Source of the DNA: Alienimonas chondri
GTDB lineage: Bacteria > Planctomycetota > Planctomycetia > Planctomycetales > Planctomycetaceae
DNA: 49,498 nt
Assembly: GCF_013036045.1 (NCBI RefSeq)
Contig: NZ_WTPX01000019.1
Location: 1 to 49,498 of the forward strand
Direction: 5' to 3'
Positions 1 to 49,498 of this stretch are shown here, piece after piece. The position numbers and the translations under genes are program-made. The number at the start of each line of letters is the position of its first letter. Within the stretch, counting starts at the first letter, position 1. A model generated the notes under the pieces. The model ran no database searches. It saw nothing but the letters and a program-made list of their open reading frames with translations, and was not told where the DNA came from.

Positions 1-1818
1 GTTTTGCCCCCCGCGCCGCCCGGTCCCCCGCGGATCGTGCGGCTGCCCTACGAGGGACCGGACCCGGCGGAACCGCTGCGCGTCCGACTCGCCTCGGCCC
101 GTTCTTCTGCCGACCAATTAACCGCCGCGGTTCGAGCCGCGGAGGCCGAGCGCACCGCCGCCGCATCCCGAGCCGAAGCGACGCGCATGGCCGCCGCGGA
201 GGCGACCGCGGCCCTCGCCGCCGCCCAAGCGCGATTCCGGGCCTTGGAGCGTTCTCGCGTCGAGGAGGAAGCGGCCGCGGCCCGAGCGGCGGGGGATGTC
301 GCGGGTTTTCAGTCGGAGATCGAAGCGGCGGCGAACGACGATTCGCCCCGGTCGTTGCTGCCCGTGATCCGCACCGCCGACGGCGTGACGGCGGACCGGC
401 CGATCCTGGTCGAGTGCATTGCCGCCGGGGCGACGCTGCACCCGTACGGCATCACGATCCCCACGGAGGTCGCCGGCCCCGCCCCGAACGACCTCGCCCC
501 GATCGTCGCGGGAGTCAAAGCGGCCTCGGCGGCGACCGGCGAAAGCTACGTCCTGTTGATCGTGCGCCCGGACGGGCTGCCGGCGTTCTATCGCGTCGCC
601 ACGGCGCTCTCCGCCGCGAACGTGCCCTTCGGCTATGAGTTGCTGGACGAAGAGGCCGAGATCGCCTGGGGCGACGCGTCCCCCGACGCCTCCACGGCGG
701 TCGCCGCTGCGGTCCGCGACGCGATGCGACGCGTCCCCGCGGTCCCCGTCGCCGTCGGCGGCTTCGTCAACGGTTCGCAGACACGTTTCCCGGGGGCCAA
801 AGGCGGACCCGGTTCCTCGCAGGGGTCCGGCATTCACGACGGACCCGGTCCGTTCGTAGACGGCGAGGCGGACGTCGCGACCGGTGGGGGGCGCGGCGTC
901 CCTGGAGCTGACAGACAGGGCATCGCCGCCAACGGAACGCCGGGGAGCGGCAATGGGAACTTCGCCCCGTTCGGCCCCGGACTCGAAGCCTCCGGCGCGA
1001 GCAGCGGTCGTGCTGGCCGTGGCGATCTCTCGAAGAACTTCCCCGGCGGCTCCCCCGCGGATCGCCTCTCGGTGGCCGGCCCTATCCCCGGGCCTCCGGC
1101 ACGCCCTCAGCCGATGCCCCGCCCCGCGGGCCGACCGGGCGGGGGCGGCTCGAACCCGCCGACCTCGGATCGAGCCGGCTCGACCGAAGTGCCGCCCGGC
1201 GGTTGGCCTGCGTCCGACGACCCGTTCTCTCCGCCGGCCGGTGTGGCAAGGAATGGCGGGGAAAATCTCGCAACCGACGCTAGCGCCGGTGGAGCCGGTG
1301 GAGCGGGTCCGAGCGGACGGTCGCGCAGCGGAAACGTCGCCCCAGACGGCGAAGCCGGCCGCAGCCAACCACGCGACAGTTCTTCTCGCGACGGCACCTC
1401 GGATAGTCGGGCCGATAGCGGTCGCGTCTCGGACGGCAGCGCCCCGAGGGGCAGCGCGTCCGGCGCTCGGGCCGCGGGCGAAAGTCGTGGGCCCGGGGGC
1501 GGTCGCGGCGGGGGAGCGAGCGGCACTGACAATCGCATTCGATTCCTGGTGCGGACGTCCGCGACGGTCGCGGCGTCGCATCTGTGGATCGGCGGCCGCT
1601 GGGCGCCGCTGCCGGAGAACGACGATCAACTCGCCTCCATGTTGCGGGGAGAACTCGACCGCGTTCTGGCGGACCGCGGCGAGCCGCCCGCGGGGTTCCG
1701 CTGGAGTCCGGAACTCCGCTTGAGCGTTCGATCCGACGGCCGCGGACAGGTGCAGCGAATCCGAGATGCGGCGGAAAAGGTCAGTGCGACCGTGAAACTG
1801 GAAGGAGGCTCGCGATGA
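1..1818 (+). CDS. coiled-coil, low-complexity protein of unknown function (5' end cut off by the window)
   Basis: The frame is open to the left edge, so the true start is probably outside the window; a TTG at position 4 is only the first possible start seen. About residues 25-105 are Ala/Glu/Arg-rich and look like a coiled coil. A compact segment around residues 130-235 (begins RPILVECIAAG, contains YVLLIVRPDGLP) looks like a folded domain. Residues about 255-510 are Gly/Ser/Pro/Arg-rich and probably disordered. A short ordered C-terminal part begins IRFLVRTSATV. The stop overlaps the next gene's start by 4 bases (ATGA), so the two are translationally coupled. From memory, similar pairs occur beside ExbB/TolQ-type motor genes in planctomycetes; no such gene is in view here. 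Function unknown. Confidence 0.7.
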   Translation, partial: VLPPAPPGPPRIVRLPYEGPDPAEPLRVRLASARSSADQLTAAVRAAEAERTAAASRAEATRMAAAEATAALAAAQARFRALERSRVEEEAAAARAAGDVAGFQSEIEAAANDDSPRSLLPVIRTADGVTADRPILVECIAAGATLHPYGITIPTEVAGPAPNDLAPIVAGVKAASAATGESYVLLIVRPDGLPAFYRVATALSAANVPFGYELLDEEAEIAWGDASPDASTAVAAAVRDAMRRVPAVPVAVGGFVNGSQTRFPGAKGGPGSSQGSGIHDGPGPFVDGEADVATGGGRGVPGADRQGIAANGTPGSGNGNFAPFGPGLEASGASSGRAGRGDLSKNFPGGSPADRLSVAGPIPGPPARPQPMPRPAGRPGGGGSNPPTSDRAGSTEVPPGGWPASDDPFSPPAGVARNGGENLATDASAGGAGGAGPSGRSRSGNVAPDGEAGRSQPRDSSSRDGTSDSRADSGRVSDGSAPRGSASGARAAGESRGPGGGRGGGASGTDNRIRFLVRTSATVAASHLWIGGRWAPLPENDDQLASMLRGELDRVLADRGEPPAGFRWSPELRLSVRSDGRGQVQRIRDAAEKVSATVKLEGGSR

Positions 1819-2939
1819 GTCGTCGCCGCCATGAACAGGAGGACGGGGGGAGCGACAGCTTCCTCGACGTGCTGGCGAATCTGGTCGGCATCCTCGTGGT
1901 GCTGGTGGTGATGACCGCTCTGCAGGCGGCCGTCGTGCCTGCCGCACCCGATGCGGAACCGATCGAAACGCCGGCGGTCGCGGTCACGCCGCCGCCGGCC
2001 CCGGAACCCGTCCAGCCGGTGCGGGCGCCGTTGATCGCGCCGAAACCCAACGTCGTCTATCTCCCGACGCCCGCCCCCGCCATTCCCGCGGGCTTGGAGC
2101 GGGAGGTGGCGTCCAAAGAATCCACCCTCGCCGCGTTACGCCGCCGGCTGGACGAAGCAAAGGCCGCGGCCGAGATCGCTCGCGAGGCGGCGGATGCGGA
2201 GCGAAGCGGGGTCGCCGCGGCGATCGAGCGACTCCGTCGCACGCGCACCGCGGAGGAAGCCGAACGAGCGAAAGCGGAACTTGCTGCGCGGGCCGCCGCC
2301 GCCGCACGACTGGACCGCGATCTGTGGGCCGCCAAGGCGGCCGCCGCGAAAGACAAGCCGTTGGAACGCCTGGAGCATTCCGCGTTGCCGGTCGGACGGA
2401 GGGTCAGCGGCGACGAACTGCACTTCCGCCTCACCGGCGACCCGAACGATCCCAAGGGCGGCCTCGTCCGTCCGGTCCCGATCGATGCGCTCACCGAGCG
2501 TCTTGAGCGGGACGTGCAGGGGCGCCGCATGGCGATCGTCGAAGCCGGCGGGTACGACGGCACGGTCGGACCGATGTCCGGCTACCTGATGAACTATCGG
2601 ATCGAGCAGGAAGGCCGGGACGTGGTCAGTCGGGTTCGGACCGGCGGCACGCAGATCATCCGCTTTCGCTTGGCCGGTTGGACGCTGGCGGACTCCGGCG
2701 ACGACCCCTCGGTCCCGGTCGCCACGGCGTTGAAGGAAGGTTCCGACTTCCGCTTCCTGTTGGCGACCGCCGGCCCGGGGGCGACGGCGACGTTCTGGGT
2801 CGCCCCCGAAGCCTTCGGGGCGTTTCGCACGCTGCGGGAAGCGGCCCGGACGGCGGGCCTGCGCGTCGCCGCCCGGCCGTTGCCGGCCGGCGTTCCGATC
2901 TCCGGCAGCCCGGACGGCACGCGATCGGTCGCGCAATAG
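1815..2939 (+). CDS. single-pass membrane protein, ExbD/TolR-like N-terminus with coiled coil
   Basis: The start is the ATG overlapping the upstream stop (ATGA), preceded by a good GGAGG at about 1804-1808. The roughly 374-residue product has a charged N-terminus, then one hydrophobic helix at about residues 17-42 with the motif FLDVLANLVGILVVLVVM. That matches the N-in, single-helix layout of ExbD/TolR/MotB-like proteins. A Pro-rich linker and an Ala/Glu/Arg-rich coiled coil (about residues 93-170) precede a C-terminal domain that I do not recognise. Coupling to the upstream coiled-coil gene suggests they form one envelope complex. Assignment to a proton-driven motor family is inference from topology only. 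Confidence 0.75.
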   Translation: MSRRRHEQEDGGSDSFLDVLANLVGILVVLVVMTALQAAVVPAAPDAEPIETPAVAVTPPPAPEPVQPVRAPLIAPKPNVVYLPTPAPAIPAGLEREVASKESTLAALRRRLDEAKAAAEIAREAADAERSGVAAAIERLRRTRTAEEAERAKAELAARAAAAARLDRDLWAAKAAAAKDKPLERLEHSALPVGRRVSGDELHFRLTGDPNDPKGGLVRPVPIDALTERLERDVQGRRMAIVEAGGYDGTVGPMSGYLMNYRIEQEGRDVVSRVRTGGTQIIRFRLAGWTLADSGDDPSVPVATALKEGSDFRFLLATAGPGATATFWVAPEAFGAFRTLREAARTAGLRVAARPLPAGVPISGSPDGTRSVAQ

Positions 2940-2970
2940 GCCTTCATTCGACTCGGTGTCCGCCGCCGGC

Positions 2971-4842
2971 CTATCGCGTGGGTAGATCGCCCAGGCGTTC
3001 GACCGTGACGTAATACGCTCCGCGAACCGAGCCGTCCTTTGACTGGAAGTTCGCGTGCAGCTTCTTGCCGCCGGGTTGCGGGATCTCGACCGTCAGAACC
3101 GCCGCCGCTGCATTGGGATCGATCTGCGAGTCGATGGACTGGGCACTGATCGGTTCCTCCCGCGGCGCCAGCGCCGCGTTGAGTTCGACCCAGGTTTCGC
3201 CAATTTTCACCCGACGAGGTTCCGTGAGGAGGACGCCATTCGGATCGGCGAGCGTGACCGCGGCGTACATGGCGCCGGTCGGGGTCGCGTCCGCCGCGGC
3301 TGGTCGCGACCGTAGCGTGAACCGATAAACGCCCGGGTCGGCGACATTCACGGCCCACCAGCCGAGGGACTGCGGATCGTTTCGGATCGCCGATTGACTC
3401 CACGGCACCGGCCGATTCTCCGGCTCGTGCCAATCGTGAGCGCAGAGCTCGGTCGCCGCTTCGCCCAGTTCAATGCGAACGAGATCATCCGACATCGGTT
3501 CGTCGAACGACGGGCGCAGGCTCTCCCACCAGTCGTCGTACGCCGCACTGAGCCGCTCCGCGACCTCGGCGTGTTCCTCGGCGACGTTCCGCTTCTGACC
3601 GGGGTCGGCGACGATGTCGTACAACTCGTTCCCACCGACGAGCCGCCAACGTTCCGTCATCACAGCGGCCTTGCGCCACTTCTCCGGCACTTCGATTCGC
3701 TGCGAATGAACCGCCAGCGTGCGAGCCGGCCACTCCGCCTCGCCGTCCTTAAGCAGGGGCGTCAGGTCGGCGCCGTCCAGCGGCGGGCCGTCCGCGGCGG
3801 GGGAGCCGCAGAGACTCGTGAGGGTGGGCAGCACATCAATATGAGCGGTGAGCCGATCGACGTCCCGGCCCTCGTCGAACCCGCCGGCGGGCCAGTGCAG
3901 GAAGAACGGAACCCGGTGGCCGCCGTCGTATTCGCTGCCCTTGTTGCCTCGCATGCCGGCGTTGAACCCGCCGTCCCGGTGACCGGCGGCGGTGCCGTTG
4001 TCGGTGGTGAAGATCAGGATCGTGTTCTCGGCGAGCCCTAATTCCGAGAGTCGCTCGCGGAACTCGCCCAGACGGGCGTCGATGCAGGCGATCATGCCGT
4101 AGAAGTCGGCCCGCGGTCCCTTCACGCCCGCTTCGCGATACGGCTCGGACCACTCCGGCGCGACGAGATAGGGACCGTGCGGGGCGTTGGTGGCGAGCGT
4201 CAGGAAGAACGGTCTGCCGGTCTCCGCGGGGTTGTTGTCTGTCACAAATCGGTCCGCCGCGGCGAACCATTCGTCGGTGCAGTAGCCGTCGACCTGCACC
4301 TTCTCTTCGGTTCCCTCCGGGTTCGCCGCGTTGCGGACGAAGCGGAAGTAGGTGTCGCCGAAGTAGTCGTTCCCCCAGTAATCCGGCGCCTGTCCGACGC
4401 CGCCGCCGCCGTGGATGAAGACGTCGTCGAACCCCTGATCGCGGGGCCGCAGGGGGGCGTTGTCGCCGAGGTGCCACTTGCCGATCATCCCGGTGCGGTA
4501 GCCGGCCTCCCGCAGCCGTTCGGCGATCGTCACCTCCGCGGGGTTCATCAGCGAACGGCCCTGGATCGTGTGCCAGACGCCGGTGCGGGTGCTGTAGCGG
4601 CCGGCGTAGATCGCGGCCCGCGTCGGGGAGCAGGTCGGGTCGACGTGGTAGTCCGTCAGCCGCACGGATTCGCCGTGGAGGCGATCCATATGCGGCGTTT
4701 TGAGGACCGTGTTGCCGTGGCAGGAGAGATCCCCGTAGCCCTGATCGTCCGTGATGATCAGCACGACGTTCGGTCGCTCCGCCGCGTCCGCGATCGGACC
4801 GACGACGAAGGCGAGGAGCAGGGCGAGCGCGGGACGTTTCAT
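2971..4842 (-). CDS. secreted sulfatase (arylsulfatase A family)
   Basis: A 623-residue sulfatase that would cleave sulfate esters outside the cytoplasm. The signal peptide is at residues 1-20 (MKRPALALLLAFVVGPIADA). The metal-binding motif TDDQGYGD is at about residues 31-38. The type I signature CSPTR begins at Cys71, the residue converted to formylglycine by a maturation enzyme. TGMIGKWHLG and the FTTDNGT motif complete the alkaline-phosphatase fold. About 150 residues after the catalytic part form an extra C-terminal region of planctomycete type. The start overlaps the stop of the upstream leucine-rich-repeat gene by 4 bases, so the two are probably co-transcribed and coupled. Planctomycetes carry many sulfatases for sulfated polysaccharides; the substrate here cannot be told. 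Confidence 0.95.
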   Translation of the reverse strand: MKRPALALLLAFVVGPIADAAERPNVVLIITDDQGYGDLSCHGNTVLKTPHMDRLHGESVRLTDYHVDPTCSPTRAAIYAGRYSTRTGVWHTIQGRSLMNPAEVTIAERLREAGYRTGMIGKWHLGDNAPLRPRDQGFDDVFIHGGGGVGQAPDYWGNDYFGDTYFRFVRNAANPEGTEEKVQVDGYCTDEWFAAADRFVTDNNPAETGRPFFLTLATNAPHGPYLVAPEWSEPYREAGVKGPRADFYGMIACIDARLGEFRERLSELGLAENTILIFTTDNGTAAGHRDGGFNAGMRGNKGSEYDGGHRVPFFLHWPAGGFDEGRDVDRLTAHIDVLPTLTSLCGSPAADGPPLDGADLTPLLKDGEAEWPARTLAVHSQRIEVPEKWRKAAVMTERWRLVGGNELYDIVADPGQKRNVAEEHAEVAERLSAAYDDWWESLRPSFDEPMSDDLVRIELGEAATELCAHDWHEPENRPVPWSQSAIRNDPQSLGWWAVNVADPGVYRFTLRSRPAAADATPTGAMYAAVTLADPNGVLLTEPRRVKIGETWVELNAALAPREEPISAQSIDSQIDPNAAAAVLTVEIPQPGGKKLHANFQSKDGSVRGAYYVTVERLGDLPTR

Positions 4843-5492
4843 TCGGTCTCTTCCTCGGGGGGTTGCGGGGGCTCGGTCGGCTCCGCCGGCTCGGGTTTCG
4901 GCGCGACCACGGCGCCCTTCGGTTCGGGAGGCAATTCGACGCCGACGAATTCCGTTTCCGGCAACGCCTCCCGCAGGGCGAGCACGCCGTCCGTCGTGAC
5001 CTGAGTGTCCCAGAGGTACAGCGAACGCAGATCGGGCAGCGCCCGCAGGTTCGGCAGGCCGGCGTCCGTCACGGCGGTGCCGTAGAGGTTCAGGTACTCC
5101 AGCTTCTCGAGCGTACCCACGGCGACGAGCGCGTCGTCGGTGATCTTCGTGCGCTCCAGGTGCAGACGCCGCAGGGTCGGCAACAAAGTGAGTTTGCGGC
5201 TGAGCTTGTCGTCGAACGCGGTGCCCCGCAGGTTCAACTCCCGCAGGCGATTCGCGAGGGGGACGAGGGCATCCAGATGCTTCGCTTCCAGCTTCACGTC
5301 GCCGAGGTGATAGGAGACGTCCAGTCGGGCGTCGGTCTGGGAGAGCGGCACGACCTGTCCGCCGAGCGCTTCGACCGCGGCGATCGCCGCCCGATCGGCG
5401 TCGGAAAGCGGCGGCACGTCCGCGGGATCATCGGGACTCTGACCGAGCGGAGTCAGCAGTGCGGCGGCGAGACAAGCGGCGAGAGGCATCAT
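4839..5492 (-). CDS. secreted leucine-rich-repeat protein
   Basis: A 217-residue protein with an N-terminal signal peptide (MMPLAACLAAALLTPLGQS). From about residue 60 to 180 it carries roughly five leucine-rich repeats of the pattern LxxLRxLxLxxTxITDxxL, for example LEKLEYLNLYGTAVTDAGL. The C-terminus is a short Pro/Glu-rich tail. Such repeats make a curved binding surface and are common in secreted planctomycete proteins; the ligand is unknown. It is the first gene of a two-gene unit with the sulfatase, which it overlaps by 4 bases, so a role in recognising or presenting the same polymer is possible but unproven. The promoter must lie in the gap shared with the divergent mlaE gene. Confidence 0.85.
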   Translation of the reverse strand: MMPLAACLAAALLTPLGQSPDDPADVPPLSDADRAAIAAVEALGGQVVPLSQTDARLDVSYHLGDVKLEAKHLDALVPLANRLRELNLRGTAFDDKLSRKLTLLPTLRRLHLERTKITDDALVAVGTLEKLEYLNLYGTAVTDAGLPNLRALPDLRSLYLWDTQVTTDGVLALREALPETEFVGVELPPEPKGAVVAPKPEPAEPTEPPQPPEEETE

Positions 5493-5619
5493 CGGTCCCT
5501 ACGGGGGCGGGGCGATGCACCGTAACAGTCGCTCCCGGGCCGCGGGAGCGTCCGCGGATTCGCGATTCCGGCTCAAGTTCCGGGTTCGAGTCGCCCCCCA
5601 GTTCTGCTATGTCGCCGTC

Positions 5620-6492
5620 GTGTCCACCGGCTCGCCCTCCGCCGTCCCGAACGCCCCGTTCGCGGGGGCGGCCTCCGGGCTGACGGAACCGGTTCGCTGG
5701 CTCGGCGCTGCGTTACTGAACGTCACCCGGGACGTCGGCGGACTGACGACTTTCGCGTTCGCGGTGGCGTTCTCCCTGCTGCGCGCTCGTCCGTCAAAGC
5801 GGGTTCTGCTGCCCTGCCTGTACGAGATCGGCGTGCGGAGCATCCCCGTGGTGCTGATCACCGGCGGGTTCATCGGCATGGTGCTGGCCGTGCAGAGCTA
5901 CGACCAACTGGCGATGATGCACCTGCAGAATCGGCTGGGCGCGGTGGTGAACGTCTCGCTGGTCAAGGAATTGGGGCCGGTGTTGGCCGCGGTGATGCTT
6001 GCCGGTCGGGTGGGCAGCCGGACCGCCGCGGAACTGGGCACGATGCGAGTCACCGAACAGATCGACGCCGTGAAGGCGCTCGGCGCCGACCCGATCGGGC
6101 ATCTCGTCGTGCCCCGCGTCGCCGCCTGCGTGCTGCTGATCCCGCTGCTGACCGTACTGGCCGACGCCTGCGGGATGTTCGGCGGGTGGCTGTTCAGCGT
6201 GAAGCTGCTGGGCATCCCGGACTTTCATTATTGGCACCACACGCTGAACTTCATCACCGCGTACGACTTCGCCAGCGGGCTGGTGAAGAGCCTTGCCTTC
6301 GGAGCGTCGATCGGCGTGATCGCCTGCCATCGCGGCTTCCACAGCGGCGCCGGCGCCGAGGGCGTGGGCGCCGCGGCGACCGAGAGCTTCGTGCTCTCGT
6401 TCATGGCGATCCTCTGCCTCGACTTCCTGCTGGGGGTGGTGCTCGGCCGGCTGTATTGGATTCTGTGGCCGGCGCCCATGACGTTGATGTGA
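5620..6492 (+). CDS. mlaE: MlaE-type ABC transporter permease (phospholipid transport)
   Basis: A multi-pass inner membrane permease of the MlaE/PF02405 family, which together with MlaF moves phospholipids between the inner membrane and an MCE protein. Diagnostic features are the early hydrophobic helices with FIGMVLAVQSYDQLAMM and the conserved cytoplasmic motif GTMRVTEQIDAVKALGADP followed by LVVPR. I prefer the GTG at 5620 (about 290 residues). The frame also has an ATG at 5515, but the residues between do not resemble the family, and that start would leave only 22 bases to the divergent leucine-rich-repeat gene. mlaF follows after 13 bases, so the two form an operon. Confidence 0.9.
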   Translation: MSTGSPSAVPNAPFAGAASGLTEPVRWLGAALLNVTRDVGGLTTFAFAVAFSLLRARPSKRVLLPCLYEIGVRSIPVVLITGGFIGMVLAVQSYDQLAMMHLQNRLGAVVNVSLVKELGPVLAAVMLAGRVGSRTAAELGTMRVTEQIDAVKALGADPIGHLVVPRVAACVLLIPLLTVLADACGMFGGWLFSVKLLGIPDFHYWHHTLNFITAYDFASGLVKSLAFGASIGVIACHRGFHSGAGAEGVGAAATESFVLSFMAILCLDFLLGVVLGRLYWILWPAPMTLM

Positions 6493-6505
6493 GGGCGTTC
6501 CCGCC

Positions 6506-7324
6506 ATGACGGCCCCAAAACTCGAACTTCGCTCCGCCTACAAGCGGTTCGGCACGAATACGATCGTGCACGGCTTGAACCTGTCGGTTGCCGTGGGGGA
6601 GACGCTCTGCCTGATCGGCGAGAGCGGGTGCGGCAAGAGCGTCTCGATGAAGCTCGCCGCGGCGCTGCTGCCGCCGACCTCCGGCGAGGTGCTGTGGGAC
6701 GGCGAGCGGGTCGACGACCTGTCCGCCGCGGAGTTCCGTCGGCGACGGATGAAGTTCGGCTATCTGTTCCAGGGGGCGGCGCTGTTCGACAGCATGACGG
6801 TCTTCGAGAACGTCGCCTTCGGCCCCCGCCAGCTCCACGCTGCGGACGGGCCGGCGTTGGCGGCGCTGGTCGCCGCCCGCATCCGGGAGGTGGGATTGCC
6901 GGAGCACGTCATGCACCGCAAACCGGCCGGCCTCTCCGGCGGACAACGGAAACGAGTCGGTCTCGCGCGGGCGTTGGCTCTCGACCCGGACGTGATGCTT
7001 TACGACGAGCCGACCACCGGTCTCGACCCGGTGATGAGCGACGTCATCAACGAACTGATCCTCCGCGTCGCCGCCTCCCGGGACGATGATCCGAGGCCTG
7101 ATCGTCCGCCGGTCACCTCGATCGTCGTCACCCACGACATGCACACGGTCCGCCGGGTGGCGGACCGCGTGGTGATGCTGCGACCGGCGCCGAATCTGGC
7201 GCCGCACGAGTCGCAGGTGCTGTTCGACGGCCGCGTCGAGGATCTGTTCGTCAGCGACGACCCCGCCGTCGGCCCGTTCGTGCGGGGCGAGGCGGGGGAG
7301 AAGCTGCGGGAACTGGCGGCGTAA
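6506..7324 (+). CDS. mlaF: MlaF-type ABC transporter ATP-binding protein
   Basis: ATPase partner of the permease just upstream. Walker A GESGCGKS lies at residues 38-45, the Q-loop region contains YLFQGAALF, the ABC signature LSGGQRKRVGLARAL is at about residue 144, and Walker B with the catalytic Glu reads VMLYDEPTTGLDP. The switch His is in VVTHDM. GAALFDSMTVFENVAF is typical of the Mla/Mkl ATPases rather than of sugar or metal importers. The 272-residue length is normal. The gene ends 9 bases before the convergent hflC gene. An MCE partner is not adjacent; a candidate lies about 6 kb away at 13580-14671. Confidence 0.93.
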   Translation: MTAPKLELRSAYKRFGTNTIVHGLNLSVAVGETLCLIGESGCGKSVSMKLAAALLPPTSGEVLWDGERVDDLSAAEFRRRRMKFGYLFQGAALFDSMTVFENVAFGPRQLHAADGPALAALVAARIREVGLPEHVMHRKPAGLSGGQRKRVGLARALALDPDVMLYDEPTTGLDPVMSDVINELILRVAASRDDDPRPDRPPVTSIVVTHDMHTVRRVADRVVMLRPAPNLAPHESQVLFDGRVEDLFVSDDPAVGPFVRGEAGEKLRELAA

Positions 7325-7333
7325 ACGAAGGCG

Positions 7334-8425
7334 TCACTCCGCCTCGGCAGTTTCGGCGATCGTCGAATCGCTCTCAGGGTCCGGGGCTGCATCGGCGGCT
7401 TCAAGTCGCTTCAGCATGCCCAGCAGGTCGCTGTCGGTGGTGAGGATCAGCCGCGTGTCGCCGGAGAGAGCCGTGCGATACAGCTCCAATTTCTTTTGGA
7501 AGCTATAGAAGTCGCCGGTCTCCGTAATGGCGGCCGCGAACTCCTTGATGTTGCGGGCGTCGACCGTGCCGCGGATCTCTTTGCTCTGGCGTTCGCCGTC
7601 GCCCTCGATCTTCTGCACTTCGGCTTCGGTCGCGTTGAGGATCTCCTGTTTGAGACGCTCGCCGGAGGTGCGGTTCGCGGTGGCGTAGCTTTCCAGTTCG
7701 GTGCGGAAGCGGTCGAAGCTCGCCCGACGCACGTCCGGGACGAATTCGATGCTGCTGATCCCCACGTCCACCAATTCGACGCCGCGATTCAGCGTGGGTT
7801 CGCCCTCTTCTCCGGTCAGGCGGGCGGTAATCCCTTGGCGGATGCGTTCGGTCAGCTTCTCGCGGCCGATCTCGATCGAAGTCACTTCGCCCAGCGCGGC
7901 CGGCTCGCCCTCGACGGTTTGCTCTTCCTTCGCGGCGCCCTGACTGCCGAAGCTGTAGGTCAGTTCGCGGTTCGTGCTGCGAACCGCTTCCGCGAGGTCC
8001 ACGCCGGTGACGACGTTGCGAATCTCGCTGCGGACCCGCGTGCGGATCACCCGATTCTCCGCGTTCTCAACGGTGCGAAGCACTTTGAGGAACTCCATCG
8101 GATCGGTGATGCGCCACACGGCATAGGCGCTGACTTCGATCTTTCGCGCGTCCGCGGTCGGCAGATCCTTCAGCTTGTCGCTCTCGCCGGTGCGGTAGAA
8201 CTGAAAGGTCCGTGGGAGCCGGCGGACGTCCTCGATAAACGGGTACTTCCAATAGAGGCCCGGCTCGGTCCGGCTGGCGACCGGTTCGCCGAACTGCACG
8301 ACCACGGCGTACTCACGCTCGTCGACCGTGTAGGCGGAGGAGTAGAGCAGCACGAGCAGGACCACGACGAGCGCGGCGGCGCCGGCGAGCGCCGTGGCGG
8401 CAAGGGAGGAGCGTCGACGGTTCAT
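7334..8425 (-). CDS. hflC: HflC, membrane protease modulator (SPFH/band 7 family)
   Basis: HflC forms with HflK a membrane complex on the periplasmic side that surrounds and restrains the FtsH protease. The 363-residue product has a single N-terminal transmembrane helix (about residues 10-30) and a band 7 domain beginning YTVDEREYAVVVQFGEP. A long charged helical region with NATEAEVQKIEGDGERQSKEIRG follows, and the family C-terminus contains FYSFQKKLELYRTALSGDTRLILTTDSDLL. Its start shares one base with the hflK stop (TGATG), so translation is coupled. ftsH is not in the window. Confidence 0.93.
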   Translation of the reverse strand: MNRRRSSLAATALAGAAALVVVLLVLLYSSAYTVDEREYAVVVQFGEPVASRTEPGLYWKYPFIEDVRRLPRTFQFYRTGESDKLKDLPTADARKIEVSAYAVWRITDPMEFLKVLRTVENAENRVIRTRVRSEIRNVVTGVDLAEAVRSTNRELTYSFGSQGAAKEEQTVEGEPAALGEVTSIEIGREKLTERIRQGITARLTGEEGEPTLNRGVELVDVGISSIEFVPDVRRASFDRFRTELESYATANRTSGERLKQEILNATEAEVQKIEGDGERQSKEIRGTVDARNIKEFAAAITETGDFYSFQKKLELYRTALSGDTRLILTTDSDLLGMLKRLEAADAAPDPESDSTIAETAEAE

Positions 8426-9417
8426 CAGTTCGCCCCGTTCTGGAGGTTCAACAACGGAAGCAGCGATTCGAGATCGCTGTCGAGAATCGTTTTCGAGGAG
8501 ACGCCGGAGAGCACCTCCTGCATCGCTTCGAGGTACAGCCGCTGCCGGGTCACGTCCGGGGCGGCCCGATAGGCTTCGTAGCGGGCGCGAAGGGCGACGA
8601 TCTCGCCGTCGACTTCGGCCTTTTCGCGGTCGGCGTAGCCTTCCGCCTCGCGGACCAGCTTGTCCGCCTCCGCCTTCGATTCGTTCAGCTTTCGAGCCCG
8701 CTCCCGGTTCGCTTCACTCTCGAACTTACCCTGATCCTGGATCGAGGCGACCACGTCATCGAATGCCGACTTCACCTCCGCGGGCGGGGTGACGGTTTGC
8801 AGCTGAAGATCGGTGATGGTCACGCCGCACTCGTAGCCGTCCAGAATCGCCTGCGTGCCGATCTCCGCGGCGGCTTCGATTTCTCCACGCTCGCTGGTGA
8901 GCACTTCGTCGATGCTGTAATCGCCGACCAGGCGGTTCATCACCGTCTGCGACACGGTCGCGATGATCCGGCCGAACTCGTCCGGCGAGCCGGCCCGGTC
9001 GAAGGCGAACAGGTACTTATCGGCCTCCGCCTCGTTCACCTTCCATTGCAGCGTCCACTGCACGTCGGCGGCGTACAACTCGCCGGTGAGCATCAGATCG
9101 TCGGAGGAGGCGACGCCGGCCATGCCGTTCAGTCGAACGCCCTCCGGCAGGTTCAGTTCGTGTTCTTCGACGGAAACGATCTCGACCCGATCCGCGAACG
9201 GGACGCGGAAATGCAGTCCGGACGAGGCGATCTTGGAGAATTCCCCGAACCGCAACACGACGGCCCGCTCGTTCGGTTCGACGGTGTAGACGCATTGCAC
9301 CGCTGCAAGCAGCAGGAACAGCGCCGCGAGGCCGATCAGCGTCGGCTTCACGAAGCGGGTCAGGTCGATCTCGTCGGGCGGTCGCCGGGTCGGGCGGCCG
9401 AACGGGTCGGTGGGCAT
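8425..9417 (-). CDS. hflK: HflK, membrane protease modulator (SPFH/band 7 family)
   Basis: First gene of the hflK-hflC pair. A short cytoplasmic N-terminus (PTDPFGRPTRRPPDEIDL) precedes one transmembrane helix at about residues 27-45. The band 7 domain begins YTVEPNERAVVLRFGEF, and a Lys/Glu-rich coiled-coil arm contains FESEANRERARKLNESKAEA. The C-terminal part RQRLYLEAMQEVLSGVSSKTI is characteristic of HflK. It is shorter than the E. coli protein because the Gly-rich N-terminal extension is almost absent. The gene begins 82 bases from the end of the RluA-type gene on the same strand. Confidence 0.92.
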   Translation of the reverse strand: MPTDPFGRPTRRPPDEIDLTRFVKPTLIGLAALFLLLAAVQCVYTVEPNERAVVLRFGEFSKIASSGLHFRVPFADRVEIVSVEEHELNLPEGVRLNGMAGVASSDDLMLTGELYAADVQWTLQWKVNEAEADKYLFAFDRAGSPDEFGRIIATVSQTVMNRLVGDYSIDEVLTSERGEIEAAAEIGTQAILDGYECGVTITDLQLQTVTPPAEVKSAFDDVVASIQDQGKFESEANRERARKLNESKAEADKLVREAEGYADREKAEVDGEIVALRARYEAYRAAPDVTRQRLYLEAMQEVLSGVSSKTILDSDLESLLPLLNLQNGAN

Positions 9418-9499
9418 CGGGAGCCTTTGGAGAGGACGAGCGATTCGCGAGCAACGAGTCGCGAACGAAGAAACCGGTCCGTCGGTTCAGAACTCCATC

Positions 9500-10423
9500 C
9501 TAGGTCACGGAGGTCGGCCCGGCGGCGGTCGTCGAGCGGTACGCGGCAAGGAGGACGTCGAAATCGCTCGGCGGACACCGCACCGTCAACGGGGCGCCGG
9601 TGATCGGGTGGCGAAATGAGAGCGACGCCGCGTGCAGCGCATGTCGGCGGGCCGGGTTCGGACATTCCCCCGGCGGCCACTTCAATCCGCCGTCGGCGGC
9701 GTAGAAGGCATCGCCGACGACCGGGTGCCCCAGCGACGCGAGGTGCACGCGAATCTGATGGTTCCGCCCGGTATGTAGATCGCATCGCAGCAGCGTCGCA
9801 TCGCCCATCCGCAGCAACACCTGCCAGTCCGTGCGGGACCGTTTGGCCCTGCGGGCGTTCGGCCCGCAGGTCATCAACGCGGAGTCCAGCCGCCGGCCGA
9901 TCGGCGCAGAGCAGCAGCCGGCGTCGGGGCGAACGTCGCCTTCGACCAATGCGAGATAGGCCTTTCGCGTCTGACGATCTTCGAACTGCCAGCAGACGCC
10001 GGCGTGGGCGTCGCCCGTTTTGCAGGTCAGCAGCACGCCGCTGGTCGCCCCGTCCAGACGGTGCACGATCCCGGGACTGAGCAACCCCCGCGGCGCCTGT
10101 CGATCGAGATGCGCCTGGATACGGTTCAGCAGCGTTCCGCTGGTGGTCGCGCCGGTCGGGTGGCAAATCACGCCGGCCGGTTTATGCACGGCGAGCAGCC
10201 ACGGGTCTTCGTAGAGCACGTCCAACGGGTCGTCCTCGGCTTCCTCGGCCCAGTCCGGCGGATCGCACAGGCGGACGAGAAACGTGTCTCCCTCCGTCAC
10301 CCGCCGCCGCGGGCCGACCGGGGCGCCGTCGTCCAGCGTGACGCCGCCGGTCGTCGCCGTGCGGGACAGCCGCGCCGGGGAATGATTGCGGAAGTGCTTG
10401 TGCAGAAACGTGTCTACCCGCAC
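9500..10423 (-). CDS. RluA family pseudouridine synthase
   Basis: Converts uridine to pseudouridine in rRNA or tRNA. The N-terminus (residues 1-50, MRVDTFLHKHF...) is an S4 RNA-binding domain. The catalytic loop HRLDGATSG places the nucleophilic Asp at residue 124. The C-terminal motif HTGRNHQIRVHLASLGHPVVGD is the standard RluA/RluC/RluD element. The 307-residue length fits the family. The exact target site cannot be told from the sequence, so no specific symbol is given. The gene lies 55 bases downstream of a small membrane-protein gene on the same strand. Confidence 0.92.
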   Translation of the reverse strand: MRVDTFLHKHFRNHSPARLSRTATTGGVTLDDGAPVGPRRRVTEGDTFLVRLCDPPDWAEEAEDDPLDVLYEDPWLLAVHKPAGVICHPTGATTSGTLLNRIQAHLDRQAPRGLLSPGIVHRLDGATSGVLLTCKTGDAHAGVCWQFEDRQTRKAYLALVEGDVRPDAGCCSAPIGRRLDSALMTCGPNARRAKRSRTDWQVLLRMGDATLLRCDLHTGRNHQIRVHLASLGHPVVGDAFYAADGGLKWPPGECPNPARRHALHAASLSFRHPITGAPLTVRCPPSDFDVLLAAYRSTTAAGPTSVT

Positions 10424-10478
10424 GCCGTGCGCGGCGGCGGGGACGGTCAGCCGGATCGGTCGCGGACCTTGGGCGCGG

Positions 10479-10862
10479 TCAGTAATCGAGATAGCTCGCC
10501 ACGAGCATCGTCCACGGCCACGCGATGAGCCCCATCAGCGTGGCCCACACGAACGATCCGGCCAACCGGAACGGCCATTGGCAGGGCCATGTGGCCAGCG
10601 GATAAACGCCTGCGGCGACGGACACGCACCCCGCGGCGAAGATCAGCGACATCGTCGTCGTCTCGTCGGAGATCGCGTCCAGAGCGAACAACCAGCACGC
10701 CAACAGCGGCGTGTAGATCCAGAACGGCAGCATCAGAGCGAGGATCAGCCGCAACGCCCCCCGCCACCAGCGCCCCAGCGGCGGGACGGGACCGAGCACC
10801 AGATAGCCCCGCACCCGCCGCGCGGCGAACAGGCGTCCGGATCGGTTCTCGCCCGGCGTCAT
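10479..10862 (-). CDS. small hypothetical membrane protein
   Basis: The start is the ATG at 10862, which overlaps the stop of the upstream TPR-like gene by 4 bases (ATGA) and gives 127 residues beginning MTPGENRSGRL. It has three or four hydrophobic segments: about residues 35-62 (LRLILALMLPFWIYTPLLACWL), 70-92 and 98-120. Trp and Pro are frequent and there is no enzymatic motif. A longer frame exists upstream, but that part reads through the neighbouring gene and is not convincing. Coupling to the membrane-anchored TPR-like protein suggests the two act together. Function unknown. Confidence 0.7.
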   Translation of the reverse strand: MTPGENRSGRLFAARRVRGYLVLGPVPPLGRWWRGALRLILALMLPFWIYTPLLACWLFALDAISDETTTMSLIFAAGCVSVAAGVYPLATWPCQWPFRLAGSFVWATLMGLIAWPWTMLVASYLDY

Positions 10863-11599
10863 GGCTGCGAACCCGCGGCGGCGATGCGTTCCAGTTCCGC
10901 CCGATCCGGGGCGAACACAGTCCAGACGTCGCGGGCCCGCGTCTCGACGCCGGCGTCGAACAGTTTCAGCGCCCGCTGTGCGTCGACGGCCGCCTGCCGT
11001 CGGTTCCCCTGTTTGAACCGCACCAGCGCCCGCCCGCCGTAATCGGCCGGGTCGGGTTCCGCGGATTCGTCCATCAATGCTTCGGCGTTGATCGATTGCG
11101 GCGGGGGGCGATCGCCGAGGGCCTGATCGAACAGGCGTTCGGCCTCGCTGAGCTCGCCGTTGCGGCGCTTGACCTCCGCCAGCCAACCCACGGCGGCGGT
11201 GCGGACGATCCCGGTGGAGATGCTCTCGGCGAAGGACTGTTCCGCGATCTTCCACTCCGCCTGCTCTCGCTTCTGGAGGGCGACCGCTTCTTCGTCGTTT
11301 CCGGCGGCGGTCTCTTTGGCGATTCCCTCGCGGAACATCGCGATCCGCTCCAAGGCGCCGAGGCCGTCGGAGTAGCCGAGCGCCGAACGATTCAGCACGT
11401 TCGGATCGCCCCGCATGAACTTCACCGCGGTGAAGCCGGCGGTAATCAGCAGCGAGCCGATCGCGACCCCGATCACGATGTACTTTCCCGGGATCCCGCC
11501 CGGCTTCGGCGGACCGGGGGCGGGGGCGTCGGGATCGACCGCCTGCGTCACCGCGTGATCACGGCGGTCGGCGGGCGCGGGAGAGGGCGAGTCGGGCAT
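10859..11599 (-). CDS. membrane-anchored TPR-like protein
   Basis: A 246-residue protein with a Pro-rich cytoplasmic N-terminus and one transmembrane helix at about residues 38-60 (YIVIGVAIGSLLITAGFTAV). The rest is a helical periplasmic region resembling tetratricopeptide repeats, for example WLAEVKRRNGELSEAERLFDQAL and ALVRFKQGNRRQAAVDAQRAL. Such domains usually mediate protein-protein contact. It is translationally coupled to the small membrane protein downstream and starts 22 bases after the end of trmL on the same strand. No specific function can be assigned. Confidence 0.75.
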   Translation of the reverse strand: MPDSPSPAPADRRDHAVTQAVDPDAPAPGPPKPGGIPGKYIVIGVAIGSLLITAGFTAVKFMRGDPNVLNRSALGYSDGLGALERIAMFREGIAKETAAGNDEEAVALQKREQAEWKIAEQSFAESISTGIVRTAAVGWLAEVKRRNGELSEAERLFDQALGDRPPPQSINAEALMDESAEPDPADYGGRALVRFKQGNRRQAAVDAQRALKLFDAGVETRARDVWTVFAPDRAELERIAAAGSQP

Positions 11600-11621
11600 G
11601 GGGGGATGATACTGCGGCGGC

Positions 11622-12092
11622 TCACGTCGGCAGCCCGCCGGTCTGTCGCACCGCCTCGTAAAGCGCGGCGGTCGCCGTGCTGGCGAGGTTCAGGCTGCGA
11701 ACCTCCGGGCGCATCGGTAGGGTGAGGTTGCGGTCGGGATCCCGGGTCATCAACGGCTCCGGCAGTCCGCTCGATTCGCTGCCGAACAACAGCGTGTCGC
11801 CGGGGGCGAACTCCGCCTCCCACATCGGACGGGACGCGTGTTTGGTGAACGTCCAGATCGTGCCGCCCGGTTGCCGCTCGCGATACGTCGCCCAATCGTC
11901 CACCGCCTCCCAATCGAGCAGCGGCCAGTAGTCCATCCCGGCCCGCTTGAGATGCTTCTCGTCGAGCCGAAAGCCGAGCGGTCGAATCAGCCACAGCTTC
12001 GCCCCCACGGCCAAGCAGGTCCGGCCGATGTTCCCCGTGTTCGGGGGGATCTCCGGCTGATGCAGGACGACGTGAAAGCGGGGTTCGGTCAT
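11622..12092 (-). CDS. trmL: tRNA (cytidine/uridine-34-2'-O)-methyltransferase TrmL
   Basis: A SPOUT-fold enzyme that methylates the ribose of the wobble nucleotide in certain leucine tRNAs, using S-adenosylmethionine. The 156-residue length is almost exactly that of the family. Seen motifs are [16 protein letters not shown] near the N-terminus, [11 protein letters not shown] in the middle, and the C-terminal knot with [23 protein letters not shown]. The ATG at 12092 was chosen because the homologous part begins [16 protein letters not shown]; the longer open frame upstream only reads through the MATE gene in another frame. Confidence 0.93.
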
Positions 12093-12124
12093 CGCGGGGC
12101 GTCGTCGGGCGTGCTGCCGACACT

Positions 12125-13546
12125 CTACAGACAGGCCGCGGCGGGGTCGCCCGCGGCCGGCGGGTTCGGTTCGCTCTCCGCGGCGCTCGCCGCCGTCGAG
12201 CCGGTTCTGGCGAACGCGTCTCGCATGACCCAGGTCGCGAACAGCCCCGCGAGAAGATTGCCCGCCGCGATCCCCCACAGGAATCCGACGAAGCCGCCCC
12301 AATGGATTCCCAGCCACGCCAGCGGCACGCAGAGCGCGAACAGCCGCACGGAGATCACCAGTACGCTCCGGGACGGCTGCTTCAAGGCGTTGTAGACCCC
12401 GCTGACCAGCGCCGTCGCGGCGAACCCGGCGTAGCCGGCGGGGACGATCGCGAAGAACAGCGTCGCGGCGGCCACCGTGTCGGCGGCTTCGGGGCCGTCC
12501 TTCACGAACAGCGCGGCCATGGGGCGGCGAATGAGGAACAGCAGCGCCCACATCGTCAGGCCGTACAGCAGCGCGAACCTCAGCACGAGCGTCGCCGCCC
12601 GTCGAACGCGGTCGCATTGGCCGGCTCCCCAGTTCTGCCCGACGAAGATCGAGTTCACCCCGCCCAACGCCATCACGCCGACCAGCGCCAGCGACTGCAC
12701 CCGTCCTCCCACGCCGAACGCCGCCACCGACGCGGTTCCGAACCCCGCGGCGAAGCGGGTGAGAATCGCGCTGCTGACCGGGATCAGCAGGTTCGTCCCC
12801 ACCGCCGGGAGACCGATCACCAGCACCTCCGTCCAACTGTCGCGCCACCCGCCGCCGGTCGCCGCGGTCCAACTGACCAGCCCCCGCCTGCCGAGGAGAT
12901 ATAGCGATGCGAACAGGGTGACCGACCAACTGATGACCGTCGCCCACGCCGCGCCCGGCAGTTCGAGACGGGGGAACGGACCGAGGCCGAAGATCAGGCA
13001 GGGATCGAGGACGGCGTTGATCGCCCCGGCGACCAGCATGACGACCGTCGGGCTGACGGTGTCCCCCACGCCCCGCAGCGCGCCGTTGCCGACCATCGGC
13101 ACCACCAGTAGCAGGATGCCGCCCAGCCAGACCCGCATGTACGGCTCCGCGAGCGCCTTCAGGTCGTCATCGGCCCCCATCGCCGTGAACGCCGGATCGA
13201 GGATGACGAACCCCACGGCGACGATCGCCGCGACCGCGATCAACGCCAGCCCGAGGCTGTGCGTGCCCAACCGGCAGGCGGTGTCGTCGTCCCGTCCCAC
13301 CGCTCGCGCGACGGCCGTACTGGCGCCGACGGACAGCCCCATCGCCACGCCGCTGACCAGAAACGTCAGTGGAAAGGTAAACGCGACCGCGGCCAGTTCC
13401 TCCTCGCCCAACTGACCGATGAAATAGGCGTCGACCAAACTGAACGCCAGCACCGCGACGATGCCCACCAGCATCGGCCCCGTCAGCCGGGCCAGCACGG
13501 GGACGATCGGGCCGGAGAGAATCTCGTCGCGGGTGGGGCGGGGCAT
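12125..13546 (-). CDS. MATE family efflux transporter
   Basis: A 473-residue, about 12-helix transporter of the multidrug and toxin extrusion family, which exports cationic compounds in exchange for Na+ or H+. The N-terminal half shows the usual elements: [21 protein letters not shown], then [20 protein letters not shown] and [16 protein letters not shown]. The second bundle repeats the pattern ([42 protein letters not shown]). The gene is isolated; trmL follows 32 bases downstream and the MCE gene ends 33 bases upstream. The substrate cannot be predicted. Confidence 0.92.
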
Positions 13547-13579
13547 GGGCGATGTTAGACGCCCTCGGCTCGCGAGCCG

Positions 13580-14671
13580 CTACTGCCCCGCTTTTTGCCC
13601 GTCGCTCCCCACGATGGCGCCGCGGACGCCGATCAATTCCGGGTTTCGAGCGATCTTGTCGCTGAACACCCGCAAATCGCGCATCACGGGGCCGAGGTTC
13701 GTCAGCAGCAAGTTGAGGTTCTCCGCGCTCGCATCGAGGTTGCGATACAGCGACGGGTCGGCGGCCAATTGCCCCAGGCTGCCGTCCTTCTTTTTCAGCA
13801 GAGTCGTGAGGTCGGCGAGGTCCGCGGAGACCTGCTCGAAGTTCGCCAGCGTGGCGTCCATCCGGGTGGCGACGCTCGTGCCCTTCGTGGCGAGGGGTCG
13901 GGTGAACCCTTCGACGTTCGCCAACGTGGCGTCCGCCCGGACGACTGCGGAGCGGGTCGCGGTGATCGTGTCGCGGGTTTCTTCCACCAACGACGGCAGC
14001 GCGGCCATCGTGCGGCTCAGATCACGCTGGATGTTCGGATCGCCGACCAGCTTCGCGGCGCTGTCCGCGGTCTGCCGCAGCGCCTGCATCGACTTGGCGG
14101 TCTCCTCCAACGCGACGGAGGCGTTGGCGATCGCGGCGTTCAATTCGCCGCGGTTGTCGCCGAGCACGCCGTTGACGTTGTCGCCGACCTGAGCCCACTG
14201 CGTCGCGGCGTTGTCGAAGCCGACGAGGGTGCGGTCCAGGCGTCCGCCCAGATCCGTCACCAGCTTCATCGGATCGACGGGGGAGACGCCCTCCAATCGG
14301 GCGCCGGGTTGATGAAAGCTGCTTTCCGTCCCGGGCACGAACTCGATGGAGCTGTCGCCGAGCAGACCTCGCGAGAGGTGCGGGACGGCGTCGCTGCGGA
14401 GGCGATACTGCGGTTCGATCGACACCGCGACCAGCACGCCGCCGCGTTCCTGATCGAACCGAACGGCGGCGACTTCGCCGATAATGATCCCGTTCTTGGA
14501 GACCGGCGTGCCCGTGAACACGCCCGGAGCGTGATCGAAATGCACCGCCAATGGGTAGCGTTCCTTCAGCAGCGAGGCGAGATCGCCGAACTTCACCGCC
14601 ATCACGGCCGCGAGGCAGAAGGCGACGATCGCCATCAGGCCCACGCGAAACTGCATCTGCTGTTCGGACAT
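13580..14671 (-). CDS. mlaD: MlaD-like MCE domain protein
   Basis: A 363-residue protein with an N-terminal transmembrane anchor (about residues 10-28, VGLMAIVAFCLAAVMAVKFG). One MCE domain at about residues 36-115 includes PGVFTGTPVSKNGIIIGEV and LLGDSSIEFVPG. A long helical C-terminal region follows, rich in Ala, Asp and Asn. MCE proteins carry lipids between membranes and normally work with an MlaE permease and MlaF ATPase. Here the gene is about 6 kb from mlaE-mlaF and on the other strand, which is unusual but compatible with one system. It is divergent from the MMPL transporter, with 95 bases between the starts. Confidence 0.88.
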   Translation of the reverse strand: MSEQQMQFRVGLMAIVAFCLAAVMAVKFGDLASLLKERYPLAVHFDHAPGVFTGTPVSKNGIIIGEVAAVRFDQERGGVLVAVSIEPQYRLRSDAVPHLSRGLLGDSSIEFVPGTESSFHQPGARLEGVSPVDPMKLVTDLGGRLDRTLVGFDNAATQWAQVGDNVNGVLGDNRGELNAAIANASVALEETAKSMQALRQTADSAAKLVGDPNIQRDLSRTMAALPSLVEETRDTITATRSAVVRADATLANVEGFTRPLATKGTSVATRMDATLANFEQVSADLADLTTLLKKKDGSLGQLAADPSLYRNLDASAENLNLLLTNLGPVMRDLRVFSDKIARNPELIGVRGAIVGSDGQKAGQ

Positions 14672-14766
14672 GCGATCGCCGGGCGGAAGAGAAGGACGAT
14701 CGCGTCCTAGTTCATCTCGCTCTCCTTCGGGTACCCCGAGCCGGGCGACCTTAAGGGGGGAAACCG

Positions 14767-16986
14767 ATGGTCTCGCGAAGGGGACCGCGGAGCGCCGAAG
14801 TCGAGGCCGTGACGGATCACGCCGCCCGCCGCTGCGCCCTCGTCCTGCTCATCGCGGCGGGGATCAGCGTGCCCCTCTTCGGCGTGCTGGCCGCCGGACT
14901 GCCGGTGAACAACGATCCGGAGGCGTGGCTGCCCGCCGACGGATCGAACCGCACCGCGTACGACGCCTTCCGTCGCACGTTCGGCACCGAGGAGGCGATT
15001 CTCGTCGCCGTCCCCGCGGACACCTCCCCGCGGACTGTCGCCGCCCTGCGGCAGAGGTTGGAAGCGTCCCCGTTCGTCCAACACGCCTGCACACCCGCGT
15101 CGATTGCGGCGGTGATGCGGGAGATGAACGTGCCGGAGGATCAGATCGAACCCCGGCTGACCGGTCTGCTGCGGAGCCAAGACGGCCGATGGTCGACCGT
15201 CGCCGCGGCGCTGTCCGCCGAGGGCGCAGCCGACCGAGCGGGCGCCGTACGAGCCGTGCGGAACGCCGTCGCCGCCGCTCGGCTGACCTCCGAAGCGAAG
15301 GTCGCGGGCGGGCCGGTCGTCGTGGGGGAACTGGACCGACTCAGCCGCCCGGAGGCGGTGACGCCCTATCTGGCGGGCATGTTCGCTCTCGGCTTGGTCG
15401 TCCTGCGGCTGGTGTGCGGCCGTTGGGGTTTGGCCCTGGCGCTGGGCGGGACGGTCGGTTGGTCGGTGTTGGGAGCGTTGGCCGGGGTGCGGCTGGCGGG
15501 GGGCGAGATGAACCTGATTCTCGCGGCGCTGCCGGCGCTCGTGCTGGTGTTTGCACTCACCGCGAGCGTGCACTTCCTCCACTACCACGCCGATGCGGCC
15601 GGCGACGGGGTCGCAAGAATCATCGTGGCCGTGCGGGCCGCGGCGAAGCCGACCGCTTGGGCCACCGCGACCACCGCCGCCGGGCTGCTGAGCCTCGGCT
15701 TGAGCGAAGTGCGGCCGGTCGCCTGGTTCGGTCCGGCTGGAGCGTTGGGCGCGGTCTTGGCCGCGTTCGGCGGATTGGTCCTCACCCCCGCCGCGGTCCT
15801 GCTATGCGGCGGGCTGAAGCCTGTGACGCCTCATGCCGCGCCGCGTATCGACTGGGCCGGGTGGGTCGTGGGACGCCGACGGGCCGTGTTGGCGCTCAGT
15901 GCCGCGGCGGTCGCCGCCTGTGCGATCGGACTCCCGCGGCTCTCCGCGAAGGTGGACGCCGCCGATCTGCTGCCGGGTTCGGGGCAGGTCTCGCGCGATC
16001 ACCGCTTCGTCGGCGAGCGCATCACCCCTGCGGAGTCGCTGGAGATCGTGCTGCGGCCGACGCCGGGAACTCCCTTCGGCGAAACGCTGGGCCGCGTTCG
16101 CACGATCGCGGAGGCGTTGGGCGAACGTGATTCGGTGCGACACGTCGCCAGCGCGGCGCTGTTTCTCGGCGAAGTCGAGGGGATGGGCGGGGCGCGGCGG
16201 ATGTCGCAGGCCCGCACGTTGCCGGAAGCGGCGGCGTTCGTCACCGCCGACGGCGGCGCCTGGCGATTGAGCGTCCGGGCGATCTGCCCGCCCGGCAGAC
16301 GGGCCGCGGTGGTAGAGGATCTGCGAGCGGTCTGCCTCGCCCATGCCAGAGCCGACGAGATTTCCGTGACCGGTCTCGCTCCGCTGCTGGAAGCGGCGGA
16401 GGTGGCAATCTATGTGGGGTTCCGCGACAGCTTGCTCGCCGCGACGTTGCTGATCGCGTTGGCGGTGCTGTTCGCCACCGGCGACTGGCGGGTCTGGCTG
16501 ACCGCAGGGATCGCGAATCTGGTGCCGCTAGTCACGATCTTCGGCCTGCTCGGCTGGGCCGGACGTTCGGTGGACGTGGGCATGATGATGACGGCCTCCG
16601 TGGCGCTCGGACTGGCGGTCGACGGGACGTTCCATCTGCTGGTGCGGCATCGCGCCGAGGTCCGCGGCGCCGAAGGCGAAAATCGCGGAGCGGACTGCGC
16701 CGCCGCGGCGGCGACCGCGGCGGGACCGGCCGTCGTGCAGGCGGCGGTGATCGCCGGCGTCGGGATGCTGGCGCTGACGGCGTCGCCGTTCCCCCCGACC
16801 GCGCGATTCGGTTGGCTCACCGCGGCGTTGATGGCCGCGGCGGTGCTCGCCGATCTGCTGATCCTGCCGGCGCTGCTGGCCGGATTGTCCGTCCGCGGTC
16901 GGGTCGTGGAGAGGGCGACGGTGCCGTTCCACCCGCTCATCGAATACGTCGGGCTGACGACGGAACCGCTCCGTCAGGCCGCCTGA
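14767..16986 (+). CDS. MMPL/RND superfamily transporter
   Basis: A 739-residue RND-type membrane protein. It has one N-terminal helix, a large periplasmic domain (about residues 50-190, GLPVNNDPEAWLPADGSNRT) and a first five- to six-helix bundle. A second helix and periplasmic domain follow (LSAKVDAADLLPGSGQVSRD), then a second bundle with VGMMMTASVALGLAVDGTFHLLVRHR. This duplicated layout is that of MMPL and sterol-sensing-domain exporters, which move lipids or hydrophobic molecules with the proton gradient. The start is preceded by a strong AAGGGGGG at about 14752-14759. The divergent MCE gene suggests a shared lipid-transport theme. It ends 4 bases before the convergent nadA gene. Confidence 0.88.
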   Translation: MVSRRGPRSAEVEAVTDHAARRCALVLLIAAGISVPLFGVLAAGLPVNNDPEAWLPADGSNRTAYDAFRRTFGTEEAILVAVPADTSPRTVAALRQRLEASPFVQHACTPASIAAVMREMNVPEDQIEPRLTGLLRSQDGRWSTVAAALSAEGAADRAGAVRAVRNAVAAARLTSEAKVAGGPVVVGELDRLSRPEAVTPYLAGMFALGLVVLRLVCGRWGLALALGGTVGWSVLGALAGVRLAGGEMNLILAALPALVLVFALTASVHFLHYHADAAGDGVARIIVAVRAAAKPTAWATATTAAGLLSLGLSEVRPVAWFGPAGALGAVLAAFGGLVLTPAAVLLCGGLKPVTPHAAPRIDWAGWVVGRRRAVLALSAAAVAACAIGLPRLSAKVDAADLLPGSGQVSRDHRFVGERITPAESLEIVLRPTPGTPFGETLGRVRTIAEALGERDSVRHVASAALFLGEVEGMGGARRMSQARTLPEAAAFVTADGGAWRLSVRAICPPGRRAAVVEDLRAVCLAHARADEISVTGLAPLLEAAEVAIYVGFRDSLLAATLLIALAVLFATGDWRVWLTAGIANLVPLVTIFGLLGWAGRSVDVGMMMTASVALGLAVDGTFHLLVRHRAEVRGAEGENRGADCAAAAATAAGPAVVQAAVIAGVGMLALTASPFPPTARFGWLTAALMAAAVLADLLILPALLAGLSVRGRVVERATVPFHPLIEYVGLTTEPLRQAA

Positions 16987-16990
16987 CCGG

Positions 16991-18019
16991 CTATTGCAGC
17001 AGGCTGCGGGTCAGCACTTCCTTCGCCGGATCGAAGTAGTCCTTCCACTCGATCTCCGGCTTACCGTCGCGGAGGCAGTCGCGGGTTTTTTGCAGCGTGT
17101 TGCGAGCCATGTGCGGGCAGCGGTTGCAGGCGCAGGTCTCTCCGCTGTCCGTCATGATGCCGGGGACCGGGATGAACGTATGCCGCGGGGCCGCCTTCTC
17201 CAGCGGGTGAATCATCGCGGCCTCGGTGGCGACGAGGAACGTCCGCGGCTCCTCGATGCCCATCACGTACTGCTTGAGCCGCTCCGTGCCGCCGATGAAG
17301 TCGCTCTCGGCGAGGATGTTCTGCGGACACTCCGGGTGGGCGATCACCTCGCTGCCGGGGTTGTTCTTCTTGGCCCGCCGCATGTCGGTCAGGCTGAAGA
17401 TCTCATGCACCATGCACGAGCCGGGCCAGAGGATCATCTCCCGACCCGTCACCTCGACGAGGTAACGCCCGAGGTGCTGGTCCGGGACGAAGAGAATCTC
17501 CTTGTCCTTGGGAACCCGATCCTCGATCACCTCGCGGGCATTGCCGCTGGTGACGATCCAGTCGCACAGGCTCTTTACCGCGGCGCTGGTGTTGATGTAC
17601 GCGACGGTGACGACGTCGCGGCCCTCGGCTTTCAGCTCCTCCTGCCGCGCCTTCAGCGCCGGGTAGGTGCAGCTCTCCGCGAGGGAACAGCCGGCCAGCA
17701 GATCCGGGAGCAGCACGCGCTTCTCCGGGTTCAAGATCTTGGCGCTCTCCGCCATGAAGTGGACGCCGCAGAACACGATCGTCCCTGTCGTCACTTTGGT
17801 CGCGTCGCGGGCCAGTTGGAGGCTGTCCCCGCAGAAGTCGGCGACGTCCTGGATCTCGCCGTCCACGTAGTAGTGGGCGAGGATTGTGGCGTCCTTCTCC
17901 TTCTTCAAGCGGTCAATCTCGTCCATCAGGTCGAGCGGGTCCTCCTCCGTGCGTTCGTCCGCTTCGAACGACCGTGGATCCATCACGGGGAGCGGCGAAC
18001 CAAGGGTGGCGGTGGTCAT
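16991..18019 (-). CDS. nadA: quinolinate synthase NadA
   Basis: Condenses iminoaspartate with dihydroxyacetone phosphate to quinolinate in NAD biosynthesis, using an oxygen-sensitive [4Fe-4S] cluster. With the ATG at 18019 the product is 342 residues. Family motifs are [25 protein letters not shown] near residue 47, [31 protein letters not shown] with Cys111, [15 protein letters not shown], and the C-terminal [11 protein letters not shown]. The Cys residues in the second, third and last of these Cys-bearing motifs are the expected cluster ligands. nadB and nadC are not in the window, so the pathway is split. An in-frame extension to 18145 exists but resembles no NadA. Confidence 0.95.
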
Positions 18020-18076
18020 CGGGAGGAACCTGAGTCGCGAGGCAATATGGGTGCGGCATTGTATCGTCCGGCCGCC

Positions 18077-19489
18077 ATGGACGGCGACGGCCCTACAATC
18101 AGCCGCCCCGTTCCCGACAACGCCGCTGCCGTGCTGCCGGTTCATCTTGCGCTGCTGATTCTCGCCGCCGGTCCGGCGGACGTCGTGCCGTCTTCCGTAC
18201 GGGCCGGCGACCCGGATCGCGGATATGAGGTGCTCCGCAGCAAACCTCTCCTTCCCCCGGACTTCGACCGGGAAACGCTACTGCGGCTCGGTCTGACCTG
18301 GCCGGGCGAGATGAAGGCGAAGGCGAAAGCGGCCGGCGAGGAGGAACGCATCGCGATGGCCCTCGCCCGTTACGGCCTGGTCGCCCCGCCGGCGGACGAC
18401 CCCATCGGCGGGGAGGTGTTGAACTACGTCGAGACCCCGAACGGCTGGGTGATGAACTGCTTCGCCTGTCACGGCGGAAAGGTAGCGGGACGCACGATCC
18501 CCGGGCTGCCGAACTCCCACTACGGTCTCGCGACGCTGACGGAGGAGGTTCGCACCGTGAAGCTGATGACAGGCAAGTCGCTGAGCCATCAGGACGTGGG
18601 ACAGATGAAGATCCCGCTGGGCGCCTCGCACGGCACGACGAACGCGGTGGTGTTCGGCATCGTGCTGGACGCCTTCCGCGAGCCGGATATGTCTGTGAAC
18701 ACCGGCCGCGATCCCGGCCCGCTGCTCCACCACGACATGGACGCCCCGCCGTGGTGGCACGTGAAGAAGAAATCGCGGCTGTACATCGACGGATTCAGCC
18801 CCAAGAACCATCGCGTCCTGATGCAGTTCATGCTGCTGCCGACGACGGGCCGCGAGACCGTGCTCTCGTGGGAAGACGACTTCCGCGACGTGCTCGCTTA
18901 CATCGAAAGCGTCGAAGCTCCCCCGTACCCCTACGAAGTCGACGCCGCCCTCGCCACGAGCGGCAGATCGGTTTTCGAGAAGAACTGCGCCGAGTGCCAC
19001 GGCACCTACTCGACAGATTCGTCTGCGGAGACCTACCCGGAGGTCACCGTCCCGATCGAGGTCGTGGGCACCGATCGCGTGCGGCTGGATGCGCTCTCTG
19101 TCTCCCACCGGCGGCACCTCGGCACGACTTGGATGAGCCGGTACGGCGAGGACCCGGTCGTCGAAGACCCCGGCGGCTACGTCGCGCCGCCGTTGGACGG
19201 CATTTGGGCAACCGCTCCCTACTTTCACAACGGCAGCGTGCCGACGCTCGCGGGGGTGCTCTCGCCTGAGGAGCGCCCTACGCGCTGGCGACGCACGGAG
19301 AACGGTTACGACCGCGATCGAGTCGGGCTGGAGTTCACCGCGGTGAACGAGGTTCCAGAGCTCGACGCCCGCTACGTGTTCGACACCCGCCGCGCCGACA
19401 TCGGCAAGACGAACGGCGGCCACACCTTCGCCGCGGACCTCTCGCCAAGCGAGAAGCGGGCGTTGCTGGAGTATTTGAAGACGCTCTGA
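18077..19489 (+). CDS. secreted di-haem cytochrome c family protein
   Basis: An exported electron-transfer or oxidoreductase protein with two c-type haem sites: CFACH at about residue 130 and CAECH at about residue 303. The ATG at 18077 gives 470 residues with a hydrophobic export signal ([17 protein letters not shown]); a GTG at 18131 is an alternative start. Between the haems are [25 protein letters not shown] and [21 protein letters not shown]. After the second haem comes [25 protein letters not shown], a motif of the RoxA-like/MauG-like cytochromes. It is shorter than the rubber oxygenase RoxA, so a peroxidase or electron carrier role is equally possible. The long frame upstream of 18077 is only the reverse of nadA. 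Confidence 0.85.
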
Positions 19490-19497
19490 TTTGCTTT

Positions 19498-19573
19498 GGC
19501 GAGCGGTGGGCGTCAGCCCTCCGTGTCTTCGGGAGCGGGACGTCACACGGAGGACTGACGCCCACCGCTCGCC
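19498..19573. terminator. large inverted repeat between convergent genes, probable bidirectional terminator
   Basis: The arms 19498-19526 and 19545-19573 are reverse complements at 28 of 29 positions (one mismatch, C against T), with an 18-base loop. The arm begins GGCGAGCGGTGGGCGTCAG. It fills the gap between the stop of the cytochrome gene (19489) and the stop of the glmM-like gene (19576), so it could end transcripts from both sides. There is no long T run, so Rho-independent function is not certain. The near-perfect arms also fit a dispersed REP-like palindrome. Confidence 0.65.
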
Positions 19574-19575
19574 TT

Positions 19576-20955
19576 CTACGCAGCGGCTCGCTCGCAGATG
19601 GCCGTCGCCTCCGCGGCGAGCGCCTCGGAGACGTCGGCGCCCGGCGCTTCGGCGATCACGCGGGCGATCGGCTCGGTATTGCTTGCTCGCACCTGCACCC
19701 AGCGGTCCGGCCAGTCGAGCCGCAGGCCGTCGCCCCACTTAGCCTCCGCGTCCGGGTAGGCGGCCGCGAGCGCGTCACAGGCGGCGTTCACCCGGTCCGG
19801 CGAGGGCACCGCGAATTTCTTCTTGACGATCGCGTATTGCGGCAGCGAGTCCGCCCAGGCGCCGACCGAACCTCCCCGCTTCGCAAGGCCGTCCAAGAGG
19901 TAGGCAATCGAAACCAACGAGTCCCGCACCGGGCCGACTTTCGGCTCGATCACGCCGCCGTTCCCCTCGCCGCCGAGCGCGGCGCCGACCCGGTTCATCT
20001 CCCCCACCACGTTCGCCTCGCCGACCGCGGAGCGGTGGAAGGCGCACCCGCGCCGCTCGGCCACGTCCGCATTCACCCGGCTGGTCGATCCGTTCACGAC
20101 CAGCGGCCCCTTGCAGGTCGCGAGCACGTGGTCCGCACACAACGCCAGCGTCAGCTCCTCGCCGATATAGCGTCCGTTTTCGTCGACTACCGCGAGCCGG
20201 TCGGCATCGGGATCCTGAGCGAAGCCGACGTCGGCGCCGTGCCGGCGGACTTCGTCGCACAGCCCGGTGAGATTCGCCTCGGTCGGTTCCGGCGTGTGCT
20301 CGAACAGCCCGTCCGGCGTTTCGCCCAGCACCACCACTTCGCAGCCGAGTTCGTCCCGCAGAAATCCGGGCGTCGCTGCCCCGCCGCTTCCGCGATTGCA
20401 GTCGAGCACGACCTTGAACCGCTTCGCCCGGATCGCTTCCCGGTCGACCAGCGCCAAGACGCGGCGGAGATGCGGCCCGTGCGGGTCCGCGAGCGTTTCG
20501 ACCGAACCGACGCCGTCCCATCCCGCGGCGGCGAACTCGCCCGACTCCAGCAGAGCGACTAATTCTTGGCCCTGCTCCGCGTTCAACACGCCGCCGGACG
20601 GGGAGAACGGCTTGAGGCCGTTCCACTCCAGCGGGTTGTGCGACGCCGTGATCTGTAGCCCCGCCGCGGCGCCGTGATGCTGGACGAGGACGCCGCAGGT
20701 GGGGGTCATCGCGACGCCGCCGTCGAGCACCCGACAGCCCGCCGCCAGCAACCCGCCGACCACGCAGTGCCGCACCATCGACCCGGTCGGTCGGCCGTCG
20801 CGGGTCAGCACGACGAGACCGCGGTTCACGCCATCGCGGACCGGCTCCCGCATCGCCAGCGTGCCGACCGCCTGCCCGAATCGGGTGAGGAAGTCCGCGT
20901 CGAGTCCATCCCCGACGACGCCGCGGAGACCGGAAACGGACAGGATGCGGGGCAC
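19576..20955 (-). CDS. glmM: phosphoglucosamine/phosphomannomutase family enzyme (GlmM-like)
   Basis: Moves phosphate between C6 and C1 of a hexose phosphate; in the GlmM case it makes glucosamine-1-phosphate for cell-envelope precursors. The catalytic serine loop is TASHNPLEWNG, the magnesium loop DPDADRLAVVDENG, the sugar-binding loop GGEGNGGVIEP, and the phosphate-binding loop RASNTEPIARVIAEA. The sugar loop resembles the archaeal-type GlmM/phosphomannomutase branch more than E. coli GlmM, so the sugar specificity is uncertain. The GTG at 20955 (459 residues, beginning PRILSVSGLRG) was chosen because homology starts there; the frame remains open through the plsC gene upstream. Confidence 0.85.
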   Translation of the reverse strand: MPRILSVSGLRGVVGDGLDADFLTRFGQAVGTLAMREPVRDGVNRGLVVLTRDGRPTGSMVRHCVVGGLLAAGCRVLDGGVAMTPTCGVLVQHHGAAAGLQITASHNPLEWNGLKPFSPSGGVLNAEQGQELVALLESGEFAAAGWDGVGSVETLADPHGPHLRRVLALVDREAIRAKRFKVVLDCNRGSGGAATPGFLRDELGCEVVVLGETPDGLFEHTPEPTEANLTGLCDEVRRHGADVGFAQDPDADRLAVVDENGRYIGEELTLALCADHVLATCKGPLVVNGSTSRVNADVAERRGCAFHRSAVGEANVVGEMNRVGAALGGEGNGGVIEPKVGPVRDSLVSIAYLLDGLAKRGGSVGAWADSLPQYAIVKKKFAVPSPDRVNAACDALAAAYPDAEAKWGDGLRLDWPDRWVQVRASNTEPIARVIAEAPGADVSEALAAEATAICERAAA

Positions 20956-20989
20956 GGCGCGGCTCAAAGAGGGGGGCGGGGCGGGGGGT

Positions 20990-21724
20990 TTATCCCTTCG
21001 AGCCGATCGCGTCCACGCCCCCCGGCTCTTCGCCTGTCTCCCGCCAAGACACCGCAAGCGCGTGGGCCGCGGCGATCCGTTCCGTAACGAGCGACACGAT
21101 CCCGGCGGCGCCGCCGGCCGCGGCGATCTCTTCAGTCGGGATCGGCTCCCCGAAAACGACGCACACCCGCCCCGGCGACGGCAGGGGAATCCGTCGCGAA
21201 CGGGGCAGACATTCAAACGCTCCCGCGATGCCCACGGGATAGATCGGGGTCTTTCCCCGCCGCGCGAGCGTGACGAATCCCGGCTTCAAATCCCCCAACG
21301 AACCGTCGGCCGTGCGCGTTCCCTCGGGGAACAGCCCCACGAGTTCCCCGCGTTCCAACGCAGCCAAGGCGTCGCGCATCACGGCGGTCGCGGGGGCGTT
21401 CCGCGCGATCGGCAACGTCTTCATCGCCTTCAGGTAGCGACCGAACAGCGGGACGCGGAACAGGCTGTCCCGGGCGAGAAACGTAATCGATCGATCCAGC
21501 GGCAAGCCGAGCACGACCGGGTCGAGAAAGCTCTGGTGGTTCGAGAGCAGCAGCCCGCCTTGGTCCGGCCGGATCTGTTCCTGCCCGACCGCCCGCACGC
21601 CGAGGTACGGCGCCGCCGAGAGTCGCAACACGGCTCGGCTCCCGGTCCACGCGGCCCCCTGCGGGGGACGTGGATTTGAAGGCGCACTCGAGCGCGTGTT
21701 GGAGGAGGGGGGCGGATCGCTCAC
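20990..21724 (-). CDS. plsC: 1-acyl-sn-glycerol-3-phosphate acyltransferase (PlsC family)
   Basis: Adds the second acyl chain in phospholipid synthesis. The acceptor motif NHQSFLD (His63, Asp68) and the motif FPEGTRTADGS at about residue 130 are the classical PlsC/LPAT boxes, and VGIAGAFE supplies the third box. The 244-residue length is standard. The start is a GTG at 21724; the first 35 or so residues are Pro/Ser-rich and poorly conserved in type, so a later start is possible. The glmM-like gene follows 35 bases downstream on the same strand, so the two may be co-transcribed. Confidence 0.92.
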   Translation of the reverse strand: MSDPPPSSNTRSSAPSNPRPPQGAAWTGSRAVLRLSAAPYLGVRAVGQEQIRPDQGGLLLSNHQSFLDPVVLGLPLDRSITFLARDSLFRVPLFGRYLKAMKTLPIARNAPATAVMRDALAALERGELVGLFPEGTRTADGSLGDLKPGFVTLARRGKTPIYPVGIAGAFECLPRSRRIPLPSPGRVCVVFGEPIPTEEIAAAGGAAGIVSLVTERIAAAHALAVSWRETGEEPGGVDAIGSKG

Positions 21725-21806
21725 CCTCGCAGAATGTCACGCCCGGCGGTGCATGACGACCCTGCAGGAATCGCGACGAACTCAGAATCGCGGCGAACCC
21801 GAAGCG

Positions 21807-21834
21807 TTGCGAAGGTGTCCGCAGACGGTACACT
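21807..21834 (+). promoter_or_regulatory. candidate promoter of the tRNA-Lys gene
   Basis: TTGCGA (21807-21812) and TACACT (21829-21834) each match the sigma-70 consensus hexamers at four of six bases, with a 16-base spacer. The mature tRNA begins 33 bases after the -10 element, a plausible leader length. This is seen by eye only and is not a tested promoter. Confidence 0.45.
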
Positions 21835-21867
21835 ACCCGACCGGTCGCATCGCGGCCGGAAAGAGTC

Positions 21868-21940
<73 letters not shown>

Positions 21941-21942
21941 CT

Positions 21943-21967
21943 GGCCGGGCAAACGCCCGGCCTTTTT
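21943..21967 (+). terminator. intrinsic terminator of the tRNA-Lys gene
   Basis: GGCCGGGC (21943-21950) and GCCCGGCC (21955-21962) form a perfect 8-bp stem with loop AAAC, followed by five T residues. It begins two bases after the tRNA end, so it is the Rho-independent terminator of a single-gene transcript. Confidence 0.92.
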
Positions 21968-21985
21968 CGTAAACACCGCCGAACG

Positions 21986-23209
21986 TTGAGTTTGCGTACC
22001 GCCGGGAGTTCCGGCGAGCGGCCCCGACAAGCATCACCCGAGGGTCGTAGTACTCTCGGCAAGCCCGGACCGCGTCGTGCTCGACATACCCCCAAGCTCT
22101 GTCACCACAAGGCGAGCGGACAAGCCCGGGTTCGCCTGGACGGACGCGACATCGACCTCGGTAAGTTCGGCGCTCCCGAAGCCGAGGCCGCCTACCACAC
22201 CGTGATCGGGCAGTGGCAGGCTACGGGGCAGACCCCGGCGAAGGCGACGACCGCGACGGTCCGTTCCCGCCGCATCGCCGCGGAGGTCGGCCCGCCAGTG
22301 AACGACGTGATCCTCGCGTTCTGGCAGTGGGCGGCGCGTCGTTACCCCGAGCGCCAGCCGGGACGGATGAACGGCGAACCGGTCGGCTACAAGATCGCTC
22401 TCAAGCTGCTGCGGTCCGGCCGGGAACCGACGTCGGCCACGTCGTTCGGACCGATCGCTGTCCGCGAATGTCAGCGGATGATGGTCGCCGAGGGGCGATC
22501 GCGGACCTACTGCAACATGAACCTCTGCCGACTGAAACGGGTGTTCAAGTGGGCGGTTTCGTGGGAGATGATCCCGCCGTCCGTGCTGACGGCGCTGCAA
22601 ACCGTCGAGGGTCTGCGGAAAGGCGAGCCGGAGGCCAAGGAGCCGGAGGCCAAGGAGCCGGAGGCCAAGGAGCCGGAAGCCAAGGAGACGGCAGCCCGCC
22701 GCGGCGTCGACCCGGAGCACGACGCCTCGGCGTGGAAGCGGCTGGGGCCGCGGAATCGCGACCTGATCCACCTGCAGCTGTGGACCGGATCGCGTCCGGC
22801 CGAACTGCTGAATCTGACGACGCGAGACATCGACCGAGCCGGCGTCGTCTGGCTCGCCACGCTGGGCGACCACAAGACCGCCCACCTCGGCAAAGCCCGG
22901 ACGCTCTGTTTCGGTCCGAAGTGTCAGAAGATCCTCGCGAAGTATCTGGACGATCGGGCGCCGGACGTGCGGTTGTTCCGTACGTCGGTCAACACGTTGC
23001 GACAGGCCGCCGCGGGCGCCTGTCGGCGGTCGGGAGCGCCCAGGTGGACGCCGTATCAACTGCGGCATTCATTCGCCTACCGGGCGCGAGCCGAGGCCGG
23101 GCTATACGCCGCTCAGAAATTGCTGGGGCATTCCTCGGCCAAGATGACGGAGGGCTACGCATCGGCCGACCTCACGTCCGCGATTCAGTCCGCCGCGAAA
23201 GCGGGCTGA
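21986..23209 (+). CDS. tyrosine recombinase/integrase
   Basis: A site-specific recombinase of the phage integrase family. The N-terminal part (RARHTPKLCHHKASGQARVRLDG, about residues 33-55) resembles the DNA-binding arm of planctomycete integrases, and a core-binding domain follows. The catalytic domain has Arg270 in WTGSRPAELLNL, a Lys in GDHKTAHLGKAR, the YQLRHSFAYRA box (Tyr in place of the usual first His), and the nucleophile Tyr391 in GHSSAKMTEGY. The first start codon in the frame is a TTG at 21986, only 19 bases after the tRNA terminator; it has no clear ribosome binding site, so the start is uncertain. An in-frame repeat forms the linker. Its position beside tRNA-Lys suggests that it integrated there. 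No second copy of the tRNA end was found by eye. Confidence 0.88.
   Translation: MSLRTAGSSGERPRQASPEGRSTLGKPGPRRARHTPKLCHHKASGQARVRLDGRDIDLGKFGAPEAEAAYHTVIGQWQATGQTPAKATTATVRSRRIAAEVGPPVNDVILAFWQWAARRYPERQPGRMNGEPVGYKIALKLLRSGREPTSATSFGPIAVRECQRMMVAEGRSRTYCNMNLCRLKRVFKWAVSWEMIPPSVLTALQTVEGLRKGEPEAKEPEAKEPEAKEPEAKETAARRGVDPEHDASAWKRLGPRNRDLIHLQLWTGSRPAELLNLTTRDIDRAGVVWLATLGDHKTAHLGKARTLCFGPKCQKILAKYLDDRAPDVRLFRTSVNTLRQAAAGACRRSGAPRWTPYQLRHSFAYRARAEAGLYAAQKLLGHSSAKMTEGYASADLTSAIQSAAKAG
22625..22684 (+). repeat. 15-bp tandem repeat inside the integrase gene
   Basis: Four copies of GAGCCGGAGGCCAAG lie head to tail (the fourth has one A for G). They encode (EPEAK)x4 in the linker between the core-binding and catalytic domains. 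The unit is a multiple of three, so changes in copy number keep the frame. Confidence 0.9.
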
Positions 23210-23434
23210 GCGAATGCGGACATGCTGCCAGGTTTCACCCTACGCCCCCCGGAGGGCGGGGCGGCGATAGCCAGCCGCCTCCGGTCCACAGACCGCAGAC
23301 CGCACATTGCTGCTGTCGGAACGGGTGTCGCCCCACGTGAAAGGTGCAACGGCGGAGGCGAACAATCCCCGCTGCTGCGCCGCGTTGGTGCCGTGCCTGA
23401 TTCACCATGCGAATCGGCGGCCTCTGGGCGGACG

Positions 23435-23520
23435 CCCTCGATCGCCGCGGCGATCGCCTTCGCCACGCCGGCGACCTTGCGGGCGGACAGATTGTCCATC
23501 ACCACGACGTCGCCGCGGTG
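23435..23520 (-). pseudogene. IS630-type transposase fragment (internal DDE segment)
   Basis: On the minus strand the sequence reads GDVVVMDNLSARKVAGVAKAI, the part of IS630/Tc1-like transposases around the second catalytic aspartate. Neither the preceding nor the following family motifs are present in any frame: the upstream side runs into the deacetylase-like fragment at about 23540, and the downstream side loses similarity within 30 residues. It is a remnant of fewer than 100 bases. A longer relic with the N-terminal half of such a transposase lies at 38228-38888 in the same orientation. Confidence 0.65.
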
Positions 23521-23539
23521 GTGCGCCGAACGCGGGGTG

Positions 23540-24413
23540 AAGGGCAAGTACAGCGTGGTGCCGAACCCCGCCTGCGTGGGCTGGCTGGACCGCACGCTGC
23601 CCGGCTGGTCTGCAAAGGCCCTCGCCGACAGCCTGTCGCTGGTCCGCGAACTCATGCTGCCGAACTGGGACCTTCACCCGGAGATGCTCACCCACACCCG
23701 GATGATCGATCTCAAAACCGGCCGCCCCCGCCCGCTGACCGGCCCGGCGGACATGGAGAACTGGTACCCCGGCCGGGGAGCCGACGTCTCGACGGACGAA
23801 CTCACGGCGTACCTCGCCGCGGCGCTGCGGGTGTTGAAGAACTGCGGTCTGCCCTGCGCGGGCGTGACCACCCCGGGCGGCTTCGGCAACGGCGTGGAGG
23901 ATCGACTCGCCGTCGCCGTGCGGGAGGCGGTGGGCGACGTGTTCGGAACCGAAAACGAACGCGACTCGGACGGGCTCGTGCGGCATTTCTTTAAATACGT
24001 CCGGCTGGGCGAGGACCCGGTCGCCGCGGAGGTGCGGGACGTGCGGGGACTCGACACGGGTCGACCGGAGTGCGTCGTCACCGTGCCCGCCGCCACGGGC
24101 GACTGGTTCGGCGGGTGGACCGGCGACGATCCGCTGCGCGACGCCCTCTATTGCAACGTCGACGCCGACGCCGGGCGGATGGTGGAGCTGATCGAGCGCG
24201 GCGACCCGGCGGTGATGCTCTGCCACTGGCCGGGGCTTTATAATCACGGCGCCGAGACCGGCTTCGCCGCCTTCCGCCGGATCGTCACGGCCCTCGACGC
24301 CCGGTTCGGGGAGCGGACCGTGTGGATGAAGCTCAGCGAGATCGCCCGCTACGCCGCGGCGAAGAACTCTACGACAATCGCCCGGCAGGCGGCCGGCGGC
24401 GTCCGCTGGTCCG
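23540..24413 (+). pseudogene. C-terminal fragment of a polysaccharide-deacetylase-like planctomycete protein
   Basis: From KGKYSVVPNPACVGWLDRTL to WMKLSEIARYAAAK the frame reads like the later part of a large secreted planctomycete protein with a deacetylase-like fold. Recognisable pieces are LMLPNWDLHPEMLTHTR, YNHGAETGFAAFRRIVTALD and the trailing WMKLSEIARYAAAK. There is no start codon, signal peptide or N-terminal half; the left side is a transposase scrap. At about 24414 the same reading frame passes without a stop into a piece of a different protein. I recall the family only in outline, so the enzymatic label is tentative. Confidence 0.55.
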
Positions 24414-24787
24414 TCGACCGCGGGACGCTCTACGTGCCCTCGCCGGTTCTCGTGGACGACCGCCTGTATTTCACGCAGTCGAACCGGGGGATCCTCACCT
24501 GCCTCGACGCCGACACCGGCGGGACGATCATCGATCGCACGCGGCTTGCCGGACTCAGCAACGTATATGCCTCCCCCGCCGCGGCGGACGGGCGGGTGTA
24601 CGTTACCGGGCGGGACGGCCGGACGGTGGTCTTGGAGTACGGGGCCGCGATGAACGTCCTCGCGAGCAACGCGATCGACGGTCGCGTCGACGCTTCGCCG
24701 GCCCTCGCGGGGGACGCCCTGTTCCGCCGCTCGCACGCCGCGCTGTACTGCTTGGCGCGTCCGGCGGACCTATCCAAAAACCGGTGA
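24414..24787 (+). pseudogene. C-terminal fragment of a PQQ-like beta-propeller protein
   Basis: About 120 residues of the last blades of a pyrroloquinoline-quinone-like propeller: TLYVPSPVLVDDRLYFTQSN, GILTCLDADTGGTIIDRTRL, VYASPAAADGRVYVTGRDG and a final blade with DASPALAGDALF. The pattern A-DGRVYVTGRDG-TVVLE is typical of planctomycete PQQ-repeat proteins. The N-terminal blades and export signal are missing, and the fragment is joined in frame to the preceding deacetylase-like piece, so the whole is a deletion product or a chimera without a proper start. Confidence 0.65.
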
Positions 24788-24846
24788 ACCCGTCCGTCCG
24801 GAAACGCTGTCCGCGCGGCGTTCGCGCGACAGGCCGGGACCGACCG

Positions 24847-25110
24847 GTCAGAACTCGCCGGCGACTTCGCCGCCGGCGCGGGTGAGGATCGACTGCCACA
24901 CGCCCGGCCGGGCGGGGCAGCCGGTCTCATTCGGGTCACGATCGAGGGCGGAGTCGGCGTCGATCGTGTCCGCCACGTACCGCACCCACCCGTCGGCCAA
25001 GTCGATGTTCCCCCCGCCGGCGTGCAGGCCTCGGTGCAGTCTCCCATGTCGTTGGAGTTTCGGCCGGGGCGGTTCGGCGTGCCGGCGTGTTTGAACAGGG
25101 CGGCGGCGCC
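24847..25110 (-). pseudogene. C-terminal remnant of a DUF1559 (H-X9-DG) prepilin-like protein
   Basis: The minus strand encodes GLHAGGGNIDLADGWVRYV, which contains the exact H-X9-DG signature of the prepilin-type DUF1559 family, and ends with SILTRAGGEVAGEF before a TGA at 24847, the usual end of that family. A preceding piece (KHAGTPNRPGRNSNDMGDC) that also fits the family lies in another frame, so at least one frameshift separates them. The N-terminal methylation motif and most of the protein are absent. It is a decayed tail only. Confidence 0.65.
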
Positions 25111-25216
25111 GGCGGCCAGCCCCGACATCGTGGGCTTCAGCCTGTGGAAGAGATCGGGGAGGGATGAGGCCGGGGCGCCTTCAATCGCGGCGCCCCGGCT
25201 GGAACGCAGCGGCCGG

Positions 25217-25936
25217 TCAGTCGTCCTCACCGCGTTCGAGTTCACGTTCCTGAAGATCCAGTTCACGTTCCCGGAGCTCCAACTCGCGTTCCTGAATATC
25301 CAATTCCCGCTCGCGGAGCTCCAACTCGCGTTCGCGGAGGTCGAATTCACGTTCGCGGAAGTCCAACTCACGTTCCCGGGACTCCATCTGGAAGTCCCGC
25401 ATCTCCCGTTCGCGGTCCCGCATGTCGGCTTCATGGGCCTGCACCTCAGCGGTCTTCTCTTGGAGCATGGCGACCTTCCGCTCTGCCTGCTCGGCGGTGA
25501 TCTTGCCGGAGGCGGCGGCCGCCCGCGTTTCGGCGATCGCCCGCAGGATCCGCCGCTCGACGTCTGATCCGGCGCTGCTGCTGACGTGGTCCGCTCGAAC
25601 GGCTTCCAGCTTGGCCCGGGCTTTGTCCTCGGTCAGCTTACCGGCCCGCAGAGCCTCACGAATTCGGCGGGCGACGTCGCGTTCGGCACGCTCGCCAGGT
25701 TCGTCCTCGCGGAGCAGGTCCGTGCGGACGATGTCCATTTTCCGTTTCGCCTCCTCGGGGGAGAGGTCGCCGGACTCAACGGCGTCGCGGATCTTCCGGG
25801 CCACGTCGCGGAACTCTCGCTCGCGGTCCGGCGGCTCGGCGGCGAACGCGGACGCCGTCAGGCCTGCGGCGGCCATCAGACAGGCGGCGAACGGAGACAG
25901 AATGCCGCGGGAAGGGCGATTCATCAGTTTCTTCAA
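25217..25936 (-). CDS. secreted protein with short helical repeats and a heptad (RERELxL) coiled coil
   Basis: A 239-residue protein with a signal peptide ending near ASAFA (about residue 33); starts at 25936 or at the Met at 25924 are both possible. Residues about 40-150 hold three related helical repeats of some 35-40 residues (VARKIRDAVESGDLSPEEAKRK; VARRIREALRAGKLTEDKARAK; ILRAIAETRAAAASGKITAEQAERK). From about residue 180 to the end, a perfect seven-residue repeat of the type E-R-E-L-x-L-R runs seven or eight times, predicting a long single coiled coil with very high charge. No homologue is recognised. It stands alone between gene remnants and has no partner gene, so its role is unknown. 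Confidence 0.75.
   Translation of the reverse strand: MKKLMNRPSRGILSPFAACLMAAAGLTASAFAAEPPDREREFRDVARKIRDAVESGDLSPEEAKRKMDIVRTDLLREDEPGERAERDVARRIREALRAGKLTEDKARAKLEAVRADHVSSSAGSDVERRILRAIAETRAAAASGKITAEQAERKVAMLQEKTAEVQAHEADMRDREREMRDFQMESRERELDFREREFDLRERELELRERELDIQERELELRERELDLQERELERGEDD
25230..25400. repeat. 21-bp imperfect tandem repeat
   Basis: About eight copies of a 21-base unit (plus strand form close to CTCGCGTTCGCGGAG plus six variable bases) encode the heptads of the coiled-coil protein on the minus strand. Copies differ mostly at third codon positions, so the repeat is old enough to have drifted while the protein pattern was kept. Confidence 0.8.
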
Positions 25937-26018
25937 CTCGGTGGGGGGAAAGGAAGTAGAACGACGCGCCGCGACCCGGCCGAGCAGGTCGGCTGCCGCC
26001 TAGGCGTCGGGGTCACAT

Positions 26019-26297
26019 TCACCATGTCAGTTCGCCGGTACTTGGGCCGAACTGCTCCGCCGGCAGGCCAGCCCGGTTCAGCAGAGTGACGAACAGGTCG
26101 CTCAGCGGCACGTCGGCGTTGTGCTTGACGAACCGGCCGTGGTCGAACCCGCCGCCGGCCAACAGGATCGGCAGGTTCGTCGCGTCGTGGGCGTCCGCCG
26201 GTCCCCCCGCGTCCGCCGCCGGCGCCGCCAACGGCGCCGCGAGGACGGTCAGCGCCAAGCTCAAGGACACTTCAGTCGGCCTTGCAGTTGCTGCCAT
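26019..26297 (-). pseudogene. C-terminal remnant of a DUF1552 protein
   Basis: The second half reads HDATNLPILLAGGGFDHGRF, then PLSDLFVTLLNRAGLPAEQFG and STGELTW, which is the C-terminal end of planctomycete DUF1552 proteins (several hundred residues long). The first 40 residues (SLSLALTVLAAPLAAPAADAGG) look like an export signal but belong to nothing recognisable. Either a deletion joined a signal sequence to the tail or the upstream part is chance coding. The catalytic or binding body of the family is missing, so the piece is probably non-functional. Confidence 0.6.
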
Positions 26298-26305
26298 GTC
26301 ATTGA

Positions 26306-26749
26306 CTACCCGGGCGGCGGTCCGTCGGTTTCGCGGGCCGTGCGTTTCCTCTTTGTGACGGTCGCGTTCTTCCGACCCGTCTCGGCCGGCCGGCGCAGGA
26401 TTTTCTCCATTTTGCGGCCGCGGGCCAGTTCGTCGACCAGCTTGTCGAGGTAGCGAGCCTGCCGAGTCAGCGGGGTGACGATCTCTTCGATCCGGTAGCC
26501 GCAGATCGTACCGGTGATGAGCTGTGCGTGCGGGTTGAGGTCGGCCTCGGCGAAAAATCGCTCGAAGGTGGCTTTCTCACTGATCAGCCGCTCCAGATCG
26601 GCCGGCTCGAACCCGGTCAGCCATGTGATGACCTGATGCAATTCGTCCACGGTCCGCCCCTTTTTCTCCACCTTCGAGATGTAGTGCGGATAGACGGAGG
26701 CGAACGTCAAGTTCGCGACCCGCTCGTCGTGGTCCTTCGTGGTCGTCAT
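26306..26749 (-). CDS. DUF2200 domain protein
   Basis: A 147-residue protein of the small cytosolic DUF2200 family. The pattern LTFASVYPHYISKVEKKGRT, then VITWLTGF, FFAEADLNP, ITGTICGYRIEEI and RYLDKLVDELARGRKMEKILR matches the family over about 115 residues, followed by a basic tail. The ATG at 26749 overlaps the stop of the upstream PQQ-propeller gene by 4 bases (ATGA), so it is translated with an exported protein although it has no signal itself. The molecular function of the family is not known to me. Confidence 0.85.
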   Translation of the reverse strand: MTTTKDHDERVANLTFASVYPHYISKVEKKGRTVDELHQVITWLTGFEPADLERLISEKATFERFFAEADLNPHAQLITGTICGYRIEEIVTPLTRQARYLDKLVDELARGRKMEKILRRPAETGRKNATVTKRKRTARETDGPPPG

Positions 26750-28329
26750 CGAGAAGTCCGGGGTGCGGGTGAGGAGCTGCGGAACGCCAGCAGGCGACCG
26801 GCGGTGCGAACGTACAGCGTCTCCGCATCGAGAGCCGGCGTGGCGGCGACGGGCCCGGGGAACGTCGCCCGATGCACGACCTCCGGCACTCTCCCCGCTT
26901 TGAGAACAGTCATCGCGCCGGCCTGTGACAGCAGGAACAGATGAGCCGCGCCGTCCGGTCCGATCGCCGCGACCGGCGAGGCCCGGTAGTGCCCCCCGGC
27001 GCCGATCCGCCGACGATCGACGACCTCCCCCTCCGCGAGGCTCACGACCGTCAGCACGCCGCCGTCGGCGATCTGGTAGAGCAGGCCGCCGAAGGCCAGC
27101 GGCGTGGGGATCTCCGCCACGCCCCGCCGCACCGTCCAATCGAGATGCGAGTCGCCCACGTCGCCGGTCCCGCCGGGCCGCACGCTGACCAGCTGCGGGC
27201 CGCCGCGGTCGAAGTTCAGCCGGGCGAGGAACTCCTCGCGGGTCCAGGCGCCGTCGCCGTCGGCGTCGACGCCGGCGTGCATCCGGTCCAGCGATGCCGC
27301 CCGCTTCGCCGGGTCCTTCGGCAGCGGCATGCCGAACCCCGGGTGGCCGGGCGGCAGGTGCGGACGGAAGGGGAAGGTGAAGTGACCGGTCATCTCCGAC
27401 CGCCGCAGTCGGCCGTCGCCGTCGGCGTCGAACGCGATCACCGCCTCCCAGAACGGCGCCGGGTCCGGGGAGTCGTCCGCCACCCCGCCCAGCATCGCCG
27501 CCGACCCGATCGCCCGCGTGCCGCCCCCGTCCAGACGCACCACGAGCGGCCGGGCGATCGTCTCCCGGCTGAAGCCGCCGACCGACCACAGCTCCCGGCC
27601 GTCCGCCGCGTCGTAGCCCCGCAGCCGACCGTTCCCCAGGACGACCAGTTCGGTCCGTCCGCGGTCGTCCCCGTCGGGCCGCTCCCAGATCGTGGGCGTG
27701 CTCCACCCGCTGCGGTGCGTGGGCCGCGGGGCTTCCCAGATTGTTTCGCCGGTCTCCGCATCGAGGACCAGCAGCCGCGACCGGCTCAGTTTCGAATCCG
27801 GCAGGGTCGCGTCGTCGTCCCGCGCGACGAACACCCGCCCGCCGTGCACAATCGGGGAGGCGGACGTTCCGTACAGGCTCTTGGGAACCGGCAGCGGCCT
27901 CCGCCACAGCTCTTCGCCGTCGGCATCGAGGCAGAGCACGCCGAAGGAGCCGAAGTCCACGCACAGTCGCTCGCCGTCGGTGCAGGGCGTGGAGGCCGCG
28001 GCGCTGCCGGAGGCGTGCACCGATTCCAGCGGCACGTCGGGGCCGCGGTACGTCCAACGTTCCGTCCCGTCGCCGCGGTCGTGGGCGCGGACGAGGAACC
28101 GGCCGTCTTCGACGCCGGTTAACACGACGGCGTCGCCGAACAGGACCGGCGAGGACTGCCCCGCCGGCGCCGCGACCGCCCAGGTCGGCGCCGCCGGGTC
28201 CGGGTCGGCCGGGGCCGCGCAGTTTCTCTGCACGCCTGACCCATTCGGGCCGCGAAACTCGCCCCATGCCGGGCCGTCGGACGGCAGGCCGGCGAGCAGG
28301 AGGACGCTCATCAGGGGGATCGCGGTCAC
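26746..28329 (-). CDS. secreted PQQ-like beta-propeller protein with two EF-hands
   Basis: A 527-residue exported protein. The start is a GTG at 28329 that overlaps the stop of the upstream gene (GTGA); a signal peptide (MSVLLLAGLPSDGPAW) follows. The body is a propeller of PQQ-type repeats with blades such as VLTGVEDGRFLVRAHDRGDG, LCLDADGEELWRRPLPVP and LLVLDAETGETIWEAPRP. Two canonical calcium loops interrupt it, DADGDGRLRRSE at about residue 296 and DADGDGAWTREE at about residue 355, some 60 residues apart. The fold is usually an enzyme or a protein-binding scaffold; no PQQ-binding residues can be confirmed. It sits in the middle of a three-gene overlapping set with a di-haem protein and a DUF2200 protein. 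Confidence 0.88.
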   Translation of the reverse strand: MTAIPLMSVLLLAGLPSDGPAWGEFRGPNGSGVQRNCAAPADPDPAAPTWAVAAPAGQSSPVLFGDAVVLTGVEDGRFLVRAHDRGDGTERWTYRGPDVPLESVHASGSAAASTPCTDGERLCVDFGSFGVLCLDADGEELWRRPLPVPKSLYGTSASPIVHGGRVFVARDDDATLPDSKLSRSRLLVLDAETGETIWEAPRPTHRSGWSTPTIWERPDGDDRGRTELVVLGNGRLRGYDAADGRELWSVGGFSRETIARPLVVRLDGGGTRAIGSAAMLGGVADDSPDPAPFWEAVIAFDADGDGRLRRSEMTGHFTFPFRPHLPPGHPGFGMPLPKDPAKRAASLDRMHAGVDADGDGAWTREEFLARLNFDRGGPQLVSVRPGGTGDVGDSHLDWTVRRGVAEIPTPLAFGGLLYQIADGGVLTVVSLAEGEVVDRRRIGAGGHYRASPVAAIGPDGAAHLFLLSQAGAMTVLKAGRVPEVVHRATFPGPVAATPALDAETLYVRTAGRLLAFRSSSPAPRTSR

Positions 28330-31300
28330 AGCGGCTTCGTCCGTTTCAGAGGGACGACGGCGACGGGGGCGTCGCCGCCGGGAACAAAGACCCGCATCGT
28401 CAGCCGATCGTCCGTCTCAAACCGGTAGCGGATGATGAGAGCCCCCTCCCGTCCTTCGCCGTCACGGTAGCCGAGGCGGTGCACGGCCTGCCCCCCTTCG
28501 AACGCGACCCCGCCGAGGGTCGCCGTCCCGGCCGCGTCCGCGGAGAACCAGCCGACCTCCCGCGCGCCGCCGCGGAGCGACAGCAGCCCCATGGACTTCT
28601 TGCCGCGTTCGTCGCTCGTTTGCTCCAGCACGCAATCCTCGATCGCCCAGCGAAACGTCGTCCGATAGTCCTCGCCGCCGCTCTCCCGATCGACCCAGGC
28701 ACCGATCAGCCGGTCGAACCCGGTTTCTTTCAGCAGTTCGCCGAGCGTTTCGGACGGGGCGTCGGCGGCGGGTTCTTCGGGCCGTGCGGCGGCGGGATCG
28801 GCGACGGTGAAGAGGAACTCGTTGCTGGACCGGCCGCCGGGGTTTTGCACCTGCAGGAAGTGCGTGCCCGGGGGCTGAAGATCGTCGAGAGCGACCGTGA
28901 GGGTCTCGCCCTCCCCGAACGACAGCGCCCCCTCCGCCCGTCGCCCGTTCACCAGCAGGAAGGCGTCCGATTCGACGTGACGGGCGCTGAGGGTCATCGC
29001 AGTTCGCCCTTCTTCCTCAGAAATCGGATCGAGAACCGGGAACTCCTGCCGGCCGCGTTGTTCGTGCAGCGGGCCGAGCGTCCAGAGGGCGGGTTGCGGG
29101 GCGTTCGCGTCGACCTTGGCCCCGTGTCGGCCGGTGAACGTGCCGACGAAGACGCCGTCCGCCGCCGCCGCGGCCAGTTCCTCCCGGGTGAACGTCCCGT
29201 CGGCTCCGGCATACGCCTCCGCGGCCGGATCGAACCGCAGCCGCACCGGCGTACCGGCGTCTTCTCCGATCCGCACGCCCTCGCAGGTGAGGACGACGGC
29301 GCCGTCGTCCGCGGCCCGTTCAATCGCGTCCAGCAGATCGGCGGCGAGGTCGTCGCCGGCCGTGTCGCGGTTCAGCGTGACCTGTCGGCCGAACGCCCCG
29401 CTGAACCCGGTGCTCATCTGCATCACCATGTCCCAGATCGGATCGAACCGTTCGTTCCCCCGCCAGGAGAGCCGCCACAGTTCGCGTTCGGGCACGCCGC
29501 GTTCGGCCAGCGAGCGGAAGAACGGAAATTCGACGAGGTTCAGCCGCCCCTGCGGGAGGATCAGCGGTCGGTCGTAGGCGCCCCGCCAGGTGGGGGCGTC
29601 CATCCCGGTGCCGGGCGTATTCGTGCTGGTGAGGAACGGCAGCCGGTGGCAGTCGCCGCAGACGTTCGGCCGGGGTTCGTCCAGTTCGATATTGCCCTCG
29701 ACATGGAACAGTTCAAACCCGCGACGGGCCCGGTCGGACAGTTCGTCCGTGTAGGCCCGCTCCGGGGCCGGCGGGTACGGGACGGCGGCGAGGAACACGG
29801 CGAGGTCGTCGCGTTCGGCTTCAGTCAGGTTCCCGGCGAGGCCGGCGTCGTTCGCGCCCTCGTCGCCGACACGGGCCATCGTGCCGCTCAAGCTGCCGTC
29901 GATCAGGTGCCGCACCGCGGCGAGGGCGTCGCCGGGAGCGATGTTCGGATCGACGCTTCGATGAACGCTCGCCGAGTTCGTCCCCCCGTACGGGTCGCCG
30001 GGGATGCCGTCCCAGTGAAACGGCTCCGTGTCCCGCAACCCCCGCAGCGGCATCGTGGACCGCGGCATGATCTGATCGCCGCCGCTGACCACCGGCGTGT
30101 TCAACACCCAGAGCAGTTGGTCGGTGTGGCCGTCCGGATGGCAGCTGGCACAGCTGAACGTATTCGTGCGAGAGGAGGAGGCCGACTCGAACGCGATCCG
30201 CCCCCGCTTGATCGCCGGGTCGGTCGGGTCCGTCAGCGGGATCGTCTGAACCGGCTTCGGCGCGGCGGGGTCGGACAGGTCCACCAGCGACACGCTGTTC
30301 TCGACGGCGTTCAACACCCACGCACGGCAGGCGTCGCCGGTCTCCTCCAGCACCACGCCTCGCGGCACCGCTCCGACGGTGGCCCGGCCCAGCACCGTGC
30401 CGGTCTCCGCATTCACGGTGAACAACGTATCCGATCCGGCAGCGGTCGCCACGACCGTGCGATCGTCCGCGGTCACGGCGACCGCGTACGGCGTCGCCAG
30501 CGCGGCGCCTGGCTCGGGATCGACCGGCGGGGGCGGTTCGAGGTCGAAAAAGGTCGGTTCGCCGCCCTCGACGTTCACCCTCGTGATCTGGTTGAGGAAT
30601 GCGCGATTCCCCAGTTCCGCGAGACCGTGTTTCTTCGTGCCCGCCCGGCCGTTGGCGTCGTTGCGGGCGTCGGTCTGGGCGAGGAACGCCCGGCCCCGCG
30701 AATCGACCGCCAGCCCGTACAGCAGCGTGCCGAGCGAATCGACCGTCGCGACCGGCTCGTCGGTCGTCACATCGAACACGAACAGGTCCCGGTCCGGCAC
30801 GTCCGGCCGTTTGACGATGTCCACCACATGCCCCAGCGACAGCACGTTGTTGTGAACGATCGAGTGCTCCCAGGCATCGAACGTGACGAGGTCACCGTCG
30901 TCGTCGTCCGCATCGATCGCGTCCGCCGACCCGCCGGAAAGCTGCGTGCGGTTGCCGGACTCGAACGGCGCCACGTACAGCCGCCCGTTTCGTACCGCGA
31001 GCGCTCGCGGATCCTGAGCCGGGATCTCCAAGTGATCGACGACGCGGCGATCAGCCACGTTCACGACGGCGACGCGGTTGGTGGAGGACAGAGCGACGTA
31101 AGCCTTGTCGTCGCTGGCGAACGCGATTCCGACCGGCTCGTCGAACGCGGTGGCGCGGGTCACGGGGTCGAGATCCTGCACCGTGGCGACGACGTGCAAA
31201 TAAGTCAGGCTGCCGGGGCGAACGTCGATCACGCTGACGGAGTCCGAGACGTGATTCGAGATCCACACCTCGCCTCCGTCCGGGCGGACGGCCAACCCCA

Positions 31301-31601
31301 CCGGATCGATCCCCACCGGCACGCGAGCGACGACCTCTCGGGTGTCCGCATCCAGCACGTCCACCGTGTCCGCCGGCGTGTTGCACACGAACACCCGCCC
31401 GCCAACGACCGCGACCGGGTTCGCGTGCGGGCTGGCGAATGTCGGGCGCCCGACCGCCGCCGGGGCGGAAACCCTTTCAGGCAGCGGGGGCGAGGCCGGG
31501 GCGGACCGCCCGTGATCGGCAGGCATAGGCCCAATCGCCAGCCCGCAGGCGAGACTCACGCTGAGAGCCGCGAGCGGCAGCGAGACGAACGCGTTCGGCA
31601 T
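28326..31601 (-). CDS. large secreted YVTN beta-propeller / di-haem cytochrome c fusion protein
   Basis: The ATG at 31601 gives 1091 residues; the open frame further upstream lacks any family similarity. A signal peptide (LPLAALSVSLACGLAIG) is followed by a YVTN-type propeller to about residue 420 (VDVLDADTREVVARVPVG, NTPADTV, VSVIDV). A cytochrome section follows with haem sites CASCH at about residue 481 and CGDCH at about residue 646, including AFESASSSRTNTFSCASCH and MPLRGLRDTEPFHWDGIPG. Near residue 900 comes a TIG-like segment (GTHFLQVQNPGGRSSNEFLF), then a C-terminal lipocalin-like domain (LIGAWVD...TTFRWAIEDCVLEQ). The order suggests an electron-transfer protein tethered by its propeller. 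The next gene starts inside its stop codon. Confidence 0.85.
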   Translation of the reverse strand: MPNAFVSLPLAALSVSLACGLAIGPMPADHGRSAPASPPLPERVSAPAAVGRPTFASPHANPVAVVGGRVFVCNTPADTVDVLDADTREVVARVPVGIDPVGLAVRPDGGEVWISNHVSDSVSVIDVRPGSLTYLHVVATVQDLDPVTRATAFDEPVGIAFASDDKAYVALSSTNRVAVVNVADRRVVDHLEIPAQDPRALAVRNGRLYVAPFESGNRTQLSGGSADAIDADDDDGDLVTFDAWEHSIVHNNVLSLGHVVDIVKRPDVPDRDLFVFDVTTDEPVATVDSLGTLLYGLAVDSRGRAFLAQTDARNDANGRAGTKKHGLAELGNRAFLNQITRVNVEGGEPTFFDLEPPPPVDPEPGAALATPYAVAVTADDRTVVATAAGSDTLFTVNAETGTVLGRATVGAVPRGVVLEETGDACRAWVLNAVENSVSLVDLSDPAAPKPVQTIPLTDPTDPAIKRGRIAFESASSSRTNTFSCASCHPDGHTDQLLWVLNTPVVSGGDQIMPRSTMPLRGLRDTEPFHWDGIPGDPYGGTNSASVHRSVDPNIAPGDALAAVRHLIDGSLSGTMARVGDEGANDAGLAGNLTEAERDDLAVFLAAVPYPPAPERAYTDELSDRARRGFELFHVEGNIELDEPRPNVCGDCHRLPFLTSTNTPGTGMDAPTWRGAYDRPLILPQGRLNLVEFPFFRSLAERGVPERELWRLSWRGNERFDPIWDMVMQMSTGFSGAFGRQVTLNRDTAGDDLAADLLDAIERAADDGAVVLTCEGVRIGEDAGTPVRLRFDPAAEAYAGADGTFTREELAAAAADGVFVGTFTGRHGAKVDANAPQPALWTLGPLHEQRGRQEFPVLDPISEEEGRTAMTLSARHVESDAFLLVNGRRAEGALSFGEGETLTVALDDLQPPGTHFLQVQNPGGRSSNEFLFTVADPAAARPEEPAADAPSETLGELLKETGFDRLIGAWVDRESGGEDYRTTFRWAIEDCVLEQTSDERGKKSMGLLSLRGGAREVGWFSADAAGTATLGGVAFEGGQAVHRLGYRDGEGREGALIIRYRFETDDRLTMRVFVPGGDAPVAVVPLKRTKPL

Positions 31602-31958
31602 CGGCGGGCCTCTCTTCTTGCTTGGTGTGATCGAGGGCGGACCGAAGAAAGACAGCCATACACCAAGCGGTGCACGCGATGCGGCAAGTTCCCCCCGACG
31701 TAGACCTCGGTACTTCGAACGAACGCCTTCGGTTTCGCAGAATGCGGCTGCCGTTTCGTGCGACGCGCGACAGCGTCGACGTTTGGAAGCGTCCCAGCAG
31801 AACGGAGGATTGGATTCCGCCGAGGACGCAGACGGGCGGTCGGGCGACGATCCGACCTCGTTCGGACTTCCCTCCGACCTCCGAGAATGCCGGCTGCAAG
31901 TCCACGACGGGCGACGGCCAGACGCATTCGATCGTCTTCGGCGTGCGGCCAAACGCTA
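31602..31958. other. intergenic region upstream of the large di-haem gene
   Basis: More than 350 bases with no convincing gene on either strand; the open frames here have neither family motifs nor a plausible start. It must hold the promoter and leader of the minus-strand operon beginning at 31601. No clear promoter hexamers stand out in the GC-rich sequence. Confidence 0.5.
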
Positions 31959-32000
31959 AAAAGAAAACCCCGCCCCGCCCGGAAGTCCGGGCGGGGCGGA
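31959..32000 (-). terminator. intrinsic terminator for minus-strand transcription
   Basis: A perfect 13-bp stem (31971-31983 with 31988-32000) and a 4-base loop are followed, in the minus-strand direction, by GGTTTTCTTTTTAGC. The long stem and U-rich tail make it a strong Rho-independent terminator for whatever is transcribed from the integrase remnant region above it, and it insulates the downstream di-haem operon. Confidence 0.85.
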
Positions 32001-32012
32001 ACTCGGCGGCGG

Positions 32013-32252
32013 TCAACTCGGTGAGGGTCTCGCTCGCTCTTTGAATCGATCAATGGCTTCGCTCGCCTGCCGGCGGTTCAGTGGCGCCGCGGTGGTGACG
32101 CCGAGCCGCCGCAGTTCCTCGGTCAGCTCCACGCCGGCCCTCCGGACTCCGACCAATTCGTGCGTTGACTGCGTCGCCGCGTCGTCAAACACTCGATCCG
32201 TCGACGCATCGATGCAGTCGACGCAACTCACGGCCGAATTCCGGAACGCCAC
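32013..32252 (-). CDS. small hypothetical protein or remnant downstream of an integrase relic
   Basis: From a GTG at 32252 the frame encodes about 79 residues ending LNRRQASEAIDRFKERARPSPS. The last 45 residues (VRRAGVELTEELRRLGVTTAAPLNRRQASEAIDRF) have the look of a small helical domain. Its stop lies 13 bases before a strong terminator in the same direction, which supports a once-expressed gene. No family is recognised with certainty, and the N-terminus is unconvincing, so it may be a broken gene. Confidence 0.35.
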   Translation of the reverse strand: MAFRNSAVSCVDCIDASTDRVFDDAATQSTHELVGVRRAGVELTEELRRLGVTTAAPLNRRQASEAIDRFKERARPSPS

Positions 32253-32269
32253 AGCGGTTCGCGACGACT

Positions 32270-32400
32270 TCAGCCCACCTCCCGCATCATCCGCTCCGCG
32301 GCGACGAGGTCGCGTTCGGCGTAGATCTCGCTCGTGCCGATGTCGCTGTGTCCGAGGCAAAGCCGGACGGCTTTTTCGCTGTCGGCGGCGGTTGGCTTTG
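32270..32400 (-). pseudogene. C-terminal remnant of a second tyrosine recombinase
   Basis: The minus strand reads AADSEKAVRLCLGHSDIGTSEIYAERD before a stop at 32270. The LGHSDIGTSEIYAERD pattern is the last catalytic block of tyrosine recombinases, with the nucleophilic tyrosine in EIYAERD. The Arg and HxLRH blocks that should precede it are absent: only about 43 residues remain before the frame turns to low-complexity sequence. It differs from the intact integrase at 21986 (GHSSAKMTEGYASAD), so it comes from a different element. Confidence 0.65.
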
Positions 32401-32629
32401 GGGGCGCCGGAATCGACCGCCGGACTATAAACGATGCTGTTTCCAGTCGGTCCGTCGCTTCGGGGCGCCGTGGGAGGACGGCTCTCCGCTGCCGGCAGGG
32501 TTCACCGTTCCCGCGTGGGTCCATAGGACGGTATCGCGTGTTTCGGAGCCTCGTTCGAAAATTGGTTGTGCTCGGCGGCTCCACGGGGCTTCCATCGCTT
32601 TGACAGCACAATGCCCGTTGACGCCTCGC
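32401..32629. other. intergenic region with no recognisable gene
   Basis: About 230 bases between the integrase remnant and the WD40 gene. Locally AT-richer patches occur (CTATAAACGATGCTGTTT, GAAAATTGGTTGTG), unlike the surrounding coding DNA. No family motif was seen in any frame and no clear hairpin with a T run. Confidence 0.4.
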
Positions 32630-33574
32630 TCACTCCGCGGCGCTGCCTTGAAGCGAGGGCAGTCGAATATGCCGGGCAATTCCATGGGGACCGCCAACCA
32701 GCAGGGCGGTCCCGGAGGGGTGCACCGCCACGGCGTCGACCCAAGCGTCGAACGCCGGGAGATCGGCGACGACGCGGACCGTCAGCGGGTCGATCAGTCG
32801 GACACGACCGTCGCGGCAGCCGACGGCGAGCCGCGTTCCATCCGGCAGCCACGCGGCGGACAAGCCCGGCGACGGCAGGCGAGCGAACCGCACCATCCGT
32901 CCGATCGTCGGTTGCCAGAAACGAACCGTTCGGTCGTCCCCGACTGATGCCACAATCGGCAGTTCGTCGGCGGCCGGTCGGACTGCCACAGCGTGAATCG
33001 GGCCGATGTGCAACGACAAAGATCGCAGCAGTTCTCCGCCTTCGATCGCCCACACTCGCACGCTGGCGTCGACGCCGGCACTGACCAGCGCTTCTCCGCC
33101 CGGCAACGCGGCCAACGCGGTCGCCCCTTTTGAATGGCCTTCCATGATTTCGGGCGAAACATCGGCCCCGTCGACGCGTCGCACCAGCACGCGGCGATCC
33201 AGCGACGCGGTCGCGAGCCGATTTTCGTCGAGCCAGAGAACGGCAGTGATGGAGTCGTCGTGCCGGCTCGGCAAGCGTTGGACGACCTCGCCCGACGGCC
33301 AAGTCAGGATCGCGACGGCGCCGGCTTCCGCGGGTCGGCCGCCGACGACGGCCAGCCGGTCGCCCGAAGGGGAGAACGCCGCCGCCCGCGGATCCGCGAC
33401 GTCGACTGCCAGTCGCCGCCGGACGGCGAGGGTCGGCCAGTCGATCTCCCGCACGCCGTCCTGGGAGCAGACCAACGCCGAGTCGCCGGCCGGCGCGAAG
33501 AGCGCCGCGGCGATCGGTGCGCGAGGCGGTTCGATCTGGTCGAAGGGCGTGAAGGCCAGTAGCAGGGCGAGCAT
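32630..33574 (-). CDS. WD40 repeat protein
   Basis: A 314-residue protein with a short hydrophobic N-terminus (MLALLLAFTPFDQ) and six or seven WD40-type blades along its length. Examples are AAFSPSGDRLAVVGG, ITAVLWLDENRLATASLDRRVLV, LVSAGVDASVRVWAIEGGEL, PIVASVGDDRTVRFWQPT and RLAVGCRDGRVRLIDPLT. Propellers of this type are scaffolds for protein contacts. It is the last gene of a minus-strand set with DUF1501 and DUF1549/DUF1553 genes, 49 bases downstream of the former. A WD40 gene at the end of such cassettes is common in planctomycetes; its partner is unknown. Confidence 0.88.
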   Translation of the reverse strand: MLALLLAFTPFDQIEPPRAPIAAALFAPAGDSALVCSQDGVREIDWPTLAVRRRLAVDVADPRAAAFSPSGDRLAVVGGRPAEAGAVAILTWPSGEVVQRLPSRHDDSITAVLWLDENRLATASLDRRVLVRRVDGADVSPEIMEGHSKGATALAALPGGEALVSAGVDASVRVWAIEGGELLRSLSLHIGPIHAVAVRPAADELPIVASVGDDRTVRFWQPTIGRMVRFARLPSPGLSAAWLPDGTRLAVGCRDGRVRLIDPLTVRVVADLPAFDAWVDAVAVHPSGTALLVGGPHGIARHIRLPSLQGSAAE

Positions 33575-33623
33575 CGAGCAGGGTCGATTGCCGGGGGGAA
33601 CGAGGGTGACGGGGCGGGGCTGA

Positions 33624-34982
33624 CTACGCGAGCAGATCCGTCAGCACGCGAGCCCCGTCCGGGGCGACGCGGACGGGACGGCCGTCGGCGGTGTGAAGTT
33701 CACGGGCGGGGTCGACGCCGAGCAGCGTGAAGATCGTCGCCGCCAGATCAGCGGGTGTGACGGCGTCCTCCGCGGGGAACTCGCCCAGTCGATCGCTCGC
33801 CCCGTAAACCTGACCGCCGCTCACCCCTCCGCCGGCCATCAGCATGCTGAAGGCGTTGGGCCAGTGGTCGCGTCCGCCGGCGGCGTTGATCCGCGGAGTC
33901 CGACCGAACTCGCCCGCCACGACCACCAGAGTTTCCTCCAGCAATTGACGCTCGTCGAGGTCGGTCAGCAGCGCCGCGAGCGCCCGGTCCAGCGCCGGCA
34001 GCTTCGCCCCGCCGTCCCCCGGATAACGAGAGGCCAACGCAGCGACGTTGCTGTGGGTATCCCACCCCGAGGAATAAACGGTCACGAACGGCACCTCCCG
34101 TTCGACGAGCCGTCGAGCCAATAGGCAGCCGGCGCCCGGACCGTTTCCGTTGCCGACCCCGTAGCGGTTGTGAATCGCAGCCGGTTCTTCAGTCAGGTCG
34201 AACGCCCGCTTCGCAGCTGCCGAGGCGATGAGATCGTAGGCCCGGCGAAGGTCGGGGTTCTCGCCGACCGCCGCGTCGGCGTCGCCCGCACGGGAAAACC
34301 GGTCCAGCGCCGCCGTGATGCGCTTCCGTCGGGCGAGACGGGGTAGGTCGAGGCCGGCGTACGGATCCAGGTCCGGCACGCGGAACTGCCCCGGCGGCCG
34401 CTTGCCGGCCGCCTCCCCGCCGACGACGAACGGCGTCGTGTCGGTTGGCAGATACCCGCGGCCCGACACCGCCCCGGTGAACCCGCCGACCGCCATGTGC
34501 GGCGGCAGTGCCGTGCGGCCGACGTTGTCCGCGCTACCGCGGACGTGGGCGAGCGTGGCGCCGAACGTCGGGTACTCCAGCGCCGGCGTGGGCCGGTAGC
34601 CGGTCATGAGGTAATGCGTCCCGAAAACGTGTTCGCCCAGCGGGCTCGTCATGGAACGCACCACCGCCAGCCGATCGGCCAGTCGGGCGGTTTGCTCCAG
34701 ACACTCGCCGAACCGAACGCCCGGCAGGGCCGTTGCGATGGAGCCCAGCGGACCGCGGACTTCGACGGGGGCGTCCGGCTTCGGGTCGAACGTCTCCAGG
34801 TGGCTCGGTCCGCCGTCCAGCCAGATCAAAACGCAGGACTTCGCTCGCGGCTCAGGACCGGTCTGATTCGCCGCCGCGGCGGGCCGGGCGAGGTCCGCCA
34901 AGCTAAGACCAAGGGCCGACAGGCCGCCCACTCGGACGAAATCGCGGCGTCGCACGCCGTCGCAGCGGATCGCGGAGATCAT
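33624..34982 (-). CDS. DUF1501 domain protein (secreted, Tat-type signal)
   Basis: A 452-residue planctomycete DUF1501 protein, related in fold to sulfatases and phosphatases. The N-terminus VRRRDFVRVGGLSALGLSLADL has a twin-arginine export pattern. Conserved pieces are SCVLIWLDGGPSHLETFDPKPDAP, VVRSMTSPLGEHVFGTHYLMTGY, LLARRLVEREVPFVTVYSSGWDTHSN, and VVAGEFGRTPRINAAGGRDHWPNAFSMLMAGGGV. The His and Asp residues in these motifs are those expected at a metal site, but no reaction has been shown for the family to my knowledge. It follows the DUF1549/DUF1553 gene by 13 bases; the two almost always occur as a pair. Confidence 0.94.
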   Translation of the reverse strand: MISAIRCDGVRRRDFVRVGGLSALGLSLADLARPAAAANQTGPEPRAKSCVLIWLDGGPSHLETFDPKPDAPVEVRGPLGSIATALPGVRFGECLEQTARLADRLAVVRSMTSPLGEHVFGTHYLMTGYRPTPALEYPTFGATLAHVRGSADNVGRTALPPHMAVGGFTGAVSGRGYLPTDTTPFVVGGEAAGKRPPGQFRVPDLDPYAGLDLPRLARRKRITAALDRFSRAGDADAAVGENPDLRRAYDLIASAAAKRAFDLTEEPAAIHNRYGVGNGNGPGAGCLLARRLVEREVPFVTVYSSGWDTHSNVAALASRYPGDGGAKLPALDRALAALLTDLDERQLLEETLVVVAGEFGRTPRINAAGGRDHWPNAFSMLMAGGGVSGGQVYGASDRLGEFPAEDAVTPADLAATIFTLLGVDPARELHTADGRPVRVAPDGARVLTDLLA

Positions 34983-34995
34983 CTCGGTCGCCGGG

Positions 34996-37158
34996 TTAGT
35001 GGTTCGTGACGAATTCGTCGCAGGTCAGCAGGCCCCAGACGAAGTCTTCGAGGAATGTCGTCCGGGCGGCTTCATCGGAGATTCCGGCCAACTCCGCCGT
35101 CCAATGGGCGGCCTCCGAGGCCGTCGGCTTCCGCGTCAAAGCGACGAGGTAAAACCGCTCCACAATCTTCTCGGGCGACGTCCCGGCGGCGAGCAGTGTG
35201 CGCAATCGCCCGTTCGGAGCGGTAATGCGGGCGTTCAACCACGGCCCGTTGAAGAGGTGCAGGCCCTTCCGCAGGCCGTCGGGCGTCGCGGTCGATTCGC
35301 AGGACTCCTCCCGCCCGCACCGACCCAACAGGTCCAACGTGAGAGAGGCCGCGGTCGCATCGGCGAGTTCCACCGCCCGCGTGCCCGGCGGGGCGTCGCC
35401 GTACCGCTCGCCGACGCCCAGGACGTCCGTCACCGCGTCTGCCAGCGCCGCGGGCGGCAACGGCGTCCGCGGAAAGTGCGAGAGGAACCGGTCGTCCGCG
35501 GCGTTGCCCGGCAGGGCGGCGGCCGACCGGGCGTACGCGGCGCTAAGGGCGATCGTTCGGAGCGTGTGCCTTAGGTCGTAGCCGTGAGCGACGAAATCAT
35601 TCGCCAGTTCTTTCAGCAAAGCGGGGTGCGTCGCGGGGTTCGTGGCCCGAAAATCGTCCGCCGGCTCGACCAGCCCGCGACCGATCAACGCTTTCCACAA
35701 GCGATTGACGAACGCCTCGGCGAGGTACGGATTCTCCGGCGAGACCAGCCAATCCGCCAGCGCCTCGGGTCCGTCGTCGCCGGCCGCAAGGTAGGCCCCG
35801 CCCGGCAGCTTGGGGCGGGCCGGCTCGCCGGTGCCCGGATGGAGAACCTCCGCGCCGGGGTCCGGCCGCACGACGGATCCAGCTTTGAAGCGGGCGAGCG
35901 AAGCCGCGAGGCCGTGGAAGTCGTCTTGGGTCCAGCGATCGAGCGGATGGTTGTGGCAGTTCGCGCACCGCAGCCGAACGCCCATCAACGCCTCCGAGAC
36001 GAATTCCGCACGGCCCCGCGGGTCACCGCCGACGCGGTGAAAGTTCGGCGGGCCGTTCTCCCGCGCATCGCCGGTCGCCCGGAGAGCCGCCCTGACGATT
36101 GAGTCCAACCCGGCGCCCTCGCGGAGACGGTCAGCCAGCCACTCGTGATAAGCCTGCGCGTCCGCTCCGCCGGGTTCGCGGGGGCGAACGCGGAGCAGTT
36201 CCGCCAGCTGGTGCGTCCAGTACTGCACGAACGCTTCCGAGGCGAGTAGGGCGTCCACCCGCTTCGCCCGCTTGTCCGGGTCGCGGTCGGCGAGAAACGT
36301 CTCGGCGATCGCCGGGGTGGGCAATCGGCCGGTCAGGCCGAGCGTGACCCGACGGAGAAACGCCGCGTCGCCCGCCGGCGGGGAGGCCGGCAGATGCAAG
36401 TCGGCCAATGCAGCCAGCACGTGATCGTCGATGAAGTTCGCCCGCCCGACTGCGGAAAGATCAGGAGCGGCGCCGACCCGCGGGGCGATCAGTTCGACCG
36501 CATGCACGCGGTCGCGGTGCCGAGCGACGACGACGTGTCGCCCCGGTCGCAGCGCCGCGGCCGTCGGCGCCGCGGGGTCGGCGTCCGCCTCGACCCGTAC
36601 GACAGCGGGATCCTCCGCCGTGAACGAGGTCCACCGGGTCACATCCCGCTCCGTGCCGTCGTCGTACTGCGCAAGTGCCCGTAGCGGCGTCGCCTGATTG
36701 ACCGGAACGGTCCGCCGCTCCGGGGTCACGGTTAGTCCGATCAGCGACCGCGACGGCGATCGAACGGCTCCCGCGGCGATCCAACGTCGCAGCAGTCGAT
36801 GGGCCTGCCCGTCAAATTCCAGCACGGGGCCGCCGCCGTGCCCGATCGACTCCGTGCTTTTGAGCAGCAGTAGACTGTCGTTCGGCCGGCCCGGATTGAC
36901 CCGGCGACCCTTCAACTCTCGGGCGATCGCCGCATAGTCGGCCGCCGGATCGCCGCCGTAGAGCGACAACGAAAAGCCGCCGCGACCCGCTGCGGCCCCG
37001 TGACACGCCCCGGCGTTGCAGCCCGACCGGGTGAGGATCGGCAGGACGTCCGTGTCGAAGTCGACTGCGATCCCCGGCTCACTCGCCCCGGCCGGATCGG
37101 CCGCGGCGGCGAGGATGAGCAGGGCGAGCAAGGGGAGCATCACGTGCGGCGGATCCAC
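34996..37158 (-). CDS. DUF1549/DUF1553 domain protein with cytochrome-like N-terminus
   Basis: A 720-residue secreted planctomycete protein. A signal peptide ([18 protein letters not shown]) precedes a cytochrome-like segment with the odd motif CNAGACHG (Cys-X4-Cys-His instead of Cys-X2-Cys-His) and GRRVNPGRPNDSLLLLKST. An Ig-like segment with LRALAQYDDGTERDVTRWTSF follows. The DUF1549 domain contains the regular haem-like motif CANCHNHPLDRWTQDDFHG, and the DUF1553 domain ends with TCDEFVTNH. A GTG at 37158 or an ATG at 37140 may be the start. It lies between a redoxin-like gene (3 bases away) and DUF1501 (13 bases), so the set is probably one operon. The biochemical role is unknown. Confidence 0.93.
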   Translation of the reverse strand: MDPPHVMLPLLALLILAAAADPAGASEPGIAVDFDTDVLPILTRSGCNAGACHGAAAGRGGFSLSLYGGDPAADYAAIARELKGRRVNPGRPNDSLLLLKSTESIGHGGGPVLEFDGQAHRLLRRWIAAGAVRSPSRSLIGLTVTPERRTVPVNQATPLRALAQYDDGTERDVTRWTSFTAEDPAVVRVEADADPAAPTAAALRPGRHVVVARHRDRVHAVELIAPRVGAAPDLSAVGRANFIDDHVLAALADLHLPASPPAGDAAFLRRVTLGLTGRLPTPAIAETFLADRDPDKRAKRVDALLASEAFVQYWTHQLAELLRVRPREPGGADAQAYHEWLADRLREGAGLDSIVRAALRATGDARENGPPNFHRVGGDPRGRAEFVSEALMGVRLRCANCHNHPLDRWTQDDFHGLAASLARFKAGSVVRPDPGAEVLHPGTGEPARPKLPGGAYLAAGDDGPEALADWLVSPENPYLAEAFVNRLWKALIGRGLVEPADDFRATNPATHPALLKELANDFVAHGYDLRHTLRTIALSAAYARSAAALPGNAADDRFLSHFPRTPLPPAALADAVTDVLGVGERYGDAPPGTRAVELADATAASLTLDLLGRCGREESCESTATPDGLRKGLHLFNGPWLNARITAPNGRLRTLLAAGTSPEKIVERFYLVALTRKPTASEAAHWTAELAGISDEAARTTFLEDFVWGLLTCDEFVTNH

Positions 37159-37161
37159 GCT

Positions 37162-38130
37162 TCAGTTGCGAGCGTCACGACCCGGCGCCCCGTCCGGGTC
37201 CGGCGCGCCATCGCGATTACGCATTGGGGCGTCGGGCGGGGCGGCGGCGTTCAGCTTCGCCTGCAACGCTGCCGGGGTTTGTCCGATCGCTTCCGCGACC
37301 GCACCCAGCAGGTAAGGGTCCGGCCGCAGCATGCCTTGTGGGAAGGCGAAGTTATGCGACGTCTTGCCGTCCTGCACGACCAGCACGGTCTGGACGACCT
37401 TCCGGTTCAGACCGAGCGCCCCGGGACCGTCGGGACCGTCCGCGGATGCGAACACCGTCACGCCGTTCTTGGGCAGCAGCCGGAACCAACGGCCCGCCTG
37501 CTCTTTCAACGTTGCCGGGTCGTCACCCAGCAGGACGACGGAGGTGGAGATTCGGCGGTCGGTCGTCCGCTGCACCTGCTCCAGAACGCGGGTGAACGCG
37601 AGCATCCCTCGGAGTGACGTGCCGGACTCATTTTGGAAGAACAGAATCCGCACGCCTTTGCCCGCTCCGGCAGTCGGGTCGGCCGACTCGCCGGCGTTCG
37701 GACCCGTCAGGGCGGTGGCTTGGAACGACGGCGCCGGCTCGCCGGGCTGCGGCCCACTAAATACGGGCGTCTCGCCCTCTTTTTTGAAGCCGGACGGGGC
37801 TTTCGCCTCAATGGGTCCGCGGCCGCGGCGGGCGGGATCGGCAGCCCGCATTCGGTCGCCCCGCATTCCGCCGCCGGTCGTCTCGGCGACGCGGCGGAGC
37901 AGCTCGTTCAGCCGCTCGGTCGCTTGGGCCTTGGTGATTTCGTCGCGTTCGAGGGCGGCCCGAACGTTCGCAACGGCGCCCATCAGTCGGACGGCCTGTT
38001 CCTCGGTCAGCGGACCAGCAGGCGCCGTGGCAACCTGTGCGGACGGAGCCGGTTCGTCTTGGGCGAATGCTCCGGGCAGACACGCCGAACACACGGCAAG
38101 GACCGAGGCGGCGAGGAAGGGACGGAACAT
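37162..38130 (-). CDS. secreted thioredoxin/redoxin-like protein
   Basis: With the ATG at 38130 the product has 322 residues and an export signal (MFRPFLAASVLAVCSACLPGAFA). Residues about 40-85 form a helical stretch (LTEEQAVRLMGAVANVRAALERDEITKAQATERL), followed by a disordered Arg/Pro-rich linker. The C-terminal domain resembles peroxiredoxin/TlpA folds: PQPGEPAPSFQATALTGPN, then VRILFFQNESGTSLRGMLAFTRVL and VFASADGPDGPGALGLNRKVVQTVLVVQDGKT. The catalytic Cys of that fold is absent (FFQNESGTS replaces the usual CPxC region), so it is probably not an active thiol enzyme. It is the first gene of the DUF1549-DUF1501-WD40 set. Confidence 0.75.
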   Translation of the reverse strand: MFRPFLAASVLAVCSACLPGAFAQDEPAPSAQVATAPAGPLTEEQAVRLMGAVANVRAALERDEITKAQATERLNELLRRVAETTGGGMRGDRMRAADPARRGRGPIEAKAPSGFKKEGETPVFSGPQPGEPAPSFQATALTGPNAGESADPTAGAGKGVRILFFQNESGTSLRGMLAFTRVLEQVQRTTDRRISTSVVLLGDDPATLKEQAGRWFRLLPKNGVTVFASADGPDGPGALGLNRKVVQTVLVVQDGKTSHNFAFPQGMLRPDPYLLGAVAEAIGQTPAALQAKLNAAAPPDAPMRNRDGAPDPDGAPGRDARN

Positions 38131-38227
38131 CGACTGACTTTCGTGAGACGAAACGACGCGGCGGAGCAAACGCTGGACTCATCCTACCCGGCATCTTCCG
38201 TCCGATGGGAGCCGTCCATCACTAGGA

Positions 38228-38888
38228 CGCAGATTCCGCCCGTCGATCGCCCCGCTGACGACCAGCGGCGCGACCGGGCCGTCGGCCCGCAGTCCGCAGT
38301 CAGCACAGAAAAGTGGTGGTGTGCCAGTGGCCGTGCGGGACCGAGGCCAAGAGTCGCCGGCCGCGCACCGCCCAGCCGCGGGTCGGCGTCATGTTCGTTT
38401 TCGCCCAAGTCTCGTCCAGAAAGACCAATCGCCCCGCCCGGAAGCCGCCGCGGGCGTACTTCCGACTCCGCCGGGAATCGGCCACGTCGGGGCGGACTGT
38501 TCGCAGACGATCAGCGTCTTTCTTTCGGGCGGAATCTCAGCCGGTGCAGCTCCCGCCGCAGGGCCTCCTCGGAGCAACTCAGACCCAGATCGGCCTTCCG
38601 CTGGCGGACGGTGCGGTCGGGGTCGGCGGTCGCCGCGGCGGCGATCTCCGCTTCGCGGCCGGCCAGAACCCGCGTTCGACCCGGCGCGGTCCGGGCGGAG
38701 GGCACGTCGCCGGAGCCGCTTTCGCGTCGCCGCTGGACCAGCCGCCGCACCCACGCGGGGCTGACGGCGAAGCGGTCGGCGACGACCTTCGTTGGTTCGC
38801 CGGAATCGCGGGCGGCCAGCACGCGTTCCTTCAGATCCTTCGAAAACGCACGCACCAGATCGCCTCCATGAGCGGGATGAGCGGACAT
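38228..38888 (-). pseudogene. frameshifted and truncated IS630 family transposase
   Basis: The N-terminal part (38511-38888) is intact: FSKDLKERVLAARDSGEPTKVVADRFAVSPAWVRRLV is the helix-turn-helix of IS630 transposases. Similarity then jumps frames: KTLIVCEQ in one frame, RPDVADSRRSRKYARGGFRAGRLVFLDETWAKTNM in a second, VPHGHWHTTTF, then DGPVAPLVVSGAIDGRNL in a third. The first DDE aspartate (FLDETWAKTNM) is present. After about 38228 nothing further is recognisable, so the second half with the remaining catalytic residues is gone. At least three frameshifts make it inactive. No terminal inverted repeats could be fixed by eye. Confidence 0.85.
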
Positions 38889-39053
38889 ATTGCCGTCGCC
38901 AAACTCGCTACGCCATAGGCCGGCTTGCTCTGAGGTCTACCGCACCGCGAGACGGCGGCCATGATGGTTGTGCTACTCCGGCGGCTTTGTGAAGGACGCC
39001 CAAGCTCACGGCGAAGTGGAATGATCGGCCGAACCGAATTCGCGGCGCCGGCG

Positions 39054-41573
39054 TCAGCCCCGCCGCAGGCGGAGGGCGTTGCCGATCACGCTGACGCTGG
39101 AGAGGCTCATCGCGGCGGCGGCGAGCATCGGGGAGAGCAGCCAACCGGTGAACGGGTACAGCAGGCCCGCGGCGATCGGCACGCCGGCGGCGTTGTAGAC
39201 GAAGGCGAAGAAGAGGTTCTGCTTGATGTTGCGCACCACGTCCCGGCTCAGCCGGACGGCCCGCACGATGCCGCGGAGGTCGCCCTTCACCAGCGTCACG
39301 CCGGCGCTCTCAATCGCCACGTCCGTGCCGGCGCCCATCGCGATCCCCACGTCGGCGGCGGCGAGGGCGGGGGCGTCGTTGATCCCGTCGCCGGCCATCG
39401 CCACGGTCCCCCCCTCGGCCTTTAGCTCCGCGACGCGGTCGTGCTTCCGCTGGGGGCTGACGCCGGCTTCCACCTCGTCGATATTCAGTTCCCGCGCGAC
39501 CGCCCGGGCCGTCGCCTCGTGGTCGCCGGTCAACATCACGATCCGCAGGCCCATCGCGTGCAAATCGCGGATCGCCTCGGCGGTGGTCTCCTTGATCGGG
39601 TCGGCGACCGCCAGCAGTCCGGCAGCCTGCTTCTCTCCGGACGGAGCCTCGATGGCGACGAAGAAGACCGTGCGCCCGTCGCTTCGCAGGCGATCCGCTG
39701 CGGCCGTTAGATCCTCGGGGAGGTCGACGCCGCGATCGGCCAGCAGGGCGGGGGCGCCGACGAGCACGGTGCGTCCCTCGACCGTCGCGGAGACGCCGCC
39801 GCCGGTGATCGATTCAAACCCCTCCGCGGCCGAGACCGTCGCCCCGCGATCCTCGGCCCCCCGCTCGACGGCCCGTGCGAGCGGATGTTCGCTGTGCCTC
39901 TCGACCGCGGCGGCGAGGCGGAGCAGGTCGTTCTCCTCGAATCCGTTCACGACACGCACCTCCGTGAGCGTCGGTTTGCCCTCCGTGAGGGTGCCGGTTT
40001 TGTCCACGACGAGTACGTCGCAGGAGCGGAGCGTTTCCAGGGCGGAGGCGTCCTTGAACAGCACGCCCTCCCGGGCGCCGCGGCCGACGCCGACCATCAC
40101 GCTCATCGGCGTGGCGAGGCCGAGGGCGCAGGGGCAGGCGACGATCAGCACGGCGACCGCGTTCACCAGCGCGAAGGCGAACGCCGGCTCCGGCCCGACC
40201 GCCCACCAGACGACGAACGCCAAGGCCGCGGCCGCCAGCACGAACGGGACGAAGTAGCCGGCGGCCCGATCCGCGACCCGCTGGATGGGGGCGCGACTCC
40301 GCTGGGCGTCGGCGACGAGGGCCACGATGCGCGACAGGACGGTGTCCTCTCCGACCCGCTCCGCCTCGATCAGCAGGGAGCCGGCGCCGTTGACCGTCCC
40401 GCCGATCACCGAGTCGCCCTCCTCCTTCCGCACGGGAACGGGTTCGCCGGTGACCATCGACTCGTCGACGTCCCCGCCGCCGTCGATCACGCGCCCGTCG
40501 GTTGGCACTTTTTCGCCGGGCCGTACGCGGAGCCGGTCGCCGGTCGTCACCTCGTCCAGCGGAACCTCCCGCTCGTCGCCGTCGTCGCTGACCACGCGGG
40601 CGGTCGGCGGGGCGAGCGAGAGCAGTTCCCGCAGCGCCGCGCCGGTCTTGCGGCGGGCCCGCAGTTCCATCACCTGACCGAGCAGCACGAGGACGACGAT
40701 CATCGCCGCTGCTTCGAAGTAGACGCCGATCAGGCCGCTGTGCTCCTCTCGAAACGTCTCCGGGAAGAGGCCCGGGGCGACGACCGCCGCGACGCTGTAG
40801 GCGTACGCCGCGGCCACGCCCAGGCCGATCAGCGTGAACATGTTGAGATGTCGGTTCACGACCGACTTCCACCCCCGCACGAAGAACGGCCAGCCGCACC
40901 AGAGCACCACCGGCGTCGCCAGAGCAAGTTGGAGCCAGTGGGAGGTTCGGGCTCCAATCCAATCGTGGACCGGCAGCCCGACCATCGGCCCCATCGCCAG
41001 CAGGATCACCGGCAGGCCGAGGGCCAAGCCGATCCAGAACCGGCGAGTCATGTCGACCAGTTCGGGGTCCGGTTCGTCCTCCGCCCCGCGAACCGCGACG
41101 GTTTTCGGTTCCAACGCCATCCCGCAGATCGGGCAGTCGCCGGGACCGTCCTGCTCGATCTGCGGGTGCATCGGGCAGGTGTAGACGGTCGTCCCGCCGC
41201 CCGGCTTCGTCGGCGGGCCGGATCGCTCCAACGCCATCCCGCACTTCGGGCAGTGGCCGGGCTCCTCGGCGACCACCTCCGGGTGACAGGCGCAGGTGTA
41301 CGCCCCGGCCGCGGTTCCGGGGGGGAGGGGAGACGACGAGCCGCCCTGTCCATGACAGCAACCGTGCGCCTCGTCGGCTTGGTTTGACGGGTCGAGGTAA
41401 CGCTCCGGATCGGCCGTGAACTTCGTTCGGCAGCCGTCGGAGCAGAAGCGGTACGTCTCGCCGGCGTGCCGGACCGTGCGGGGAGCGTCGACCGGGACCG
41501 TCATGCCGCAGACGGGGTCGGTGACGGTCCCCTCCGTCGCGGGAGCATCGAGAACCGGAAGGTCGTCGTTCAT
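39054..41573 (-). CDS. copA: copper-translocating P1B-type ATPase with three N-terminal metal-binding modules
   Basis: An 839-residue inner membrane pump that exports Cu(I) (or a similar soft metal) at the cost of ATP. The N-terminus carries a YHS domain (residues 18-60; DPVCGMTV, Cys22, Cys44 and Cys48) and two heavy-metal-binding modules (about 93-117, YTCACHPEV...CPKCGMALE; about 131-156, YTCPMHPQI...CPICGMALE) instead of the usual CxxC ferredoxin-like domain. Eight helices are expected. The ion-path motif CPC is at about residue 480 ([14 protein letters not shown]), the phosphorylated Asp in DKTGTLTEG at about 525, and the hinge in [20 protein letters not shown]. The Csp-like gene lies just upstream across a large hairpin, and csoR is close by, so copper-induced expression is likely. 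Confidence 0.95.
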
Positions 41574-41597
41574 CGGTTCGAACTGGGCGAAGCGGAA

Positions 41598-41625
41598 ACG
41601 CCGGGGCCCGGCCGGGCCCCGGCGT
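41598..41625. terminator. perfect 28-bp palindrome between csp and copA, possible attenuator
   Basis: Positions 41598-41611 are the exact reverse complement of 41612-41625, with no unpaired centre (half-site ACGCCGGGGCCCGG). It lies between the stop of the Csp-like gene (41652) and the start of copA (41573). In the minus-strand direction it is followed by TTTCCGC rather than a long U run, so it may act as a partial terminator that lowers copA relative to csp, or protect the csp mRNA end. Function is inferred. Confidence 0.6.
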
Positions 41626-41651
41626 CATGGGACAGAAGGAGCCAGCTTGAC

Positions 41652-41975
41652 TCAGGCGGCCATCGCGCCGCAGGACTCCGCGCACTTGCGGCACTGGGCG
41701 GCGCAGTCGCTCATCCCGACCTTCTCGCAGCTGTCCGCGCACCGCTGGCAAACCTCGCTGCAGGCCCGGCAGACGAAGTTGTGCAGGTCGCTGCCGCGGA
41801 TCATGAAGTCCGCGCAGGTCGCGCAAATCTGGATGCAGTCCAGCATCAATTTGACGTGCTCCTTCTCGACGTGCTCGCCGCCTTTCTCAAGGCAGACGTT
41901 CGTAAAGTGCTCCAGGCAGGTGCGGTGACATTCCTGACAGGTATCGATGCACTGTTTCATCGCGGCGTCGCTCAT
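41652..41975 (-). CDS. Cys-rich four-helix-bundle copper-binding protein (Csp/DUF326)
   Basis: A 107-residue protein of the copper storage family, in which a four-helix bundle holds many Cu(I) ions in a core lined by cysteines. The pattern is CIDTCQECHRTC, then CLEKGGEH, MLDCIQICATCADF, CRACSEVCQRCADSC and CAAQCRKCAESC, giving 17 or more cysteines spaced three or four residues apart. There is no export signal, so it is the cytosolic type that buffers copper. The ATG at 41975 was chosen because homology begins MSDAAMKQCIDTC; the frame upstream is not similar. An inverted repeat matching a CsoR operator lies 90 bases upstream, and copA follows downstream. Confidence 0.92.
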   Translation of the reverse strand: MSDAAMKQCIDTCQECHRTCLEHFTNVCLEKGGEHVEKEHVKLMLDCIQICATCADFMIRGSDLHNFVCRACSEVCQRCADSCEKVGMSDCAAQCRKCAESCGAMAA

Positions 41976-42064
41976 CGTCGGTCCTCGTGGTCTTTGGGGG
42001 AACGGGTGGTCCCGGGGAACGGGTGAGTCGCGTCGGTCGCCCGACGCACCGCCTGTTTTTAGAA

Positions 42065-42081
42065 ATACCCACAGAGGGTAT
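42065..42081. promoter_or_regulatory. candidate CsoR operator upstream of csp
   Basis: ATACCCACAGAGGGTAT: the 6-base arms ATACCC and GGGTAT are exact inverted repeats around ACAGA. This matches the general form of CsoR-type operators (TACCC-N-GGGTA). It lies 90 bases before the Csp-like start, next to AT-richer sequence (TATTTCTAAAAA on the minus strand) that could hold the promoter. csoR itself is the next gene on the same strand. Confidence 0.65.
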
Positions 42082-42219
42082 GAACCGTGAAACGTCGAGA
42101 CCTCGGGTGGGGACGTTCCCGGAGTCGAGCTTCCCCGAAGCGCAACGCTTTCCGTAGAGAACTTTTCCGGGCGCGAGCGAGGCGGCCCGAAAGGGCGTCG
42201 AACCGGCGCCCGCACGGCG

Positions 42220-42513
42220 TCAGCGACCGCCGAAGTTGCCGTACCGGGCGAACACGCTCATCAACTCGCGAATCTTCGCCTTCCGCTCCGCGTCGTCCTC
42301 GGCCATGAAAGCGGCGGAGACGCAGGTGTCCATGTGATTTTCAAGCACGATATGGCCCACCTTGCCGAGGGCCGCCATCGCCGCCCGAACCTGCATCAGC
42401 ACGTCCACGCAGTACTTGTCCTCCTCGATCATCCGCCCCACCGCGGCCACCTGGCCCTCGGCGCGGCGGAGCCTTTTGCGGAGGGCCTCTTTCTGGTCGT
42501 CGTCGAGATTCAC
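42220..42513 (-). CDS. csoR: CsoR family copper-sensing transcriptional repressor
   Basis: A 97-residue all-helical repressor of the CsoR/DUF156 family, which leaves DNA when Cu(I) binds. The ligand triad is complete and at the classical spacing: Cys35 in DKYCVDVL, His60 and Cys64 in ENHMDTCV. The N-terminal helix KEALRKRLRRAEGQVAAVGRMIE carries the basic DNA-binding patch. The Cys-His-Cys set distinguishes it from the formaldehyde sensor FrmR and the nickel sensor RcnR. A candidate operator lies 73-93 bases upstream of its own start, suggesting autoregulation, and similar sites precede three other genes of the island. Confidence 0.95.
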   Translation of the reverse strand: MNLDDDQKEALRKRLRRAEGQVAAVGRMIEEDKYCVDVLMQVRAAMAALGKVGHIVLENHMDTCVSAAFMAEDDAERKAKIRELMSVFARYGNFGGR

Positions 42514-42585
42514 GAGGCTTGCGGACGGCGGACGGGCCGGAGGCTGAGAGAGGATGCTTACCGGCCGTGAGACCGTCAGCCCCTA

Positions 42586-42606
42586 TCCTACCGGACCCGG
42601 GTAGGA
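42586..42606. promoter_or_regulatory. candidate CsoR operator upstream of csoR
   Basis: The 21-base site has inverted arms TCCTACC (42586-42592) and GGTAGGA (42600-42606) around a GC-rich centre, the same TACC-N-GGTA form as the other sites. It lies between the DUF305 gene and csoR, so it most simply controls csoR itself. Confidence 0.6.
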
Positions 42607-42680
42607 CCGGCGAGGGGTCGCCGCGCCGGGCGGCCTGCAGTCGCCTCGCTGTGCCGCGCGAGACCGCGCGGCAGGGCGGA

Positions 42681-43133
42681 TCAGCGATCCGCTTCGAGGT
42701 CCGCGATCAGCCGGTTCATTTCGGCGATCTCCTCCCGCTGGGTTTTGATGATGCGGTCGGCCAGATCACGGACGCGGGCGTCGGAGATCTCCGCCCGCTC
42801 GCTGGTGAGGATCGCGATCGAGTGGTGCGGGATCATCGCCTTCATCCATGACGAGTCCTGCACCGTCTCCTGCGAGCGGACCAGCCACAGCGACCCCACG
42901 AAGACGACGACGGCCCCGGCGAGAATGCCGACGTTCGCCTTGCGGTTTTCATGCATCGACCACATGAACCCAATCATGATCACAGCCATCACCGCGCCCA
43001 TCAGCAGCGCCATATAAGCCCGCGTCTCGCTGAAGAGGACGTGATCGAGGGCGTAGGTGTTCAGGTACATCAGGCCGAACATCACCACGGTGGACGTGGC
43101 GATCATCAGGCCGAAGCGGACGTAGGCGTTCAT
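42681..43133 (-). CDS. DUF305 domain membrane protein
   Basis: A 150-residue protein with three transmembrane helices (about residues 5-25, 35-58 and 68-88), followed by the DUF305 core: DSSWMKAMIPHHSIAILTSERAEI and RVRDLADRIIKTQREEIAEMNRLI. The MIPHH motif and the later Met and Glu residues are typical of DUF305 proteins, some of which (for example CopM) bind copper at His/Met sites outside the cytoplasm. Several Met and His residues in the loops (MWSMHENR) would suit soft-metal binding. Its place between csoR and a Csp-like remnant supports a copper role. It is separated from csoR by a candidate CsoR operator, so it may be transcribed separately. Confidence 0.88.
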   Translation of the reverse strand: MNAYVRFGLMIATSTVVMFGLMYLNTYALDHVLFSETRAYMALLMGAVMAVIMIGFMWSMHENRKANVGILAGAVVVFVGSLWLVRSQETVQDSSWMKAMIPHHSIAILTSERAEISDARVRDLADRIIKTQREEIAEMNRLIADLEADR

Positions 43134-43238
43134 GGAATTCGATCGAACGGAGGCAAAATCAGGGAGGGAAGCCGCTCGGAGAAAGCCGGACGGCCTGATA
43201 CAGCAGGAGTAACGCTCCGGTGGGCGAGACGCCCAGAT

Positions 43239-43425
43239 CTAGGAGCGGCACATCTCGGCACATTTGCGGGAGGACTCCGCGCACCCCGCGACGACGGCGG
43301 ACTTACCGAAGGAAGCCAATCAAACTTCTGCGGGCCTGTTGTAGCACCCGGGGCTGGGCCGCTGCCTTGAACTCGACAGCGGGCAGGGCGGCGGCGACGG
43401 CGGACGGAATGTAACGGCGGTTCAT
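43239..43425 (-). pseudogene. remnant of an exported Csp-like Cys-rich protein
   Basis: An ATG at 43425 opens a short frame (MNRRYIPSAVAAALPAVEFKAAA) that looks like a Tat-type signal start but stops after about 40 residues. In another frame directly after it comes GKSAVVAGCAESSRKCAEMCRS and a stop at 43239, which has the Cys-X6-Cys-X3-Cys look of the end of four-helix copper-binding proteins. The middle with the other cysteines is missing and a frameshift separates the two pieces. This is probably the wreck of an exported copper-storage gene. The sign is short, hence modest confidence. Confidence 0.4.
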
Positions 43426-43550
43426 GGGAGTCTCCGGGAGAGAGAACGGGGGAAGATCGAGGGGGCGACGACCCCGCTCGTCTTGAGAAGAACACGCTGA
43501 CGAATCGGACACGCGACCGGGACGGGGGCCGGCTTCCCTACGCTCATGGG

Positions 43551-43569
43551 GATACGGCCCGGGGGTATC
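43551..43569. promoter_or_regulatory. candidate CsoR-like operator in a divergent intergenic region
   Basis: GATACGGCCCGGGGGTATC: outer arms GATAC and GTATC are exact inverted repeats, and the right half GGGGGTATC equals a full CsoR half-site, while the left half has two changes. It lies 114 bases before the propeller gene on the plus strand and 126 bases before the Csp-like remnant on the minus strand, so it could serve either. It is the weakest of the four sites. Confidence 0.45.
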
Positions 43570-43682
43570 TTCGATCCGCGCTCAAGGGAATTCGCCGGTC
43601 CCCCGCCGGCCGGAGGCGCGTTTGGGTGACGATCGTTTCGTCGCCGGCATCGGCGACCGCATTCCCCCCTCAGGAGATCCGC

Positions 43683-45149
43683 GTGTTTCAGCTTCTCCAC
43701 GCCGCGGCGGCCTTGGTGCTCGCCGGCTTGTTCCTCGCTCAATCGGCCGTCGCGGCCCCGCCCGCGCCCGATCCGGCCGCCGCGGAAGTGGCGGAGGGTT
43801 ACCGCATCGAGGTATTCGCCGACGGATTGGACTATCCCACCAGCGTCGAGCCGGACGGCGCCGGCGGGCTGTTCGTCGCCCTCTCCGGCGCGGCCCCGGG
43901 CGATCCGTCTGCCGAGCCCGCCCTGCTGCACTTCGCCGCCGACGGCGCCCGCCGCAGCGTGCCCGTCGACGGCCTCCAGGCGCCGGTCAACGATCTGCTG
44001 ATGCGCGACGGCAAACTGCTGATCTCGCACCGGACGAAGATTTCGACCCTCGACGACCCGCTCGGCGACGCCCCGGCGCTGCGAGATCTCGTGACGGGGC
44101 TGCCGAGTCTCGGGGACCACGAGAACAACCAACTCACGGTCGGCCCCGACGGCGGGCTGTACGTCGGCCAGGGCACGGCGACGAACTCCGGCGTCGTCGG
44201 TCTGGACAACAAGAAGTGGCTCAGCAAACGCCCAGACGTCCACGAGATCGCGCCCGTCCCGCTGCGGACCCGCGGCGCGGTCTTCCAGACGAAGGACCCG
44301 CTCTCCGACGGCGAAGCCGACGAGACGGCCCGGACCTCCGCCTATCAGCCGTTCGACACGTCCACCCCGGACGGGGCGACGATTCCCGGGGCGACCAAGG
44401 CGAACGGGACGGTGTTGCGGTTCGACGCGGACGGCTCGAACCCGTCGGTCTACGCCTGGGGCTTGCGGAACCCCTACGGCCTGTTGTGGGCCGGCGACAC
44501 GCTGTACGCGACGGAGAACGGCATGGACGTCCGCGGTAGCCGGCCGGTGGCGAACGATCTGGAAGACCTCTATGTCGTGAAGCGGGGCGCCTTCTACGGT
44601 TGGCCGGACTTCGGGTCCGGCGATCCGGTGACCGATCCGCGGTTCAAGCCAGAGGGCGAGCCGCAGCCGACGTTCCTGATGGCGGAGCATCCGCCCGTGG
44701 AGCGGCCCGCGGCGACCTACCCCAAGCATTCCTGCATCGTGAAACTGGATGCCTCGCCGGGCGGCGCGTTCGGCTTCGAGGGGCAGTTGTTCGTGGCCTT
44801 CTTCGGTCACATGACGCCCCGCACCGGCAATCCGCCTGAGGAGCACGGCGGCCACCGCGTGGTGCGGTTCGACCCGGCGACCGGCGAATCGACCACTTTC
44901 TTCGGCCCAAAACACCACGGCCACGGCGGTCGCGGCGAGAAGAGCCAAAGCGGACACGGCGATCACGGCCAAGGCCATACGCCGGGCGGATCGGCCGGGC
45001 CGCGCCGCCCGCTGGACGTCCGCTTCGCCGCGGACGGCTCCGCCCTGTACGTCGCCGACTTCGGCTTGATGCCGATGGACGAATCCGGGCCGCACGCCAA
45101 GCCCGGCACCGGCGTGATCTGGAAGATCGTGCCCGCGAACGCGGACTGA
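43683..45149 (+). CDS. secreted glucose/sorbosone-dehydrogenase-like beta-propeller with His-rich loop
   Basis: The start is the GTG at 43683, with AGGAG six bases before it (43672-43676); an in-frame ATG at 43626 lies upstream but has no such site. The product is about 488 residues with a signal peptide (LLHAAAALVLAGLFLAQSAVA). The body resembles soluble quinoprotein sugar dehydrogenases: IEVFADGLDYPTSVEPDG, TVGPDGGLYVGQGTATNSG, YAWGLRNPYGLLWAG and VVKRGAFYGWPDFG. Near residue 420 an inserted loop GPKHHGHGGRGEKSQSGHGD is rich in His and Gly and could bind copper. The C-terminus has LDVRFAADGSALYVADFG. Whether it uses PQQ is unknown. A CsoR-like site lies upstream. Confidence 0.85.
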   Translation: MFQLLHAAAALVLAGLFLAQSAVAAPPAPDPAAAEVAEGYRIEVFADGLDYPTSVEPDGAGGLFVALSGAAPGDPSAEPALLHFAADGARRSVPVDGLQAPVNDLLMRDGKLLISHRTKISTLDDPLGDAPALRDLVTGLPSLGDHENNQLTVGPDGGLYVGQGTATNSGVVGLDNKKWLSKRPDVHEIAPVPLRTRGAVFQTKDPLSDGEADETARTSAYQPFDTSTPDGATIPGATKANGTVLRFDADGSNPSVYAWGLRNPYGLLWAGDTLYATENGMDVRGSRPVANDLEDLYVVKRGAFYGWPDFGSGDPVTDPRFKPEGEPQPTFLMAEHPPVERPAATYPKHSCIVKLDASPGGAFGFEGQLFVAFFGHMTPRTGNPPEEHGGHRVVRFDPATGESTTFFGPKHHGHGGRGEKSQSGHGDHGQGHTPGGSAGPRRPLDVRFAADGSALYVADFGLMPMDESGPHAKPGTGVIWKIVPANAD

Positions 45150-45177
45150 GCGACGCGGGCGATCGCCGCTCCCGCCG

Positions 45178-46251
45178 TCAGCGGTCGGCGGGAGCGGCGA
45201 CCTCGTCCCAGTCGTAACGCATGAACGTGGTAAAGCGGCGGACGGTCGCGTTCCACTCCGCCCGCCGCAGCGCATAGCGGGAGAAACCCTCCTCGTCATC
45301 CCGACAGGCGACGCCGGCGGCCCGCAGCGTCGCCGCGGCCCGGAGGTAGTGGGCGTGCCAGCGGTCCCGCTCCACCGCGGTTTCCTCCGAGACGTCCTCT
45401 GATAGTCGGTCCGGCAGAAAGAGCGGGGCGAGTTCCTGCACCGGACGCAATCCCCCCCGCCACAGCGCTTCGACGGCGGCCGAGTCCGCCAACGTTTGCG
45501 CGTCCGGGCCGTCCGGAGCGGAGCGGATCAGCGAGGCGGCGTCGAGGGCGACGAACAGGATGCGGGCCATCGCGTACCGCGGTTTCGGCAGGCGGAAGTA
45601 GTGCAGGACGGGGTAGAAGTGGTGCGCCTCGAAGAGCTGGGCGAGTTCCCCGGACAGCGTCGTCAGATCCTGCGAGGCGACCGCCGGCGGTCCGGGCAGG
45701 AGGCCGGCGAGGTAGGTCGCGGCGTCGCCGGTGTCGCCGGTTCGTTGATGCAGGCCCAACGCGAAGACGTTCCGTCGGTTCAGGGCTTCATAGACGGACA
45801 TCATGTAGGTCAGGGCCAGCGTCAGATAGCTGAAGCCGACCGCCGCCTCCGCGACCATCAGCAGGCGGTAGGCGTCGGTGCGGGGGACGAGGTCGCCGGT
45901 GCCGAGCGTCGTCAGGTTGAACCCGGAGTAGTACAGGGCCGCAACGAAGTCGGTCGGCGTCTCCGCGTCGCCGCTGGCGGTCACCCCGTTGCCCAACGCC
46001 GGCCAGGTGACGAGCGCGAATCCGAACGCCAATAGCGCCCCCCAGGCTGCCACGCCGGCGACGACCGTGAGCGGGCCGGCTTGGCCCTTCGCACGATCTC
46101 CGCCCAGCGACGCAATCCACCAGACCCCGCGGCAGACCCCGCGCGTCACGGGCCCGCCGCGGCCCCGCGGCATCAGGACCGTGCGGTACAGGTCAAACGC
46201 CGCCAGCAGAACCAGTAAGCCGCCTGCGACCGAGCACAGGGCCTCGCTCAT
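45178..46251 (-). CDS. two-helix potassium channel family protein
   Basis: A 357-residue membrane protein. Early helices (about residues 3-22 and 58-85) lead to a pore region with the selectivity-filter-like motif TTLGTGDLVP at about residues 116-125 and a pore-lining helix LTLALTYMMSVYEAL. The first part YYSGFNLTTLGTGD is typical of Ion_trans_2 channels of bacteria. After about residue 150 comes a roughly 200-residue cytosolic region, helical and without a recognised RCK domain. The ATG overlaps the stop of the multicopper oxidase gene by 4 bases (ATGA), so the two are translated together. Potassium selectivity is inferred, since the filter reads TLGTGD rather than TVGYGD. Confidence 0.85.
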   Translation of the reverse strand: MSEALCSVAGGLLVLLAAFDLYRTVLMPRGRGGPVTRGVCRGVWWIASLGGDRAKGQAGPLTVVAGVAAWGALLAFGFALVTWPALGNGVTASGDAETPTDFVAALYYSGFNLTTLGTGDLVPRTDAYRLLMVAEAAVGFSYLTLALTYMMSVYEALNRRNVFALGLHQRTGDTGDAATYLAGLLPGPPAVASQDLTTLSGELAQLFEAHHFYPVLHYFRLPKPRYAMARILFVALDAASLIRSAPDGPDAQTLADSAAVEALWRGGLRPVQELAPLFLPDRLSEDVSEETAVERDRWHAHYLRAAATLRAAGVACRDDEEGFSRYALRRAEWNATVRRFTTFMRYDWDEVAAPADR

Positions 46252-47804
46252 CGCCCCGTCCCGACGCTCCCCGTTGCGCCGCCACCCATCGCCGCGTCGT
46301 TCATTCCGCCGCCCATTTCCATCTCCATCGGCGCCCAGTCGTAGCGGTCGTAGTCGCCGAAGCGGCGGACGATCTCGGCGAAGACGGCTCCTTTTTCGAC
46401 CGGCTCGTCGGTTTCCATCACCAGCCGATACAGATCGTCCGGCAGCACGCGGAGGGCGGTGAACAGGCCGCTGATCGTCTTGGGAGCGGTCGCCCGCATC
46501 CCCCTCATTTCGCGGCGGCTCCAGACCTTCTTCATCGCGGCCGGGTCCATTTTCATCCCCTGCATCATCTGCGGGTAGCCGGGGGGAACGTCGCCGAGCG
46601 CCTTGGAATTCAGATCGACCGCGGGGCGGGTCTCCAGGTTGGCGGTATAGCGACTGGTGTCAGTCTGTCCCCGCATCCGCGGGCCGACGTGCTGCACCAT
46701 ATGGTTCATCATATGGTGCGTCATATGGCAGTGCAGCGCCCAGTCGCCGGGGTTGTTGGCGATGAACTCCAGGTTCGAGGCCTGGGCCACGGCGATCAGC
46801 TCCGTGTTCCGCGGAATCCAGGCGGTTTTGGGAACCCGAGCTCCCTCGTGACCGGTCACCCAGAAGGTGTGCCCGTGCAAATGAATGGGATGATGCTGCA
46901 CCGGGCTGAAGTCCAAAATGCGGATTCGCACCCGCTCCCCGTGCCGGCAGACCAGCGGCGTTGTGTAGGGCCCGCTGCGGCCGTTGATCGTGTGCCAGTT
47001 AAAATCCATCCCCCAGCTGTCGACCACGGTGGTCATCGGGTCGATGCGGAAGTTTTGAAAGATCAGCCCGAAGTCGCGGTCCACCGGCGGATCGAACGGC
47101 TTTTGGGGATGGACGATGAACCACCCCACCATCCCGAACGTCTCCTGCATGGCGACGTGGGAGTGATAAAAGAACGTTCCCTCCTCGTGCACCTGGAACT
47201 GATAAACGTATTCCTTCCCGGGCTGGATCATATTCTGGGTGAGGTGCGAAGCGCCGTCCTCCTGGACCGGTAGTTCGAACCCGTGCCAGTGCACCGAGGT
47301 CGGTTCCGGCAGATCGTTTTTGACGACGAACCGGACCCGGTCCCCCTGCGTCACCTCGATCGTCGGCCCGGGCATCGACCCGTTGAAGCCGTAGACGTTG
47401 ATCTGGTGGCCCGGGAGGAACTCCCGGCTGACGGGCGTGCAGCTGAGATGGAAGACTTTCCAGCCGTTCTCCATCGTATACGGCAGTTTCTCGACGTCCG
47501 GAGCGACGAAGGGCGCCGGCCCGTCGACGCCTTTGCGGAAGCCCGGCACCTCTTTGCCGAGATACCATTTGGAATCCGGGTCGTGGCCGCGGCTGGGCTT
47601 ATAGCGGGAGAAGCCCTCGTAGTCCGCCCGCACCTCGTGCTCGTCCTGCGGTCGGGAACCGCCGGGCGGATCGGTCGGGCCGCCGGGGACGCGGAGCGGA
47701 TCGTGCTCCGGGCTCTCCTGAGCGACGGCGCGGGCGGCGAAGGCTCCGGCCGCGGCCGCGGTCCCGGCTTTGAGGAAGGAACGACGAGCTTCGGCGGCGG
47801 ACAT
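46248..47804 (-). CDS. Tat-exported multicopper oxidase
   Basis: A 518-residue periplasmic multicopper oxidase. The N-terminus EARRSFLKAGTAAAAGAFAARAVA is a twin-arginine signal, as needed for an enzyme folded with its metal. The four copper motifs are all present: HWHG at about residue 171, HSH at about 213, HPIHLHGHTF at about 305, and HCHMTHHMMNHM at about 361, where His-Cys-His-X3-His-X4-Met gives the type 1 site. The region following is Met/His-rich (MMQGMKMDPAAMKK). Such oxidases turn toxic Cu(I) into Cu(II), or act on metals or phenols, using O2. A CsoR-type operator lies 40 bases before the start. The gene is coupled to a potassium channel gene. Confidence 0.94.
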   Translation of the reverse strand: MSAAEARRSFLKAGTAAAAGAFAARAVAQESPEHDPLRVPGGPTDPPGGSRPQDEHEVRADYEGFSRYKPSRGHDPDSKWYLGKEVPGFRKGVDGPAPFVAPDVEKLPYTMENGWKVFHLSCTPVSREFLPGHQINVYGFNGSMPGPTIEVTQGDRVRFVVKNDLPEPTSVHWHGFELPVQEDGASHLTQNMIQPGKEYVYQFQVHEEGTFFYHSHVAMQETFGMVGWFIVHPQKPFDPPVDRDFGLIFQNFRIDPMTTVVDSWGMDFNWHTINGRSGPYTTPLVCRHGERVRIRILDFSPVQHHPIHLHGHTFWVTGHEGARVPKTAWIPRNTELIAVAQASNLEFIANNPGDWALHCHMTHHMMNHMVQHVGPRMRGQTDTSRYTANLETRPAVDLNSKALGDVPPGYPQMMQGMKMDPAAMKKVWSRREMRGMRATAPKTISGLFTALRVLPDDLYRLVMETDEPVEKGAVFAEIVRRFGDYDRYDWAPMEMEMGGGMNDAAMGGGATGSVGTGR

Positions 47805-47843
47805 CGAAACGCTGGGGCAGGGAAAAGAGCGAGAGGTCGGATT

Positions 47844-47860
47844 GTACCCCGTGGGGGTAC
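47844..47860. promoter_or_regulatory. candidate CsoR operator upstream of the multicopper oxidase
   Basis: GTACCCCGTGGGGGTAC: perfect 7-base arms GTACCCC and GGGGTAC around GTG, the best match to the CsoR form in the window. On the minus strand it runs into TACAAT, five of six bases of a -10 element, so a bound repressor would cover the promoter. The oxidase start is 40 bases downstream. Confidence 0.75.
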
Positions 47861-47909
47861 CCGCGGGTCGCCCGTTCCGGGGCGCCGCGGCTTGGTCGCC
47901 GGGGGCGGA

Positions 47910-49430
47910 TCACCGCGGCTGGGCGGTCACGTCCAGGTGCCCGGGCGGCAGCGGGGCGGGGACGTTCAATCCGTCGTGGAGGAGGTATCCCCGGATCAGC
48001 GTCTCGCTGGTCCGCAGGGCGACGAGGTGCCCGATATAGCGTTGCCGCAGATCGAAGTAGCTGCTCTGCACTTTGAGGACGTCGGTCCACTGCTGGCGGT
48101 CCTCGGCGTAGGCGTCGAGCTGATTTTTATACGCCGCTCGGGCCTCCGGCAGGATCACCTGAGCGAACTGCTCGACGTGCTGACGGGCGGTGAGGTAGCG
48201 GCGGTATTGCATCGCCAGATCGCGGCGGAGCAGCATCTCCGTCCGCTGAATCTCCCGCCGCTGCCGCACCAGATCCGCTTCGGCCCGGCGGATGTTGCCC
48301 TGGTTGCGGTCGAAGATCGGAATGTCGAGCGACACGCTCAGGGCACCCGTCGTCTCCAACGCCTCGAAGTTATACCCGCTGCCCGCCTCGACGAAGACGT
48401 TGGGGATCGGTTCGACCAGTTCCCTCTTGAGCGTGATCTGATCTTCACGCAGCTTCTGCTTGGCCATGATGACCTGCGGAGCCTCTTCCAGGTACTCCTG
48501 ATACACCTGCTCGAAATCGATCTCCGCGGTCTCGCCGTCCAACTCGCCGACCACCGCCCCGGTCTCCAGCGGCAGGCCGATCAGGGAGGCGAGGGTTTGG
48601 AACTGCTCCAGATAGTCGTTCTCCGCCATCAGGAGGTTCAGCCGCGCCTCTTGCAACGCGACGTTCGCCAGGTGCAGATCGGAGCGCGTCGCCTGGCCGA
48701 GGTTCCACTGTTCCCGGGCGGTGACGAGGGCGTCCTCGGCGGCTTTGAGCAGATCTTCGCGGATCGCGACGGTCTGCTTGGCTCCGAGCGCCTGATAAAA
48801 GTGCACCCGCACGTCGTTGCAGACCCGCCACTGCTGGGAGACGGCCGCCCACTCCGCCACGCGGGTGCGTTGGAGGAACTTCGCCCGGCTGATGTCCCGC
48901 TTGTCCGCGGTAACGAACTCCTGCGTGATCGTCGCCCCCTGGAACTCGCCGGGGGTGTCCGTCTCGCCCTCGCGGTCGACGCCGATCTGCTCGCCGATAT
49001 AGCGGAACGTCGGATTCGGCCACAGTCCTGCCTCGACGGCCAGCCCCAGCGTACCCTGCACCTGGGCGCGGGCCTGCACGAGCGTCGGGTTGTTGGCGGC
49101 GGCCATCTCCAACGCCTCTTCGAGCGTCAGCGGGACCCCGGCGAAGGCGGCGTTCCGCCCTCCGTCCGTCGCGACGTCGAGGCTCCACGGGGCCTCGGGA
49201 ACCGGCGGCGGCTCCACGAACGACCGCCCGATCGGGCCGTCGTCGTCCGCGTGCAATTCGGGGATGTCTGACGGGACGGGGAGGTTCCCCCGCGTCGGGA
49301 CCGGCGGCGGCGCGGCGAGCGGGCCGTTCAGCGACGCGCGGCCGAAGTCCTGAGCGACGACGGTCGAGGTCAATGCACCCGCGGCGACGGCAGAGGCGAT
49401 TGCGTGGCGGAAGAGGAAGGGGCGGGGCAT
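47910..49430 (-). CDS. TolC family outer membrane channel protein
   Basis: A 506-residue outer membrane efflux protein. A signal peptide (ASAVAAGALTSTVVAQDF) and a Pro-rich linker are followed by the two-fold helical repeat of the family: LTLEEALEMAAANNPTLVQARAQVQGTLGLAVEAGLWPNP near residue 100 and the later TTGALSVSLDIPIFDRNQGNIRRAEADLVRQRREIQRTE. The second repeat is the normal TolC/CusC pattern. In the copper island it could be the CusC-like exit duct, but no CusA/CusB partners lie in the window and any to the right are out of sight. It starts 68 bases from the window edge. The oxidase begins 106 bases downstream on the same strand with its own operator between. Confidence 0.92.
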   Translation of the reverse strand: MPRPFLFRHAIASAVAAGALTSTVVAQDFGRASLNGPLAAPPPVPTRGNLPVPSDIPELHADDDGPIGRSFVEPPPVPEAPWSLDVATDGGRNAAFAGVPLTLEEALEMAAANNPTLVQARAQVQGTLGLAVEAGLWPNPTFRYIGEQIGVDREGETDTPGEFQGATITQEFVTADKRDISRAKFLQRTRVAEWAAVSQQWRVCNDVRVHFYQALGAKQTVAIREDLLKAAEDALVTAREQWNLGQATRSDLHLANVALQEARLNLLMAENDYLEQFQTLASLIGLPLETGAVVGELDGETAEIDFEQVYQEYLEEAPQVIMAKQKLREDQITLKRELVEPIPNVFVEAGSGYNFEALETTGALSVSLDIPIFDRNQGNIRRAEADLVRQRREIQRTEMLLRRDLAMQYRRYLTARQHVEQFAQVILPEARAAYKNQLDAYAEDRQQWTDVLKVQSSYFDLRQRYIGHLVALRTSETLIRGYLLHDGLNVPAPLPPGHLDVTAQPR

Positions 49431-49498
49431 CGGGACGTCCGTGTCCGGGGGGGCCGCGGCGGGCGGCCGAGAGGGGAAAGCGTGCGGGAGCCTCGGGA

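Follow-up and report, generated by a model that had tools for sequence, protein, structure and literature searches.

Alienimonas chondri carries a gene for a CsoR-type regulator within a copper island, and we asked which genes this protein might control and through which DNA sites. The window analysed here is the whole of contig NZ_WTPX01000019.1 (C101; 49,498 bases, 69% G+C) of a 5.3 Mb genome (G000). A first-pass annotation of this DNA had proposed that four inverted repeats, each lying upstream of a different gene, are CsoR operators that place four transcription units under copper control (Table 1). Such a proposal is of some consequence, since the copper systems that a survey of marine bacteria listed for its sample of Planctomycetota were all of the two-component or sigma-factor kind, with no CsoR among them (PMC10141476). 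As set out below, sequence evidence points to a CsoR copper regulon that uses type 2 operators in A. chondri, with a probability that we put at about 0.9. Switches of this kind are well understood, but there are hardly any descriptions of them from this phylum.

Table 1. Genes and candidate operators of the copper island (window coordinates; operator distances are from the centre of the site)
Feature	Position	Strand	Remarks
copA, copper-exporting P-type ATPase	39054..41573	-	lies 78 bp downstream of csp; YHS and HMBD domains at N-terminus
csp, cytosolic Csp3-like Cys-rich four-helix-bundle copper storage protein	41652..41975	-	without signal peptide
Candidate CsoR operator TACCC-N5-GGGTA	42066..42080	-	upstream of csp-copA; 98 bp before csp ATG
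csoR	42220..42513	-	97 aa, Pfam PF02583; Y34/C35/H60/C64/E83, RLRR 14-17, Q41
Candidate CsoR operator, TACCCGGGTCCGGTA on coding strand	42589..42603	-	upstream of csoR; 83 bp before GTG
DUF305 membrane protein	42681..43133	-	weak match to CopM-family metallochaperone model
Remnant of exported-Csp-like gene	43239..43425	-	start MNRRYIPSAVAAALP... (ATG at 43425), end GCAESSRKCAEMCRS; internally deleted, out of frame
Candidate CsoR operator TACGGCCCGGGGGTA	43553..43567	.	divergent intergenic region: propeller gene on +; exported-Csp remnant, then DUF305 gene, on -
Exported beta-propeller (GSDH-like) gene	43683..45149	+	likely start GTG 43683 after AGGAG; operator 123 bp upstream
Ion_trans_2 potassium-channel-like protein	45178..46251	-	4 bp overlap with oxidase stop (ATGA)
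Multicopper oxidase, CopA/CueO-like	46248..47804	-	Tat-type leader
Candidate CsoR operator TACCCC-N3-GGGGTA	47845..47859	-	upstream of multicopper oxidase; 48 bp before ATG
TolC-type outer-membrane efflux protein	47910..49430	-	upstream of oxidase; own promoter near or beyond contig end

One operator frame and one regulator

All four inverted repeats are present exactly as described: ATACCC-ACAGA-GGGTAT (42065-42081), TCCTACC-GGACCCG-GGTAGGA (42586-42606), GATAC-N9-GTATC (43551-43569) and GTACCCC-GTG-GGGGTAC (47844-47860). Judged by first-order Markov expectation for the window, inverted repeats of the forms 6-N5-6 (38 vs 33 expected) and 5-N9-5 (105 vs 114 expected) occur at chance level; the 7-N7-7 form (13 vs 7 expected) was counted as not unusual, and 7-N3-7 repeats number 4 where 10 are expected. 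Because these arm and spacer lengths occur at chance frequency in the window, we rejected the individual palindromes as evidence.

The description of the repeats as one type nevertheless stands, on different grounds. The four palindrome shapes (spacers N5, N7, N9 and N3) all share one 15-bp frame, TAC-N9-GTA, which encloses G/C tracts (TACCCACAGAGGGTA, TACCGGACCCGGGTA, TACGGCCCGGGGGTA and TACCCCGTGGGGGTA), and it is this shared frame that unites them. TAC-N9-GTA occurs five times in the window compared with 0.29 expected, a count reached in 0 of 100 shuffles. The fifth match (43800-43814) lies within the propeller coding sequence, is not kept in a genome of the same genus (G001) and is probably a coincidence. 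Tan et al. 2013 described the type 2 CsoR operator as a TAC-X9-GTA inverted repeat (9-bp span) enclosing G-tracts, with examples aligned across Streptomyces, Staphylococcus, Listeria and Bacillus; swapping any letter of TAC/GTA abolishes CsoR binding, so the frame is required (PMC3902906). The four sites in the window match this form, with G/C tracts within TAC-N9-GTA at the promoters of the predicted targets.

The regulator itself is consistent with such operators. In S. lividans CsoR, an RLXR motif and a conserved Gln contact DNA (PMC3902906), and RLRR 14-17 (helix 1) and Q41 of the A. chondri protein align with these contact residues. The full Cys-His-Cys triad that had been assigned to the protein is indeed there (Cu(I) ligands C35, H60 and C64) and, like the second-shell residues Y34 and E83, aligns with the CsoR proteins of M. 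tuberculosis and S. lividans. The triad, the Tyr, the Glu, RLRR and the Gln are invariant among five planctomycete sequences. The protein matches PF02583 with E 2.1e-26 (92.5 bits, cut-off 22.8) and has a CsoR as its closest solved relative (E 1e-16); no second member of PF02583 was found in the genome. Matches to the NCBIfam RicR, FrmR and RcnR models lie far below their cut-offs. An N-terminal His marks the RcnR/InrS (Ni/Co) type; this residue is absent here, the first His being residue 54. The same-genus genome encodes three orthologs of this CsoR (94, 90 and 85% identical); in one of these (L060), residue 2 is a His.

Genomic placement, conservation and a held-out matrix

In the 5.3 Mb genome, the strict form TACCC-N5-GGGTA is found at three places, each of them a copper promoter. 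Two of these sites precede csp-copA and the multicopper oxidase. The third lies on another contig (C1:1724), 36 bp before a TolC-type outer-membrane efflux gene (OEP, E 8e-28) with CusB-like and AcrB/CusA-like genes as neighbours; read on the other strand, its 15-mer is letter for letter the csp site. Since the same operator stands before an efflux gene outside the window, the predicted regulon reaches beyond the window, and the earlier count of four transcription units is too low. The same-genus genome contains nine strict sites, eight of them at copper loci; the one exception falls within a coding region of glycosyltransferase-like type. In 57 more relatives, each genome has between 0 and 6 strict sites; the relative with six sites has a CsoR, and two of the six stand in tandem directly before it. 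Total motif counts in the genome are not raised; what is non-random is their placement.

The same-genus genome also provides sites at matching positions upstream of its two csp copies, two oxidase genes and two copies of a cusC-like gene. In ungapped alignments with G001 anchored on the site, the footprint at the csp, csoR, oxidase and cusC promoters comprises TAC/GTA with 100% and CC..GG with 88-100% identity, while the central N5 is 33-73% and the 60-bp flanks are 32-55% identical. Farther afield, csoR homologs of two other planctomycetes, Brevibacterium, a clostridium and a chloroflexus also have TAC-N9-GTA within the ~180 bp that precede them. A search of genome contigs with the CsoR protein found only eight relatives.

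The first-pass annotation had suggested a genome scan with a position matrix as a check on its proposal. We trained a matrix on 12 sites from G001 only and scored it on candidates from the A. chondri genome, namely the hits of genome-wide pattern searches that had no more than one mismatch or followed the pattern TACSN7GGTA; this set covers only in part the sites that depart from TACCC/GGGTA at two or more positions, and weaker sites may be missed. The three top-ranking candidates were 47845, C1:1724 and 42066 (scores 20.5, 19.2 and 19.2). All three are copper promoters, and such scores are attained nowhere in 60 Markov windows. In this genome the motif appears specific enough to predict further members of the regulon.

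The two remaining sites scored less well. The site before csoR (42589) has the lowest score of the four in the window (11.4), a level at which ~36 sites are expected by chance in 5.3 Mb, and site 43553 (13.8) has a level at which ~5 are expected. These values would suit a smaller regulon, in which CsoR truly targets only csp-copA, the oxidase and the distant efflux promoter, and in which the csoR and 43553 sites are chance matches or decayed operators. We consider this unlikely, because both sites recur at orthologous positions in G001: in all three csoR orthologs a site precedes the start codon by 76-88 bp, and the counterpart of 43553 (L061:11521) matches it at every one of the 15 bases. When two flanking bases per side are included, the score of 43553 rises to 18.6, which nothing in the null attains, although this score is partly dependent on the identical G001 copy among the 12 training sites. 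For csoR, the site is weak by sequence, and it is its conserved position that suggests autoregulation.

It seems highly improbable that the sites serve a different copper regulator (of the CopY/BlaI, CueR/MerR or two-component type) and that the CsoR encoded nearby has its targets elsewhere. The survey did report BlaI-type homologs in Planctomycetota, as well as copper systems of the two-component and sigma-factor kinds (PMC10141476), but the CopY-type box KACANNTGTM has no match in the window, which gives no sign of a CopY/BlaI regulon, and CueR-type boxes are not found there above chance. The frame is instead the published CsoR one (PMC3902906), and it stands directly before csoR in several phyla. 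Less probable again is that the repeats are transcription terminators or other intergenic hairpins. Site 42589 does occupy the DUF305-csoR intergenic region, with a perfect 7-bp stem in this genome, and a scan placed one weak terminator-like stem over site 47845. The number of terminator-like stems is however that of chance (3 vs 3.9 expected), the outer stem of 42589 is lost in G001 while TAC/GTA is kept, and the sites in this genome all lie upstream of genes, 36-123 bp from their starts. That short palindromes cluster here by chance, the window being G+C-rich, would agree with the chance frequency of inverted repeats of these arm lengths, but we dismiss this reading in view of the TAC-N9-GTA count, the placement in the genome, the conservation across species and the held-out matrix test.

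Predicted targets and related systems

If the sites are type 2 CsoR operators, as we favour, apo-CsoR would bind upstream of csp-copA, the oxidase/channel pair and csoR itself, in the divergent region around 43553 and, as part of the same regulon, at the distant operator before the TolC-type efflux gene beside cusBA-like genes. In the absence of copper, CsoR would occupy these operators and repress transcription. Coordination of Cu(I) by Cys35-His60-Cys64 would release the protein, as we infer from its family, and cytosolic storage (Csp), export by CopA, periplasmic oxidation by the multicopper oxidase and envelope efflux would rise together. Binding, release and the transcriptional response at these sites are thus predicted by analogy, and overlap of the operators with promoter elements, like the mode of repression at the promoter, is conjecture. 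Among the units originally proposed, the case for CsoR control is strong for csp-copA and the oxidase, is made by position for csoR and is ambiguous for the propeller gene.

The csp product matches solved Csp3-type proteins in sequence (3lmf, E 6e-28; RkCsp3, E 2e-20; also Csp3), from which its fold is predicted; its match to the NCBIfam Csp1 model is far below the cut-off. If a Csp gene is under direct CsoR control, as predicted, this is relevant to how bacteria switch their copper storage. The regulon also appears to include the ion-channel-like partner of the oxidase. The overlap of the channel and oxidase genes behind a candidate CsoR operator occurs both here and in G001, and a channel homolog adjoins csoR in a planctomycete of another lineage. 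Only tentatively do we suggest that the channel-like protein, co-translated with the oxidase, truly belongs to the CsoR response as a copper-induced ion channel.

Site 43553 had been assigned to the propeller gene. It does lie upstream of this gene, but it also faces a second, diverging gene, which is a remnant here and intact in G001. The centre of the operator is 135 bp from the ATG of the remnant, the surviving end of which reads AESSRKCAEMCRS; its middle is missing. The intact homolog, in the same place in G001 (L061:10943-11398), is a secreted, Cys-containing protein of 151 residues without a Pfam match, and a DUF305 gene follows. Its Cys pattern and leader suggest a resemblance to exported Csp. 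G001 also has another copy of the propeller gene (L058:13707 onward), which lacks a copper-type site immediately before it. The divergent second gene and this siteless copy make the target of 43553 ambiguous. Control of the propeller gene by CsoR is possible; the site may be kept for this gene, for the DUF305 unit, or may simply not yet be lost.

One close parallel is the CsoR regulon of Streptomyces lividans (csoR, copZA1, copZA2; PMC3902906), which shares the type 2 TAC-X9-GTA operators with G-tracts, the autoregulation site, a CopA-type ATPase as target and the conserved C-H-C, RLXR and Gln residues. It differs in that the direct targets predicted here include a Csp3-like gene before copA, the oxidase with its channel-like partner and an outer-membrane efflux gene beside cusBA-like genes, and in that no copZ is seen in the copA operon here. 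CsoR-copZA of Bacillus subtilis likewise has the same operator frame (site aligned in PMC3902906) and a P-type ATPase target, but its few targets centre on one efflux operon, in contrast to the several units for storage, oxidation and envelope efflux proposed here. CsoR and RicR of Mycobacterium tuberculosis belong to the CsoR family and have the C-H-C site, and the several units under RicR control include a multicopper oxidase and a copper-protective metallothionein (summary in PMC10141476); the CsoR site of this organism differs by an inverted GTA/TAC arrangement and a longer spacer (PMC3902906).

An apparently complete CsoR regulon with type 2 operators can be read from sequence here in Planctomycetota, and it recurs in other planctomycetes. 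TBK1r (CP036432) has a copA-tolC-oxidase-csoR-channel locus (L103) with CsoR 57%, oxidase 64% and channel 38% identical to the proteins described here. This locus differs by having no csp in the examined stretch and by the position of csoR, which is downstream of the oxidase and without a site of its own; TAC-N9-GTA sites stand before copA and by the tolC gene. In A. chondri, a promoter scan of the region found no sigma-70-like promoters. On the coding strand, the last TA of site 47845 begins the sequence TACAAT, a possible -10 element.

Genes flanking the oxidase and the TolC-type gene

The multicopper oxidase gene is followed by a channel-like gene that overlaps its stop codon by 4 bp, and this pair is also present in the same-genus genome G001 (locus L058). 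In the planctomycete TBK1r, a homolog 38% identical to the channel-like protein is encoded directly after csoR (L103:6287-7348). At the position of the window's Csp-like remnant, G001 carries an intact homolog (L061:10943-11398). The window spans the whole contig, and the promoter of its TolC-type gene (47910-49430, within 47910-49498) lies at or past the contig end. Elsewhere in the genome to which the window belongs, on contig C1 (locus L062, 1-8570), a CsoR-type operator stands 36 bp before a second TolC-type gene, which is adjoined by cusB-like and cusA-like genes.

Features of the window and of G001
Feature	Coordinates	Strand	Source	Remark
Exported Csp-like gene, remnant	43239-43425	(-)	window	
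Ion_trans_2 channel-like protein	45178-46251	(-)	window	TTLGTGD filter-like motif
Small secreted Met/Cys-containing protein	L058:11280-11771	(-)	G001	strict CsoR-type site upstream
Diverged CsoR-family gene	L058:12592-12945		G001	

Possible further targets and operators

The small secreted protein of G001, which has no match in Pfam, may be a further, copper-binding target that the window lacks. Upstream of the diverged CsoR-family gene lies a repeat of another kind, TACTGGTGGGTAGTA. Similar TACTGG...AGTA sites occur in relatives in L032-L034, which suggests a second operator class in planctomycetes.
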